Shown piece after piece: positions 1 through 64,000 of a stretch of DNA of 64,000 nucleotides; within the stretch, counting starts at the first letter, position 1; every line of letters starts with the position of its first letter. The translations under genes and the position numbers were made by a program. The stretch is taken from assembly GCF_007748195.1 (NCBI RefSeq), contig NZ_CP037920.1, positions 558,001 through 622,000 on the forward strand, in the 5' to 3' direction. The stretch comes from Gimesia aquarii (GTDB taxonomy: Bacteria; Planctomycetota; Planctomycetia; Planctomycetales; Planctomycetaceae). Under the pieces are notes generated by a model. It made no database searches. It had not been told where the DNA came from and saw only the letters and a program-made list of their open reading frames with translations.

Positions 1-1
1 T

Positions 2-532
2 CAACCACTGGTCGAACAAGGTAAGTTTCGCCCGGATCTTTATTACCGATTGAACATGTTAAAGTTTGATGTCCTTCCTTTAAGACGCCGCAAGGCTGAC
101 ATTGTGACACTTGCCCATGGTTTTGTACGAGACATGGCAACCAAGCATAATATTGTGATTGATCGAATCGATGATGAATTCATGGAAGCCTTACACGCCT
201 ATCCTTGGCCTGGCAATGTTCGAGAACTGGAGAACGTGATTCGCAGAGCGGTTATTTACTGCCGTGAAGGTATATTACGAAAAGAGAATCTGCCTTCCCA
301 TATTCTGATGGGACAAATTGGACCTACCAATGATCCTTCTGTGGTCATCAGTCATAAACAAAATGATTCAGATCGGTTAGGGGATCAGGTGGCAGTTACA
401 GAAAAAGAGTTGATCGAGCAAGCACTCTTTAAAAACAATTACAGCCGCACTAATACCGCCAAGACCTTGGGAATCAGCCGTGTGACTCTCTATAACAAAA
501 TGAAGAAGTATGGCATGAATACAAAAAAATGA
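2..532 (+). CDS. Sigma-54-dependent response regulator/activator, C-terminal part (5' truncated)
   Basis: The reading frame is open from base 2, so the gene starts upstream of the window; 176 residues are visible. They begin with the end of the AAA+ ATPase domain of NtrC-type bacterial enhancer-binding proteins (GKFRPDLYYRLNM, then LPLRRRKADI and WPGNVRELENVIRRAV). The C-terminus is a Fis-type helix-turn-helix (ALFKNNYSRTNTAKTLGIS, then RVTLYNKMKKYGM). Such proteins hydrolyse ATP to remodel sigma-54 RNA polymerase at -24/-12 promoters. The sensor or receiver domain is outside the window, so the signal is unknown. The stop codon lies in a hairpin shared with the convergent gene. Confidence 0.93.
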   Translation, partial: QPLVEQGKFRPDLYYRLNMLKFDVLPLRRRKADIVTLAHGFVRDMATKHNIVIDRIDDEFMEALHAYPWPGNVRELENVIRRAVIYCREGILRKENLPSHILMGQIGPTNDPSVVISHKQNDSDRLGDQVAVTEKELIEQALFKNNYSRTNTAKTLGISRVTLYNKMKKYGMNTKK

Positions 533-554
533 TGACACTCAGCGAGTGTCATCA
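523..554 (-). terminator. Intrinsic terminator of the VOC gene, overlapping the convergent stop codon
   Basis: An 11-bp perfect stem (530-540 with 544-554, 3-nt loop) is followed on the minus strand by seven T (complement of 523-529). It therefore serves the minus-strand gene ending at 588. The T-run is read from the Lys codons of the plus-strand activator, and the stem contains that gene's TGA. On the plus strand no U-run follows. Confidence 0.8.
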
Positions 555-587
555 TGAGTCAACTTCGATGTAAAAATTGTTTTCTGT

Positions 588-1160
588 TTACTTCTTCGGA
601 CCGACAAGTTCGATCAAATTTCCATCCGGATCACGCAAGAGTGTCAGATAAATGCCTTTGGGAAATCCAGCGGGTAGTTCAAGCGGGCCTTTAGCGATGG
701 GCTTTACTCCATAGGCTTTGGCCCGTTCTAATGCCGCTGTGGTGTCTTTGACATAGATTGTCAGGTAGCTCACGCCTAAGGAAGAATGGATAAAAGAATT
801 ATCGGTCTTCTTCGAAGGAGTTCCTTTGAACTGCATGAGCTTCACATTAGTCGCCGTACTGTCATTCTCAAGTACTAGTGGATAAACCTTGAATGGCAGG
901 TTGTCAGAAAGTCCTGAATCGCCGCCCATCTCTGCTGTGACCTTAAATGGCTCTCGCTCTTTTAACCCGAGTGCGTTCTTGTAAAAGTTAAGCGACTTGT
1001 CGAGGTCGCTCACCACAATTCCGAAGTCGACGGTTGACTTTGCAAATTCGGCTTCGGGAACAGTTTTGCTACTGGCGGCCCATGCTGCCAAACCACTGAC
1101 GACCAGCACAATAAATGTTGTGTAGATCAGTTCGCGATTGACAAAACTGGAATTCTTCAT
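588..1160 (-). CDS. Membrane-anchored VOC (glyoxalase/bleomycin-resistance fold) protein
   Basis: 190 residues. Residues about 12-30 form one hydrophobic segment (uncleaved anchor or signal peptide). Residues about 41-187 carry a vicinal-oxygen-chelate fold: VDFGIVVSDLDKSLNFYKNALG at the start of the first beta-alpha unit, LTIYVKDTTAALERAKAYGV at the second, and DPDGNLIELVGP with the terminal metal-ligand Glu. The family includes glyoxalases, dioxygenases and resistance proteins; the substrate cannot be told from sequence. The ATG at 1160 has an AGGAG seven bases upstream. The gene stands alone, with a terminator just downstream and a divergent propeller-protein gene upstream. Confidence 0.8.
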   Translation of the reverse strand: MKNSSFVNRELIYTTFIVLVVSGLAAWAASSKTVPEAEFAKSTVDFGIVVSDLDKSLNFYKNALGLKEREPFKVTAEMGGDSGLSDNLPFKVYPLVLENDSTATNVKLMQFKGTPSKKTDNSFIHSSLGVSYLTIYVKDTTAALERAKAYGVKPIAKGPLELPAGFPKGIYLTLLRDPDGNLIELVGPKK

Positions 1161-1476
1161 TGAGTTGCTCCTGCATTTAAAAATAAGTGGGCATTCTTAA
1201 ACTCACGAAAGCCCTTCTTTCATCAGGCTACTTTGATCAGATTCAGACCTCAAGGCGATCTACGCGGTTTATCTGAAACTATTTAAATTTGCTATTTAGT
1301 TCGTAACTTGATCTTGTAATCTAAATTTAATCTCTTTTTCTATTGCCAGGTGAAATCTGGAATTTACTTTTAACGGGTGACGTTCCGAAGGTTTTTCTTT
1401 CAACCCTATTTTCAAGATGCTATAACAACAAAACACGGGGTGTCTGTTTCTAACAACGTGAGAATGAGGACTTGCC
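1161..1476. other. Divergent intergenic region between VOC and PD40 genes
   Basis: A 316-bp AT-rich spacer between divergent genes that should carry both promoters. No convincing -35/-10 pair, repeat or RNA was recognised. A small minus-strand frame inside it has no ribosome site and no recognisable product and is not called. Confidence 0.5.
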
Positions 1477-2406
1477 ATGAGATCTGTTGTGGTTTTCTGT
1501 TTCTATTGCATGGCCTGTGTTGTACTTCAGTGTTTTGATCATCCGCAGGTAGTAGCAGATGAAGAGCCAGTAGTGAAACGGACCCGGTTTTATTCAGCGA
1601 CTCCAGAAGGTGCAGAGCCCAAGGTTTTTTATGTCGCAGAAGATTACTATAACACCGGCTCTCCCACCTTCTCTGCGGATGGGCAAAAATTGGCCTTTGA
1701 CGGCTGGAAGTCTCAGGAGGGCGAAAGCTTTTCGAACGTGCAGATTATGGTCGTCAACTCGGATGGGAGTGACTTTAAAGTTCTTGGCCCGGGGGCGATG
1801 CCGAGTTGGTCTCCGGGAGGGAATCGAATCGCATTTTCTCAGCAGTCTCCCTCAGGCGTCGCCATCATGAACGCCGATGGTTCTAACCGTAAAATGATTG
1901 AAACAGGTGGTTGGGGGGCACAGTGGTCACCTGACGGCAAAAAAATTGCTTATCGTGTGTACAAATCAGGAAAATCAAATCTTCGAATCTATGATTTAAT
2001 CGAAGAAACAAAGAGCGATGTGTTTCCCGAAGGGGAAAGCCCCTATTCCATGATTTACTGGAATATGGCATGGTCTCCCGATAGTAACTGGGTTTGTTTT
2101 CTAGGACGAAAAGCGGATAAAACTTATGAGGTCGCTACAGTGAATGTCGCGGGAATGCAAGAAGGATTAAAAGTGCACTTTAAAAGCAAAGTTTCCCCAT
2201 ATCAAGACATGGCCTGGCATCCCCAGGGAGATATGATTGTATTTGGTTCTCCCACATCACCACGCAAACTACTCAAATTTAATCCCGCAGAGGACAAAGC
2301 ACCCGAACCACTCGAAATCAAAGTCGATGGAAACATCAACGGTGACGTCAGTTTCACACCCGATGGTCAACATTTACTGTTTAACGTCCGGGTGGTTCTA
2401 GATTAA
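1477..2406 (+). CDS. Secreted TolB-like PD40 beta-propeller protein
   Basis: 309 residues with an N-terminal hydrophobic signal segment (about 1-25). About six PD40/WD40-like repeats follow, each with the xxSPDGxxIAF type core: TFSADGQKLAFDG, SWSPGGNRIAFSQ, QWSPDGKKIAYRV, AWSPDSNWVCFLG, AWHPQGDMIVFGS and SFTPDGQHLLFNV. This predicts a six-bladed propeller like that of TolB and oligopeptidase N-domains, usually a binding scaffold in the periplasm. No peptidase domain follows. The ATG at 1477 has a GAGGA nearby upstream. The 3' end overlaps the convergent blaR1-like gene by 26 bp, so the two transcripts are antisense to each other there. Confidence 0.82.
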   Translation: MRSVVVFCFYCMACVVLQCFDHPQVVADEEPVVKRTRFYSATPEGAEPKVFYVAEDYYNTGSPTFSADGQKLAFDGWKSQEGESFSNVQIMVVNSDGSDFKVLGPGAMPSWSPGGNRIAFSQQSPSGVAIMNADGSNRKMIETGGWGAQWSPDGKKIAYRVYKSGKSNLRIYDLIEETKSDVFPEGESPYSMIYWNMAWSPDSNWVCFLGRKADKTYEVATVNVAGMQEGLKVHFKSKVSPYQDMAWHPQGDMIVFGSPTSPRKLLKFNPAEDKAPEPLEIKVDGNINGDVSFTPDGQHLLFNVRVVLD

Positions 2407-5400
2407 GCGTCTCTTCCGATTCGGATAGGTTCATGACAGAGGGGCTAATCAGAAGGAAATACCGTTTATGTTTTTTTGGCTCCGGCTGATTTTGGTTAGA
2501 AAACTGGAACGGCAGAAATGCAGGTTCCCTGCCACTAACTTGGTCCGTGATGTCAATCAATACAGATTTCCCGTTGGGAATGGCCATGCTTTTCAGGTTG
2601 GATAAAACATCCAACGCATCATTGGCATTGATGGCCATCGAGAGTCGCAGCGTTTGTTTTTCCGGTAGCTCGGTTCGTAACTGAATTCGAAACGGTGAGT
2701 TTTTTTGAGATTCAAGAGTCGTTTTGAGATCGAATTCTATTGACTGCCCATTGAAAAGTGAGAGTTTCGGGGCTTGCAGAATATTGAGGTGTTCAGTCCG
2801 TTGTGCCATTTGTTTCATTAAGTCAGCATGTTGTAGATCAAGTAGGATTCCTTCTTTTAAATTTCGAGCTTTCAATTGTTTTAAAAGGTCTTGCAGAGCC
2901 CGGACTTCAGATCGTTCCCACTCTTTAAACCATTTCTGTAAATGATCAGTTTGGACCAGTTGAAAATCGAGATAGATCATCAGATCTTGAAAGGCTCTCA
3001 ATTTTTGCAATAACTCAGTAATTTGGTCGTGGGCTTCTCTCGTGTGTCGGACAACCAGAGAAAGTGTTTCTTTATATGCCATGATCGAGCCCGTTTGCTT
3101 TTTTTCATTTCTCCAATTTTCAGGAGTGACGTTTTTCTTGATCAGTTCAATCAATGGTTCAAAACGAGGCTTGACAGGCGGTAGCATCGTTGGAGTAAGC
3201 TTCTGAGAGGTGACGATTTTACGCGGTAAGGGAACTACCAGATCAGCAACCGGATAGGTTTTCGTGATTAAATTGTCCTCGAAATTAGACTCATCAATAA
3301 TAATATGCCCTATGACACCGACATCGCTGTTGACACCGATACCAAACATGAGAAGATCCGTGACTGGTTTGACCTTTTCTAACTGGATCATCAATAAAAG
3401 CACTTGCGGCTTTTTTGCGTTCTGATCCATTTTAAAACCACCTACTAATAGCGTCTCTCCTAATTGAATCTGTGTTGAATCTGCAAACCGAAATTCGTTT
3501 ATCATCGGAAGTTCAACGACCTTCCGTTGTTTCGAATTCAAATCAATGGTGTTCTGTTTCACCACACCTTTGTTTTTTGAGAATGTGATTTCGTATTCGA
3601 GTCTACCTGTTTTTTGATTCCCACCTTTTTCTGGGAACATTGGTCGTGCGTTAAGATTGAAACCATAGTTGTTTAATTGAAAACGTTGTCCGGCGCCTGC
3701 AAACTGATTTTCAAAAACCGGTTTCTCTTTTTGGGCGATGCTCGCTGTTTGACCATTCATCATCGTGATGACAGGAGAGGATAGAAGCGTGCTTTCTGTG
3801 GCTTGTATCATTTTTTGGATTTCTTTAGCACGCTTTGTATCCAGTAATTCATAGATCAGTGATTGACTACGATTGGCAACCAGAGTTTCAAATGTGATGG
3901 CTTTGTTTTCAATCTCTGAACTGTCCGAAAATGGATCATTCGTTTTCGTTGCTCCACGCATGGGGCCAAATTTGTTGACTTCAATGACTTTGACTTCTTT
4001 CCGTCGATCACTGATTTTTGAGATTAATGTTTGTGGAACGGATATGACTTTGATTTTCGTTATGATCTGTAGCTTTGTGAAAACAGACTCAGATAGCTCT
4101 TGTATCGCTTGCGCTGCATGTTTGTGAACACCTGGATCTTCACTCAAAACAATGAAATGATCATCCTTGATGAATAATCTTCCCGCAAAATGGGAGCCAG
4201 CTGCTTTCTTCATTAATGGATTCGCGAGTTGAGTGTTCGGTTGGGGTAAGATTTCCTCTTTTCTTTTCTGCTTGTTCACGAACGAACGGACTTTTTCGAT
4301 CAATTCGGCTTTTGCGCGTGATTCACCTACATCTTTGTAGCCTTTTTCCATTAGCTCTTTGATAGAATAAACACGTACGGTTTGCGCTTTTGGATTTTGT
4401 AATTCTTCTGTTGCGTATAAGAATTTGAGAACCGAAGAGGAAGGCGAACTTGAGATATTTTTATCTTGATGTTGTGTCCTGGTTTGATTCGGTGAACTCG
4501 TCTCCTTCTCCTTACTTTTGTTTTGAATAATCAACAGGTCGGCATTAGTACTCTTCGTCGCTTTTTCAGCTTGTTGGTCCGCTGCAGAAACCACAAAAGC
4601 CGCACCAGGCAATACCGTTGCTGATAAAACGATTAAAACCATCCAGCACCACCAGGGTGTTTGCTTTTGACATCCTTGTCCCAATTTCATAATTCGCTCC
4701 AAACGTTTTGAGGTAATTTCCACCGGACGCACGCCCGGCACCACAGGAACTGATTTCAATGTATGTTTTAACTCCAGCACTTCCAGCAAACATTTTGCAT
4801 ACAAGCCGGGCTCACAATCTAGCTCTGCCAGAACTTCTTCATCACAACACTGCTCAACTTCAAGCTTCAAACGCCGTCCCGTAAACCAGACCAGCGGATG
4901 AAACCACCACACAATCGAGGCTGTCAGTTGCAACAAACCAACCCATAAGTCACCCCGTCGAATATGAATCAACTCATGCGCCAAAATAGGTTCCAGTTCT
5001 TTCTTTGAACGAGAATCGACAATCGCTTGAGGCAAAATGATCGTGGGGCGAAATAATCCAATCACTGCCGGTCCGATGCGGCTTTTAGTGATTAACAGCC
5101 TGACTCTTCGTTTGACTCGTAATTCCACACTTAGACGCGACAGTAATTGATCCAGTTCTGGATCATGAACCATACTCGAAGTGCGCAATATTTGCCGACA
5201 TTGCCAGTAACGGATCACCATCACAGCCACAATGCTGGCTGCGATCAAGCCCCAGAGAACAAATCCGCTATACCAGAAAAATGGGCGCGCTGAATACCAT
5301 TCTTGTTGAGTGAGTGTGGTATCAGGTTTCAAAGCAGAATTCTCAATGTCCGATAAGGGATTCTTTTTCTGAGATCCATCATGAACGGTAATTTGAACGG

Positions 5401-5740
5401 CCGGTGCTGTTGCCTCTACATCCGGCAGCTTCTGCACATCATCGCCAATGAGTTGTCGAATCGATTCCGTCAGAGTGAGCGCGTGCTGGTCTTGATTTGT
5501 GAGAGCTTGGTGTGCTCCTGGTCTCTGAATTCCCTGCACCCAGCAAAATAGACCACTGGAACTGCTCCATAGGGGAGGCGTCATAAATTTCAGTAAGACA
5601 ATTAACCACAATATAAAAGTCAGATGTGATTGCCGGAATTTGATAAATTTACAGATCAGAAAGACGGCAAACACTAACAACGAGCATTGCCAGAACTGCT
5701 GCCAGATAATTTGGACGAACGTTGATTCACTCAGATTCAT
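2381..5740 (-). CDS. blaR1: BlaR1-type M56 membrane metallopeptidase fused to secretin-like repeats
   Basis: 1119 residues. Hydrophobic helices lie near 10-32, 40-58, 153-178, 269-286 and 364-386. Between them is the M56 zinc protease core with HELIH at 255-259 and the downstream EQCCDEE (296-302) expected to give the third ligand. BlaR1/MecR1 proteins sense a signal outside the membrane and cleave their repressor BlaI. Instead of a beta-lactam-binding domain, the 730 residues after the last helix hold secretin-like segments: SSPVITMMNGQTASI (654-668) with LGETLLVGG (760-768), then TKTYPVADLVVPLP with GSIMAYKETLSLVVRHTREA (about 827-903). Its ATG has GGAGG upstream and lies inside blaI (14-bp overlap), so the two are translationally coupled. 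The ligand is unknown; it is probably not a penicillin sensor. Confidence 0.85.
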   Translation of the reverse strand: MNLSESTFVQIIWQQFWQCSLLVFAVFLICKFIKFRQSHLTFILWLIVLLKFMTPPLWSSSSGLFCWVQGIQRPGAHQALTNQDQHALTLTESIRQLIGDDVQKLPDVEATAPAVQITVHDGSQKKNPLSDIENSALKPDTTLTQQEWYSARPFFWYSGFVLWGLIAASIVAVMVIRYWQCRQILRTSSMVHDPELDQLLSRLSVELRVKRRVRLLITKSRIGPAVIGLFRPTIILPQAIVDSRSKKELEPILAHELIHIRRGDLWVGLLQLTASIVWWFHPLVWFTGRRLKLEVEQCCDEEVLAELDCEPGLYAKCLLEVLELKHTLKSVPVVPGVRPVEITSKRLERIMKLGQGCQKQTPWWCWMVLIVLSATVLPGAAFVVSAADQQAEKATKSTNADLLIIQNKSKEKETSSPNQTRTQHQDKNISSSPSSSVLKFLYATEELQNPKAQTVRVYSIKELMEKGYKDVGESRAKAELIEKVRSFVNKQKRKEEILPQPNTQLANPLMKKAAGSHFAGRLFIKDDHFIVLSEDPGVHKHAAQAIQELSESVFTKLQIITKIKVISVPQTLISKISDRRKEVKVIEVNKFGPMRGATKTNDPFSDSSEIENKAITFETLVANRSQSLIYELLDTKRAKEIQKMIQATESTLLSSPVITMMNGQTASIAQKEKPVFENQFAGAGQRFQLNNYGFNLNARPMFPEKGGNQKTGRLEYEITFSKNKGVVKQNTIDLNSKQRKVVELPMINEFRFADSTQIQLGETLLVGGFKMDQNAKKPQVLLLMIQLEKVKPVTDLLMFGIGVNSDVGVIGHIIIDESNFEDNLITKTYPVADLVVPLPRKIVTSQKLTPTMLPPVKPRFEPLIELIKKNVTPENWRNEKKQTGSIMAYKETLSLVVRHTREAHDQITELLQKLRAFQDLMIYLDFQLVQTDHLQKWFKEWERSEVRALQDLLKQLKARNLKEGILLDLQHADLMKQMAQRTEHLNILQAPKLSLFNGQSIEFDLKTTLESQKNSPFRIQLRTELPEKQTLRLSMAINANDALDVLSNLKSMAIPNGKSVLIDITDQVSGREPAFLPFQFSNQNQPEPKKHKRYFLLISPSVMNLSESEETLNLEPPGR

Positions 5741-6119
5741 TTCGTTCCTCCGTCAATTGATCAAGCAAAGTCTTTAACGCATCTAAATCTTCCTGGCTGA
5801 CGTTTCGATCTTCGATTAAATGTTGCATTAAAGGGAAAGTTTCTCCTGCGAAGAGGCGGTCAACCAGATCATCCACAGTTTCACGAATGACAGTACGTGG
5901 TTTCACACGAGGTGAATAAACACGAGTTCGGCCTTCGAGCTTCACATTGACATACCCCTTTTGCTCCAGTCTTCTTAAGTACGTCTGGACGGTTGTGAAA
6001 TCAATGCCTCGCGATTCTGGAAACGATTCAAACACCTCACGTACTGTGCCGTGTTTCAGTTCCCAGAGTGCACGGGCGACTTCGATTTCGCCTTTGGATA
6101 GTGCGGGTCGTTCTGTCAT
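5727..6119 (-). CDS. blaI: BlaI/MecI/CopY-family transcriptional repressor
   Basis: 130 residues from the ATG at 6119, preceded by GGAG at five bases; a TTG at 6134 is in frame but has a poorer site. The N-terminus is the winged helix of the family (LSKGEIEVARALWELKHGTV, then TTVQTYLRRLEQKGYVNVK), where the recognition helix inserts into TACAnnTGTA operators. The C-terminal part (about 85-130) fits the dimerisation domain. Repression is relieved when the partner M56 protease becomes active. Two matching operators sit directly upstream, so it almost certainly represses its own operon. Confidence 0.92.
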   Translation of the reverse strand: MTERPALSKGEIEVARALWELKHGTVREVFESFPESRGIDFTTVQTYLRRLEQKGYVNVKLEGRTRVYSPRVKPRTVIRETVDDLVDRLFAGETFPLMQHLIEDRNVSQEDLDALKTLLDQLTEERNESE

Positions 6120-6132
6120 CGTTTCTCCATTC

Positions 6133-6148
6133 AATTACAACTGTAATT
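6133..6148. promoter_or_regulatory. BlaI operator 1 (proximal)
   Basis: AATTACAACTGTAATT, a near-perfect 16-bp inverted repeat containing the TACAnnTGTA core of the BlaI/MecI family. It lies 13 bp before the blaI ATG and covers the predicted transcription start. Confidence 0.85.
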
Positions 6149-6153
6149 GTGGA

Positions 6154-6181
6154 AGTTTAATTACATTTGTAATTGAGTCAA
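6154..6181 (-). promoter_or_regulatory. Candidate blaI-blaR1 promoter
   Basis: On the minus strand TTGACT (6181-6176) and TAAACT (6159-6154) are separated by 16 bp. The start would fall near 6147, inside operator 1. The overlap with both operators makes this placement convincing despite the weak -10. Confidence 0.65.
6159..6174. promoter_or_regulatory. BlaI operator 2 (promoter spacer)
   Basis: AATTACATTTGTAATT, the second 16-bp inverted repeat with a TACAnnTGTA core. Its centre is 26 bp from operator 1. It fills the spacer between the candidate -35 and -10 boxes of the blaI promoter. Confidence 0.85.
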
Positions 6182-6434
6182 GGTCGTATTGATAAAATTT
6201 GATTAATTTCCAGAGTACCGTGCCCCCCAAAGTCAATCTAAATATGGGGGTTCTATAAAATAGAGCAGGAGTTTGAAAATCTTGCCGAACGTTGTTTGGA
6301 ATTGCTCTCCCAATCGCTTAGAATTAAATCGTGATTCAAAAACATGGGATGAATTCTAATGAGAATCACTTCTGTTAATGAATCTTTAAGTAGTTATTTA
6401 ATCATCTCTTTCATCTTTATTTGGATCCATCAGA

Positions 6435-6977
6435 ATGAGTGTCCGATCTGCCAGACCGAAAGTAAATGATTTGATCTTTCGCTTGATTGGGCGTTCTATA
6501 CATCCCGAGCTTTACACCACTTGCACTTCGGCGGAGGTGCATCAGAAGAATTATTCTGCTGTATTGAAGATCTGTGAAACGGGGCATATTGCCAGTATTC
6601 AGCACAAAGAAAAAACCGTTTGTGAGATTCTGACTTCGTTTCAGAATCCCCTTCCCAGCCAGAAACGAGTGCTGGAAAAGCCCGTTCGTGGCTGTCGTTC
6701 TGAATCTGCACAATTGGAATCGGGGCTCTATTATCAGGTCAGCTACCAGTTAGAAGAGCTTGATTATGTGATTTTTAATAATCTGCATGAAGAATATATG
6801 ATGGATTCCCAAAAGGCCGATCTGGCTTATCATTTTGTCTCAGAAAGCCGTATCACTCCCGGGGCTCTAAGTATCGTTGATTTTGAAGCGAACCAGACAA
6901 GCCTGCTGATTCATGCATTTCACACGTTTCCCGAAGAATTAGCGGTTGTGAAAACACAGTCTTTGTTTGAATTTTAA
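6435..6977 (+). CDS. DUF2617-like protein of unknown function
   Basis: 180 residues, soluble, no signal peptide or membrane segment. The start MSVRSARPKVNDLIFRLIGRSIHPEL and the late acidic/aromatic part (DYVIFNNLHEEYMM) remind me of the DUF2617 family found in planctomycetes and actinobacteria; this is recalled, not searched. No catalytic motif is evident. It is monocistronic, between the divergent blaI operon and a secreted-protein gene, with no clear functional link to either. Confidence 0.6.
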   Translation: MSVRSARPKVNDLIFRLIGRSIHPELYTTCTSAEVHQKNYSAVLKICETGHIASIQHKEKTVCEILTSFQNPLPSQKRVLEKPVRGCRSESAQLESGLYYQVSYQLEELDYVIFNNLHEEYMMDSQKADLAYHFVSESRITPGALSIVDFEANQTSLLIHAFHTFPEELAVVKTQSLFEF

Positions 6978-7046
6978 GGCTGTTTCCCGTCAGATCTGAG
7001 CATACGATTATTGAAATTAATTGTTCCAAATGGTTCCTGGAGCGTA

Positions 7047-7052
7047 TATAAT
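7047..7052 (+). promoter_or_regulatory. Candidate -10 box for the tyrosine-rich protein gene
   Basis: A perfect TATAAT lies 107 bp before the GTG at 7159. The -35 is poor (TTCCAA at 7024-7029, 17 bp away). The resulting leader of about 100 nt contains two small inverted repeats: ATCCTCA/TGAGGAT around 7080-7105, and CGTCAT/ATGACG around 7117-7130. Confidence 0.4.
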
Positions 7053-7158
7053 TGAGCGAAATACAGGCTGCATAGCCGTATCCTCAAGTTGTTTTATGAG
7101 GATCTCATTGATCAGCGTCATGGATGACGGGAAACCGGTAACGTGATAGGGCGGTCAA

Positions 7159-7785
7159 GTGTATTCTTTACGATCTATAATACTGTTCTCTTTCTTTCTG
7201 AGTGCATTGACGAGCATTAATACCAATGTCTCATCGGCCGCGCATCCCTACTCTGTTTCCCGATATCGAACTCCTTATTCTCCTTCTGCCTACTATCGGT
7301 ATCGATATGGCAATCGTTCGGCATACTATGGTTACTCAAATCGCTATGCACGAAACTATTCTTATTATCCCCGTTCAAGCTATTACGGCTTTGGGGCTCG
7401 ACGATATTACAACCGTTATCGTCCCTACGCGGCAGTCGCCAGCTATCGTTATTACCGGCCCGCTTACTACCGTTTCAACGGTTACCCCAGATATTCGTAT
7501 TTTGGTTACAACACATTTTATCCCTGGCGGACATGCAACGCCTGGAATTCGTATTCTTCGTGTTACTGTTCACCATATGGATATACCGGTTCGTATGCAC
7601 CTTATTGGGGCACTTATACTCCGCTATGGGGAAGTTACAGACCTTACTGGGGAGGCTACTTTGGAGGTTACTACGGACCCTATTGTGGCATCTGGCCTTA
7701 TCGACCAACCTTGTACGGCAGCCTGATATTTCAATACGGCTATAACACCGGCTATGGTCGTCGTGGTTACTATTCGCTCTGGTAG
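7159..7785 (+). CDS. Tyrosine-rich secreted protein
   Basis: 208 residues from a GTG at 7159 (AGGGCGG-like site upstream). Residues 1-27 are a signal peptide ending near SSAA. The mature part is extremely biased: about 51 tyrosines by hand count (a quarter of the protein), with Arg, Gly, Ser and Pro, in loose YxY, YYRY, SYY and PYWG units, plus three cysteines near the middle. It has no recognisable enzyme domain. Tyr/Gly/Arg-rich exported proteins are often structural or adhesive surface components, but the role here is unknown. Two overlapping frames in the same stretch are side effects of the biased codons. Confidence 0.75.
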   Translation: MYSLRSIILFSFFLSALTSINTNVSSAAHPYSVSRYRTPYSPSAYYRYRYGNRSAYYGYSNRYARNYSYYPRSSYYGFGARRYYNRYRPYAAVASYRYYRPAYYRFNGYPRYSYFGYNTFYPWRTCNAWNSYSSCYCSPYGYTGSYAPYWGTYTPLWGSYRPYWGGYFGGYYGPYCGIWPYRPTLYGSLIFQYGYNTGYGRRGYYSLW

Positions 7786-7814
7786 TCGACAAGGTACCAA
7801 TTCAAATTGGTCTG

Positions 7815-8579
7815 TCAGGGCCCACTGACCAGCATCACACCGACGATAATATCGTACGTTGCATGCGCGCCGACGGTGATACCAAATCCGCGGAGAAAAA
7901 AGAGACCGGCAAAAAAGAGACCAGCCAGAGTCCGAAAAGTGAAGCTGAAGACGGAAAACTGATCTCCGGTAGCACCAATATAATGTGCCAATGAAAAGAT
8001 AAGGCTAGTCGTAACGATCGCCAGGACTGCAGACCAGCGTACTTTCAGCATCATACCTCTGAAGAGCAGATAACAGAGAGGCAGCAATAAGAGACGAAAC
8101 ATCACTTCCTCATAAACGCCTGCACCAACAAAACTGACGACGCGCGAAGCAGATTCTCGTTCGATGAACATCATCGTTGGCTCGGGTAATTGCTGAAAAG
8201 CCAAATCCTGTACCTGCCCCAATATGATGAGACAGAAAGCGAACAGCAGGCTTTCCGCAAACATCCCCATCAAAGTTTCTGCAGAAATTTTCCAGGGGTT
8301 TTTACAACAGATGTGCCAAATCAGCAGTGTGCTCACAATCAGGCAAGGCAGTAAAAAGGTATGTGTGAACCCCAGTTGAGAGAGCCAGCTTCGCATCCAA
8401 TAGTCGGCACCGTTGCGAATCAATTCCGGTTGGTTCCCGCCCATGGAGATCACCCCCAATTCATAGATCACCAACAACGGCGCAAGAAATACCAGACAGA
8501 CAAGTGGCTGCCTGGCCTCTAACCAATAACTATCAACGGTTAGAGTCATTTCGCTTTGAGAATGTTTTTTTTGCGTCAT
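7815..8579 (-). CDS. CPBP-family intramembrane glutamic endopeptidase (CAAX protease/Abi)
   Basis: 254 residues with about seven hydrophobic segments. The three family motifs are present: EEVMFR (E157, E158, R162), FSLAH (F195 to H199) and HATYD (H239 to D243). These form the active site of the Rce1/CPBP membrane proteases, which cleave near the membrane surface and in bacteria are linked to bacteriocin immunity or protein maturation. The start ATG overlaps the stop of the upstream HD-GYP gene (ATGA, 4 bp), so the two are coupled. The substrate is unknown. Confidence 0.88.
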   Translation of the reverse strand: MTQKKHSQSEMTLTVDSYWLEARQPLVCLVFLAPLLVIYELGVISMGGNQPELIRNGADYWMRSWLSQLGFTHTFLLPCLIVSTLLIWHICCKNPWKISAETLMGMFAESLLFAFCLIILGQVQDLAFQQLPEPTMMFIERESASRVVSFVGAGVYEEVMFRLLLLPLCYLLFRGMMLKVRWSAVLAIVTTSLIFSLAHYIGATGDQFSVFSFTFRTLAGLFFAGLFFLRGFGITVGAHATYDIIVGVMLVSGP

Positions 8580-9859
8580 GACTCTTGTTGGTTCTCTAAA
8601 GCCTGTTTGACTGATTCATGCTTTGAACTGGAATGAATATGAGGTTTCATTGGCTGCGTGTGTGATGCGTCCTGGCGATAGTGTTGAAAACGCTTGAGGG
8701 AAAACAGATCATTCTTCTGGTCGGTTTCTCTCAACTCTTCTGGCAGATTTGTGTCAAGAGCTGATAGAGTTTGGTCGACGGCCCGTTGATCCCATTCGCC
8801 ACGTTTCGCTTCCCGATAAAGCTGCAATGCTGCTGCAAATGCTACCTCTTCCATGTCGTAAGATCGAATACCGTCTGCCGTCAACTCCCGCCGGTTGTTT
8901 TTCAACTCCAGATAGCGACAAACCACTGCCATACGTTGCGAATGTTCGTTTAAGGCATAGGTGTGTAACCTGCGCGGATAACCAGTGCCATCAAGCCGTT
9001 CATGATGTTGAGAGATCACTTCAGGTAGATATGAGTCTCCTGGAAATCCACGCAATCCTCCGAGCAATGCCGCTCCCAGGACTGGATGTTCCCCCCGTTC
9101 ATCATGTAACAGCCTGCTTTGAGAAACATCTTTATCAGGATTCTGATTTTTCAACATCAACCAGCCAAAATCGTGCAATAAACCGGCCAGCATCAGAAAG
9201 TCAACATTTTTTTGCCAGTCCTCATGTTGCCTGCTGACGAAGTAAATCAACCGCGCGGTTTCCAGGCCCCTTGCGTAAACGGGCATATCTTCATCGGAGG
9301 ACTGTTGTTGAGCAACAGCCAGAAAATCTTCGATTGAAAGAAATAGAAACTCACCCGGGGAAGTCAAATGCACATCATCGTTTTTAATTTTTCTCAACAG
9401 ATTCAACAGGTAGTTCGGGCTGCAAAATGGCTTTGTCCAGATCTCTAGTGTGGACTCTTTCAACTGGCTCACATAATGTAGAGCCGTTTGACTCAGCAGT
9501 AATTGTTGTCTGATGTATTGCTGCTCTTCTCGAACAGAGTTAAGAATTCGTTCTAGAATGGGCAGTTGTGTGTGGCAAAGTGAATGGGTCGGTTCAGAAC
9601 CCAGGTAAAGCCGACAACGCTCGAGAATCACTTGCACGCGATTTTGTAACTGAATGAGCGTGTGTTGTGGTTTGGGAATGGTGAGTTCCAGATTTTGCTG
9701 GTGCAGTTCCCGGTACGCACTGCTGAGCTTTTGGAACTGTGTGTCGTCAGAGTCAATCACTTCTGCTGGCTCTGATTTCAAACGAAGCGTCTTCCATTCT
9801 TCACGTTCCTCACGAATTGAGGGTGCAAGCCAGCGGAGTAATCTGGTGGAATGGTTCAC
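8576..9859 (-). CDS. HD-GYP domain protein (putative cyclic-di-GMP phosphodiesterase or signalling protein)
   Basis: 427 residues. The N-terminal 200 are helical and charged with no recognised domain. The HD-GYP region follows: GLLHDFG (H229, D230), HPVLGA (H258) and HHERLDGTGYP (285-295). The GYP segment is intact. The usual first histidine (an HSxRVA-like motif before the HD pair) is not seen; that place reads YARGLETARLIYFV, so metal binding may be incomplete. HD-GYP enzymes hydrolyse c-di-GMP or act as regulatory scaffolds. It is translationally coupled to the downstream CPBP protease. Confidence 0.85.
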   Translation of the reverse strand: MNHSTRLLRWLAPSIREEREEWKTLRLKSEPAEVIDSDDTQFQKLSSAYRELHQQNLELTIPKPQHTLIQLQNRVQVILERCRLYLGSEPTHSLCHTQLPILERILNSVREEQQYIRQQLLLSQTALHYVSQLKESTLEIWTKPFCSPNYLLNLLRKIKNDDVHLTSPGEFLFLSIEDFLAVAQQQSSDEDMPVYARGLETARLIYFVSRQHEDWQKNVDFLMLAGLLHDFGWLMLKNQNPDKDVSQSRLLHDERGEHPVLGAALLGGLRGFPGDSYLPEVISQHHERLDGTGYPRRLHTYALNEHSQRMAVVCRYLELKNNRRELTADGIRSYDMEEVAFAAALQLYREAKRGEWDQRAVDQTLSALDTNLPEELRETDQKNDLFSLKRFQHYRQDASHTQPMKPHIHSSSKHESVKQALENQQES

Positions 9860-10379
9860 AATGGTTTCCTGCCTGGAGATAACTCGTCACATCAATAGTT
9901 TTGACACGAAGATATTGGGGGCTCCTTGTTAGTTTGTTTATCGACCGTTCCGTAGTGAGGGATTGAATAGATTGAATGATTTCGGACTGGGTAAATTACT
10001 AGAAAAAAAGGTACATATCACATTGATAGTTCATCACTTAGGGTACGAAAACGAAGAATCTGCTTTACTTGCGTGAATCTATCGATGATCAAAACGCGTC
10101 GACTTTGCGACTTGTAAGTGGCGTATTATTTGAGCCGAATCAATCGGATGTGAGAATTGCTCAATTTCCTGTCATAAGGACGCCGATTTGTGACTATAGG
10201 GGATTTTTCCACTTATCTACTTGTCGTTCTTTTGTCGGCATGCATAGAATCTAGGAGAGATGTCTGTAAATTAAGGCAATTTAAAGAACATTTACTGATG
10301 AAATGTGTCCTCATTCAATGGGGACTGAAATCAGTTTTAAAATTCAATTAGACCCAAACTGACGAGCGAGAAAATTCTC
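9860..10379. other. Divergent intergenic region upstream of serine acetyltransferase
   Basis: A 520-bp spacer between divergent genes. It is AT-rich, and the only sizeable frame (about 60 codons near 10069) lacks a ribosome site and family resemblance. No riboswitch, T-box or clear -35/-10 pair was recognised. Confidence 0.5.
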
Positions 10380-11315
10380 ATGGCTACGGATTTTCAGCAA
10401 AAAGAGCGACTTCCTGAAATTACCGACCGAATCGTGGAGACCTATCACGAACTGGACAGAATTCATCATTTAGGACACTGCCCACTTCCGAGTCAGGACG
10501 CAGTAATCGAAGCTGCTCAGGAACTGAAGGAATTGATCTTTCCAGGTTATCGCCGTCGTCAAAATCTGCATATGGGAAATGTGGTCTACCATGTGGGAAA
10601 TATCGTTGATTCTCTGCACGATATTCTGACAACGCAGATTGGGCGTGCCTTAAGACACCAGTATGTTCAAACACATGGCGCTGATTGCGAAAAGCTGCCC
10701 AGTATTGATTTCGAAGCAGAAGGACAAAAGAAAACGATGCTGTTTCTGGAGACCATTCCTGAAATCAGGCGGGCTCTTTCAACTGATGTGCAGGCAGCCC
10801 TGGATGGTGATCCGGCTGCATCCTGTGCCGATGAAATCATCTTTTGCTATCCTGGTCTGGAAGCGATTACCATTTATCGAATTGCACACGAGCTTTACGA
10901 ATTGGATGTTCCCATCATTCCTCGTATGTTGTCGGAGTGGGCACATTCTCAGACCGGAATTGATATTCACCCCGGTGCTACTATTGGCCATTCGTTCTTT
11001 ATTGATCACGGTACCGGTGTTGTGATTGGTGAAACATGCGAAATTGCCGAGCATGTGAAAATTTATCAGGGGGTTACGTTGGGAGCGGTCAGTTTTCCCA
11101 AGGATTCAGAAGGTCGCATTATTCGCGAGCAGAAACGCCATCCCACCATCGAAAAGGGAGTCGTCATTTATGCGAATGCAACCATTCTGGGAGGCGATAC
11201 CATCATCGGCCAGGATGCCGTCATTGGGGCCAGTGTCTCTTTGATGAAAAGCGTCGTCCCCAATACGATTGTCACAATCGAAAAACCTTCACTTCGATTT
11301 CGTGAAGCGTCCTGA
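10380..11315 (+). CDS. cysE: Serine O-acetyltransferase (EpsC/CysE type)
   Basis: 311 residues. The N-terminal 170 are helical ([20 protein letters not shown], then [10 protein letters not shown]). The C-terminus is a left-handed beta helix of hexapeptide repeats: [40 protein letters not shown], then [18 protein letters not shown]. The DHG and GVT segments form the active site of serine acetyltransferases, which make O-acetylserine from serine and acetyl-CoA, the first step of cysteine synthesis. The length fits the longer EpsC-like subgroup. The gene appears monocistronic and faces the convergent FHA gene, with a shared hairpin at 11358-11400. Confidence 0.92.
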
Positions 11316-11352
11316 GATTGTTAAAATCTGATTCAAAACTTATATCAGCCAT

Positions 11353-11400
11353 AAAAAAAGATCCTGTGTGAGTTCGTCAATCAAACTCACACAGGATCTT
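11353..11400 (-). terminator. Terminator of the FHA gene (hairpin shared with cysE)
   Basis: A perfect 17-bp stem (11358-11374 with 11384-11400). On the minus strand it runs into seven T (complement of 11353-11359), the intrinsic-terminator layout for the gene ending at 11418. On the plus strand the stem could also end cysE, but no long T-run follows. Confidence 0.88.
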
Positions 11401-11417
11401 ATCGCAATAAAATTCAA

Positions 11418-12257
11418 TTAGGCAATCGCACGTTTTGATTCGCCATCATCGTTATGGTCTTTCTCGATCGATCCTACATGGTCCAAAGTTCGGTCAAGTT
11501 GTGAGGCGAGTTTCTCTTGGGTTTCCAATAGCGAAGCGGCAGCAGACTCGTATTGTTTTTCACGGCTGGTTAACTGGTCAGCTCGTTGCTGCAGCTCTTC
11601 GGAAAATTGAGTCAATTCTTCCATCATCGCTTCGAGATCAGCCAGCAGCTCCAATTGCTCCTGCTCAGAAAGTACTTCCTGATCCTGAAGCTGTTGTTCT
11701 TCCTGTTTTTCTTTCATTTGATGAACGTGTGACAGTAACGCAGCAGCTCCCTGGTTTCTTCGATTTTCATATTGTTGGATCAATTGGAAGTCCTGCTCCA
11801 TCAAGTCAACAAGCTCAGATGCAGACAGGTTTTTAAGAGTAGTTTCATTCGTCATTGAGTGATCTCTTTTGTCCGGAGTGATATGAGCGCTCGTCTCAAG
11901 TGGCGAACCAGATAATCTAGCAATGGGAGTGCTCATTGATAATTGTGGACGGGCTACACGAAAAACAAATTCGATGGGCCCAATGCTAATGGAATCGCCA
12001 TCAGACAGAGGTGATGTCTGAATTGGAATTCCATTGAGTAATAGTTTTGGTTGAGGAGCAATGGCTTCGATCAGGGCTTTTCCCTGTTCGATCTGGATCA
12101 CCGTATGCAAGATTGGCATATTAGATCCGGCTAACTGGAGACCACAACAAGACCCCGCACCAATCGTTAAGCGATTGTCTTGAACAGGGCGGACGGGAAA
12201 ATTAGTTTTCCCTTTAATGATTTCCAGAGAATACTGGTGAGAGGATTCTACAACCAC
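11418..12257 (-). CDS. FHA-domain protein with C-terminal coiled coil
   Basis: 279 residues from a GTG at 12257 (GAGG about 11 bases upstream; the next in-frame stop is only 20 codons further up). Residues about 8-98 look like a forkhead-associated phosphothreonine-binding fold: NRLTIGAGSCCGLQL, a weak strand pair, then LLLNGIPI and LSDGDSISIGPIEFVF. Residues about 150-270 are Gln/Glu-rich heptads (QQYENRRNQG to QEKLASQLDRTL) and predict a long coiled coil. Such proteins usually read Ser/Thr-kinase signals and oligomerise. No kinase gene is adjacent. It is read as a single gene. Confidence 0.78.
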   Translation of the reverse strand: MVVESSHQYSLEIIKGKTNFPVRPVQDNRLTIGAGSCCGLQLAGSNMPILHTVIQIEQGKALIEAIAPQPKLLLNGIPIQTSPLSDGDSISIGPIEFVFRVARPQLSMSTPIARLSGSPLETSAHITPDKRDHSMTNETTLKNLSASELVDLMEQDFQLIQQYENRRNQGAAALLSHVHQMKEKQEEQQLQDQEVLSEQEQLELLADLEAMMEELTQFSEELQQRADQLTSREKQYESAAASLLETQEKLASQLDRTLDHVGSIEKDHNDDGESKRAIA

Positions 12258-12737
12258 AGACTTATCAACCTCGTGTTGAGACAGGAACTTTGTGATTCCT
12301 TCAGGGCTCTGATTTCAGTGCCACACAATAATAAATCGACCGTCCCTTGAGGCAAGCATGAGAAAACGTTCCAGTTACTAATTGATCAAAAACTATTGAT
12401 GGCTTCGATATCAAAACAAAGCAGATTCTGTAACAATTAGTTAAAATAGAGAGGTGTCTTTGGCTGCTTAGAACAATAAAATAGAGAAAATAAATAACGA
12501 AATCTGATCAAAGGCTTTGTAGATCCTTGTTAACAAAGGAAACACCTCAGCCCGATGATTTTGGATTTACAATTACTTGAATCGTACCAGAAATTTGATC
12601 ACTGATTTGTGTTTGTTAATTAAATTTTATCGTTTCGGATATCACCAAGAGTTATATCCTGTGAAGATCGTGAATGGTCCTTAACAGGAAACAGGTGCGA
12701 GGCCTTATGAAATAAAAGGGATTTGCGATTAAGTGCC
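12258..12737. other. Gene-free stretch between two minus-strand genes
   Basis: 480 bp, AT-rich, between the 5' end of the FHA gene and the 3' end of the ExbD-like gene. No coding frame, RNA gene or clear terminator was seen. Confidence 0.5.
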
Positions 12738-13844
12738 TCAATCAATTTTCGTGCCTGGTAGTTTCCGTTCAGTGGGAGGGGGAAGATCGGGGACCTCTGG
12801 TTGCGGTGGTGTTGGAGGAGGAGTATACCCTTCGCAGGTCAACTTGAGATTTCCTCCCAGAGGGACTCGAAATTCGGAATTGGTATCAAGGGCAGTCCAC
12901 CCCGCGAGAACGCCCCGCTGGTCGGCGTACTGTCGCGCAACCAGGTAAGTATCATAACTGTCTGACCAAACGCGAAAGTTCAGATAAAACAGATTGGGAT
13001 TCACTTTTTGAATCGACTTGCGAAACAACGCCGAAGGTTTTCTCAGGCGTTCTGAAGTATCGCCTCGACCCTTACGTGGCTCCAGAATGAGATAAGGCAC
13101 TCCACCAGCGGGTTTGAGTTTGATCCTCCAGTCCCGATTTCCCACGTTTCGATTTTCAAACAACTTCACAAGTTTCTCACAGTCGACAGCTTGTTCTTGT
13201 GCTGTCACAAAACGACTTTTGGCAATTGCTGCCAAAGCCAGTGACTGTAGTTGTGGAATATCGACATGTAAAATTCGACCGCCACGACAAACATAATCGA
13301 TCGGCTTTGCACCTTTCGGAGCATCACGCGGATTCGGTAGATTCACGATTTTTGCATTTGGAGCCGGACCTGGGTCAGGGGTTTTAGCCAGCTTTGCTTT
13401 GATGTCAGCTAACTCCGTCTCTTTCTCAACAATTGTTTTCTCGATCGACTTTACTTTTTTATCACGCTCGGCAATCTGCTTTTTGAGTGCTTCAATATTA
13501 ATTTGAATCTCTTTTAATTTTTCCAGCTCTTTTTTCAGCTTCTCCGCCAAAGCCTTCTGTTCTTCGATATTGACAGGTTTTTTCTGTTCGGTCAGTTTTT
13601 TTACGGTCTGTAGTTGCTCCTTTTCCAACTTCAGCAGTGAATCGAGGTCCTCCACTCGTTTCTGGGAACGATCCATGTCTTCATCGGTAATGTCCGGCAG
13701 CGCGTCTTTAATACGTTCGACTGCTTCGCCAACCCCTAACTGGGTTACCGTTAATAAAATTACCAGAATCCCTACCACATTGGTCATAGTGTCCAGTAGT
13801 GAGTCGAGACTGGCACCGCCAGATGATCCTCTTTTGCGCTTCAT
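12738..13844 (-). CDS. ExbD/MotB-like single-span membrane protein with long coiled coil
   Basis: 368 residues from the ATG at 13844. A longer in-frame extension to 14036 has basic, non-conserved sequence and is rejected. The N-terminus reads MKRKRGSSGGASLDSLLDTM and then a hydrophobic helix (NVVGILVILLTVTQLG), the layout of planctomycete proteins related to ExbD/TolR, with a polar Asp before the helix. Residues about 60-170 are Lys/Glu heptads typical of a coiled coil. The rest is a periplasmic domain with RGGRILHVDIPQ and a proline-rich end. ExbD partners normally sit beside a TolQ/ExbB/MotA channel gene; none is here, so the motor partner must be encoded elsewhere or the protein acts alone. 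Confidence 0.65.
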   Translation of the reverse strand: MKRKRGSSGGASLDSLLDTMTNVVGILVILLTVTQLGVGEAVERIKDALPDITDEDMDRSQKRVEDLDSLLKLEKEQLQTVKKLTEQKKPVNIEEQKALAEKLKKELEKLKEIQINIEALKKQIAERDKKVKSIEKTIVEKETELADIKAKLAKTPDPGPAPNAKIVNLPNPRDAPKGAKPIDYVCRGGRILHVDIPQLQSLALAAIAKSRFVTAQEQAVDCEKLVKLFENRNVGNRDWRIKLKPAGGVPYLILEPRKGRGDTSERLRKPSALFRKSIQKVNPNLFYLNFRVWSDSYDTYLVARQYADQRGVLAGWTALDTNSEFRVPLGGNLKLTCEGYTPPPTPPQPEVPDLPPPTERKLPGTKID

Positions 13845-14073
13845 TTGTGGATTTGAACTCAATAAACGAAAATCAAATGATACAGGCTTCCCCTGAAACC
13901 AGGCTCTACAGCGTGACGTAGAGTGTGAGCGACTTTGCTGTTTCAGACCTCTCTTCTGATGTCGCTTCGTTTCTCTATTCTGTATAATAAAAACGAATCT
14001 CCGTCTATCGCAAGCTGGGACCGACGGTTGTTCCATAAAAGAAACAAGATGTTTGTGAAATCAGGAAATCATT

Positions 14074-14817
14074 GTGGACGTTTTTCCATTAAATATACCC
14101 GGTTTGATGATCCTGGGCACTGATACTGATGTGGGGAAGACTTATGTTTCCACTGCCATCGCCCGGCAATTAATATCCGAAGGAATCGCAACGGGTGCGT
14201 ACAAACCCGCCTGTAGCGGCAGTATCCAGGAACGGAATTCTGGAGATTATTACTGGAATGATATCGAATTGCTTTCAGAGTCAATCAACCGAACATTCCC
14301 ATTGGAACGGATCTGTCCACAAAAGTTTCATGCACCACTGGCTCCACCGGTGGCCGCGCGCAAGGAGGGCAGACAGATTGACCATGACCTTTTGTGGCAA
14401 GGAGCACTCTGGTGGCAGGATCAAGTTGAGTTTTTGATTGTGGAAGGGGTCGGAGGCGTTCTCTGCCCCCTAACAGAAAATACGTTAGTTGTGGATTTTG
14501 CTGCAGAATTGAAATTTCCGGTTTTGGTTGTAGCACGCGCGGGGCTGGGAACCATAAATCACAGTCTTTTGACCGTCGAGGCGTTACAGAACCGGGGCTT
14601 GTGTGTTGCCGGCATCATACTGAACGACGTCGATCCAGAACTCAGTGATGAATCAAGGTCATCCAATGCCGAACAGATTCAGCAATGGACGACCGTTCCG
14701 GTTTTGTCTTTTGTCCCCTTTGAATGGCAGTCGAACTTGCTTCACCATCAGACTCAGGACAGAATAGACTGGGTACAGCTAGCACTTCACCCATCGCGTT
14801 TTGTCATCAAAGAATGA
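14074..14817 (+). CDS. bioD: Dethiobiotin synthetase
   Basis: 247 residues from a GTG at 14074 preceded by AGGAA. The ATP-binding P-loop GTDTDVGKT (residues 15-23) carries the BioD signature, followed by YKPACSG and the second nucleotide-site segment VEGVGGVLCPL. The enzyme uses ATP and CO2 to close the ureido ring on diaminopelargonic acid, the penultimate step of biotin synthesis. No other bio genes are adjacent. The divergent ExbD-like gene begins 230 bp upstream. Confidence 0.92.
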   Translation: MDVFPLNIPGLMILGTDTDVGKTYVSTAIARQLISEGIATGAYKPACSGSIQERNSGDYYWNDIELLSESINRTFPLERICPQKFHAPLAPPVAARKEGRQIDHDLLWQGALWWQDQVEFLIVEGVGGVLCPLTENTLVVDFAAELKFPVLVVARAGLGTINHSLLTVEALQNRGLCVAGIILNDVDPELSDESRSSNAEQIQQWTTVPVLSFVPFEWQSNLLHHQTQDRIDWVQLALHPSRFVIKE

Positions 14818-14826
14818 GACGATCAG

Positions 14827-14879
14827 TGCATGAGAACCAGATTTGAAATGATGAAATTTCAAATTCGCTAGTCCATGCA
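14827..14879. repeat. Nested inverted repeats downstream of bioD
   Basis: A 9-bp inverted repeat (ATTTGAAAT 14841-14849 with ATTTCAAAT 14856-14864) sits inside a TGCATG/CATGCA pair (14827-14832 and 14874-14879). No T-run follows, so it is at best a weak terminator or an RNA-stabilising hairpin. Confidence 0.45.
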
Positions 14880-14926
14880 TTCAATTGAAATCAGTAAAGT
14901 GTGAAAGAAATAAACCGGAGAAATGG

Positions 14927-16411
14927 ATGAGTATTGAAGTCGTTTGTCCTGCCTGTGGCGGGGCCATCCAAATCGAAGACGTGTCAGAAGTCGTTGAATG
15001 TCCGCTGTGCCAAATGCACCTGCAAGTGGATCCTGAGACCAACGAACCCGTTCTGATTACAGAAGATCTGGATGAAGTTACCAATGAGGAGCCCGAGGGA
15101 ACGTTGGCCGATTCAGAAACCTCATCCAACGAGTCTGATATCTCTACTGATCTCAATACTAATCAGGAAGAAACCGAAGTAAATGGCAGTCAGTCAGAGG
15201 CAGAAGAAGATCTGGAGAATGGTGATTCAGAAAGCACTCCGGAAGAAGTCGAAACAGAGTCTCCTTTCGCCTTTCTTCCAGGAGGAAATAATGGCACTTC
15301 AGACAAAAATCAAACGGTACGGGAAGCGACCAACTTTTCGTTTCTTCCCGGTGGCAACGACGATTCTGAAAACGCTGAGAATGATTCAACGGTAATCACA
15401 TCAGAAATGCCGAGCGTTGATGAGGAAGAGGAAACGGATTCAACAGAAGAAGTCGTTTCAACAGAACAGGCCGAATCAGTCAATCCAGAGGCGACCACTG
15501 AAACAACAACTTCTAAAGAATCCCCTCCAGAGGAAACGACAACAACAGAAGAAACGATCGAAGCTGGTTCCGAACCTGAAACCCCTGAAGTTCAACAGGA
15601 ATACCGCAAACAAAAAGTGGTCTCCAGGAGATTGTTTACACTCACGCTTACTTATGCCATCGCTGCCACGATCATGGTGGCTCTCTTGTTATATGCCAAA
15701 TACCTTGGAGACCCGCATCAACTGGAAAGTCTTCCCGATCTGAAACCACCCGTAAAAAATGACGAAATTGCGCTCCAGCTAGTTCCTGAACACGCTACCT
15801 TACCGGCAGGGCATACATTGAAACTGGGTGGGCCAGGACGGCGTTTCGGTAATATCAAGGTCACTCCTTTACGAGTCACACGAGGTCCCATTGAGTTCGA
15901 ACATTACACCGGAGATACAACCAAAACTCGCCCACCTACTGAGGATGTGCTCAAGCTCTACTTGCGATTTGAAAATGTTTCTGATGATCAGACTTTTGAA
16001 CCCCTTGATCAAAAACTGCTGTTAACTCGTGTTCCCGGGAAAACTCCCGATTCTCATTTGCGGGCGAATAACTTTGTCAGCAGGGTGGATCAAAAAAAGA
16101 CGAACGGAGAGCGTGTTTTAGTTTATGACATGCCTCCATCCTGGGAATGGAATTTGAAGGGACAGAACATCAACCAGGAAGCCAAACCACAAAATTTGAA
16201 ACCGGGTCAGAGTTTCGAGACTTATGTCGCCACTGATGAAGCAGGCATTGATTCTCTGAAAGGTGATCTTGTCTGGAGATTACAAATGCGCAAAGGCTAT
16301 CATCCGGAATCTCATCGAGGAGTCACAACACTGATTGAAGTCGTGTTTAATAGTGATCAGATCCAGCCAGAAAAGCCTTCAGAAAATAAAGAATCACTCC
16401 CCACCAGTTGA
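14927..16411 (+). CDS. Zinc-ribbon membrane protein with acidic linker and LPGG repeats
   Basis: 494 residues from the ATG at 14927, with GGAG seven bases upstream; an in-frame TTG at 14885 has no such site. Residues 7-28 form a zinc ribbon (CPAC at 7-10, CPLC at 25-28). Residues 40-225 are an acidic Glu/Ser/Thr linker containing a duplicated motif, FAFLPGGN and FSFLPGGN (about 114-121 and 137-144). A single transmembrane helix spans 236-258 and a C-terminal domain of about 230 residues faces the other side. The ribbon side is probably cytoplasmic. It resembles planctomycete proteins of unknown function; the ligand and role cannot be told. Confidence 0.7.
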   Translation: MSIEVVCPACGGAIQIEDVSEVVECPLCQMHLQVDPETNEPVLITEDLDEVTNEEPEGTLADSETSSNESDISTDLNTNQEETEVNGSQSEAEEDLENGDSESTPEEVETESPFAFLPGGNNGTSDKNQTVREATNFSFLPGGNDDSENAENDSTVITSEMPSVDEEEETDSTEEVVSTEQAESVNPEATTETTTSKESPPEETTTTEETIEAGSEPETPEVQQEYRKQKVVSRRLFTLTLTYAIAATIMVALLLYAKYLGDPHQLESLPDLKPPVKNDEIALQLVPEHATLPAGHTLKLGGPGRRFGNIKVTPLRVTRGPIEFEHYTGDTTKTRPPTEDVLKLYLRFENVSDDQTFEPLDQKLLLTRVPGKTPDSHLRANNFVSRVDQKKTNGERVLVYDMPPSWEWNLKGQNINQEAKPQNLKPGQSFETYVATDEAGIDSLKGDLVWRLQMRKGYHPESHRGVTTLIEVVFNSDQIQPEKPSENKESLPTS

Positions 16412-16456
16412 TCTCGATTTCAACTGTGTTCGGTGTTCCCAGTTCCCGCTTGCCAT

Positions 16457-16499
16457 AAAAAACGCCTCGACGGCACTCCAAGAATACCATCGAGACGTT
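16457..16499 (-). terminator. Terminator of the htrA gene
   Basis: On the minus strand a 13-bp stem (16499-16487 with 16473-16461, two G-U pairs) is followed by six T (complement of 16462-16457). It lies 130 bp past the htrA stop. The G-U pairs form only on this strand, which fixes the direction. Confidence 0.8.
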
Positions 16500-16569
16500 A
16501 CGCGGAACCGCATATACGATGCGGTGAGGAATTATCAATGAGGACAATCTTTCCGCTGATGGTGCTGGC

Positions 16570-16595
16570 ACAAGTCTCCAGAGTCAGAGACTTGT
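16570..16595. repeat. Small hairpin between convergent genes
   Basis: ACAAGTCTC (16570-16578) pairs with GAGACTTGT (16587-16595) with an 8-nt loop. No T-run on either side; possibly a weak transcript end for the zinc-ribbon gene or htrA. Confidence 0.4.
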
Positions 16596-16630
16596 ACCAG
16601 TCACACTTTCAGGAGAGTACAATCCTGAAA

Positions 16631-18139
16631 CTACTTCGGGACCACAACAAAACGGGCACCACTGTTGTTTCTTACCAACAGCAACACACTCTTCTTGTCT
16701 TTGGCCTCTTTCAATCCTTGATTAAACTGATCCATTGAAGAGACTTCAGTAGTTCCAATTTTTTCAATGATCATGCCTTTCATCAAACCAGCTTCTTCAG
16801 CAGCACTTCCAGGTTCGACAGAAGTAATAACGACTCCTTTGACATTGTCGGAATATCCCAGCTGATTCGCCAGTTCGCTTGTTAAGGGTTGAACTTCAAT
16901 ATTGAGATCATTAACACTGGTTTTGGATTTCTCTTTTTTAGAACCATCAAGTGGTTTTTCATCTTTTGCAACAGAGAAACTCTTTGGCATTTCTTTCATT
17001 GTGATGTTCTGCGTGATGCGTTTGCCATCTCGCAAAAGTTCCATCACGTAAGACTTACCAACAACCAGTTGTTCAACAATACCCTGCAGGTTGCGAGGTC
17101 CGGATACATCCTTTCCTGCGAATTTCAGGATGATGTCACCTGTCTGCAATTTACCTGCTTCAGCTGGTGAACCTTCCATAACCTGAGTGATGATGGCTCC
17201 CTGACCTACCTTGATGTCAAAGGATTTCGCCAGATCATTGCTGATTGGTTGGATTCCTACACCCAGGAATGATCGTTTCACCTGACCGTGGTCGATTAAC
17301 TGACCAGACACCCATCGTGCCATATTCACAGGAATGGCAAAACCAACCCCATCATATCCACCACTACGGCTGGAGATGGCAGTATTGACACCGATGACTT
17401 CACCCTTAAGGTTTAAGAGTGGACCACCACTGTTACCAGGGTTAATTGCGGCATCTGTTTGTAAATAGTCTTCCCGGTCATTGATTCCCGGACCACGACC
17501 TTTTGCACTGATGATACCATTGGTCACACTCATACCAATACCGAATGGGTTTCCGATTGCCAGTACCCAGTCACCGATTTCCATTTTAGTGCTATCACCC
17601 ATGGGAATCGCTTGCAGGTTACTCGCATCGTCAATTTTAATGACCGCGATGTCAGAACGAGGGTCCATACGAATGTCACTCGCGGTAAACTCACGACCGT
17701 CGTTTAAAGTGACTTTAACGACATCTGCCCCACGAACGACGTGAGAGTTTGTCATGATGAGCCCTGATTTATTGATGATAAATCCAGAACCGGATCCCAT
17801 TCGTCGGGGAGACCGTCGAGGCTGATTCTTAAACTGTTTAAACATGTCTTTGAATCGAGGATCATTTTGGAACAGATCCTGAAACGGAGAATCATCACCA
17901 AACGGCATCAGGTTTTCACCAGAGACTTTTGAAGTCTTGCCAACTGTTTCAATTGCGACAATTGAAGGCATCGCTTTTTTGCTGACTTCACGGAATACAT
18001 TCGAGAGATCTTGTACGGTTGCGGCTGTAGGGACATCTGAGCTCGAATCTTTTTGAGCCATCCCTACTGCTGCACCGACCAGACATGCGCTACCAATCAT
18101 AGCGAACATCCAGTTTCGGTTTGCTGTTAACGCTTTCAT
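16631..18139 (-). CDS. htrA: DegP/HtrA (Do family) periplasmic serine protease with two PDZ domains
   Basis: 502 residues. Signal segment about 1-28. The trypsin-like core has the full triad: H133 (MTNSHVV), D163 (RSDIAVIKID) and S237 (PGNSGGPL). Two PDZ domains follow (about 290-385 and 415-500). DegP-type proteases act as oligomers that degrade or refold damaged envelope proteins. The ATG at 18139 has a perfect AGGAGG eight bases upstream, suggesting high expression. The gene has its own terminator. A Lys-rich, probably flexible link separates the PDZ domains. Confidence 0.95.
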   Translation of the reverse strand: MKALTANRNWMFAMIGSACLVGAAVGMAQKDSSSDVPTAATVQDLSNVFREVSKKAMPSIVAIETVGKTSKVSGENLMPFGDDSPFQDLFQNDPRFKDMFKQFKNQPRRSPRRMGSGSGFIINKSGLIMTNSHVVRGADVVKVTLNDGREFTASDIRMDPRSDIAVIKIDDASNLQAIPMGDSTKMEIGDWVLAIGNPFGIGMSVTNGIISAKGRGPGINDREDYLQTDAAINPGNSGGPLLNLKGEVIGVNTAISSRSGGYDGVGFAIPVNMARWVSGQLIDHGQVKRSFLGVGIQPISNDLAKSFDIKVGQGAIITQVMEGSPAEAGKLQTGDIILKFAGKDVSGPRNLQGIVEQLVVGKSYVMELLRDGKRITQNITMKEMPKSFSVAKDEKPLDGSKKEKSKTSVNDLNIEVQPLTSELANQLGYSDNVKGVVITSVEPGSAAEEAGLMKGMIIEKIGTTEVSSMDQFNQGLKEAKDKKSVLLLVRNNSGARFVVVPK

Positions 18140-18664
18140 GTAAATACCCTCCTACATTAAACGGCTTTCAAGATACGCCTATGGCTATCTCTTTTATGGA
18201 ATTAATACAAAATAAGTAACGTAGCTCAAATCCCAAAATTGCTCGAAAAATAACTCTGTTTCAGATTGAAATAGCTGAGATCAAGTCAACTCGGTTCGAG
18301 AAAACATGATCCGGATGTGTGCACATCTTTTTAGCTTTTTGATTAATTCATCAAGCGGCTGAACTAGTAATACTACGGATGGAAGAGGTTAATCTGTTGG
18401 GAACCCTTCGAAAAAAAGATCACTTTTATGGCTTCAAGAGCTCATTAATAAGTGACGAGTATTGATTATAAAGCCTGAAAACCTGAATATTTCTCAACCA
18501 ATCGTATGAAACGTCATTTTTTTGTTTTCCTCCTACCTACACTAATGTTAATATTGGCAAATACTTAGGTAATACACCCCAAGGCTCATTGCAGCCCCGT
18601 TCCGTTGAAAATTGGTTGATCATTTGATTTTCCTCAATACCATGAAGTAAGAGGAGACCCTTTT
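18140..18664. other. Divergent intergenic region between htrA and rnc
   Basis: 525 bp, AT-rich, must hold both promoters. No secure promoter, repeat or RNA was recognised. The last bases before rnc provide an AGAGGAG ribosome site. Confidence 0.5.
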
Positions 18665-19408
18665 ATGCTGTACGATCTCAATCCTAAAGAGATCGATCAA
18701 CTCCTGGAAGAGTGTCAAAAGAATCTGGGTTACCAATTTTCGGATTTGGAATTGTTAAAGTGCTGTTTAACTCACACTTCTGCTGCAAAGACCCGGACTG
18801 ATTCTAACGAACGCCTGGAGTTTTTGGGGGACTCCATTCTAGGCTCAATTGTTTGCGAAAAGCTCTATCATCAGTTTCCCAATGCCCCTGAGGGGGAATT
18901 GACCCGGATTAAGTCAGCCGTTGTCAGTCGCAATACCTGTACCAGACTGGCCCGTGAAAAGGATCTGGATCGATTTATTTTTGTGGGTAAAGGACTGGCG
19001 ATGACGGAAACCTTGCCTGAATCACTTTTGGCAGGGATGTTTGAAGCCATTATCGCTGGAATCTACCTGGATGGGGGAATCGAGCCGGTGCACACTTTTT
19101 TAGACCCTCTGGTTGAACGCGAGAATCATAAAGCGTCCCGTTCGACGCATGGATTTAATTATAAAAGCCTGCTGCAACAATACTCACAGAAAAAGTTCTC
19201 TGAAACTCCCGTTTATGAGTTACTGGATGAAAAAGGACCGGATCACTCTAAATTTTTCCAAGTCACTGCAATCATTGGTGCGCATCGATACGAACCTGCC
19301 TGGGGTTCGACCAAAAAAGAGGCTGAACAACGCGCCGCCTTCAATGCATTGCGCGATAATGAAAGTGACGAGGAGTGGGAACTCCCTGCATTGCCGGACG
19401 CCATTTGA
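18665..19408 (+). CDS. rnc: Ribonuclease III
   Basis: 247 residues. The catalytic signature NERLEFLGDSIL (48-59) is intact, and the second acidic motif occurs as LLAGMFEAIIAGIYLDGG. From about 155 a double-stranded RNA-binding domain follows (NYKSLLQQYSQKK, then a C-terminal GSTKKEAEQRAAFNAL). The enzyme cuts double-stranded RNA, including rRNA precursors. The ATG at 18665 follows AGAGGAG. No era or acpP gene is adjacent, unlike in many bacteria. Confidence 0.95.
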   Translation: MLYDLNPKEIDQLLEECQKNLGYQFSDLELLKCCLTHTSAAKTRTDSNERLEFLGDSILGSIVCEKLYHQFPNAPEGELTRIKSAVVSRNTCTRLAREKDLDRFIFVGKGLAMTETLPESLLAGMFEAIIAGIYLDGGIEPVHTFLDPLVERENHKASRSTHGFNYKSLLQQYSQKKFSETPVYELLDEKGPDHSKFFQVTAIIGAHRYEPAWGSTKKEAEQRAAFNALRDNESDEEWELPALPDAI

Positions 19409-19895
19409 TTCATTTTTCAGTTGTCATTCTGCAGAGCACCAGTGTGAAACGTGTGAGTCTTATCCGTATGCTCTCGTCCGTAAATAGAAAGGGCCGAGAG
19501 AATACGGGAATTCTCTCGGCTCTCAAGATGGGGATGATGTTTTGGAGTGGCCCAGAACGGGCTGACCCGCCTCCACGGGTCGGTGGGATTGTCTCTCTCT
19601 TTTCTCTTGAACTTTAAAGTCTCTCAACTCTTTAAAGTCCGATGGGTCTCTCTCTTTACCCAACGCACAGATAAAGCAGCAAGCGTGCCAATCCCAACCA
19701 AAAGAGTATTGTTATTTTAGGAATGTGCGCTGAAATGCCTGAAAAGAAGTAGAATTCGTTTCTTGTTTTCTTGGCGATTTTTTTTGCTCGATGCAAAATT
19801 GCAAGAATTGCAATGTAAATTCCCTCGGATTGACCCACAAAATGTAAGACTTACAAGAGACAGATCGATGATTCCGATTCATCATTCTTGATTCA
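19409..19895. other. Repeat-rich convergent spacer
   Basis: 487 bp between convergent rnc and transglutaminase genes. It holds an 11-bp perfect hairpin at 19493-19520 (no T-run; the likely rnc transcript end), a 6-bp GACCCG/CGGGTC hairpin at 19564-19581, two ACTTTAAAGT-type palindromes near 19611 and 19627, and a repeated GTCTCTCTCTTT at 19591 and 19646. No coding frame is supported. Confidence 0.55.
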
Positions 19896-21461
19896 TCACT
19901 TCGATTTCGGGGTAGAATCGATGATTTCGATGGAAAGTTTACCGACTGTTTGAAGTAGAGGCAGGAAGATCGTCAACGGCGCGGGGGCATTATCCGCAAG
20001 GCTGGAATCGGTGAGCTTAATGTGCCCTGCCCCAATCCCCCCTTTTCCCAAAGTCGCATCGAGTGGAATCCAGCGATTATCCAGAAACACCTCCGTCCAC
20101 ATATGTCCGCCAAAGCTGGAACGATTTGGAATATAAACCATTCCTACCGCGACACGAGAAGGCAGATTTTGTGCTCGTAACATGGCTGCTAATAAAACGG
20201 CGTGTTCGGTGCAATCCCCTTCCATGTTTTTGGCCACCTCAGCTGCCGAAGCCAATGCTGTCGAAAAATTCTTTTTTCTCAAATTCTTGTAAACATAACG
20301 TTCCATCAAGAGCGCCTGTTTCCACGGATTTTTCTCAGATTTCACAGCCTCTTTCGCATATTTGATAATGCGCGGATCATCTGATTGAACGAATTGAGTG
20401 GGGGTGACAAACTCTGATCCGACTTTACTTTTCGGGAACTGAGTGGGAACAGGGGCTTTGGATACTGTTAACTCGATACTGTTCTTATCAAGGCTCTTGA
20501 TTTGTTGTGTTTCGCCTGTTGCTAGCAGCTTTGCCGGATCTTCACCCGGGAGAGTGACTTTATAGAGCACTTTTGTCGTGTCATGTGCACGCGGGAGAGA
20601 TTTGACTTTAATCAGTGTTTGCACCGCTAAATCGAGTTCCTCACCGGAAATCTCTTCCAATGCAATTTCTTTGCTCACGGTATAAGTCAACATGGATGAG
20701 CCCAGGAAGTCCATTGCTGTTTTGGGAATTTCTCCATCTTCAGTCACATACAAATCGACGATCATTCCCGGTAAGGCAGACTGCGTCATTTTGACATGCA
20801 GGCAGTTTTCACTACGGTCACCATATAATTCTGTTGTTTCATAATCTAAGGCAAGAAGTTTGACTTCAGTTACTTTATTGTATTCAGGCAGCAGCATTGA
20901 GAAGGATTTCTCTTCTCCCGGTTTTATTTGAGATGTTTTAAAAATACGCTCCAGATAACTAGGTGCGTGAAATGCAGGGTTCCATTTCAACTCAGACTGT
21001 TTAACTTTGTTTGCAACCTGAGTATTTATTTTTAATTTACCGTCTTCGACAACTCCTTTTGAAACGGTCGATTCGGCAGGCGGATTTTTCATTTCGAACG
21101 TGTACGATAATAGTTCGCCTTTTGTATTCTCAGTCGTTTTTAAGTGGGTCCCCATATTAATGACTTGCCCAAATCGCTTAATTTTCAGGAACGAATCACT
21201 CTGACTGCGAATGACCTTATGGCCAGCCTGATCTTCAATGCGGGTTTGTGAATAGGCATAGCCTATTCGCTGAGAATTGACATAAATGACCTGCCAGACG
21301 TCCTCGTCTTGAATTGTTGTTTTGGATGTGGCCGTTGAACCCGTTTCACTGGCAGGATTTCGAGAACAAGCACAAATGCTGAGTAGAAATAGAAAGATAC
21401 TGATCCAGGCAAGGACAGTCGGTGTCTGATTTTGCTTTTTTTCGAGCAAATGAGTCTTCAT
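19896..21461 (-). CDS. Transglutaminase-like (papain-fold) lipoprotein
   Basis: 521 residues. Residues 15-31 are a hydrophobic signal ending in LLSICAC, with a possible lipobox Cys near 30-32. The transglutaminase-like core is C-terminal with an intact triad: C417 in EGDCTEH, H453 in GGHMWTEV and D468 in PLDATLG. These folds act as peptidases or amide-forming enzymes outside the cytoplasm. The first 400 residues are beta-rich and unlike any family I recognise. The gene is single and convergent with rnc. Confidence 0.82.
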   Translation of the reverse strand: MKTHLLEKKQNQTPTVLAWISIFLFLLSICACSRNPASETGSTATSKTTIQDEDVWQVIYVNSQRIGYAYSQTRIEDQAGHKVIRSQSDSFLKIKRFGQVINMGTHLKTTENTKGELLSYTFEMKNPPAESTVSKGVVEDGKLKINTQVANKVKQSELKWNPAFHAPSYLERIFKTSQIKPGEEKSFSMLLPEYNKVTEVKLLALDYETTELYGDRSENCLHVKMTQSALPGMIVDLYVTEDGEIPKTAMDFLGSSMLTYTVSKEIALEEISGEELDLAVQTLIKVKSLPRAHDTTKVLYKVTLPGEDPAKLLATGETQQIKSLDKNSIELTVSKAPVPTQFPKSKVGSEFVTPTQFVQSDDPRIIKYAKEAVKSEKNPWKQALLMERYVYKNLRKKNFSTALASAAEVAKNMEGDCTEHAVLLAAMLRAQNLPSRVAVGMVYIPNRSSFGGHMWTEVFLDNRWIPLDATLGKGGIGAGHIKLTDSSLADNAPAPLTIFLPLLQTVGKLSIEIIDSTPKSK

Positions 21462-21670
21462 ATATCGAACCTACTACTAGCTTGTTTTCAGGTTGATTAA
21501 AGTGTCTCCAAAACCAATTGAATCAAGGATAATCGTATTGCTGTCATTAAGATTCAAATGACCATGGATGGAAAGAGCGGAGAACACATCCATCAAGTTT
21601 GGATCAACTAACATCAACAATATGTGGTATCCAGTTCCGACAACAGATTATAAATAGAATTGGCAAATGA

Positions 21671-21702
21671 AAAACCCCACAATTCATATCAGAATTATGG
21701 GG
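21671..21702 (-). terminator. Terminator of the basic/acidic small protein gene
   Basis: An 11-bp stem (21675-21685 with 21692-21702, one G-U) is followed on the minus strand by T residues (complement of 21671-21674). It lies 38 bp past the stop of the gene at 21740. Confidence 0.8.
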
Positions 21703-21739
21703 ATTGCTCTAATTCTCACAGCGGCTTGAAGATTCAAAC

Positions 21740-22201
21740 TCACTCAATCTCTTCATCGACTTCGATTTCATCATCAATCGCATCAATCTCGTCAACATCA
21801 TCATCAATGACTTCTGGTTCGTCTTGAACTTTCAAAGTTTCTTCTTCGTCATCCAAGTCACTGGCATCGTCTTCAGGAGCTTTTGTCGCCGCAACCTGAC
21901 CATCGAGAGGCTCTTTGATTGGCTGGATGAAATACAGCTTTTTTGCGTTTTTAGCACGTAATTGTTCGATACGTTCTTCAGCTGCATCTCGTTGGTCATA
22001 AGAGAAACGAGATTCTTCTTTCATGCTTCCTGTGAATACACCCCAAAACAGCCGCCGTCGAACCTCTGTTTTTGTTGCTTTTTTCTTGCGTACTGCCTTT
22101 TTCTTTTTGACGGCTTTTTTCTTGGGAGATGTTTTTGCATCAGCCTCGGCTGCTTCGGCCTGACGGCGCATTTCCAGACGACTGGGAGACTTTCGTGCCA
22201 T
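21740..22201 (-). CDS. Small charged protein, basic N-terminus and acidic tail
   Basis: 153 residues. Residues 25-50 are lysine-rich (SPKKKAVKKKKAVRKKKA), reminiscent of histone-H1-like or other nucleic-acid-binding tails. The middle (about 50-100) is more ordered, with RRRLFWGVFTGSMKEESRF and KKLYFIQPIKEP, probably the conserved core. The C-terminal 50 residues are almost all Asp/Glu. I do not recognise a named family; a DNA- or RNA-associated role is only a guess from charge. A clear terminator follows. Confidence 0.65.
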   Translation of the reverse strand: MARKSPSRLEMRRQAEAAEADAKTSPKKKAVKKKKAVRKKKATKTEVRRRLFWGVFTGSMKEESRFSYDQRDAAEERIEQLRAKNAKKLYFIQPIKEPLDGQVAATKAPEDDASDLDDEEETLKVQDEPEVIDDDVDEIDAIDDEIEVDEEIE

Positions 22202-22761
22202 TGTTTATTCTTTGGTAAAATAGGTCTTTAGTGAAAATGGGAACATCCTGCAAGGATTAGCAAGGCAACTAGCATACCATTTCATTTCCTGAATGACTAC
22301 GGACATGGAAGTAATGAGTGAACGAAGAGGCCATTTTTTTGAATTTCTGACTAACAATATTCAGCTACAATGATCTGCCAATCAAATCAATAAAACGAAA
22401 GTGATTTCTCGTAAGGTAAAGTCAGCTTATTTACGGTTGAATACTGATCATAATATCACATTATTTTGTCTGTTCCACTGAGAGGAAATTTTTTTGTCAG
22501 CATCTAAAAAAAGCTATAAATCAATTGAAAATAAAGGTTTGTGTGGATTTTATCTCTGTAGAGCCCAAGAACATTTAACCAATTTCTTCGAAATAATCAG
22601 AATAACTTATTTAACCGGACCAAGATAACCGATCAATCAGGATAGCAATCTAATTGTTTTGTTTGCGCAGCAGGAATGACTCACTGTGTAAAGCGGGGCA
22701 AAAAGATACAGCTATGATTTAATGGACGAAAACATAAACTCAATTGGGAACGGAGTTGTTC
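22202..22761. other. Divergent intergenic region upstream of the BON gene
   Basis: 560 bp, AT-rich, no recognised promoter pair, repeat or RNA. A GGAG lies just before the BON start. Confidence 0.5.
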
Positions 22762-23892
22762 ATGAAACGGTATCGTAAGTGGGTCTTGACGCTGGGGATC
22801 ATGGCGGTGACTCCCGGTATCACAATGGCCGGGCCCTTGGATTTCTTCAGCAAGAAGTCTGAACAGTCAAGCTCGACCGCTGTATCCGGTAAACTTTCTA
22901 ATAATCAGAGAGTCGCCAATGAAATTGCAGACGTTTTGAGAAAAGCTCGACTGACCGGTTACAACATGGAAATCGAGTATAATAAAGGCGTCGCAAAACT
23001 TTCGGGTAAAATCCCGACTGCTGCACAGAAAGCACAGGCAACCAGCTTAATCTCTAGAATTAAGGGTGTCACTCGTGTTGACAACCAGCTCGAAGTCAGC
23101 GAAGCTCAGAGTAGGCAAGTTCCTACTTTAGGCCGGGAAACCAGTAAATCAAGCCTGAATCCATTCCGGAAACCTGCGGATATTCAACAGGCTTCTGCTA
23201 CTGATCCCTTCTTGAAAGGATCTTTAAACCAGGCACAGTTTGAACAGTCAGCTGAAAAGCCTGTCTCAAACATTCAGAGAGTATCAGGTCAGGTTGCTCG
23301 GGGTCCTGCTCCAAGTAATCAGCAAATGGCTGAGCAAATTGCGAAATCTCTGGGACCTGTCCTGGCATCAGCTCATGATGTAGAAATTCGCTTTAAAAAT
23401 GGGACTGCCATCCTACAGGGAGCCATTGGGTCCGTTCAAGAACAGCAAATGGCAACTCAAATTGCCCAACGAGTTCCAGGGGTACGGAATGTTGAAAATC
23501 GTTTGCAGATCTCACAAGCTGCTCCACAACAACGTTCAATGATCCAGCCTACGAACTACATGAACTATCAGGCCCCGCATCCCGGTCCTGCTGGAGCTCC
23601 TGCAATGACTCCTCAACCTGGAATTGGTGCTTCAAATAATGTTTACAATAGTCCGCACTTACCAAATGGAGCCTGGCCAACTTATGCACAATATCCAAAC
23701 TATGCACAAGTTGCTTATCCAAGCGAGTATAGTGCAAGTGCTTTCCCTTACATTGGGCCTTTCTATCCTTACCCACAAGTTCCATTGGGGTGGAGAGAAG
23801 CTCAATTGGAATGGGATGATGGATCATGGAAATTAAACTTCCGACCACGTACAAATCGCTGGTGGTGGTTTATGAATCCCAAAAACTGGTAA
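22762..23892 (+). CDS. Exported protein with two BON domains
   Basis: 376 residues from the ATG at 22762 (GGAG six bases upstream; an in-frame TTG at 22744 is rejected). Residues 1-24 form a signal peptide (KWVLTLGIMAVTPGITMAG). Two BON domains, about 48-107 and 187-250, carry the characteristic strand-helix pattern with NMEIEYNKGVAKLSGKI and DVEIRFKNGTAILQGAI and the GVxxVxN end. BON domains bind phospholipid or peptidoglycan-associated surfaces, as in OsmY/DolP. The C-terminal part is Pro/Tyr/Gln-rich and ends in Trp-rich WDDGSWKLNF and RWWWFMNPKNW. A terminator follows at 23921. Confidence 0.8.
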   Translation: MKRYRKWVLTLGIMAVTPGITMAGPLDFFSKKSEQSSSTAVSGKLSNNQRVANEIADVLRKARLTGYNMEIEYNKGVAKLSGKIPTAAQKAQATSLISRIKGVTRVDNQLEVSEAQSRQVPTLGRETSKSSLNPFRKPADIQQASATDPFLKGSLNQAQFEQSAEKPVSNIQRVSGQVARGPAPSNQQMAEQIAKSLGPVLASAHDVEIRFKNGTAILQGAIGSVQEQQMATQIAQRVPGVRNVENRLQISQAAPQQRSMIQPTNYMNYQAPHPGPAGAPAMTPQPGIGASNNVYNSPHLPNGAWPTYAQYPNYAQVAYPSEYSASAFPYIGPFYPYPQVPLGWREAQLEWDDGSWKLNFRPRTNRWWWFMNPKNW

Positions 23893-23920
23893 TGATCGGT
23901 TGACTATGACATTGCAAAGT

Positions 23921-23957
23921 GCCTTTCAGGAAGCATCGTTTCCTGGAAGGCATTTTT
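23921..23957 (+). terminator. Terminator of the BON gene
   Basis: A 12-bp stem (GCCTTTCAGGAA 23921-23932 with TTCCTGGAAGGC, one G-U) and a short loop, then A and five T. It lies 29 bp past the stop. Confidence 0.88.
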
Positions 23958-24195
23958 CATGAAGTGCTTGTTTTTGCAAAAGAACAAGATCTATGAGACA
24001 TACTATTTGCCGGTTAAATCGTCAAAATCGTCATATTTTCACAAGAGTTTTGAACGAACCGACCGATAAGAAGAATATGGAGTCATGTTCTCACACAGAA
24101 TATGACATCTCCTTACCAGAGCATGATGCTCTCTAACACTGATACGAAGCTACGATTAAATTACAGCTTTGTTAAAATCACCCGGAGGAAGAAGG

Positions 24196-24780
24196 ATGTT
24201 CAAAATCGGGAAGCAATATACCCGTGCTTTGCTTTTGGGCTGTGCCTGCTTATTAACACTTAATACCAGTGGATGTACGCTGCTCAAAGGTGCAATCGAA
24301 GTAACATATGCCGGCTCAATTTTCTGGCGTACTACTCCTTTAATCCCTGTAACCGCATATTGGTCCCAGTTGGTTGAAGATACATATTGGGAAGAAGAGC
24401 GCTACGACAAGGTTCCTATTTTAGACCCTGTTGAAGGTGAACACGCTCCTCTCTTCTGCCTTGATCCACCAAGTCCCGATGAAGTCATTCGGGCATTACC
24501 AGACAAAACCGGCGGCGGAGTCTGGTTCCTGGCTGAAACAACCCGTAACAATGTGCGTATGGTTGTAGAGCCTATCGTTGACCGTATTGGTGAATGCCGC
24601 TTCTTCCCCATGGTCGGCCCTGCTCGCCAGCATCACTGTCACTATAAGTGTACCGTGTATTATGACAAGACAATTCGATCAGACTGGCCCATTCCTTTCT
24701 CAAATCATGATCAAACAAAAGAAGTCGTTTACATCGACCACGACCACTTGATCCGCTGTGCGGGACCAGCATCTGAATAG
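24196..24780 (+). CDS. Small exported lipoprotein of unknown function
   Basis: 194 residues from the ATG at 24196, with GGAGGAAG just upstream; an in-frame ATG-like start at 24169 lies before that site. A lipobox LNTSGC ends at C27, so the mature protein is probably lipidated. The mature part has conserved-looking aromatic and Cys residues (FFPMVGPARQHHCHYKCTVYY) but no catalytic motif I know. It follows the BON gene but has its own ribosome site and terminator, so co-transcription is not certain. Confidence 0.7.
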   Translation: MFKIGKQYTRALLLGCACLLTLNTSGCTLLKGAIEVTYAGSIFWRTTPLIPVTAYWSQLVEDTYWEEERYDKVPILDPVEGEHAPLFCLDPPSPDEVIRALPDKTGGGVWFLAETTRNNVRMVVEPIVDRIGECRFFPMVGPARQHHCHYKCTVYYDKTIRSDWPIPFSNHDQTKEVVYIDHDHLIRCAGPASE

Positions 24781-24810
24781 TCTCCAAGATTTAGACTACC
24801 CACTTGCAGA

Positions 24811-24849
24811 GCCGATGATTCTAACCGGGTGATTGAATCGTCGGCTTTT
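24811..24849 (+). terminator. Terminator of the lipoprotein gene
   Basis: An 11-bp stem (24811-24821 with 24835-24845, one G-U) and four T. It lies 31 bp past the stop. Confidence 0.8.
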
Positions 24850-24929
24850 GCATGCGCAGTCCACCAACTTTGAATGACGGACTACCAATTCCTGGTCATT
24901 TTGCTTTCGGTAACGCAAATCCTGTCTGA

Positions 24930-26726
24930 CTACTTCACCTGGATTTGTGCCGTCACTCGATTCAAGTTGGCTCCGCTTACCGTTGCCAGCAGTGTTCCCG
25001 TTGTTTCTGTTGTGATGTCAAAAGTTGCTTTGCCTTTCGCATCGGCTGCGCGTACTTCATAGACTTCTTTGCCTTTCCACAAGCAGACCGTACTCCCCGG
25101 TGCATCCGTTGTGATGTTTACTGTTTGTTTGCCTTGATCCACCGATTTTGGGGCGATGATTTGAGGCATTCGTGGAGACTTCGCTCGCATATCCAGAGTG
25201 GGATCACCCAGCAGATTCAACTCACAAATACAGAGATGGTAACCGGCAGTCTTAACGGCATCGGCAGTCATGTCAGCCTTCGCCTTCATGAGAGCTTCAC
25301 CCGTTGTCAGTCCGCTACCTAGCCCATGAGACCAGTACCGTGTCATTGTCATTGTTGTTCCATCGAGCTTTCCCTCCAGGACCATCAGACGAAAGTCGGA
25401 AGGCTTATGAAAGTGCGGTTTACCGGTTCGAATAGGAGCTACGATTGCGACCGTCCCCCCGTTGGGCTGACGAATCATGGATTCAACGATTGATGGATCA
25501 TCCTCAGAGTCGTACTCACCGGTATTGCAGGAGACTGTAGTAATGAGTGGATACGCTCCGTCATTCTTCAGTTGACCAACATGTTTCGCAGTAAACATCG
25601 AGCGTTCAAGAACCCAGGCTGGCAGATGACCATGCCCATGGATATGCAGCTTCCCAGTCGTCTTCTTATTGAGTAAGGAGACCAGATTCTCGGCACTGAG
25701 ATCGTAGCTCCCTGGTTCGTCGTCCTTGTCCCACGGTGTCTCTCTTGAAAAGAAACGATTGACTTCACCCTCCTTCCAGACTTTGGAAACGTGACTGTCC
25801 CAACTCTTACGCACTTTGGGATAAGCGGGACTATCGGTGCAGGTGTAGATCATTTGCCGGGCAAAATCATTAGTGGGATAGCGTGATTCGTAAGCGATTA
25901 CTTTTTCTGTAAACGCCCTCACATCATCAGCGGTTCTCACCGGGATGCGTCCCAACCCGATCTGACCGTCGGGATAGGAAATCGCCTTGCGATCTTCATC
26001 CCACTCGCCATAGATCCCATCTCCATCGGCATCCCAATTCGTCTTACTCAAATAGACAATATCGGTTGGAATGCCCTCTGGTTCCTGTGCGTGCATTGTC
26101 CGATGTCCGCCTGGAATCAGACCATTCGCGCCAGACAGGCTGTCTCCGCCCAAAACCACCCACCGTGTTCCTTGCCGGTCAATATGATCGCGTACACAGA
26201 GCCGGATTTTCTCTTGTATATTTGTAGCTTCATAGTCTTCTTTAATCTTCTGAACGGTGATGATCTTTGTGGCTTTACCTCCCTGTGTTTTCCACTCCGC
26301 AAAGGGCTTCCAGGCAGCTGCGAGTTCGTTGGCCGTAATTAGTAACACGGTTGCCTGCTCCGAGTTTGTGAGCGCTGGAATTACGGTCGACACGCTTTTC
26401 AAATCATTGGTTGGTCCTTCAGTCGGGTTAGCCGGTGAATCAGGTTGGGGAGAATTATTTGCTGTGAACTCTCGTAGAACAATAAATCGATTGGTGAATT
26501 CTGTATTGGAGATGATACCATCGCCGTTCAGATCAACGGCCGTTGCAAACGCTTTTAATTCTGATTCGCTGAAGCTTGGCAGCGCCGTAGCAGCATAGGC
26601 TTGAAATTCATCAACTGTGCGATCGGCTACCTCAGACGAGCCGCAGCCTGCGGAGATGATCACACTGGTGAGTAGAATCAGTCGTTTGGCCACTATGAAG
26701 CTAGAATTTGACTTTTGCAGCATCAT
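24930..26726 (-). CDS. C25 (gingipain-type) cysteine peptidase lipoprotein with EF-hand
   Basis: 598 residues. A lipobox (ISAGC, C28) ends the signal peptide. Residues 65-76 (DLNGDGIISNTE) match an EF-hand calcium loop, and DADGDGIYGEWDED (232-245) is a second Asp-rich calcium-like loop. The peptidase core shows the C25 catalytic region: HIHGHGH (361-367) and TTVSCNTGEYD with C400, followed by NGGTVAIVAP and LLGDPTL. A C-terminal Ig-like domain (about 520-598) ends the protein, as in gingipains. The substrate is unknown. Two adjacent ATGs after GGGGAG leave the start uncertain by one codon. Confidence 0.85.
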   Translation of the reverse strand: MMLQKSNSSFIVAKRLILLTSVIISAGCGSSEVADRTVDEFQAYAATALPSFSESELKAFATAVDLNGDGIISNTEFTNRFIVLREFTANNSPQPDSPANPTEGPTNDLKSVSTVIPALTNSEQATVLLITANELAAAWKPFAEWKTQGGKATKIITVQKIKEDYEATNIQEKIRLCVRDHIDRQGTRWVVLGGDSLSGANGLIPGGHRTMHAQEPEGIPTDIVYLSKTNWDADGDGIYGEWDEDRKAISYPDGQIGLGRIPVRTADDVRAFTEKVIAYESRYPTNDFARQMIYTCTDSPAYPKVRKSWDSHVSKVWKEGEVNRFFSRETPWDKDDEPGSYDLSAENLVSLLNKKTTGKLHIHGHGHLPAWVLERSMFTAKHVGQLKNDGAYPLITTVSCNTGEYDSEDDPSIVESMIRQPNGGTVAIVAPIRTGKPHFHKPSDFRLMVLEGKLDGTTMTMTRYWSHGLGSGLTTGEALMKAKADMTADAVKTAGYHLCICELNLLGDPTLDMRAKSPRMPQIIAPKSVDQGKQTVNITTDAPGSTVCLWKGKEVYEVRAADAKGKATFDITTETTGTLLATVSGANLNRVTAQIQVK

Positions 26727-26942
26727 CGTCTCCCCTCTTCGTCAAATTTGAATCAAACGCGAGTGGGCGATTATAGCATGGCCTGATAACGACATTCCAG
26801 CAAAAATCGTTGAGCCCTATTCGAGCATGTCGATTGCTGATTTGAGAGATAATGGATGATCACTTTGCTCTGGCAAGCAAGTCTGTCTGGCTTCGATTTT
26901 TGGGGAACCTGGATTGTTAGCGCGCTTGGTTTGTTACTAATC

Positions 26943-27536
26943 TCAAGCAGTTTGTGAATCGTCGATAGGAATCAGTTTGGGAATAGGGATTTGCAATCCC
27001 ACGACACCACCATGTCTTTTTTGTAGAGTTGAAAAGCGACATTTCAAAAATGAGAAGAGCTCTGCAGGAGGCTTCTGTTTCAAATACTGGTCTACAAAAA
27101 CCGCCATCTGCTCATCGTACTCTTTTTGACTGTGTGAGTGCACGTGATAGTGGCCTTCCAAACGGCGAATATCGCCATCAAAGGCAGGACTGATATGGTA
27201 CAGTTCATGCACAACGGTGATCAATTTTTCCTGGAAGGAATGATTCAAGAAGCGAGGCAGGTAAAACGTCAGGATATACAGCATTTCCTCTTGATCCTGG
27301 TAAACTCGTTGCGCCGTCCACTTGCGACCGTATCGAGTCGTATGAAGCGCTCCCTTTTCGAAACGCAGGGGGGTTAACTTAGCCTGCATTCCATAGGGCA
27401 CATTGCGGCGTGCTTGAGCGAATGCTACTGCAACCCGGTCCATGTCAATATGCTGAAATTCGGGCATCCGCTGTGCAATATCACGGCACAGGTCAAACAT
27501 GGCATGACTGAAATTAAAAGGCTTTTTCGTTGACAT
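26943..27536 (-). CDS. Putative metalloprotein with HExxH motif
   Basis: 197 residues, no signal peptide. HELYH (110-114) within VVHELYHISPAFDG, followed by a His-rich HYHVHSHS (129-136), resembles zinc-metallopeptidase helices of the gluzincin/metzincin type. The rest is unlike any family I recognise. It could be a small cytoplasmic peptidase or a metal-binding protein with lost activity. The ATG at 27536 has only a weak upstream site. It lies after the rplQ terminator as a separate unit. Confidence 0.55.
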   Translation of the reverse strand: MSTKKPFNFSHAMFDLCRDIAQRMPEFQHIDMDRVAVAFAQARRNVPYGMQAKLTPLRFEKGALHTTRYGRKWTAQRVYQDQEEMLYILTFYLPRFLNHSFQEKLITVVHELYHISPAFDGDIRRLEGHYHVHSHSQKEYDEQMAVFVDQYLKQKPPAELFSFLKCRFSTLQKRHGGVVGLQIPIPKLIPIDDSQTA

Positions 27537-27742
27537 GCTGTGTTATAGTGCGTCCAACTGAAATATAACGATTGTAAAGCTGTTCTACGAGATCTAAACA
27601 GCCCTGAAGATGCTACGATCAAGTTGGATACAAGCTAGAATCCTTTCTGCTACAACTTCACAACGACGTGATGAGAATCGTCAAACTCTCTTTCAGTCGA
27701 ATGAGCCGAGGGCTCTTTCGCCCGAAACACATTGGCGGGCGT

Positions 27743-27786
27743 AAAAAAAGCTAAGAGTATTTATCATTTTGAAATACCCTTAGCTT
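27743..27786 (-). terminator. Terminator at the end of the alpha operon
   Basis: A 15-bp stem (27748-27762 with 27772-27786, one G-U) followed on the minus strand by a T-run (complement of 27743-27749). It lies 57 bp past rplQ and closes the 33-kb cluster. Confidence 0.88.
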
Positions 27787-27842
27787 GTTAATTTTAGCGA
27801 GAACATTCGTTTCAGAATAGACGAATTTGAGCCTTCAGCAGC

Positions 27843-28556
27843 TTATTTCTCTTTCTCTGAATCATCCTCTGTTTCGGTTTCGGCGTCTTCAGCAGCGGCA
27901 GTTTCCGCAGAATCTTCGACGGCTTCTTCTGTGTCGGCTTCCGATTCTGCAGTCGCTTCGGTTTCAGCTTCATCAGTAGCTGTCGCTTCTGAACTTTCTT
28001 CGAGACTTGCACTACGTTTCTTCGGTTTAATCCGATCACGTTCACCTACAAACTCAATGATTGCCTGCTCGCCAGCATCACCGAGACGAACTGTTGCCAA
28101 TCGGACAACTCGGGTGTAGCCGCCATTACGCTCAGCAAATCGCTCGGCAAGTTCGTCGAACAGGATATCGACTGCTTCGTTATCGCGAAGTTCAGAAAAT
28201 GCCCGTCTTCGGTAGCTCAATGCAGGTGCGATTGCCTGATTCCATTCATTCCACTGCTCAGATTCCCGCCAGCTTTTCCACTCACTTGAGTTTTTATCTG
28301 CAGACGTCGCAAATTGTGTGGCTTTTTCTAAGTGCGGCTGTGCTTTTTTCGCCAACGTAATCAACTTCTCAATGAACGGACGAAGTTCTTTTGCCTTCTG
28401 AACGGTCGTTGTAATACGCCCGGAAACCTTGGGAGCGTTCTCTGCATCTTCGTCAATTCTGACCGTCTTAATGAAACTTGCGGCCATGTTCTTGAACATC
28501 GCTTTACGATGTGATGCGTTACGGCCTAGCTTACGGCCTCTCATTCGGTGTCGCAT
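27843..28556 (-). CDS. rplQ: Ribosomal protein L17 with insertion and acidic tail
   Basis: 237 residues, about twice the usual length. The L17 start [20 protein letters not shown] is intact and the second conserved part ([18 protein letters not shown], then [14 protein letters not shown]) is found at about 115-170. Between them is an insertion of about 40 residues (73-112). After residue 176 comes a 60-residue Glu/Ala/Ser/Thr tail. L17 binds domains of 23S rRNA near the tunnel exit. The gene ends the alpha operon after rpoA, and a strong terminator follows. Confidence 0.92.
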
Positions 28557-28636
28557 GACTTAACTCAAAATTCTTCTGATTGCTAAGAGTAAATGACTCG
28601 TTGATTGTATTGTGACGAAGCGAGAATCCATCAAGA

Positions 28637-29653
28637 TTAACGCGGTTGTGATGAGGAATTAGGAATCTTCATACCAAGACGTAGGCCAATCTGACTTAGC
28701 CGCTCACGGACTTCGACGAGAGTGGTTTCCCCAAAATTGCGAACGTGTAACAGATGGTCTTCTGACTTACCTACCAGATCACGAACGGTGTTAATTCCTT
28801 CGGATTCCAGACAGTTCGTCGCACGTACTGAGAGGTTTAATTCAGCAAGACTCTGGTTGAGTTTCTCTTCCAGCTCAAGGTCAATTGGGGCATAGCCGGT
28901 TGTATCCAACATACCCTTGAGACCACCTTCTGGTGGCATTTCTGGGCCGGGCTCTCGGTAAGTAATAAAGGGATTGAGGTGCTTACGCAGGATCTTGGAA
29001 GCTTCGACCAGAGCCATATCTGGTTTGACAGTTCCGTTAGTCCAGATTTCCAGAATCAGTTTGTCATAGTTAGTACGTTGTCCAACGCGTGTATCTTCAA
29101 TCTTATAGCGAACACGAACAACTGGTGAGAAAGTGGCATCCAAAGGAATGACGCCTACTTCCATATCGTGTTCTGCATGTTCAGAGGCGGGAGTATAACC
29201 ACGACCATTTTCAACGGTAATTTCCATGTTGAGCGGAACATCGTCTGTCATTGTTGCTATGACAAGATCTTGATTGATCACTTCGACCTGATCATCGGTA
29301 ATGACATCAGCTCCCGTTACAACACCACGCTCGTGTTTTTCGATTCGCAATGTTTTTGAAGTGGAACTGGAATTCTTGACGATTAACGATTTTAAATTCA
29401 AGCAAATTTCGGTGATGTCTTCAACCACTCCAGGAATGGTTGTGAATTCGTGTTGAACACCTTGAATTTTAACACGCGTGACGGAGCTACCTTCCAAACT
29501 GGAAAGCAGGATTCGCCGTAAACTGTTGGCAATAGTTGCTCCGAATCCACGCTCAAATGGTTCGGCTACAAACATACCATAAGTAGATGTCATTGAGTCC
29601 CGATCAGGGATGACACGGCTTGGTAATTCCAGTCCTCGCCAACGGATTCGCAT
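28637..29653 (-). CDS. rpoA: RNA polymerase alpha subunit
   Basis: 338 residues from the ATG at 29653 with GGAG nine bases upstream; the in-frame TTG at 29668 lies before that site. The N-terminal dimerisation domain shows the conserved [22 protein letters not shown]. The C-terminal domain (about 260-330) has [19 protein letters not shown] and [12 protein letters not shown], the helix-hairpin-helix region that binds UP elements. The alpha dimer nucleates RNA polymerase. In many bacteria rpsD lies between rpsK and rpoA; here it does not. Confidence 0.97.
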
Positions 29654-29780
29654 TGAAATAATCTCCAAAGAACACAGCCAATAGAATTATGATTATCAAA
29701 TCACATTTCTTGTTATTTTTAACCCAAATCTTTTTACATAAGTAAAAAGTGAATCACCTCGTTACAAGAAGTGAATTTAC

Positions 29781-30161
29781 TCAGACTCTTCGTTTTTTCG
29801 GTGGACGACAACCATTGTGTGGTAATGGAGTAATGTCTTCGATCGCCCGAATCGTAATACCCGCTGACTGTAAGCCAGTGATAGCACTTTCGCGTCCGGA
29901 ACCGGGTCCCTTAACCCGAATTTCCATTTCTTTGACACCAAATTTTGCCGCTTTTTCAGCACAGATTTCTGCAGCTCTCTGGGCTGCAAAAGGTGTGCTC
30001 TTTCGGCTGCCTTTGAAACCAGAGGTTCCTGCGGTTGCCCAACAGAGCACATCTCCGTTTAAATCGGTAACGGTGACAGTGGTGTTGTTAAACGTTGCTT
30101 TAATATAAGCAACCGCTTTCGTGATATGACGTTTCACTTTTTTTCGTTTGACTTTAGCCAC
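29781..30161 (-). CDS. rpsK: Ribosomal protein S11
   Basis: 126 residues from a GTG at 30161 with AGGAG seven bases upstream. Conserved segments [40 protein letters not shown] and the C-terminal [11 protein letters not shown] match S11. The protein binds the 30S platform near the Shine-Dalgarno cleft. It is followed by rpoA without rpsD. Confidence 0.97.
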
Positions 30162-30324
30162 TCTAAAACTCCTGGTGTTTCTGTCACCCTGTTTTCAGAA
30201 ACTGAAATTCAATATTTCGAATATTTTATAATCGCAGTCACCAAAACTTATGGTAACCATTTTTTATGAACACATTTTAGTAATCTTCGCAGGATAAAAT
30301 CCAACAGGCTCGAGGAACTGTGGC

Positions 30325-30711
30325 CTAGTGGCGGGCATCCTTAACACCTTTTTTACCAGCAACGGTTTTCTTTCCACCTTTTCGTGTACGGGCATTGGTT
30401 TGAGTATTTTGCCCGCGTACGGGAAGACCGCGTCGATGTCGTATTCCACGATAAGACTGAATGTCTCGCAAACGAGCGATATCCTGTTGAGTTGATCTGC
30501 GTAATTGCCCTTCGACGGAATATTCCGTATCTAACAGATTCACAATCCGACTTAATTCGTCGTCTGTAAGATCTTTTGCTTTCAACTGAGGATTGATATT
30601 CAATTTGTGACAAATATCGGTCGCTGTCACACTGCCAATCCCATACAGATAGGTAAGGGAAACATAGACAGGTTTTTCATTTGGAATATCAACACCGAGA
30701 ATACGAGGCAT
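30325..30711 (-). CDS. rpsM: Ribosomal protein S13
   Basis: 128 residues. The start [20 protein letters not shown], the helix [20 protein letters not shown], the motif [13 protein letters not shown], then TNARTRKG, all fit S13, a 30S head protein contacting 50S and P-site tRNA. The ATG at 30711 has GGAG nine bases upstream. It follows rpmJ and precedes rpsK as in the classical alpha operon. Confidence 0.97.
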
Positions 30712-30777
30712 TTTATTTCACTCCGCTGGATGTAAAAACTGATAACATAAAAATCACAGAGACTCTACTTGAGACGA

Positions 30778-30894
30778 TTACCCTTGCCGCTGCTTGTGGC
30801 GTGGGTTCGAAGAGCAAATGACATACACGCGCCCTTTTCGCCTGATGACTTTACAGCTTTCACAAATCCGCTTAACACTAGCTCGGACTTTCAT
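30778..30894 (-). CDS. rpmJ: Ribosomal protein L36
   Basis: 38 residues, found by translating the minus strand: [20 protein letters not shown], then [18 protein letters not shown]. The CxxC...C...H pattern is the zinc-binding L36 form. It is the first gene of the alpha block. infA and map, often nearby in other bacteria, are missing. The predicted promoter is 170 bp upstream. Confidence 0.95.
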
Positions 30895-31013
30895 CGTATT
30901 ACGATTTCTCTATAAGTTTGGTTCAAGATTATGGGCAGACAACGATAGGCGATTTACTGCTCATCTGTTGCTACCCGTGTCATTTAATTTATGATGCCCG
31001 TAAAATGAGCAAA

Positions 31014-31054
31014 CTCCGGCTTCGTAACAAACCTGTACTATTTCCGAAGCGGAG
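31014..31054 (-). promoter_or_regulatory. Candidate leader hairpin before rpmJ
   Basis: On the minus strand CTCCGCTTCG (31054-31045) pairs with CGAAGCCGGAG (31024-31014) with one bulged base and a 20-nt loop. It begins about 6 nt from the predicted start and lies in the leader of about 165 nt before rpmJ. It may be an operon-control element; its function is not known. Confidence 0.5.
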
Positions 31055-31065
31055 CGAATCAGGAA

Positions 31066-31095
31066 ATTATAAACTTCACAATTGCAAATCGACAA
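31066..31095 (-). promoter_or_regulatory. Candidate promoter of the alpha operon (rpmJ to rplQ)
   Basis: TTGTCG (31095-31090) and a perfect TATAAT (31071-31066) with an 18-bp spacer on the minus strand, between secY and rpmJ. The start should be near 31060. Confidence 0.65.
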
Positions 31096-31146
31096 GTGAC
31101 ACACCCCTTTTTTGGCGATTTTCACAGTGACTTGCTTGTTTATTCT

Positions 31147-32508
31147 TTACAGATCGCTCTCCAGTAGTCCTGAATAGTTCCGCATCACCAGATGGCTGTC
31201 AATTTTATTGACCAGGTCTAATACCACGGAAACTACAATTAAAAGGCCGGTTCCACCGTAAAAACTCGCCACCAGGAAATCGACTCCCAGCCAAGTCGAC
31301 ACCAAAGTAGGAATAATTGCCACAATTGACAGAAATGCTGCCCCGACATAGGTAATGCGAACCATCACCTGTTCCAGGTAAGCGGCGGTTCTCGCTCCAG
31401 GACGATATCCGGGGATAAAAGAACCATAATCTTTCAAGTTTTCTGCCATATCTTTGGGGTTAAATGTAATCGCTGTCCAGAAGTAGCAGAAGAAGTAAAT
31501 CAATACTACGTAAGACATTGTGTAAATAAAGCCACGACTCATCGGCTGAAATGCTTCATCCAACATTGCCCAAAACGGCCAGCTGGACCATTGGCTAATG
31601 GCATGAAACAGAAAGTAAGGGAACATCAATAAACTGGATGCAAAGATGATCGGCATCACGCCTGCCTGGTTGACTCGCAGAGGCAGTGACTGACGTTGGC
31701 CGCCGGAGACTTTTCTGCCTCGAACATGCTTTGCACTTTGGATCGGAATACGTCGTTGTCCCTGAGTAATAGCAATTACCCAGACCACTACGAAGACAAA
31801 CACCAGTGCCAATATCAATAAACGGTCAATTCCCGTATCTGTTCCTAAAGCAATTCCTTTTTCAAACGCCGGTTCTATTAAGCTCCAGCCTGCCTGAGGC
31901 ATTCGAGCCAGAATACCCGCCATAATCAGTAAGCTGATCCCGTTTCCAATTCCATAAGCGTCGATTTGTTCACCGATCCACATCAGGAAGACGGTTCCTG
32001 TCGTCATGGTAATGGTGGCGACGAGATGGAAATAGAAGTTATCGTATTTTTCCAAAATCAAACTGGTACCGGAGCCAAAGCCGCCCGAAAGCGTGGAGAT
32101 CCAAAAATAGCTCTGTACCAGACAAATGACGACAGTAGCGTAACGTGTATATTCATTAATTTTCTTTCTGCCAGCCTCCCCTTCTTTCTGGAGGCGTTCC
32201 AGAGGTGGATAGACCGTACCCATCAACTGGAAGATAATGGAGGCAGAAATGTAGGGCATAATCCCCAAACCAAAGATCGTACTCTGGCCAATATTAGAAG
32301 CAGAAAATAAAGAAATTACCTGCATCACCTGGCCAATTCCACCTTCCTGACTTTGTAAGTCAGTCAGTGTTTTAGCGAGCTGTGCCTGATTCACGAATGG
32401 CAGGGCAATCCAGAATCCCATCCGGTAAATGGCTAATAGTCCCAATGTGAGGACGATTTTTCTACGCAGCTCGGGAATTTTGAACAGAACTAATAATTTA
32501 CCGAGCAT
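31147..32508 (-). CDS. secY: Protein translocase channel subunit SecY
   Basis: 453 residues with ten expected hydrophobic helices. Recognisable parts are FWIALPFVNQAQ, LGIMPYISASIIFQLMGTVY, ERLQKEGEAGRKKINEYTRY, GNGISLLIMAGIL and RVNQAGVMPIIFASSLLMFP. SecY forms the membrane channel with SecE (encoded at 57903) and SecG. The ATG at 32508 has AGGA nine bases upstream. The usual downstream partners adk, map and infA are absent; a 252-bp spacer with a promoter leads to rpmJ. Confidence 0.97.
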   Translation of the reverse strand: MLGKLLVLFKIPELRRKIVLTLGLLAIYRMGFWIALPFVNQAQLAKTLTDLQSQEGGIGQVMQVISLFSASNIGQSTIFGLGIMPYISASIIFQLMGTVYPPLERLQKEGEAGRKKINEYTRYATVVICLVQSYFWISTLSGGFGSGTSLILEKYDNFYFHLVATITMTTGTVFLMWIGEQIDAYGIGNGISLLIMAGILARMPQAGWSLIEPAFEKGIALGTDTGIDRLLILALVFVFVVVWVIAITQGQRRIPIQSAKHVRGRKVSGGQRQSLPLRVNQAGVMPIIFASSLLMFPYFLFHAISQWSSWPFWAMLDEAFQPMSRGFIYTMSYVVLIYFFCYFWTAITFNPKDMAENLKDYGSFIPGYRPGARTAAYLEQVMVRITYVGAAFLSIVAIIPTLVSTWLGVDFLVASFYGGTGLLIVVSVVLDLVNKIDSHLVMRNYSGLLESDL

Positions 32509-32637
32509 AGGTGGCGGTCCTTTGTGTCATAGTTCAGCAAACGCTTTGTGATATAAGCCCTCAGATCAACTTTGATTGACGGCAGAATGTTTTTGTCTCG
32601 CAACGGATTGCTGAAATCAAGTCCTTGAATTATTAAC

Positions 32638-33090
32638 TTATGACAAAATTCGACTGACAGTACCCCCGGCAGCCTGGATTTTTGTCTCAGCTGACTGGGA
32701 AAACAAATGAGCGGTCACAGTTAATTTTTTACTGAGATCGCCGTTACCTAAAATCTTCACTTGATCGAAGCGTCCTTTTGCCAGGCCTTTTTCAGCCAGT
32801 ACTTCAGGAGTGACTTCAGCGCCGTTTTCAAATGCCTGCTCCAATGAGGAGACATTCACTACAGCGACTTTCTTCGCAAACTGTTTATTATTGAACCCAC
32901 GCTTCGCAACTCGTAGTGCCAGAGGAGTCTGTCCCCCTTCAAAGCTCGTACGACGCGATGAACCAGCACGACTTCCATAACCTTTATGACCACGAGTTGA
33001 TGTTTTGCCATGACCTGAGCCCGGTCCACGACCAACTCGTTTTCGTTTTTTATGCTTTTTGATTCCGCGATGGACATCATCAATTATCAT
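32638..33090 (-). CDS. rplO: Ribosomal protein L15
   Basis: 150 residues. The start with KRKRVGRGPGSGHGKTSTRG, then GYGSRAGSSRRTSFEGGQTP, is diagnostic of L15, which helps 23S rRNA assembly. The ATG shares a base with the rpsE stop (TAATG). GAGGAG ten bases upstream lies in rpsE. rpmD, normally between rpsE and rplO, is absent. Confidence 0.97.
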   Translation of the reverse strand: MIIDDVHRGIKKHKKRKRVGRGPGSGHGKTSTRGHKGYGSRAGSSRRTSFEGGQTPLALRVAKRGFNNKQFAKKVAVVNVSSLEQAFENGAEVTPEVLAEKGLAKGRFDQVKILGNGDLSKKLTVTAHLFSQSAETKIQAAGGTVSRILS

Positions 33091-33569
33091 TAGACTTCAA
33101 CTCCTCTCAAACGTGCAACATCTTCCCGGGTTCGTAATTTTGAGAGTCCATCAATGGTGGCTTTCACTACGTTGATCGGGTTATTGGAACCACGGCTCTT
33201 GGTGAAAATATCAGTAATTCCAGCTGCTTCCACAACGGCACGCACACCAGCTCCGGCAATAATACCTGTACCAGGACGAGCTGGGAGCAATAATACTCTT
33301 GAAGAACCAAAACGGCCGACCACTTCATGTGGTACTGTATGCTCGACTACGGGCACTTGAATCATGCTTCGATTTGCCTGCTTAACCGCTTTATCGACGG
33401 CTAGTGGAACTTCGATCGCTTTTCCGTATCCCCAGCCAACACGACCTTCTTTGTCTCCCACGACAACTAAAGCCGTAAAACTAAACCGACGCCCCCCCTT
33501 GACTACGCAGGCACAGCGACGGATCTGGATGACTGTTTCTGGCGTTTGCTTTCCACCTTCTTTTGACAC
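33090..33569 (-). CDS. rpsE: Ribosomal protein S5
   Basis: 159 residues from a GTG at 33569 (GGAG eight bases upstream). Features: [20 protein letters not shown] and [20 protein letters not shown] in the RNA-binding N-domain, then [20 protein letters not shown] and [20 protein letters not shown] in the second. S5 influences decoding fidelity. It directly abuts rplO. Confidence 0.97.
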
Positions 33570-33608
33570 GATATCTTCTCCAACTCGTTTTTTTGAGTGA
33601 TGTCTCTA

Positions 33609-33974
33609 TTAAAAATCCAATCCTGCTTTTCGAGCAGAATCTGCCAAGGCTGCAACGCGCCCATGATATCGATAAGGACCACGATCAAAGGCAACTTCTT
33701 TAATTCCCTTTTCGACGGCTCGTTCACCAAGTAATTGACCCACTTTTTCGGCAGCAGCAATGTTACTGCCATTTTTGAGTTCACCGGCAAGACTTTTGTC
33801 TTTGGAACTGGCTGAAACCAGTGTATTACCTGCGGTGTCATCAATTAATTGAGCATAAATATGATTGTTACTGCGATAAACAGATAAACGAATACGACCA
33901 GTGTTACGAACCGTATTGCGAATACGAAACGCTCGTCGTTGCTTCTGCTTTTTCAGGGTCTTTTGTAATTTCAT
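33609..33974 (-). CDS. rplR: Ribosomal protein L18
   Basis: 121 residues from the ATG at 33974; the in-frame extension to 34025 starts with TTG and is unlike L18. The N-terminal [20 protein letters not shown] and [12 protein letters not shown] match L18, as does the end [21 protein letters not shown]18 is a 5S rRNA-binding protein at the central protuberance. It lies between rplF and rpsE in the usual order. Confidence 0.95.
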
Positions 33975-34039
33975 GTTACCGTCATCTTTTAAAAAACAGT
34001 TCCGCCTCAAGCTACATTCAAACAAGTTGTTGAAAACGA

Positions 34040-34585
34040 TTAGCTCGCAAAGGCTTTACCAGCTTTACGTCTTACATATTCACCTTCATAACGTATTCCT
34101 TTGCCTTTGTAAGGTTCAGGCGGACGTACGCTACGAATATTCGCCGCAAATTGACCCACAGCATGTTTGTCTGCCGAGGTCACAACAATACTTGTGTTGT
34201 TCGGCAATTCACAAATCACTCCTTTGGGAACTTCCAGTACGATCGTATTGGCGAATCCCACCTGCAGGCTTAATTTTTGACCATTCAGAGTCGCTTGATA
34301 ACCAACTCCCTGAATTTCCAGTTTTTTCACAAAGGGAGATTCAACCCCTTGAACCATGTTGGCAATTAAGGCACGTGTTAGACCATGCAATGCACGATTT
34401 TGTCGTTCGTCATTGGGACGAGAAACTTTAATGGCATTGGTTTCCGAATCTAACTCAACATTCATAGCTGGGTGAAAATCTAAGGATAACTCACCGTGTT
34501 TTCCTTTTACGGAAATTGATGGGCTATCAATTTTAACTTCCACTCCACCAGGAACGGGAATTGGTTTATTACCGATTCGAGACAT
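34040..34585 (-). CDS. rplF: Ribosomal protein L6
   Basis: 181 residues. [20 protein letters not shown] is the conserved start, and the C-terminal [20 protein letters not shown]-like motif ([20 protein letters not shown]) is diagnostic. L6 lies near the sarcin-ricin loop. The ATG at 34585 has a weak ribosome site. It is in the expected order rpsH-rplF-rplR. Confidence 0.96.
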
Positions 34586-34651
34586 AACTTCAAATTCCAG
34601 TTAAATTAAAACGCTGCAGATCTCTAACAGCCAGCCTTAAATACCTTAGTA

Positions 34652-35047
34652 TTACCAGATCGTACAAAGCAACTCGCCGCCGACACCTTCTTTTTTGGCT
34701 TCACGATTACTGAGTACGCCTTTACTTGTTGAGAGAATACTAATTCCCATCCCTTGCAAAACTTCTGGCATTGACCGTAAGTCCTGATATGAACGACGCC
34801 CGGGTTTACTCTCACGAAGGATCTTCTGAATGACCCGTTCTCCGTTAGGGCCATACTTCAAATTCACTCGTAGAATATTTTGAGGACTGTTTTCGATCAC
34901 CTCATAATCCCAGATATATCCTTCACGTTGCAAAGCAGCAGCAATTGCTTCTTTGATTTTCGATGAAGGAATATCTACAAAAGGCCGTTCAATTTGCAGT
35001 GCATTACGAATTCGTGTCAGCATGTCTGCAATAGGGTCTGTCATCAT
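34652..35047 (-). CDS. rpsH: Ribosomal protein S8
   Basis: 131 residues from the first of two adjacent ATGs at 35047 (AGGG ten bases upstream); an 11-codon TTG extension is rejected. DPIADMLTRIRNA and KIKEAIAAALQREGYIWDYE open the protein, and GMGISILSTSKGVLSNREAK with GGELLCTIW closes it, all S8 hallmarks. S8 nucleates the 30S central domain and in E. coli represses spc. It follows rplE directly; rpsN is missing between them. Confidence 0.96.
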   Translation of the reverse strand: MMTDPIADMLTRIRNALQIERPFVDIPSSKIKEAIAAALQREGYIWDYEVIENSPQNILRVNLKYGPNGERVIQKILRESKPGRRSYQDLRSMPEVLQGMGISILSTSKGVLSNREAKKEGVGGELLCTIW

Positions 35048-35113
35048 TAGCTGGCTACCCTCACTGTTATTCTCCGACAATCTACTTTATGGTTGATGTT
35101 TTAAAATTTTTGA

Positions 35114-35659
35114 CTACTTACGAAATGGCATTCCGAATTCGGTTAACAACAGAAGCCCCTCTTCATTGTTCGAAGCCGTAGTCACAATCGTAATATTCAT
35201 GCCTTGTGTATAATGTACTGAATCCGGATCAATTTCCAGGAAAACCATTTGCTCATTTAAACCCAGGCTGTAATTCCCAGCACCATCGAAGGCTTTGGGA
35301 TTTACCCCTCGAAAGTCACGTACACGCGGTAAAGCAAGTGAAATCAGGCGTTCCAGAAATTCATACATGCGAGTGCCCCTTAAAGTCACCCGACAGCCAA
35401 TTTCCTGCCCTTCACGTAATTTAAATCCAGCAACGGACTTACGAGCACGTGTGATTTGTGATTTCTGGCCAGCTAAAAGAGTTAAATGGTCCGCAACCTC
35501 ACCAAGTCGTTTTCGATCTTGATTTGCGGCACCAACACCCATGCTGATCACAACTTTTTCAATTTGTGGCAGCGAATGAATATTGGTTCGTCCCAGTTTT
35601 TCTTTCAACGTGGGAACAATCTCTTCACGATATTGTTTTAATAGTGTTGGTGTTGCCAT
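35114..35659 (-). CDS. rplE: Ribosomal protein L5
   Basis: 181 residues. LPQIEKVVISMGVGAANQDR, QKSQITRARKSVAGFKLREG and GCRVTLRGTRMYEFLERLIS are L5-typical. L5 binds 5S rRNA and contacts P-site tRNA. It sits between rplX and rpsH; the gap to rpsH is 66 bp, too short for an S14 gene. Confidence 0.96.
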   Translation of the reverse strand: MATPTLLKQYREEIVPTLKEKLGRTNIHSLPQIEKVVISMGVGAANQDRKRLGEVADHLTLLAGQKSQITRARKSVAGFKLREGQEIGCRVTLRGTRMYEFLERLISLALPRVRDFRGVNPKAFDGAGNYSLGLNEQMVFLEIDPDSVHYTQGMNITIVTTASNNEEGLLLLTEFGMPFRK

Positions 35660-35721
35660 TGTTTTGTTTCAGGTTAACCGAGCTGCGGAGAACCTTCCTT
35701 ACTGTAAACTACAAAATCTGA

Positions 35722-36075
35722 TTATTGTTGCTGATACTTTGCTTTCGCGGGGCTGATTGTCCCCACTGATGCACTGCAAGATTTACAGAACCGTTCTTTG
35801 CTGCCATCTTTGGTGTAACGATAACCAACGCGGGTCGGTGCACTACATGCTTCACAATAAAATTTCACATTCGAAGTATCGATGGGCATTTCCACTTCCA
35901 ATCGTCCACCCTGGGGACTTTTGGGATGCCCGCGCTTTACGTGCTTAAACACACGATTCACATTTTCTACTGTTATTTTTTTACCACCATCTACTACGTT
36001 CAACACACGTCGAGGTGTATCGCCTGCATCTGCTCCGGTGATTACGATCACAGAATCGCCACGTCGTATCTTCAT
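35722..36075 (-). CDS. rplX: Ribosomal protein L24
   Basis: 117 residues. The KOW-type start MKIRRGDSVIVITGADAGD and the C-terminal zinc pattern with C74, C77, C97 and C100 (FYCEACSAPTRVGYRYTKDG, RFCKSC) match the zinc-bearing L24 seen in many bacteria. L24 initiates 50S assembly. The start is 2 bp past the rplN stop, with GAGG ten bases upstream. Confidence 0.96.
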   Translation of the reverse strand: MKIRRGDSVIVITGADAGDTPRRVLNVVDGGKKITVENVNRVFKHVKRGHPKSPQGGRLEVEMPIDTSNVKFYCEACSAPTRVGYRYTKDGSKERFCKSCSASVGTISPAKAKYQQQ

Positions 36076-36077
36076 TG

Positions 36078-36446
36078 TCAGACTACCTCGTTTGCCAGAC
36101 TAATAATTTTCATGTATTTGCGTTCTCGAAGTTCACGGGCCACTGCGCCAAAAATACGTGTTCCTCGAGGATTTCCCTCACCATCTAGTAAGACCATCGC
36201 ATTACTGTCAAATCTTACATAGCTTCCATCATCGCGACGACAAGGATACTTTGTGCGGACAATCACACCACGTACGACCTGGCCTTTTTTGATGGTACTA
36301 CCAGCCAGCGTCTTCTGGATACTGACGACAATCACGTCGCCGACTTCAGCGGTCCGGCGTCCAGTACCACCCAGCACTTTAATGCAGCGCGCTACTTTGG
36401 CCCCTGAATTATCACACACATCCAGATCAGTTTGCATCTGAATCAT
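36078..36446 (-). CDS. rplN: Ribosomal protein L14
   Basis: 122 residues. [40 protein letters not shown] and the end [19 protein letters not shown] are L14. It bridges the subunits and is the first gene of the classical spc block. The ATG at 36446 starts the conserved MIQMQT form. Confidence 0.97.
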
Positions 36447-36548
36447 GGCTTTGCCTGTTCCTTATCAACCCAAAAGATGAGGTAAACCTTATCTTTAAAC
36501 TTTGTACAACTAAAAAACACCAAATCGCGGTCAATCTACGAAAGACGT

Positions 36549-36794
36549 TTAGTCTTTCTTCTTCTCCACAACTCGGATCATATCCCAACGCTTTGTTTTG
36601 GAACGTGGACGACTTTCGATAATCTCGACAGTGTCCCCTTCCTGTGCTTCATTTTTTTCATCATGAACATGGCACACCGTACGGCCGCGAACAGTCTTTC
36701 CGTACATCGGATGACGATATCGTCTTTGGATTTCCACCCGTAACGTTTTATCCATTTTGGCGCTAGCCACGGTGCCTGTTAATATTTTTCGCAT
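36549..36794 (-). CDS. rpsQ: Ribosomal protein S17
   Basis: 81 residues. GTVASAKMDKTLRVEIQRRY, HPMYGKTVRGRTVCHVHDEK and GDTVEIIESRPRSKTKRWDM match S17, an early 16S rRNA binder. GAGGA lies upstream of the ATG at 36794. Confidence 0.96.
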   Translation of the reverse strand: MRKILTGTVASAKMDKTLRVEIQRRYRHPMYGKTVRGRTVCHVHDEKNEAQEGDTVEIIESRPRSKTKRWDMIRVVEKKKD

Positions 36795-36816
36795 TTAATT
36801 TCCTCAACGAGCCTCA

Positions 36817-37026
36817 TTAAGCATTCTTTTGCAGACTTAAGTCACGCTCACGCTGAATTGTCTGGATTCGTGCAATTTCACGTCTTAGTCGCTTGATGTT
36901 ACTCGGTGCATCAAGCCTTTCAGTTGCCGCTTGAAACCGCAACTGAAACAACTCTTTTTGTGTTTCCTGCAGAGCGAATGATAATTGCTCGTCATTCATC
37001 TCTCGTAATTCACTCGCTTTGGTCAT
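36817..37026 (-). CDS. rpmC: Ribosomal protein L29
   Basis: 69 residues. KASELREMNDEQLSFALQET, KELFQLRFQAATERLDAP and the basic end NIKRLRREIARIQTIQRERD fit L29, near the tunnel exit. It sits in the expected place between rplP and rpsQ. Confidence 0.95.
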   Translation of the reverse strand: MTKASELREMNDEQLSFALQETQKELFQLRFQAATERLDAPSNIKRLRREIARIQTIQRERDLSLQKNA

Positions 37027-37117
37027 CAGTCAAACCCAATGATGTTTTGCAGTCTGACCCAAAAGGGTAAGACAGGACTAAAGTGATAAAAATTTCAATA
37101 ACTTGACATTAACCAGA

Positions 37118-37537
37118 TCAAATGGAAGGGCGGCGTTCGACCAACCTGACATTCACTGGTAGCTTATGTGCGACACGTGCAAAACAACGTTTTGCTGCCT
37201 CTTTCGAAACTCCCGATAATTCAAACAACACTGTGCCCGGCTTAATGACGGCAACCCAGTGATCCGGCTCCCCTTTTCCTTTACCCATACGGGTCTCCAG
37301 AGGACGGGATGTAACCGACTTCTGAGGAAAGATGCGGATATAAAGTTTACCTTCACCTCGAACATATTGTGTTGCTGCAATACGGCAAGCTTCAATGGTA
37401 TTTGCTGCTATGTGCCCAGGATCCAGAGATTGTAAGCCCCATTCACCAAAGGCAACAGTGTTACCACGTGTCGCATTACCTTTTATGCGCCCTCTTTGGC
37501 TTTTGCGGTGCTTGACCCGCTTTGGCATTAGCGCCAT
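37118..37537 (-). CDS. rplP: Ribosomal protein L16, overlapping rpsC
   Basis: 139 residues from the ATG at 37537. GAGGAG seven bases upstream lies within the rpsC coding sequence. MALMPKRVKHRKSQRGRIKG is the conserved L16 start, so the 62-bp overlap with the rpsC 3' end (to 37476) is real and not a misplaced start. Other L16 parts are GEWGLQSLDPGHIAANTIEA and RGEGKLYIRIFPQKSVTSRP. L16 positions A-site tRNA and is needed for late 50S assembly. It precedes rpmC. Confidence 0.96.
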   Translation of the reverse strand: MALMPKRVKHRKSQRGRIKGNATRGNTVAFGEWGLQSLDPGHIAANTIEACRIAATQYVRGEGKLYIRIFPQKSVTSRPLETRMGKGKGEPDHWVAVIKPGTVLFELSGVSKEAAKRCFARVAHKLPVNVRLVERRPSI

Positions 37538-38177
37538 CGCGATTCTCCTCATCTGAATAATCACCAAGGTCGATCCAAACTTTCACTCCGATGACTCCGA
37601 AGGTGGTGTGTGCCTCGCGGAATCCGTAGTCAACATGTCGTTGCAAAGTCGAGAGTGGAATTGAGCCACGGCTTGCTTTTTCACGCCGCGACATTTCTGC
37701 TCCACCCAATCGACCTGAAAGCTCGATTTTAATTCCATGAACGCCCGTTTCCATTACCTGGTCCAGGGCACGTTTAATTGTGCGACGAAAGCTACCGCGC
37801 TTCGATAATTGCTGAGCGATATCTTCCGCAACTAATGCTGCACTTTGCAGTGCATTATCAACTTCAATAATCTTCAATTCCATACGGCGACCGGTCAGGT
37901 CTTCCAGTTCTGCTTTTAACCGGTCAACTTCCTGTCCCTTACGACCAATAATAATTCCGGGGCGAGCCGTAAATAAGTGTACCACAACCTGATCGCGAGT
38001 TCGTTCGATCTCGACTTTAGGAATACCGGCAAACTTATACTTCGTTTGAATAAATTTACGGACTTTCTGGTCTTCAACCAACAGTGCCCCAAAATCTTTC
38101 TTGGAGGCATACCAGCGACTTCTCCAGTCTTCTACCACGCCGATTCGAAATCCGGTTGGTCGAACTTTTTGCCCCAT
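37476..38177 (-). CDS. rpsC: Ribosomal protein S3
   Basis: 233 residues. GQKVRPTGFRIGVVEDWRSR, the KH-type segment IEIERTRDQVVVHLFTARPG IIIGRKGQEVDRL in split form, and GRLGGAEMSRREKASRGSIP are S3. The C-terminal tail (DEENRDGANAKAGQAPQKPK) is where rplP begins in another frame. S3 lines the mRNA entry tunnel. The ATG at 38177 follows AAGGAT. Confidence 0.96.
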   Translation of the reverse strand: MGQKVRPTGFRIGVVEDWRSRWYASKKDFGALLVEDQKVRKFIQTKYKFAGIPKVEIERTRDQVVVHLFTARPGIIIGRKGQEVDRLKAELEDLTGRRMELKIIEVDNALQSAALVAEDIAQQLSKRGSFRRTIKRALDQVMETGVHGIKIELSGRLGGAEMSRREKASRGSIPLSTLQRHVDYGFREAHTTFGVIGVKVWIDLGDYSDEENRDGANAKAGQAPQKPKRAHKR

Positions 38178-38262
38178 GATTCAGGTTATCCTTTAAGTAG
38201 TTCAGTTTGAATATGATGAGTTAAGACGTTGACAAATCAACAATCAAAATAGTGTATTAGGT

Positions 38263-38607
38263 TTAAGGAAGCTCTGGTGCTTCAATTGCAATATGAATGT
38301 GTGACATTCGGCGTCTGATGGTATATGCCATACCTCTGGCACGGGGCTGAATCCGCTTGAACATCGGCCCGCCATCAACGCGTGCTTCTGTAATCTTCAG
38401 ACCCTCAACATTACGGGCACCTTTGTCTTCAGCATTGGCGACCGCACTTTTGATGACTTTTTCGAGAAAACGTGCTCCTCGGTTTGGAAGATACTTTAAA
38501 GAATCCAAACCTTCGGAAGTTGTCATTCCTCGAACCAGATCCGCAAAAGGACGAACTTTCGTTGCTGAAATTCGTGCAAATTTATGTGTTGCTCGAACTT
38601 GTCCCAT
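38263..38607 (-). CDS. rplV: Ribosomal protein L22
   Basis: 114 residues. ARISATKVRPFADLVRGMTT and the C-terminal GGPMFKRIQPRARGMAYTIR with RRMSHIHIAI are L22. It lines the peptide exit tunnel, where changes give macrolide resistance in other species. GGAG lies eight bases before the ATG. Confidence 0.97.
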   Translation of the reverse strand: MGQVRATHKFARISATKVRPFADLVRGMTTSEGLDSLKYLPNRGARFLEKVIKSAVANAEDKGARNVEGLKITEARVDGGPMFKRIQPRARGMAYTIRRRMSHIHIAIEAPELP

Positions 38608-38687
38608 GACAATTACTCCACTTCACTATTGCATAATTCTTATACGTTATCGACTGTCACAGTCGTAATAACAACAAACAAAAACGT

Positions 38688-38954
38688 TTATTTCTTCTTA
38701 GCGGTATGGCCGCGAAAGGTGCGGGTCTGGGAAAATTCACCCAATTTATGCCCTACCATTTCTTCGGTAACATATACGCTTAAGTGAGCGCGCCCATTAT
38801 GCACCAGGAATGTGTGGCCTACAAATTCCGGAGCAATGGTTGAAGCCCGAGCCCATGTCTTAATCGATTCTTTTTTACCCGATTCGTTCAGCTTCTCAAT
38901 CTTTTTGAGAAGCTTTACATCAACATAAGGCCCTTTTTTCAGTGAGCGACCCAT
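38688..38954 (-). CDS. rpsS: Ribosomal protein S19
   Basis: 88 residues from the ATG at 38954 (GAGGA upstream); a TTG five codons earlier is rejected. [20 protein letters not shown] and [20 protein letters not shown] are diagnostic. S19 is on the 30S head and forms an inter-subunit bridge. It follows rplB. Confidence 0.97.
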
Positions 38955-39012
38955 AAAACTTGTCCTCAATTATCGAAAACGATATTTAAACTTTTAAAAT
39001 CAAACTATTTTC

Positions 39013-39870
<858 letters not shown>

Positions 39871-39952
39871 AATTTATCCCCTCGAAATATGTTTGGTTTT
39901 GAAACCAATCATTAAAAAAATCTTTAAGTCAAACTCGACACAAAACACGTTT

Positions 39953-40261
39953 TTAGAAGAACGAAATTCGATCATCTTCGTGAAGTTCGACAATTGCCTT
40001 TTTCCACGATTTGGTATAACCAATTTTGTGTTTATGTCGACGCGGTTTTCCGATTCTGTTTTGAGTGCGAACTGAAACAACACGCACATTCCACAAATCA
40101 GAAACCGCATTCTTAATGTCTGTTTTTGTAGCAGACTTATCAACAACGAACGTATATGAATTATAAGACTCAGACAGGTGAGTCCCTTTTTCTGTAACCA
40201 ATGGCCGGATGACGACCTGATACGGCTTCAGTTGAACGCCTTTTTTTAAACCATCCGACAT
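39953..40261 (-). CDS. rplW: Ribosomal protein L23
   Basis: 102 residues. VVIRPLVTEKGTHLSESYNS, then YTFVVDKSATKTDIKNAVS and VVSVRTQNRIGKPRRHKHKI, match L23 at the exit-tunnel rim, the docking site for trigger factor. GAGG precedes the ATG. Confidence 0.95.
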   Translation of the reverse strand: MSDGLKKGVQLKPYQVVIRPLVTEKGTHLSESYNSYTFVVDKSATKTDIKNAVSDLWNVRVVSVRTQNRIGKPRRHKHKIGYTKSWKKAIVELHEDDRISFF

Positions 40262-40314
40262 GACAACTAACCTCGATATCCAAACTGGAATATTAAACTA
40301 CAAATCGCGTTAAA

Positions 40315-40944
40315 TTAACCTTCAGACCGGCCAAGTAAGCGGTCTAAGGCAGACTTGGTCAAAACCATTTGCCGTTGATGTAGAATGTCATAAGCATTCA
40401 AATCAGCAGCCGGTGAGACCTGAACTTTCTCAATATTTCGAGCAGACTTCCAGACAACAGGATCATGCTGGTCGATCGTCAGCAAACAGCTGGTCTCAGA
40501 CAATCCCAGTGCTTTCAGTACGCTTGTGACTTCTTTAGTCTTGGGCACTTCCATTGCTAATTCATCAATGAGCGTCACTTGCTCATCTTCAAATTTACTT
40601 AAAATGGCCATACGTGTTGCCAGCTTTACCGCTTTTTTGGGCAGACGATATGACCAGTCTTTGGGTCTCTTGGCAAATGTATGACCACCACCTCGACGTA
40701 CGGGTGTGCGAGAAGAACCGGCACGAGCACGGCCTGTTCCCTTTTGGCGATACAACTTTGCTGTACTGCCTCTCACTTCACCACGGGTTTTGGTTTTGGA
40801 AGAACCAATTCTTTTATTCGCCTCATACATCACTACTACATCGTGTAGCAATTGACGATTGATGCCACCCGCCAATTCGGTAGCTTCGAACTCATATTTG
40901 CCAACTTCTTTGCCAGCTTTATCTTGAATTGCAACAGAAATCAT
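40315..40944 (-). CDS. rplD: Ribosomal protein L4
   Basis: 209 residues. KTRGEVRGSTAKLYRQKGTG RARAGS in split form, and GGGHTFAKRPKDWSYRLPKK, identify L4. The extended loop reaches the tunnel, and in E. coli L4 autoregulates the S10 operon. It lies between rplC and rplW. Confidence 0.96.
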   Translation of the reverse strand: MISVAIQDKAGKEVGKYEFEATELAGGINRQLLHDVVVMYEANKRIGSSKTKTRGEVRGSTAKLYRQKGTGRARAGSSRTPVRRGGGHTFAKRPKDWSYRLPKKAVKLATRMAILSKFEDEQVTLIDELAMEVPKTKEVTSVLKALGLSETSCLLTIDQHDPVVWKSARNIEKVQVSPAADLNAYDILHQRQMVLTKSALDRLLGRSEG

Positions 40945-40999
40945 TTTGACACCATTTATTAAGGCAGAACTACCTGATTACCTCAAACACTCAAAAGAA

Positions 41000-41689
41000 C
41001 TAATACTTATTGGTATGGCGAATGACCAGGTTTCCACCATTGGGTCCCGGCACTGCCCCCCGTACCAGGAGAAGATTATTCTCCTCGTCAACACGCACAA
41101 CCTTCAAATGCCTTACAGTAATCTGCTTGCCACCATATCGACCACCCATGCGGGTTCCCTTCATCACACGGGAAGGGTCTGCACTCTGACCAATGGAACC
41201 ACCGTGGCGATGAACTCGCTTTACACCATGGGTCGCACGTTGGCCAGCAAAATTATGTCTCTTCATCACCCCAGCAAAACCACGCCCCTTACTGGTGCCA
41301 ATAACATCAATGAATGCCACATCGGAAAATAAAGAGACGTTCAATTCATTTCCAACAGCACAACCATGATCTTCACCATCAGTTCGGAACTCACGGATAA
41401 ATCGTTTGGGTTCACAGCCCGCTTTCTCAGCAGCAGCAACACCTGATTCACTTAGTTTTTTTTGTCGCTTGCTGTCAAGCGATGCCACATGTCCACGCTC
41501 GCTACGGGCAGACAGGCGGCGAGGCTTATCTTCAAAACCAACCTGAACCGCTTCATAGCCATCGGTGTCTACCGTACGCACCTGCAGGACATGACAAGGC
41601 CCAGCCTGTATTACAGTGACAGGAACCATTACCCCATCATCATAAACTTGCGTCATTCCGACCTTTTTACCCAGTAGACCGACAGGCAT
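41000..41689 (-). CDS. rplC: Ribosomal protein L3
   Basis: 229 residues from the ATG at 41689, where AGGG is eight bases upstream; a GTG and another ATG 6-9 bases further up are less well placed. MPVGLLGKKVGMTQVYDDGV and the Gln-rich W-loop region (GVKRVHRHGGSIGQSADPSR, TRMGGRYGGKQITVRHLKVV) are L3. It helps form the peptidyl-transferase centre. Confidence 0.96.
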   Translation of the reverse strand: MPVGLLGKKVGMTQVYDDGVMVPVTVIQAGPCHVLQVRTVDTDGYEAVQVGFEDKPRRLSARSERGHVASLDSKRQKKLSESGVAAAEKAGCEPKRFIREFRTDGEDHGCAVGNELNVSLFSDVAFIDVIGTSKGRGFAGVMKRHNFAGQRATHGVKRVHRHGGSIGQSADPSRVMKGTRMGGRYGGKQITVRHLKVVRVDEENNLLLVRGAVPGPNGGNLVIRHTNKY

Positions 41690-41848
41690 ACTCATCACCC
41701 TTAAATAACGGGAACAAAGCTTCTATGAAATCTGATCGCACAGAACAGCCAGAAGCATAGCATTACCAGCAAACGCTGGATCCCTAACCAATCAAGCAAA
41801 CCTGACGATTGCCAGACCTGCGAGCATCATAACGAAAACTGAAAAAGA

Positions 41849-42181
41849 CTAGTTTCCGCCAGCGGACGCCTTAATTTTAATATCAACTCCTGCAGGCAAT
41901 GATAATTTATTCAAAGCATCAATTGTTTTACCTGTAGGAGACAAAATATCTACCAAACGCTTATGAGTTCGAATTTCAAATTGCTCACGCGATTTTTTGT
42001 CAATGTGCGGTCCTTTAAGAACCGTGTAACGTTCAATCCGTGTGGGCAACGGAATGGGGCCATGCACGATCGCACCAGTTCGTTTGGCTGTATCAACAAT
42101 ATCTGCTGCTGACTGATCCAAAACGGAGTGATCATAAGCTTCCATGCGAATTCTAATTCGCTCTTGACTCGCAACGGCCAC
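41849..42181 (-). CDS. rpsJ: Ribosomal protein S10
   Basis: 110 residues from a GTG at 42181 (AGGA eight bases upstream); a TTG at 42184 is the alternative. [20 protein letters not shown] and [20 protein letters not shown] identify S10, which also serves as NusE in antitermination. It is the first gene of a separate unit with its own promoter at 42252-42280. Confidence 0.95.
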
Positions 42182-42251
42182 CAATCATTTCCTTCTCTAA
42201 AATAAGATTCTCACCCTGCTTAGAGACCTTCTCCGTGCAAGGAAGCGAGCA

Positions 42252-42280
42252 ATAGTAATGAGACCCTCTTCGCTTGTCAA
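42252..42280 (-). promoter_or_regulatory. Promoter of the S10 block (rpsJ)
   Basis: TTGACA (42280-42275) and TACTAT (42257-42252) with a 17-bp spacer on the minus strand. The start lies near 42245 with a leader of about 65 nt. Three AACGCTT copies (42291, 42300, 42335) lie just upstream of the -35. Confidence 0.75.
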
Positions 42281-42445
42281 CAACCTGAAGAACGCTTAAA
42301 ACGCTTTTTTTCAAATTCTGACATTCTCGTAGAGAACGCTTACCATGCAGTGTTCAAATGAGAACTTAAGTCCACATTCAACGAAGAGATACGTTACCCG
42401 TTCTGCTGACAGATACCAAGCGATGAAGGCGGGAAATCTTCAAGA

Positions 42446-44545
42446 TTATCCAATCATCTCTTTTAAAACGCTTGGTGGGGCAGGGGCATACTTTAACGGT
42501 TCCATTGAGAAGGAAGCTCTTCCCTGAGAAAGGCTACGAATTTGGGTGGAATAACCAAAAAGTTGTGATAATGGCGCTTCCACTTCCATCACACACAGAT
42601 CACTTCGCCATTCCGTGTTTAACACAGCGGCATTTCGTGCGCTAAGATCAGCTTGGATATTTCCACGGAATTCATCAGGAGTGACCACCTCCATTTTCAT
42701 GATTGGTTCTAGTAGCTGAATTTGGGCGTCCATGATGCAGCCATGCAGAGCTTCGGATACTGCAGCTTCTACAGCGACGTCGGTCGTTTCTCCCTCTCTG
42801 GTTTGGGCATCAATGATCACAAACTGCACATTCAATAAAGGGAAGCCAACCTGCCCGCCTCCCTCCAGCCCCATTTTCAATGTTTCCAGCATTGTTTTTT
42901 CGAAGGCTGGGTCCAATTCGCCTGGTTTCAGATTGCTGATAATGGAAACGGAAGAATCCCCTTTAAAGGGCTCCAGTCTTAGTTTTACCTTGAAATAAAG
43001 ATTCCCTCCTGCAGAAGGGCGGCTGAATTCCACTACTTTCTCAACGGCCTTCGATACTGTTTCACGATAACTGACGCGTGGTTTATGCACACGAATACTC
43101 AGGTTGAATTCTTTCTGCATCCGATTTCGTAACACTTCAAGATGCAGTTCTCCCATTCCGGAAACAATGGTTTGCCCTGTTTCCTCATTGGGGGTGGCTT
43201 TGAAGGTAGGGTCTTGTCTGGCTAGTTTCTGTAGTGTTTCTTCCAGTTTTTTTCGGTCAGCGCTGGACTCGGGTTCGACTGCCATCGAGATCACTGTTTC
43301 CGGGAACGAGATGCTTTCCAGGAGAATGGGATGTCGAATATCACACAGAGTGTCTCCGGTAACGGCTTCTTTCGGGCCTATGACACCAGCGATATCGCCT
43401 GCATCAATGCAGTCCGTCTCAACTTTCTCACGCGAGTCAGCGTGGACGCGCCAAAGCTGGCTGATTAATTCTTTCTTACCCGTCCGGGCATTTAACAGGC
43501 GACTTCCACTTTTCAGTTGGCCGGAATAGACCCGCATGAAACATAAATCACCATGTTTATCTGCTTGAATTTTAAAGACCAGTCCACACATCGGCTCATC
43601 GACTGAGGGGCCTCTTGATTCGGACTCGCCTGCCTTGCCGCCTCTCTTTTTGGGTTGAGGATTAATTCCTTTCACAGGTGGTCGGTCCAGTGGGCTTGGG
43701 AGGTAGTTCCCCACGGCATCCAGGACTGGCTGCACTCCGATATAATTCAATGAAGAGCCACAATACGTTGGTTGTAAGTCTCCCTTGAGTGCGGCAATTC
43801 TCAGTAGCCGCAGGATGTCTGCCTCGGCAATCTCTTCAGTTTCATAATATTGCTCAAGAATTTCGTCATCCAGTTCGGCAACAGATTCGAGTAGCTTTCC
43901 CCGCCATTCCTGGGCTCGTTCCAGATAGGATTCCGGAATCTCTTTGGCTTCAAATTGGGAACCTTTGGAGTCGGCATCGTAATACAGAGCCTGCATTTTG
44001 ATTAAATCGATGATTCCCTGGAAGGAGTCATCGGCAGAGGTCGAGCCTTCACCGATGGGAATTTGCATTGCCACTGGTTTGGCACCAAGCCTTTTTTCAA
44101 TTTCTTGAAAGGTGCGTTCAAAACTTGCGCCGATACGATCCATCTTATTAATGAAGCAAATGCGGGGCACATTATATTTATCGGCCTGTCGCCAGACTGT
44201 CTCGCTTTGTGCTTCGACTCCCTCCATGGCGCTAAAGACGACCACAGCGCCATCGAGTACACGCAGGCTGCGTTCTACCTCGGCTGTAAAGTCAACATGC
44301 CCGGGGGTATCAATGATATTGATCGAGTAGTCTTTCCATTGGCAGCTAATCGCAGCGGAGTAGATCGTGATGCCCCGCTTGGCTTCTTCTTCATCAAAAT
44401 CGGTAATGGTCGTTCCTTCATCGACATTTCCCATGCGATGTGATGAGCCGGTGTAAAACAAGATTCTCTCGGAAGTTGTTGTCTTACCCGCGTCAATATG
44501 GGCAATGATTCCGATGTTTCTGATTTTCTCTGTTGAAGCTGACAT
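42446..44545 (-). CDS. fusA: Elongation factor G
   Basis: 699 residues. GTPase motifs are intact: AHIDAGKTTTSERI (G1), DTPGHVDF (G3) and NKMD (G4), with switch I GTTITDFDEEEAKRGITI. EF-G domains II-V follow, with GMGELHLEVLRNRM and the C-terminal AEVDGVxx-like GYSTQIRSLSQGRASFSMEP. A Lys/Gly/Glu-rich insertion (PKKRGGKAGESESRGPS) lies after the G domain. Planctomycetes often have several EF-G copies (spdEFG1/2); this syntenic one is probably the main translocase, but this is inference. tuf is not next to it. A weak own promoter is possible after the rpsG terminator. Confidence 0.95.
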   Translation of the reverse strand: MSASTEKIRNIGIIAHIDAGKTTTSERILFYTGSSHRMGNVDEGTTITDFDEEEAKRGITIYSAAISCQWKDYSINIIDTPGHVDFTAEVERSLRVLDGAVVVFSAMEGVEAQSETVWRQADKYNVPRICFINKMDRIGASFERTFQEIEKRLGAKPVAMQIPIGEGSTSADDSFQGIIDLIKMQALYYDADSKGSQFEAKEIPESYLERAQEWRGKLLESVAELDDEILEQYYETEEIAEADILRLLRIAALKGDLQPTYCGSSLNYIGVQPVLDAVGNYLPSPLDRPPVKGINPQPKKRGGKAGESESRGPSVDEPMCGLVFKIQADKHGDLCFMRVYSGQLKSGSRLLNARTGKKELISQLWRVHADSREKVETDCIDAGDIAGVIGPKEAVTGDTLCDIRHPILLESISFPETVISMAVEPESSADRKKLEETLQKLARQDPTFKATPNEETGQTIVSGMGELHLEVLRNRMQKEFNLSIRVHKPRVSYRETVSKAVEKVVEFSRPSAGGNLYFKVKLRLEPFKGDSSVSIISNLKPGELDPAFEKTMLETLKMGLEGGGQVGFPLLNVQFVIIDAQTREGETTDVAVEAAVSEALHGCIMDAQIQLLEPIMKMEVVTPDEFRGNIQADLSARNAAVLNTEWRSDLCVMEVEAPLSQLFGYSTQIRSLSQGRASFSMEPLKYAPAPPSVLKEMIG

Positions 44546-44707
44546 CTTATTCTACAATCCTGTCTGTAAAATCATCTCGTAGTAGCGTTTCTATTAAACA
44601 CAAACCATTCTGCCGGGACTAGCCTGTGTCCAGGTTTTTTGTAGTGTCTCCAGGAGTGTTTGGGCCTCATGTCATCGCTTTGGAGCCGCTACGGTTAAAT
44701 TGGACGC

Positions 44708-44736
44708 GTTATAGATACATCGCACTCTACCAACAA
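44708..44736 (-). promoter_or_regulatory. Weak candidate promoter for fusA
   Basis: TTGTTG (44736-44731) and TATAAC (44713-44708), 17-bp spacer, just after the rpsG terminator. The -35 matches only three of six consensus bases. Confidence 0.4.
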
Positions 44737-44780
44737 AAAAAGACGCACGAAGTATTGGCTGAAAGCCATACCAGTGCGTC
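44735..44780 (-). terminator. Terminator after rpsG
   Basis: An outer 7-bp stem (GACGCAC 44742-44748 with GTGCGTC 44774-44780) encloses an inner imperfect stem, then seven T on the minus strand (complement of 44735-44741). It lies 22 bp past the rpsG stop and separates rpsL-rpsG from fusA. Confidence 0.8.
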
Positions 44781-44801
44781 CGAATGATCTTAAAAACTAC
44801 C

Positions 44802-45281
44802 TTAGCGAGAGAAGGCGAAGTGAGCAAATGCTTTGTTCGCTTCAGCCATTCGATGGATGTTCTCGCGTGTTGTCATTGCAGTACCTTCTCGCTTGTGAGC
44901 AGACAAAATCTCGTCAGCGAGTCGAACGTCCATAGGGCGTCCTTTTTTAGCGCGAATCGCAGCCAAAATCCAGCGAATTGCCAGAGTTTGCTGTCGTTTC
45001 GGATTCACGGGAGTAGGAACCTGATACGTGGCTCCCCCAACTCGTTTTGAACGAACTTCAATACCTGGCTTCACATTCTCAACAGCTTGTGTGAAAACTT
45101 CAATCGGTTCCTCGTCTGGTACACGTTCCTTGATGCGGTCCAAGGCAGCATAAAAAACGTTTTGAGCAACACTTTTTTTGCCATCATGCATCAGGCAATT
45201 CACAAACTTTGAAGCCAACAGTGAATTAAACCGTGGATCTGGCTTGAGCTGTGATGCACTGGCTGTAAACTTCTTGCCCAT
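44802..45281 (-). CDS. rpsG: Ribosomal protein S7
   Basis: 159 residues from the ATG at 45281. A 47-codon extension is in frame but unlike S7 and runs into the rpsL 3' region. [23 protein letters not shown] in split form, [20 protein letters not shown] and [20 protein letters not shown] are diagnostic. S7 nucleates the 30S head and can regulate the str operon in E. coli. A terminator follows at once. Confidence 0.96.
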
Positions 45282-45372
45282 TCCTACAATTCCTCTGACT
45301 TTAATTTCAATGCCCGAACTGAGCACTGACTGAATGTAATCAAATACTTGAAAATCGAATATTAAAGAACGC

Positions 45373-45744
45373 CTATTTGGGGCGTTTTGTACCATAGCGA
45401 CTACGTGCCTGACGGCGGTCATTCACACCAAGGGTGTCAAGTACTCCGCGGATCACTTTATAGCGAACACCAGGCAAGTCACGAACACGACCACCGCGTA
45501 CCAGAACAATCGAGTGTTCCTGCAGGTTGTGACCTTCTCCAGGAATATAGGCTGTCAGCTCTTTTCCATTTGAAAGTCGTACACGAGCGACTTTACGCAA
45601 GGCGGAGTTTGGCTTTTTAGGAGTTACCGTTTTGACCTGTAAACACACACCGCGCTTCTGAGGGCAACCCTCCAGCAGGGGAGTTTTACTCTTGGAAACT
45701 GGCTTTTTTCTCGGTTTACGAATCAACTGGTTAATTGTTGGCAT
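45373..45744 (-). CDS. rpsL: Ribosomal protein S12
   Basis: 123 residues. [40 protein letters not shown] (with the K43-type lysine of the decoding site) and [20 protein letters not shown] identify S12, where changes give streptomycin resistance in other species. It starts the str block, with its own promoter at 45853-45881. Confidence 0.97.
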
Positions 45745-45852
45745 TGAGACAACCCATCTTCACTCAAATCTGAAACGTCAGTAAATATATTATATACAAA
45801 TGGCCACTAATTTTATCCAAGCTAGTTCTATTGCCAGCAATAGGAACGGGAC

Positions 45853-45881
45853 AATGTATCCCGCCTTACTGCATCCGTCAA
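45853..45881 (-). promoter_or_regulatory. Promoter of the str block (rpsL-rpsG)
   Basis: TTGACG (45881-45876) and TACATT (45858-45853) with a 17-bp spacer on the minus strand, between rpoC and rpsL. The leader of about 100 nt opens with a hairpin (CTATTG/CAATAG core, about 45822-45845). Confidence 0.7.
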
Positions 45882-45939
45882 GTCTCACGCTGAGTCCATT
45901 TACGGTTCTGCTGTAAGACACTTCTCACAGGGAATGAGT

Positions 45940-48900
45940 TCAACTTGACTTCAACTCATCATCAAATGGGTTGGGGCTGGGGGGTGTGTTTTCCATAGGA
46001 GCTTCAACCCCACCTTCACTACTGAATTCAGCAGCATCTTGACCACCACCTAGTGGGATGTCCTCCTGACCGCCACCCAATGGTACCGGTTTGTCAGGCT
46101 GGACTTCATTCAACAGGCTCATACGAGCTGCCAGAATCCGTTCTTTTTCTGCCTTTAATTCTTCTAACGCCTCTGGGCGAATCCGAACTTCAGCAGTCTG
46201 GTGTTGATAGAAACCTGTTCCCGCTGGTACCAGGTGACCTAAAATGACATTTTCTTTTAAGCCTACAAGGTAGTCAACGCGACCACCAAGTGCAGCTTCG
46301 GTAAGTACCTTCGTTGTTTCCTGGAAGCTGGCTGCCGAGATGAAGCTTTCACTTTGCACTGATGCTTTCGTAATACCAAGGAGCTGCGAACTGGCAGACG
46401 CTGGCTTAGGTTTTGTAAAACTGGCTGGAGCCTGTCCGGCAAGTTCCACTTGTGCATTTACTTCTTCAATGGTTGAGAGTGGCACCAGGTCATCTGGCTG
46501 GAAGTCAGTGTCACCAGAGTCAACCACTTTCACACAAGCAATGGTTTCTTCATTGATCTTCTGGAAAGTCAGTTTATCGAGCACAATTCCCGGCAACAAG
46601 TTCGTATCGCCCACATCTTCGACAAGTACTTTGCTTAACATGCGGGAAATAATGATTTCCAGATGCTTGTCATCAATTGTCACACGTTGAGCACGGTACA
46701 CATTTTGAATTTCGTGCAGCAGGTATTGCTGAACGGCTTCGGTTCCACTGACACGCAAAATATCGTGTGGAACAAGCGGGCCACGAACCAAAGCATCGCC
46801 GGCTTTTACGAGGTCGCCGGCATGGACTAATAAGTGCTTACCGTGGGGAATCACGTGTTCGACTTCGGTTCCATCTTCGCCGCGAACAATCACAATTCGC
46901 TTGCCGCGTTTCTTCTCAGGCACAAATTCGACTTCACCATCGATTTCCGCCAAAACGGATGGATCTTTGGGGCGACGTGCTTCAAACAGCTCAGTCACAC
47001 GAGGCAGACCACCAGTAATGTCTTGAGTACCCGAAGATTCACGTGGGTTTTTAGCGACGACAGTACCTGCGGTAATTTGTTGTCCTTCTTCCACTTCAAG
47101 GCTTGCCTTTTCAGGAAGATAATAGAAGTCCAAAATCTTGCCTGTACCATCTTCGATGATAATCTGCGGATGCAATTCGCCTTTATGCTCAATTATAGAA
47201 CGACGAATGTGACCACTGGGGTCTTTGTCAGTTCGAATGGTTTTGCCTTCGACACACTCTTCAAATCGAACACGCCCGCCTACTTCCGCCAGAATGGAAA
47301 TCGAGTGTGGGTCCCATTGACAGATGACTTGACCTTCATCAAGCTCGTCACCTTCATTCACCATCAGAGTCGCACCGTTAGGAATGGTATAACGTTCCAA
47401 TTCACGACCTTTAGGATCGTTAATCACCACTTCACCATTTCGCGTCAGCACCACGCTCAGACCTTCGCTATTCACAACCGATCGAATACGGGCGAATGTC
47501 GCTTTACCGGAACGACGCGTGCGGATTTCGTTTTCTTCCACTTCACGAGAAGCTGTTCCACCAATGTGGAAGGTACGCATTGTCAACTGAGTTCCAGGTT
47601 CACCCACACTTTGTGCGGCGATGATTCCCACTGCCAGGCCTTCTTCTACGAGTGAGCCTGTGGAGAGGTCCATACCGTAACAGAGTCGGCAGATACCTAA
47701 TGAGGATTCACAAGTCATCGGGCTGCGAACCTGAATTTTTTCCAGCCCCATTTCTTCAATGCGACGGGCAATGTCCACAGTAATCAGTTCATTTTCTCGT
47801 ACGATCACTTCGTCGGTAATTGGGTCGACGATATTGGTACGACTGACACGACCACGAATCGCGTCGGTCAAACTCATTTCGACTTTTTCACCTCGATAGA
47901 CAACTCCACGAGTCATGCCTTGAGCAGTACCACAATCATGTTCTGTGACAACCACGTTTTGACAAATGTCGGCGAGTTTACGAGTAAGGTAACCACTATC
48001 GGCGGTTTTCAATGCTGTGTCAGCCAGTCCTTTACGTGCACCGTGAGTCGAGCTGAAATATTCCAGAACGGTCAGCCCTTCACGGAAATTCGCCTTAATG
48101 GGAGTTTCGATGATCTCACCACTCGGCTTGGCCATCAGTCCACGCATACCACCCAATTGGCGCATCTGTTCGATACCACCACGGGCACCAGAATTCGACA
48201 TCAGGTAAATGGGGTTCACATAGCGACCTTCGTCCCGATAATCATTTTCCAGTTCATGCATCATGGAATTCGTGATTAATTCACGTGCGTGTGTCCAGGT
48301 ATCAAGAACCTGGTTATAGCGTTCTTCTGATGTAATCAAACCACGCTCATAAAGCTTGGTTTTTTGCAGTACCGTTTTTTCTGAGTCGGAAATCACTTTT
48401 GCTTTGTTGGGTGCTGTTTTCAAATCGCTTGTTGCAAAAGAAAGACCACTCAACGTTGATTCCCGGAAACCGGTTTCCTTCATTTTGTCGAGCAGGTTAA
48501 TCGTTTCGCGTCGACCCAATTCCAGATAGCAGTCAGAAATCACATTTGAAAGATCACGACCTTTCATGGTCAGGTTATAGAAGGCCATTTTCTTAGGCAG
48601 GATGTCGTTGAAAATAACGCGTCCTACCGTCGTTTCAATTAAACCTCCCATTTTATAATTATCGGCGCCATCCCCTTTGATCCGTCGATCCGAGGGCATG
48701 CGCACTTTGATAATTGCGTGTCGATCTAATTTACCTTGCTGGAATCCAGCATGCACTTCACCCACACTGGAGAAGATCATCCCTTCTCCACGTCGCTCCG
48801 TTTTCTTTAGCGTAAGGTAGTAGCAACCCATCACGATATCCTGCGAAGGACGAATAATCGGTGCTCCATCGGAAGGACTAAAGATATTATTCGTTGCCAG

Positions 48901-50346
48901 CATCAATGTCGTTGCTTCTACCTGCGCTTCAATCGACAATGGCAAGTGGACCGCCATCTGGTCACCGTCAAAGTCGGCATTGAATCCGGTACAAACAAGA
49001 GGGTGGATTCGAATGGCATTACCTTCAACAAGGATCGGCTCAAATGCCTGAATTCCCATACGGTGTAAAGTGGGAGCGCGGTTTAGAAGCACGGGATGGT
49101 TCTGAATCACTTCATCCAGAATATCCCACACATCTTCATCTTTGCGTTCCAGCATTCTTTTGGCCGACTTGATCGTGTCAGCGTGACCGCTGTCTTTCAA
49201 ACGACGGATGATAAATGGCTGAAAGAGTTCTAATGCGATTTTCTTGGGAAGTCCACATTGGTGAAGCTTCAGCTCAGGACCAACCACAATCACACTTCGT
49301 GCCGAGTAGTCGACACGTTTTCCGAGCAGGTTTTCGCGGAAACGCCCTTGCTTTCCCTTGATCATATCGGTCAGGGATTTCAGTGGACGGTTAGAGGAAC
49401 CAAGTACAGGGCGCTTACAGCGGTTGTTGTCAAATAAGGCATCGACAGACTGCTGCAACATTCGTTTTTCATTACGAACGATGACTTCGGGAGCATTTAA
49501 ATCAACCAGTTTTTTTAATCGATTGTTTCGATTAATAATTCTTCGATAAAGGTCGTTTAAGTCACTGGTTGCAAAGTTACCTGAGTCCAGAAGAACCAGC
49601 GGACGCAAGTCTGGCGGAATCACCGGAATCACTTCCAGGACCATCCATTCCGGTCGGTTGTCACTATCCCGTAAGGACTCAACAATTTTCAAGCGCTTGA
49701 TATAGTCTTTGCGTTTCTGTTGACTCGCAGTTTCAAACAGGTCTTTACGAAGCTGCTCTGAAAGCTCTACGAGGTTCAGATTCATAAGAAGTTTTTTGAT
49801 GGCCTCTGCACCCATCTCGATTTCAAACGCACCAGGTCCGTACTTGGCCTGATTCTGGCGCGCTTCTTCCTCAGTCATGGTCTGACACATTTCCAGAGGA
49901 GTATCGCCTGGATCGGTGACAACATAGTCCTGGAAATAGACCACCTTTTCCAAAGAGGTGGTTTTCATATTCAATAACGCACCCAATCGGCTGGGCATCG
50001 ATTTGAAGAACCAGATGTGGACGATGGGCGCTGCTAATTCAATATGCCCCATACGTTTTCTACGAACGCGGCTGTGAGTCACTTTGACGCCACAACGGTC
50101 GCAAATCATGCCTTTGTATTTCATCCCACGGTATTTACCACAAGCACATTCCCAGTCCTTTTCAGGTCCGAAAATTCGCTCACAGAATAAACCGTCGCGT
50201 TCTGGTCGGTATGTTCGATAATTGATCGTTTCTGGCTTTTTGACTTCGCCAAAAGACCAGCTCCGAATATCGTGTGGACTGGCCAAACCAATTTTTACTG
50301 AACCGTAATCGTTAATTCGCTCGTAAGCGGTCTGTGCAACACTCAC
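45940..50346 (-). CDS. rpoC: RNA polymerase beta' subunit
   Basis: 1468 residues from a GTG at 50346, with AGGAG eight bases upstream. The N-terminal zinc finger ([20 protein letters not shown]), the catalytic [12 protein letters not shown] with the three magnesium-binding Asp, the bridge helix/trigger loop region and the second zinc site ([13 protein letters not shown]) are present. The C-terminus adds PLGGGQ repeats ([16 protein letters not shown]) and an acidic tail. It forms the polymerase active site with RpoB, 98 bp upstream. Confidence 0.97.
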
Positions 50347-50444
50347 TGTGCACGCTCCTTATTTTCTGAACTAATTATGATCAGACATTGATCCTGAAAA
50401 CGAACTCTTTACCTTTGATACACCACTCCCTTTGTCGCAAGGTA

Positions 50445-53400
50445 TCAAGCGGGATTCTTTTCCAGTTGTAGATTCAAACCAAGTCCACGAATTTCATTGT
50501 TTAGTACGTCAAAGCTTGCTGGCGTACCGGCCTCTAATGTGTTCTCACCATTTACCATGGATTCATAAATCTTTGTACGACCTTCTACATCATCGCTCTT
50601 CACTGTCAGCAACTCTTGTAGAATATAGGCAGCACCATAGGCTTCCAGTGCCCACACTTCCATTTCTCCAAATCGCTGACCACCAAATCGTGCTTTTCCA
50701 CCCAATGGCTGTTGTGTAATCAACGAATAAGGACCTGTCGAACGAGCGTGAACTTTATCATCCACGAGGTGATGTAGTTTCAACATATAAATCTGCCCGA
50801 CTGTCGTTTTCTGTTCGTATGGTTCACCCGTACGACCATCATAGAGCTGTGCCTTACCGTCATCAGGCAGTCCAGCCGTATCTAAATACTCATGGATTTT
50901 TGATTCCATTGCACCGTCAAACACGGGGCAAACAGCACGGAACCCATGCTTTTGTGCTGCCCAGCCTAAGTGGGTTTCAAGAATTTGTCCTACATTCATG
51001 CGGCTGGGAACACCTAACGGATTCAACATAATGTCGATGGGTGTACCATCTTCAGTAAATGGCATGTCTTCAATGGGTAATACTTTTGAAATCACACCCT
51101 TATTACCGTGACGTCCCGCCATTTTGTCACCGACAGAAATTTGTCGTTTTGAAGCAACATACACCTTCACCATTTGCAGCACGCCGTTTGGCAATTCCTC
51201 GCCACGTTTCATGCTGTTTACTCTTTGGTCACAGGTGTCGATGACATCTTCAAGATTAGGCCATGACTCTTCAATCACCGCACGACAGTCAGCTTTTTTC
51301 TGTGGGCTGCGAATATCAAGATTATCAAGATGTGTCAAGAAATCATGGGCGTATTGAGAAATGAACTTGTCTTCTGTAATCTCACGAATTTTACGTCCAT
51401 CATCGTCAACCAGAGGTTGCCCCAATGCAGATTCAAAGGCTTTCAAGAATTCGCGAAACGCAGCTGCAATTTCCTGGTCACCCTGTTCTTCGACTTGCTT
51501 GAGTTCTTCATCATATTTTTTGCGTTCATAGTCGGAAAGGCTCATCCGACGAGCAAATTTCTCAGTATGAATGACGATGCCTTCAACACCACTGGATGCT
51601 TCCAGCGATTCATTCTTCACATCTTCCCCTGCACGCCCAAAGATGGCATGCAGCAGTTTTTCTTCTGGAGTTAGTTCTGCTTTCGCCTTGGGAGATACTT
51701 TCCCGACAAGAATGTCTCCCTGGCGAACACGGGTTCCTACTTTGATGATCCCGTCTTCACCAATGTGCCTTAATGCTTTTTCGCTGACGTTGGGAATATC
51801 ACGCGTAAATTCTTCGCGTCCCAGCTTGGTCTCACGAATTTCGACATCAAATTCATCGATATGAATTGATGTGTAGACATCTTCTTTCACAAGACGTTCA
51901 GAAAGAATAATCGCGTCTTCGTAGTTATATCCATCCCATGACATGAAGCCAACCAGCACATTTCGTCCCAATGAGAGCATACCGTCTGCCGCTGCAGCAC
52001 TGTGACACAGGATCTCGCCTTTTTTCACCGAATCTCCCACGCTGACCGCAGGAGTCTGATTCAAACAGGTTCGTTCATTAAGACCTTCGTATTTTCGCAA
52101 ATAGTACTTCTTGCCAGCGACTTCAACAACGTTTCCGTCAACATAAGTTACTTTTCCTGCTTTCTCAGCCCGGATTACCATACCTGAGTTCTGGGCAACA
52201 GCGAGTTCCATCCCAGTACCAACCAAGGGTGGCTCTGCGATCAATAAAGGTACGGCCTGGCGTTGCATGTTGGAACCCATCAACGCGCGGTTGGCATCGT
52301 CGTGCTCAAGGAAGGGAATCAGTCCTGCAGAAATTCCTACCATTTGTGCGGGATCGACATCGATGTAATCCACATCGTTGCCAGAGATCCATACCACGTC
52401 ATCACGGAATCGTGCCATCACACGATCTTCAGCAAATTTTCCATTTTCTACCGGGGTGTCTGCAGGGGCGACATGCACTTCAGCTTCCTCATCAGCACGC
52501 ATCCAGTGTACTTCATCGGTGAGCTTCCCCTTTTTGACATATCGATAAGGTGTGACCAGAAATCCGTAATCATCCACTTTTGAGAAAATACTCAAACTGG
52601 AAATCAAACCAATGTTGGTACCTTCAGGAGTTTCAATCGGGCAAATTCGCCCGTAGTGTGAAATATGTACATCGCGAACTTCAAAGCCGGCACGTTTACG
52701 GTTCAAACCACCAGGCCCCAAGGCACTCAAGCGGCGTTCGTGGGTTAACATCGACAGCGGATTCGTCTGGTCAACCACCTGTGACAATTCACTACGACCA
52801 AAGAAGAAGTCAATTGCCGCGGAAACGCTTTTCGGATTGATCAGTGTTCGCGGAGACATTTCTTCAACGTCTTTTTGCGTCATACGTTCTTGTACGGTAC
52901 GACGGAGTTTCAGGAAGCCTTTGCGAATTTCATCGGCCGCTAGTTCATCAATCGTACGTAAGCGTCTGTTACCCAGGTTGTCGATGTCATCAACGTAAGC
53001 GGTACTGTCGCCAATACGTAATCGAACCAGATAGCGTATTGAATTGATAAAGTCTTCCGCACGTAATGTCATCTCAGTATCGGGAACATCCTGCTTGAAC
53101 TTCCGATTAATTCTGAAGCGTCCCACACGTCCCAGACGATAGCGGTTAACGTCAAAGAATTTCTCACGGAACAGATCAATGGCACGTTCTAACTGAGGTG
53201 GGTTACCAGGACGCAAGCGTGAATAGATACGCAGTAATGCTTCTTCATGCGTCGAAGTGGGGTCTTCGGCAATACTTTGCAGAACGAGAAGATCATTGAC
53301 ATCTGAAACAACTTCCACGGTTTTCAAACCTGTATCGCAGATCTCTTCAATTAACTCTTCTGTAATTGTTCCGCAACAATCCAGGATGATTTCGCCACAG

Positions 53401-54161
53401 CGTTCATGGCCAGCAGGATAAACGACGTCTTCTGCAACAATTTTTCCAACGAGTTTCTGTGCGGAGGCACCCTTGGAAATCTTTTCTGATTTGGTGTCAT
53501 AAAACAGTTTGACCAAATCTGTGTCAGACGAATAATCTTTTGACATCGCTCGCAGGAGAGTCATGGCTGAGAATTTACCACTCTGGTCAATACGCACTCC
53601 CAAAGTGTCTTTTTTGCCGACAACCAATTCGATCCAACTACCGCGCTCTGGAATCACGCGGCAAGAATATTCTTTCTTCTCACCAGGTTCTGAGCTGAGC
53701 ACAAAATCGACGCCGGGTGAACGGTGCAATTGACTCACAATACAACGTTCTGCACCATTGATAATAAATTCACCGCCACCAATCATGACTGGCAAATCAC
53801 CAAGATAGACTTCTTCTTCGATCGGTTGCTCTTTTACCAGACGCAACCAAACTCGGAAAGGTCGACCATAGGTTAATCGCAACTGGCGACATTCTGTCGG
53901 AGTATAACGTGGTTTCCCCAACTCATATTTGACGTACTCTAGTTGGTACTGTCCCTGGTAACTTTCTATGGGGAACACTTCACGCAATATCTCTTCAAGT
54001 CCCTGATTCTTTCGCTCGCGAGGCGATTTATCAGCCTGAAGGAATTTTGCATATGAAGAGGTCTGAATCTGCGTGAGATCAGACAGTTCAAAACTATGCT
54101 CAATCTTACCAAAGTTAATCACAGATTGAGTGGGGATCGTTCGCTGTGCTGGAATCGGCAT
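50445..54161 (-). CDS. rpoB: RNA polymerase beta subunit
   Basis: 1238 residues. Recognisable parts: [24 protein letters not shown] in split form (rifampicin pocket), [63 protein letters not shown] in split form, and [20 protein letters not shown] near the end. It forms the second large polymerase subunit. The ATG at 54161 has only a weak ribosome site. It follows rplL after a 537-bp spacer that holds a terminator-like element. Confidence 0.97.
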
Positions 54162-54596
54162 TAAGATGATCTTTTCTACTTACCTGGTGCCAGATGTGGA
54201 AATGCCCTGCCCAAGTAATTTTGTTGACCTGACAGAGCACCAACCAAGAATAGCGGGGAACAGCAGCGCGTACCTTGAGAGAGTACAGGCCACGGGGCTG
54301 TATTAAAAGCGAATTGCTCGACTAATTCAAAGCCTGATAAATCGCTCAATACTACTTTGCTATTCAAAAGAGAGTACAATGAGTCGATTGCTTAGACCAA
54401 ATGGGACTGAAAACGCTAACTGATCGAAGCAGATAAACTTACGAAAACAAACATTAAGCGGTACATGCAATCAAAAAACAATGCTCTAAGTAAGAATGAC
54501 GCTGGAAGCCATTCCCAATCTGCGCGATCTAACAAAACCGAGCAGCACCCAAGAGCTTATTCTAAACGCATTTTTAGAACACTTCAATTGCACGCA
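54162..54596. other. Leader region before rpoB
   Basis: About 435 bp between the branched element downstream of rplL and rpoB. No coding frame, RNA gene or secure promoter was recognised, but rpoB must be transcribed through or from here. Confidence 0.5.
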
Positions 54597-54684
54597 GAAA
54601 AAAAACCGAATTACTGGTATTTTATCCAGTATTGACCAGCCTGTACTGAGTTAATTCTCAGCACAGACCGAGTCATTTCGGTTT
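54597..54684 (-). terminator. Branched terminator-like RNA element between rplL and rpoB
   Basis: On the minus strand an outer stem (AAACCGAA 54683-54676 with TTCGGTTT 54609-54602) encloses two inner hairpins: CTGTGCTGAG/CTCAGTACAG (54665-54656 with 54649-54640) and TACTGG/CCAGTA (54630-54625 with 54616-54611). This makes a three-way junction followed by a T-run. It lies 15 bp past the rplL stop. It could end or attenuate rplKAJL transcription before rpoB; a regulated, partial terminator is a fair guess. Confidence 0.65.
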
Positions 54685-54698
54685 CTTTTGAAAACCAC

Positions 54699-55115
54699 TT
54701 ACTTCACCTCAGCAGTACCACCTGCTTCTTCGACTTCTTTGGCCAAAGCTTCGGCATCTTCTTTTGAGACACCTTCTTTAAGTGGCTTGGGAGCCCCTTC
54801 AACCAGCTCTTTGGCTTCTTTCAGACCAAGCCCAGTTGCGCCACGAACGACTTTAATGACAGGGATCTTGTTGTCACCAAAGCCAGTCAAAATGACATCG
54901 AACTCGGTTTTTTCTGCTGCAGCTTCTCCGCCGCCACCAGCGCCACCATCACCTGGCGCTACCATCACAGCGCCACCGGCGGCAGCCTTAATGCCGTGTA
55001 CTTCGTCAAGGTAATCAGCCAGTTCTTTAGCCTGGAGCAAAGTCAATCCAGCAATTTTGTCGCCCAGTTCTTTGGTTTCAGCACCAAATTCAGTTGTTGC
55101 TTCGGCTGTCGCCAT
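54699..55115 (-). CDS. rplL: Ribosomal protein L7/L12
   Basis: 138 residues from the ATG at 55115 (AAAGGAAAG upstream); a 19-codon extension in frame is rejected. The N-terminal dimerisation part, an Ala/Gly-rich hinge ([18 protein letters not shown]) and the C-terminal domain ([20 protein letters not shown], then [20 protein letters not shown]) are all present. L12 forms the stalk that recruits elongation factors. The branched element follows. Confidence 0.96.
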
Positions 55116-55249
55116 CTTCTCTTTCCTTTCGCACGAATGCGTAAAATAAAATCTCGCATAGCAGTAAATCAAATCAACGCCACACTATTTCAGTAGCAGT
55201 TGTTACAAATTTCAACACTCAAATCAAAAGCGATCAGACAACTTTTCGC

Positions 55250-55768
55250 TTAAGATTCTTCCCCCTCGGAGATTGTCTTAATCTGTCCGGCAAGAGTGCC
55301 AGCAGGACCCAAAAGTGCGCCTGCCAACTGTGCACCAGGCCCAAGGGCACGGGACACAATCTCGCCAATCAATTCCATTCGACCAGGGCTTTTACTTAAT
55401 TTTTCAACATCATCCGACGTGAGCGAAGTTCCTTCTGTTGATCCACCCTTGATAGTGAGATCTTCTATTTCTTCTGCCCACTTGGCCATTTCTTTTGAGA
55501 GAGCCACAATATCCTCGCCACCCCAGACAAGTGTCGAAGGACCCTGTAAGCTCTCTTCCATCCCTTCCACACCAGCGTTCGCGAACGCGCGACGTGCCAG
55601 TGAGTTTTTGACCGTTAAGGCTGCAATCCCTTTTTCATGCAATTTGAGACGAAAATTGTTATCAGTAATTGCATCCAACTTTGCAGAATCTACGACGACA
55701 AAATCTCGAGTTTCTCCAATTCGAGATTCTATCTCAGAGATGATCATTTCTTTTACAAATTTACTCAT
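55250..55768 (-). CDS. rplJ: Ribosomal protein L10
   Basis: 172 residues. MSKFVKEMIISEIESRIGET and LHEKGIAALTVKNSLARRAF open the stalk-base domain, and GPGAQLAGALLGPAGTLAGQ with IKTISEGEES closes it. L10 anchors L12 and in E. coli L10-L12 represses its own translation. The leader before it is only 86 bp. Confidence 0.95.
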   Translation of the reverse strand: MSKFVKEMIISEIESRIGETRDFVVVDSAKLDAITDNNFRLKLHEKGIAALTVKNSLARRAFANAGVEGMEESLQGPSTLVWGGEDIVALSKEMAKWAEEIEDLTIKGGSTEGTSLTSDDVEKLSKSPGRMELIGEIVSRALGPGAQLAGALLGPAGTLAGQIKTISEGEES

Positions 55769-55855
55769 TAGATCTCTTTCAGCTCATCGAATGCCGAAAA
55801 TAATAGTTTCAATTGATTTATGTATCTAAAAATGAATCAGGATTCATTGACAGTT

Positions 55856-56560
55856 TTAGACGGCAATACCGATTCCAGGACTCATTGTCGCAGAAACCGT
55901 AATCGTTCGCACGTATGCCCCTTTGACTGAAGAAGGACGTAGTGATTCTATATACTTCAACATTGCCTGAATATTTTCTACTAGTTGATTTCCTTCGAAT
56001 GATATTTTGCCGACGCGACAGTGCACGTTGCCACCTGCATCGACACGAAACTCAACCTTACCTGCCTTGTACTCCTGCACGGCATTGCCTACATCCTGAG
56101 TGACTGTTCCTGCGCGAGGAGAAGGCATTAAACCACGAGGTCCCAAAACACGGCCTAATGGACCTACCACACCCATCATGTCTGGTGTTGCAATGGCCAC
56201 GTCGAATTCAAGCCAGCCATCTTTGATTTTGTCGGCAAGATCTTTACCGCCTACGGCATCAGCCCCTGCTGATTCAGCAGCCTCTAAATTGCTGCCTTGG
56301 GCAAATACAACGACACGTTGTGTTTTACCAATACCATGTGGCAGAATAATGGAACCACGGACAAGTTGATCAGCCTGACGTGGATCAACTCCCAATCGCA
56401 CAGCTAATTCTACTGTCTGGTCCATCTGGATCGGCTTGATCTTAGCGGGGAGACCACTCTCTAATGACTTGAGGGCTTCCACTGCTTCTTCAAGACTGAC
56501 AGAGTCAAGCCCCGCCAGCTTTTCATTGTAAAATTTGGTTCGTTTGGATTGTTTTCCCAT
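55856..56560 (-). CDS. rplA: Ribosomal protein L1
   Basis: 234 residues. [31 protein letters not shown] in split form, [33 protein letters not shown] in split form, and [20 protein letters not shown] identify L1. It forms the mobile stalk that moves deacylated tRNA, and can repress its own operon in E. coli. Confidence 0.97.
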
Positions 56561-56649
56561 TACTCTTTATCCGAAAAACGGTTGCTATATTGATTTTGCT
56601 CTGCTTAAAGAAGCAGGCTGGAATGACTGCTGTTGTGCAAATAACGAAA

Positions 56650-57075
56650 CTACTTCTCGACATCAAGCCCCATACTACGGGCTGTGCCAGCGATGATTTT
56701 TGCCGCCTGTTCAATGTTTGGTGCATTGAGATCTGCAAATTTTGTTTTTGCGATCTCTTCTAACTGGGCAGTGGTAACAGTTCCCACTTTGTTCATTTTA
56801 GGGTTGCCCGATCCTTTCGCAATTTGAGCCGCCTGTTTTAGTAAAACTGCTGCTGGCGGACTCTTCATGACAAAGTCAAAAGAGCGATCGTTATAGACAC
56901 TGATCACAACCGGAACGGTTGTGCCGGCCATGTCTTTAGTACGTTCATTAAACTGTTGAACAAACTGACCGATATTCACCCCATGCGGTCCCAATGCCGT
57001 ACCGACAGGAGGGGCAGGGGTCGCTTGACCACCGGGAATTTGTACTTTGATTTCTGCAACAAGCTGTTTAGCCAT
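56650..57075 (-). CDS. rplK: Ribosomal protein L11
   Basis: 141 residues. [23 protein letters not shown] in split form, and [20 protein letters not shown], are diagnostic. L11 sits in the GTPase-associated centre and is the target of thiostrepton in other bacteria. It leads the rplKAJL block, following nusG with a 64-bp spacer. Confidence 0.97.
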
Positions 57076-57139
57076 TCAACTGACTTTCAAAACTCTATTA
57101 AACGTGATTCTATTATTAATACGAACTTGAGAAGATTGA

Positions 57140-57724
57140 TCAGACCTTTTCGATCTGCCAGTATTCCAGTTCCGTGGGGGTTGGTCGACTGAAGATTTCA
57201 ATCAGAACAGTCACCTTGCCACTGGCTTCATCAATTCCGTCGATGGTACCTTCAAACCCTTCAAATGTACCATCTTTAATCTTAACAACATCGCCACTCT
57301 GAAAATCCAATTTGATTTTCACAGGTGCTTCTTCTTTTGTCTCTTCCCGTCCCAGCATACGCGAGATTTCATGCTCTTGCATGGGAATCGGTTTGCCTGC
57401 TGATCCAGTGAAATCGCCGACGCCATTTGTGGATCGCACCAGATACCAGCTATCATCATTCAGCTCGACCTGAATCATTAGATAACCAGGATAAAGCTTT
57501 CTCTCAAAAACTCGTTTCTTGCCACCTTTTGTTTCAACAACCTTTTCTGTGGGAATAATGATTTCCCCAAAATACTCTTCAAGTCCGTCTCTTTTAATCC
57601 CTCTGAGTAAAGCTTCCCGAATGGATTTCTCCCGGTTGCTTTGCACTTTCAACACATACCAAAGGCGCTTATCAGAGTCCTCTGTTTTCTCAGAGGTAAC
57701 CTCAGAACCCGAATCATTACTCAT
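57140..57724 (-). CDS. nusG: Transcription elongation/antitermination factor NusG
   Basis: 194 residues. The NGN domain has [20 protein letters not shown] and [31 protein letters not shown] in split form. The KOW domain is [20 protein letters not shown]. NusG clamps the polymerase and couples to S10. It overlaps no neighbour; secE is upstream. AAGG lies seven bases before the ATG. Confidence 0.96.
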
Positions 57725-57902
57725 GAGACACCTTCAACAGGGATCGCTACATCCAGCTACCCTAATTTTCAACTTAAAGTTGAAACCACACTAAAAGAGA
57801 CTTTTACAACAGGAATCGCCCATAATGAGCAGGAATTACAATTTATACAAGAAGCAGAGATCAAAAAACTCCGTAATTTACTGAATGGCAGGCTTCGCTT
57901 TA

Positions 57903-58334
57903 TCAAATCTGAAGAAAACGAATCAGACGGAAGAACCACTGCCAAATTATATCAAATGCCAGCAACAAAAGCGCCAGTAGTACCATAAGTACAATAACTA
58001 CAGCCGTTGATCGCCAGAGCTGATCCCAGGTCGCCCAGGTTACTTTTCCAATCTCGGCTTCTACTGATATCAAAAAATCAGCAAAACGTGGGAAATTAAC
58101 GACACGATAGGCCAGCCAGGTTGAAATCACCACAACAGCGACCGCAATCCCCTTTTGCATTCCCGGAGACATTGCCAATGGTAATGCATTGTAAAGGGAA
58201 TAAGCACCAAAGATGGCAATTGCCACCAGGCCGATTGCAGTCAACTGGCGTACAAGGCGACCTTGGTTCCTTTTATATAGACCGCCACTTACCAAAGTTG
58301 CGGAAAATGCTTGTCCTGTTTTGGATTTAGCCAT
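57903..58334 (-). CDS. secE: Protein translocase subunit SecE
   Basis: 143 residues, longer than the usual 60-130. Two hydrophobic segments (about 30-52 and 58-80) precede the conserved SecE part: EAEIGKVTWATWDQLWRSTA and a last helix VVIVLMVLLALLLLAFDIIW. SecE clamps SecY. The order secE-nusG-rplK is classical. The ATG at 58334 has a weak ribosome site. Confidence 0.93.
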   Translation of the reverse strand: MAKSKTGQAFSATLVSGGLYKRNQGRLVRQLTAIGLVAIAIFGAYSLYNALPLAMSPGMQKGIAVAVVVISTWLAYRVVNFPRFADFLISVEAEIGKVTWATWDQLWRSTAVVIVLMVLLALLLLAFDIIWQWFFRLIRFLQI

Positions 58335-58468
58335 TGGATCAATTTACTAAATAATACAAAGAGTGGAAACGAACGCGAATTCGTCAGACTCTTTTTTTGA
58401 ACTTAAACTTAACAGCAAGGAACTACTACCCTTGCAAATGCTACAGCACCAATTACAAAACAAAAAAA

Positions 58469-58541
58469 CACGGGCGGAGGGACTTGAACCCCCAACCGCT
58501 GGATTTGGAATCCAGTGCTCTGCCAATTGAGCTACACCCGT
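58469..58541 (-). tRNA. trnW: tRNA-Trp (CCA anticodon)
   Basis: 73 nt. A 7-bp acceptor stem (ACGGGTG/CGCCCGT), D arm, anticodon stem CTGGA/TCCAG with loop TTCCAAA, T loop TTCAAGT, discriminator G. No encoded CCA. Seven T follow directly, which may end the upstream transcript. It lies between rpmG and secE, as in many bacteria. Confidence 0.97.
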
Positions 58542-58628
58542 TCAAAACCATGAATTGACCAAACATTTTGACCACCGGAAGCAACCCAAAAATCTGACAC
58601 CAGTCACAAAACCCCGGCCAGCAAGATT

Positions 58629-58784
58629 TTACTTTTTACGGGACTCTTTATGCAAAGTATGACGCCGTAATTTAGGACAGTATTTCATTAGTGAAAGCCG
58701 TTCTGTACCACGCGTCTCTTTACTGACCCGATAATTTCGCATCCCGGTTTCAGTACACTCTAGCCAAACATATTCACGTGCCAT
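58629..58784 (-). CDS. rpmG: Ribosomal protein L33
   Basis: 51 residues from the ATG at 58784 (GAGGG upstream; a 14-codon in-frame extension is rejected). REYVWLECTETGMRNYRVSK and LMKYCPKLRRHTLHKESRKK fit L33. Only two of the four Cys of the zinc form remain (C10 and C35), so it is the zinc-free type. It lies between tuf and tRNA-Trp. Confidence 0.93.
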   Translation of the reverse strand: MAREYVWLECTETGMRNYRVSKETRGTERLSLMKYCPKLRRHTLHKESRKK

Positions 58785-58838
58785 AACAGCCCTCATGCCC
58801 TTATGGGCAATAAATACGAAAACCAACTATAACTTTAA

Positions 58839-58872
58839 GGTGCCCACTCCGCCAGAAGGTGAAGTGGACACC
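58839..58872 (-). terminator. Hairpin downstream of tuf
   Basis: A 10-bp stem with one G-U pair (GGTGTCCACT/AGTGGGCACC on the minus strand). It is followed by only a weak T-run, so it may be a partial terminator or an RNA-stabilising end. Confidence 0.45.
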
Positions 58873-58900
58873 ATATTAACAAAAAGAGCAGCGCTCTTGA

Positions 58901-60097
<1,197 letters not shown>

Positions 60098-60246
60098 CTC
60101 TCTATAAAACCCCTTTTTCAAGCTTGATAAACGATCAAACCTAAACAATAAAACCAACAAAACAAATAGCGAGGTACAAACAGGAGTAACCCCTCGCACG
60201 CAAGAGGCACACACCTCCTGAAAACCACATTTTACTCTTAATCTAT

Positions 60247-60320
<74 letters not shown>

Positions 60321-60358
60321 AATTTTTATATATAACCTGAAAAGCGTTTATACTAAAA

Positions 60359-60429
60359 AGCGGGTGAAGGGAATCGAACCCTCACAACCAGCTTGGAAGG
60401 CTGGGGCTCTACCATTGAGCTACACCCGC
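60359..60429 (-). tRNA. trnG: tRNA-Gly (TCC anticodon)
   Basis: 71 nt. Acceptor GCGGGTG/CACCCGC, anticodon stem CCAGC/GCTGG with loop CTTCCAA, T loop TTCGATT, discriminator T. Corresponds in place to E. coli glyT. Confidence 0.96.
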
Positions 60430-60463
60430 GGTACTGTGACTTAACATATCTTTTGTCTCTCAT

Positions 60464-60545
<82 letters not shown>

Positions 60546-60628
60546 TCCCAACCAGCCGAAGCTGGAAATTATTAAGCCTAATGCTACATTGCTTTTACAT
60601 CACAAAACAACGCAACTCGTGGCAAAAG

Positions 60629-60701
60629 AGCTAGCGGTGGGAATCGAACCCACAACCTTCGGTTTACAAAACCGATGCTCTGCCGATTGAGCTACGCTAG
60701 C
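60629..60701 (-). tRNA. trnT: tRNA-Thr (TGT anticodon)
   Basis: 73 nt. Acceptor GCTAGCG/CGCTAGC, anticodon stem TCGGT/ACCGA with loop TTTGTAA, T loop TTCGATT, discriminator T. First gene of the tRNA-tuf unit, matching E. coli thrU. Confidence 0.96.
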
Positions 60702-60806
60702 CTGCTGACCTAAAAAACTAAGCTATTAGGCTTCAAGCCTCATGCAACCTGAACGACTCGCCTGGCTAAAGAGGTACTTTCCCCGCCAAAACTCAGTAAG
60801 CAGCTC

Positions 60807-60834
60807 AATATAGCAATCAGGCACTTGCTTGCAA
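60807..60834 (-). promoter_or_regulatory. Candidate promoter of the tRNA-tuf unit
   Basis: TTGCAA (60834-60829) and TATATT (60812-60807), 16-bp spacer, about 105 bp before tRNA-Thr. It drives the tRNA genes and probably tuf. Confidence 0.6.
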
Positions 60835-60985
60835 GTGACAATGACAGGCTGATTAAAAAAATTGTTATCTTTTCTTAATGATGTATGCCTATATGGCCTA
60901 AGATTTTCCATTCGAAACGGTCCGCTTTTGGAGACCCGAGTCAGCCCTGTTTCGGATACTGATCAAAAAAATCGTTCTGAAAAAG

Positions 60986-61019
60986 AAAAAACAGGCATGA
61001 TTTACACAAATCATGCCTG
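60986..61019 (-). terminator. Terminator of the sigma-factor gene
   Basis: A perfect 12-bp stem (60992-61003 with 61008-61019, 4-nt loop) followed by six T on the minus strand, 56 bp past the stop. Confidence 0.9.
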
Positions 61020-61074
61020 CTAAAGGGGGAAACTCACTAACAAATCCAGACAGAAATGGACTTGAGAGCCTGCC

Positions 61075-62805
61075 TTAAATTCCAGGTATTTCGACCCGTT
61101 CTACTTGGGTAATTCGTCGTAATTTTTTCAGTGCGCGAGACTCTAACTGTCTGATTCTCTCTTTTGTCACACCAAAACGATTTCCAACTTGCTCAAGCGT
61201 CTGGGGTTCATTTCGAGCGTTCAAGCCATAGCGATAGATCAGAATGTCCTTTTCGCGGCCATCGAGCTGGTCCAAAATACTCATAATCACTGCATGTTGC
61301 TTCTGGTTAATCAGCTCTTCTCGATACTGACTTTCCCTTTCGTCTGTTGATTGGAAAAAGAGCTCGTCATTACCCGTTCGGAAACGGTCCAATACCTTGT
61401 ACTCGGCTGGAATCGAACGTGCATAATTTTTCATAATCGCCCAACTTGCGTAAGTCGAGAATTTATTTCCTTTCGTATAATCAAATTTCTCGATAGCACG
61501 GATCAGAGACATATTGCCATCGCTGACCATTTCGAAGAAATTTCCTCCGGGCCTGATGTGTCGTTTCGCAATGGACACCACCAAACGGAGGTTGCTGCGA
61601 ATTAAAAAGTTTTTCACATCGGTGCTCTCATCCAGGAGCTTTTCAATCTGGTCCATATCACGTGCTTTAGGTCGATTCGGATCCAGATTTTCCTGAATAT
61701 GAAACGCTTTGTACTTAAGATAATTCAATTTTCTAAAGTAGTAAGCCTCTTCTTCCCTCGTCAAAAGAGGAATGGAATACAAGCTTGCCAGATAAGGGGG
61801 TAGTCCCGGTGGAGTACGAACTTTCTGGCTATCTTTATCGACTTCAGGAGGTGGTCCCAAAATCAATTTATCGGCATCGGGTAGCTCAAATTCATCGCTG
61901 AACATGTAGTCGATTGTTTGAGCATGCAGACGCACCGCACGCGCTTCCGAAATAATTCGGTAAATGCTTGCCTTGGTTCTGCAATAACGGCGTGCCAACT
62001 TTTCAACGGCAATACCACGTCGAAAATTGTTGTAGATATCGCGTTTTTGTTGATCAGTAATTTTTTCAGGAGCATTAGGAAAAATAGCCAATTCAGGATT
62101 CTCCCGATCAAAGTTTTTCAAAGTGTAACGAATGGTTTCAGGCGAACGATCCATGTGCCGTGCAATTCGTCGACTGACCTCCGCGGGGCACCCGCCATAA
62201 CGGGCCAGGCGTCGTGCGCGACGTAAAATTTCCTCTCGATCCTCATCACTCAGCTGGCTGAAATTCATACTGCGTGTAATGTGCCCTCGATTCTTTTCTA
62301 AAAAGCGGTCTACAGATGACTTGAGAAAACCAACACGTTTACGCCCATTGAATCGAAACCGACGACTCACCAAACCTTTGTCTCTCCAACGATCTACAGT
62401 CTTTGTGGAGATGTTGAATTGTTTGCTGAGGTCCTGGACCGTTAAGACTTCTTCGTCTATATCTTCCACATCGATCTCAGCACTGTCGGAAAGATCCTCA
62501 ATGAAACAGCGCAAGTCGTGGAATACGTCCTTGCCAGAAATCACCAGGTCAGGATAAATCTCGGAGCGATATGTGGTAATCTCCTTACAGATTTCAGGGT
62601 AAGCATAATCCTGAGTCTGTTCGATATTTGCTAAAAACTCCTCAGCGCGGGAAATCTGCTCCAGTTTCACATCTCTGGGGGCGTATTTCACCTGCTGTTC
62701 TGCCAACTGCTTGATTGCCGGATTGTGATACCTTGAGCTGATCATGTTTCCCACCCTAAAATTTTGACTTTTCTCAGTAACCAACGTGTCCTTCACGTGA
62801 CTCAT
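61075..62805 (-). CDS. Sigma-70 family factor with N-terminal helix-turn-helix array
   Basis: 576 residues from the ATG at 62805; a GTG and a TTG lie one and two codons upstream. The C-terminal half is a sigma-70: region 1.2-like YLASLYSIPLLTREEEA (about 338-355), region 2 (about 396-468, RSNLRLVVSIAKRHIRPGGN, DGNMSLIRAIEKFDYTKGNK, FSTYASWAIMKNYARSI), a very short region 3, and region 4 (508-566, QVGNRFGVTKERIRQLESRA). The N-terminal half holds a MerR/excisionase-like HTH (about 121-173, LTVQDLSKQFNISTKTVDRW) and two further HTH-like segments (about 195-232 and 250-290, the latter resolvase-like). The array may bind DNA or a partner. A typical housekeeping factor lacks it. It is a single gene with a strong terminator. 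Confidence 0.8.
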   Translation of the reverse strand: MSHVKDTLVTEKSQNFRVGNMISSRYHNPAIKQLAEQQVKYAPRDVKLEQISRAEEFLANIEQTQDYAYPEICKEITTYRSEIYPDLVISGKDVFHDLRCFIEDLSDSAEIDVEDIDEEVLTVQDLSKQFNISTKTVDRWRDKGLVSRRFRFNGRKRVGFLKSSVDRFLEKNRGHITRSMNFSQLSDEDREEILRRARRLARYGGCPAEVSRRIARHMDRSPETIRYTLKNFDRENPELAIFPNAPEKITDQQKRDIYNNFRRGIAVEKLARRYCRTKASIYRIISEARAVRLHAQTIDYMFSDEFELPDADKLILGPPPEVDKDSQKVRTPPGLPPYLASLYSIPLLTREEEAYYFRKLNYLKYKAFHIQENLDPNRPKARDMDQIEKLLDESTDVKNFLIRSNLRLVVSIAKRHIRPGGNFFEMVSDGNMSLIRAIEKFDYTKGNKFSTYASWAIMKNYARSIPAEYKVLDRFRTGNDELFFQSTDERESQYREELINQKQHAVIMSILDQLDGREKDILIYRYGLNARNEPQTLEQVGNRFGVTKERIRQLESRALKKLRRITQVERVEIPGI

Positions 62806-63549
62806 CACCAAGCTCTGTCATTCACTACGTATAAATTAGACGAATTCGATAGGAAAAAGTTCACACGTAAATAATTTTAGTCAAACAACTCTCAAATCCA
62901 CGAAAATATTGATTTCTGCAGGGTAAATTCGAATAGGTTAAAAATCATAAAGTGTTACTATTATTGAGTATAATTCAATGATGGTTGAAAAGCTGTCTAA
63001 TGACTTTGCTTAATATAAACCCGGAACTTTCTCAGTGATTCGATAAAAAGTGGCAACTCTTGAAATAAAACTTTGTGAAACATCTCACAATTAGAACTCT
63101 AGTCAATCAATGCCGCTTTTTAAGTATACACATGGAACTATACTTTAGTCAATTAAAAATATACATTTATACCCATTTTTGTTAATGGTCCGGTCAATGA
63201 TATATCCTTTCATTTTAGGACTTTTCTCGTGATGGAATGTATACGAATGGATAAAAAACTTAAGTTGTCTTTCATTGAATCCATCAAAGCCTATTTACCT
63301 TTAATTTGAGTCAGATAACATGAATAGATGAGAGTGAATTTCTACTGGGAGTGTTGAGAGTCCATTCAGCGAAAACACGCTCTTCTTTGATCTATGGTTT
63401 GTGACTCATTTGCCTATTTTTAAACGTAATCATCATCGAGCGACTACATTCAGTGGTGCTTTCTATCTATCTGTAAATCGTGAAAATGTTTGGTTGATTC
63501 CATTCCGATACCAAGCATCGTAGATTCTCATTCGGGAGCGGGTTGCATT
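62806..63549. other. Divergent gene-free stretch between sigma factor and DUF1549 gene
   Basis: 744 bp, strongly AT-rich, so it carries the promoters of both divergent genes. A TATAAT at 62969-62974 has no acceptable -35. No coding frame, repeat or RNA is supported. Confidence 0.5.
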
Positions 63550-64000
63550 ATGTTGAAACGTGGTCAATTTCATTATCACTGTTCCCACTTATTGATCCTG
63601 TTTATTACCCTGATTTGTCTAATTCTTGTTCCCATTTCCCTGGAAGCAGCTCAGAAAAAAAAGGGGAAGAAGAAAACTCCTGCGCTCAATCTGCCCCCCC
63701 TGAAAACTCAGGAGCAAAAGATGCAGCTGTTGGGATATATCAGGCAAACTATGCCAACGCACCGAATCGGACGCAGAATCAGCTTTAGTTCTGACGATTT
63801 GGATAAAGCTCTGGAGTTGGAATTAGGACAAAACACACAACGTTTCGCGAAGCAAATCGATGACGAAACTTTTGTGCGACGAGTCTACCTTGACTTGACT
63901 GGGAATCTACCAACTCCAGAAACGATTAAAACATTTATTTCCAGTCGCAGTTCAAATAAACGATCGAATCTGATAGACGAGTTACTGGAGACGGAAGCCT
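63550..64000 (+). CDS. DUF1549-type secreted protein (5' part; runs off the window)
   Basis: About 150 residues are visible. The ATG at 63550 has GGGAG-like bases upstream. A hydrophobic signal (LLILFITLICLILVPISLEA) is followed by a basic stretch (QKKKGKKK). FVRRVYLDLTGNLPTPETIK and NKRSNLIDELLETEA match the start of DUF1549 (PSCyt2) proteins, planctomycete exported proteins often paired with DUF1501 and cytochrome-type domains. The 3' part is outside the window. Confidence 0.85.
   Translation, partial: MLKRGQFHYHCSHLLILFITLICLILVPISLEAAQKKKGKKKTPALNLPPLKTQEQKMQLLGYIRQTMPTHRIGRRISFSSDDLDKALELELGQNTQRFAKQIDDETFVRRVYLDLTGNLPTPETIKTFISSRSSNKRSNLIDELLETEA

Follow-up and report, generated by a model that had tools for sequence, protein, structure and literature searches.

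A BlaR1-type M56 protease with a secretin-like tail lacking the lip motif, encoded beside blaI in Gimesia aquarii

Main finding

An open reading frame of Gimesia aquarii is predicted to encode a BlaR1-type M56 protease in which secretin parts take the place of the antibiotic-binding domain, which suggests that what this protease watches is the envelope machinery of the cell itself, not an antibiotic. In the reading that we prefer, with a probability of about 0.42 for the scheme as a whole, the protein would be a BlaR1-type switch with a lip-less secretin sensor, reporting the state of an envelope machine via BlaI. As judged from sequence comparisons, the combination is an apparently new variant of the M56/BlaI switch with a secretin-derived sensor. 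No report combining M56, BlaR1 and secretin, or secretin, sensor domain and M56, was found in the open literature; the subscription literature was mostly outside the search and novelty is unproven.

Gene and domain organisation

The window is the whole stretch of DNA that was analysed (64,000 nucleotides), and all coordinates below refer to it. Conservation of protein features was scored on alignment A1, which comprises 10 of the 11 orthologs together with the protein itself (the longer copy of genome G010 was left out). The features are as follows.

2381..5740, minus strand: M56 protease / secretin-like sensor fusion, ATG start, 1119 aa (ORF and Pfam)
4577..5740, minus strand: residues 1-388, membrane segments and M56 zinc-protease core (Pfam M56 at 18-333, E 2.9e-36; hydropathy)
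4964..4978, minus strand: HELIH, residues 255-259 (invariant in 11 aligned orthologs)
4841..4855, minus strand: ExxxD, residues 296-300 (invariant in 11 aligned orthologs; BlaR1-like motif, PMC9834060)
4241..4576, minus strand: variable linker, about residues 389-500 (mean pairwise identity 29%, 11 orthologs)
3371..4243, minus strand: predicted secretin-like module 1 (N-domain-like part and core), about residues 500-790 (AlphaFold, Foldseek/VIA)
3413..3808, minus strand: Pfam Secretin match, residues 645-776, profile positions 3-129 of 169 (PF00263)
3746..3757, minus strand: NGQT loop, residues 662-665 (motif search)
3230..3256, minus strand: YPVADLVVP motif, residues 829-837, common to the giant planctomycete secretin (motif search, alignment)
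2981..3274, minus strand: predicted N1-type ring-building domain, residues 823-920 (VIA against 3ezj_A; profile match to the giant secretin)
2426..2986, minus strand: predicted secretin-like core 2, residues 919-1105, without lip motif (predicted fold, lip-motif search)
2741..2752, minus strand: NGQS loop, residues 997-1000 (motif search)
5727..6134, minus strand: BlaI/MecI-type repressor, ORF from TTG, conserved ATG at about 6119 (Pfam Penicillinase_R 2e-27; start alignment)
6136..6145, no strand assigned: proximal operator TACAnnTGTA (ortholog alignment, pattern search)
6162..6171, no strand assigned: distal operator TACAnnTGTA, between -35-like TTGACT and -10-like TAAACT (alignment, pattern search)

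A divergent DUF2617 gene (6435-6977), with 85% identity or more in most relatives compared, lies upstream of blaI, and the intergenic region with the operators is common to both. At the other end, a convergent gene for a PD40 beta-propeller (1477-2406) runs into the end of the protease gene, with an overlap of 26 bases. A partnership with this neighbour is not argued, because relatives have 1 to 3 copies of it in tandem and it stays where the protease was lost.

Protease core and comparison with BlaR1

BlaR1 is an antibiotic receptor. The sequence-only reading had seen an intact M56 core in the present protein, and this was borne out: the Pfam match scores 125.6 bits against a cut-off of 31, and HELIH is followed by E296xxxD300, ExxxD being found in 11 of 11 aligned sequences. 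The second His of HELIH and E296 are 37 residues apart, a step equal to that from H205 to E242 of the protease motifs in S. aureus BlaR1 (PMC9834060). The NCBIfam model blaR1_generic gave 101 bits against a cut-off of 400, covering residues 123-393 only. Hydropathy peaks were located at about 11-60, 153-181 and 362-388, with an additional weaker one at 796-815 within the folded tail. This pattern agrees with the membrane pattern of BlaR1, whose protease is turned toward the cytoplasm and whose C-terminal sensor is outside (PMC9834060), so the fusion tail would be on the periplasmic side.

The fusion resembles BlaR1/MecR1 by its M56 core, its equally spaced HEXXH and ExxxD motifs and its four-segment membrane pattern, and the BlaR1/MecR1-BlaI/MecI systems by the overlap of its gene with blaI and by the TACAnnTGTA operators. 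It differs in its sensor, which appears secretin-derived and not penicillin-binding, and in that no lactamase or PBP gene is present in its operon. The proposal that about 730 residues replace the beta-lactam-binding domain held up, since the tail (residues 389-1119, 731 aa) carries secretin-derived parts at the place of the BlaR1 sensor. A penicillin-binding domain in the tail, which would have contradicted that proposal, was not found by Pfam and motif scans, and the predicted fold contains none. The Pfam scan of the fusion protein, read up to E 1, returned neither a transpeptidase nor a beta-lactamase, and no ordered SxxK-SxN-KTG set was found in it (SxxK and SxN are scattered, and the single KTG, at 710, precedes any ordered set).

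Secretin nature of the tail

The Pfam Secretin match (PF00263) has an E-value of 5.7e-7 and 29.7 bits against a cut-off of 27.5; Secretin_N remained under its cut-off (E 0.064) and STN gave no match in the fusion protein, STN matches being present, mostly under cut-off, in several fused relatives. Of the two resemblances first put forward for the tail, secretin or STN, the former is thus retained and the latter is not, 'secretin' being the better label because STN is unmatched in the protein itself. Both of the NGQ(T/S) loops noticed at the outset are present, the first starting at 662, one residue away from the number first given, and the second at 997.

Structure prediction of the tail, proposed as a check in the sequence-only reading, pointed the same way. 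AlphaFold models were obtained for residues 430-1119 (mean pLDDT 68.5, pTM 0.39) and 790-1119 (mean pLDDT 71.4, pTM 0.65), and at Foldseek E ≤ 0.001 they matched exclusively secretins or secretin-bearing complexes (29 of 29 rows for the whole-tail model and 31 of 31 for the C-half model); for the T3SS, T2SS and BfpB rows the entry only was named, and we take the matched chain to be the secretin. Using VIA, the first half was aligned to GspD 5wq8_A (Z 9.1, rmsd 8.7, 202 aligned), the second half to BfpB 9u5s_A (Z 8.4, rmsd 6.1, 207 aligned) and the N1 of the second half to the GspD N-domain 3ezj_A (Z 8.0, rmsd 2.0, 67 aligned), but Z values of 7-9 are near the level common for unrelated models, those obtained here are middling by themselves, and the absence of other folds in VIA-align was given no weight as evidence. 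Chain-wide TM-scores are low because the domain arrangement differs.

The secretin assignment draws its weight from the agreement of sequence, fold and relatives. The Pfam match was considered not to be due to chance because it passes the curated cut-off, independent fused relatives give stronger PF00263 matches, both halves fold as secretins and orthologs exist in genus-mates. Core 2 itself was not matched by Pfam and was assigned by predicted fold only. Modelled in this way, the tail reads as two secretin-derived modules, namely an N-domain with a core, then an N1 domain behind YPVADLVVP with a second core. An internal duplication of the two modules was not supported by profile comparison, where module 1 matched module 2 weakly (6.5% probability).

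The tail is similar to secretins (PF00263; GspD, PilQ, InvG, RcpA/CpaC) in its N1-type domain, its core fold and its PF00263 score over cut-off; it is unlike them in being tethered behind an inner-membrane protease, in having two modules per chain and in the lack of the lip motif.

Missing lip motif and the giant planctomycete secretin

Pore-forming secretins carry a lip motif of the P-x-L-G-x-I-P-x-L-G type. Past residue 390, this pattern was found in 0 of the 20 M56-secretin fusions tested (including L083 and L038, both cut at contig ends), and it is present in all six of this genome's secretins with a Pfam match extending to the profile end; it is absent from a seventh secretin-like ORF (362 aa). 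In the 9 complete genomes of the genus, the PF00263 matches of M56 ORFs all end at profile positions 119-129 of 169 (9 of 9, frames checked); of the 77 matches in these genomes (one below cut-off), 45 stand-alone ones span positions 1-168/169. The lip is missing outside fusions as well, since some stand-alone proteins stop short likewise. The strict motif occurs in 36 of 94 giant-secretin and other stand-alone ORFs, many of which are cut or from other families.

What we call the giant planctomycete secretin is, in this genome, a 1703-aa ORF (G000:C1, L175:5516-10627) with YPVADLVVP, N1 and the lip motif; an open frame of this type (1696-1728 aa) occurs once in each of the 9 complete genus genomes. 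The fusion shares with it the YPVADLVVP motif and the N1 domain, and differs from it since the giant secretin keeps the lip motif and has no protease. The pattern YPVxDLVxP was found in 18 of 20 fusions. Among the secretin ORFs of this genome that were tested, the N1 profile of the fusion matched the giant secretin only (3.8e-21), whereas the profiles of both cores found no secretin of this genome.

blaI, operators and candidate targets

The blaI gene is directly upstream of the fusion gene and overlaps it by 14 bases. Both TACAnnTGTA sites ahead of it are invariant in the 10 aligned orthologs (10 of 12 loci, G005 and G011 being left out). The operator claim is based on this conservation because the bare 10-mer pair in the window alone could be chance, two or more copies having been obtained in 9 of 100 shuffles. 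Given conserved operators ahead of a blaI that overlaps the protease gene, the blaI-M56 operon is probably self-repressed. The operator pattern is without excess in this genome (13 matches, against 11 for a reversed-pattern control), giving no sign of a trans regulon, and a longer promoter-operator pattern recovered the blaI locus in all 6 of the genomes searched, plus one other site with 2 mismatches. Exact operators away from this locus in G001, G012 and G011 (L199, L201, L205) were rejected as targets, being beside unrelated genes. Defence-system models did not match the protease, and matched BlaI only weakly, on DNA-binding parts of CARF/Csa3 models (best E 1e-4).

Distribution among relatives

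Orthologs of the fusion were found in 11 of 16 genus-mates, with the same gene order at the loci examined; the full-length frame is kept in 12 genomes, this one included, and the G005 ortholog is cut at its N-terminus by a contig end. Loss was observed at four loci (L234-L237, from G003, G008, G012 and G001, respectively). G001, G008 and G012 keep blaI and both operators and lack the protease, of which short start remnants persist in G001 and G012 and none in G008; the sensor is dispensable, because these three genus-mates do without it. In G003 both blaI and the protease are lost, and in G015 (74% complete) the anchor neighbour could not be located. A 107-aa piece of fusion-type tail was seen in G007.

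The survey of M56 proteins with the same tail that the sequence-only reading had called for returned fusions in genus-mates and, as far as sequence profiles tell, in other Planctomycetota. When genome contigs were searched with the tail, 9 of the 67 loci found were M56 fusions by sequence profile (L078-L083, L085, L119 and L136, with L083 truncated where its contig begins), and two further ones were found in G017, without a PF00263 match, and in G328. PF00263 is over cut-off in L085 (2.4e-12), L119 (2.3e-12) and L178 (4e-10) and below it in L081; L082 and L136 have no such match and were called as fusions on the N1 profile. Beside secretin parts, L178:5580-9479 (G328) carries SLBB and L119:2713-6849 a POTRA match just below cut-off, and L081 combines a pilus-secretin N-domain with a PDZ. 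At L079:3260-5104 (same place as L067), a tail-only copy of 614 aa directly follows the fused gene.

A second, distant family of M56-secretin fusions (742-769 aa) was identified by PF00263 in 6 of the 9 complete genomes and is also present in G004; it accompanies BlaI at L224-L230 (G007, G013, G009, G014, G012, G016 and G004) and has two tandem copies in G009. In a tree built from 41 M56 domains, from which a single M56 of this genome without the trimming motif is missing, this family is far from the first. A topology with all 20 fused rows in one clade was rejected (p-AU 0.014), so secretin recruitment by M56 proteases was repeated, with at least two origins; a single clade for the 14 fusions of the first kind was not rejected (p-AU 0.127).

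Separate genes are also found side by side. In G014 (L232:30-5415), blaI is followed, at distances of a few bases, by an M56 gene and then by a stand-alone secretin-like thioredoxin-domain protein; in G010 (L077:57-4937), an M56 gene is followed by a separate secretin-like protein, the contig starting before the blaI position. Both secretin-like proteins have thioredoxin, STN and N1 parts. In G007 (L233:1710-5784), a pair of BlaI and M56 (the M56 of 606 aa) is about 1 kb away from a truncated 308-aa secretin-like gene, with similar positions in G013 and G014. No unfused M56-secretin neighbourhood was seen among the mapped M56 and secretin positions of this genome.

Proposed mechanism and alternatives

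The protein would be an inner-membrane protease of the BlaR1 type, whose periplasmic sensor consists of paired secretin-derived modules without the region for outer-membrane insertion. By analogy with BlaR1, a change in the tail would free the cytoplasmic protease, which would cleave BlaI and derepress the blaI-M56 operon. The least certain step is the input: the N1/core modules may contact ring-forming secretin subunits, most likely those of the giant secretin, or assemble into a ring of their own. The cell would in this way read the state of an envelope machine; that the sensor reads a periplasmic or outer-membrane state is plausible from its domain type and from the SLBB, STN, pilus-secretin and possible POTRA parts predicted in fused relatives.

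Psp, an inner-membrane stress system, forms complexes with mislocalised multimeric secretins (PMC5596341), which shows that inner-membrane monitoring of secretins does occur in bacteria. The likeness to Psp (PspBC) is limited to the proposed logic, an inner-membrane sensor of secretin state, and no sequence relation is claimed. Several results were counted against our preferred reading: the two modules match each other weakly by profile, the core profiles miss the secretins of this genome, the structural Z values are 7-9 with low TM-scores, operators show no excess, the sensor is dispensable, and the tail diverges fast, as would be expected with a changing ligand no less than with a constant secretin partner.

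Alternatively, the tail may sense another periplasmic ligand (exported substrate, pilin-like protein, peptidoglycan or envelope polymer), its modules being a mere scaffold without secretin contact, an explanation that we regard as a serious if tentative contender. Over 11 orthologs, mean pairwise identity falls from 78% in the catalytic core to 38-39% in the two secretin cores, and between this genome and G002 dN/dS rises from 0.10 in the protease core to 0.30 in module 1, 0.34 in N1 and 0.48 in core 2 (0.04 for BlaI, 0.03-0.16 for four neighbours), as expected for a changing ligand. This genome has 13 M56 proteins (the others being L017-L028), and the tails of the others are varied, 8 of the 12 having been scanned and found to contain HEAT repeats, CarboxypepD_reg with thioredoxin-like parts, or WD40/PD40-like parts. 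Against this explanation, the slowest-changing part of the tail is YPVADLVVP/N1 (59-61%), precisely what is common to the giant secretin.

The modules could also oligomerise the protease into a ring, signalling by self-assembly without a specific ligand. N1 domains build rings in secretins, and an N1 fold was found in the tail; this proposal is nevertheless unlikely, as BlaR1 acts as a domain-swapped dimer (PMC9834060).

That the tail is drifting, its sensor role gone, is quite improbable: divergence is fast, and the gene was removed with short remnants in at least two genus-mates and is absent in others, but the full-length frame persists in 12 genomes with dN/dS of 0.15-0.48 across the tail parts, below 1. 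The tail is fast-changing yet kept.

Despite its Pfam Secretin match and fold, a true outer-membrane secretin tethered to the protease is very improbable, given the lip count of 0 of 20, a Pfam match that stops at position 129 of 169, and a tail that comes after the last inner-membrane segment. A beta-lactam receptor, which the BlaR1-like M56 core and the BlaI partner would suit, can be all but dismissed, with no penicillin-binding domain by Pfam or fold and SxxK-SxN-KTG unordered.

Significance

Beyond the single protein, Planctomycetes may have repeatedly made envelope-surveillance proteases, in which an M56 protease fused or operon-paired with lip-less machine parts (secretin, N1, STN, SLBB, perhaps POTRA) would use them as decoy subunits: by joining or touching the genuine machine, they would signal its state of assembly to BlaI. 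This generalisation is speculative, and we hold it to be doubtful at present. If the M56-secretin pairing is indeed recurrent, the same proteolytic switch would be used for watching machinery of the outer membrane. Envelope and secretion are little understood in this phylum, where the giant secretin is a concrete candidate partner.
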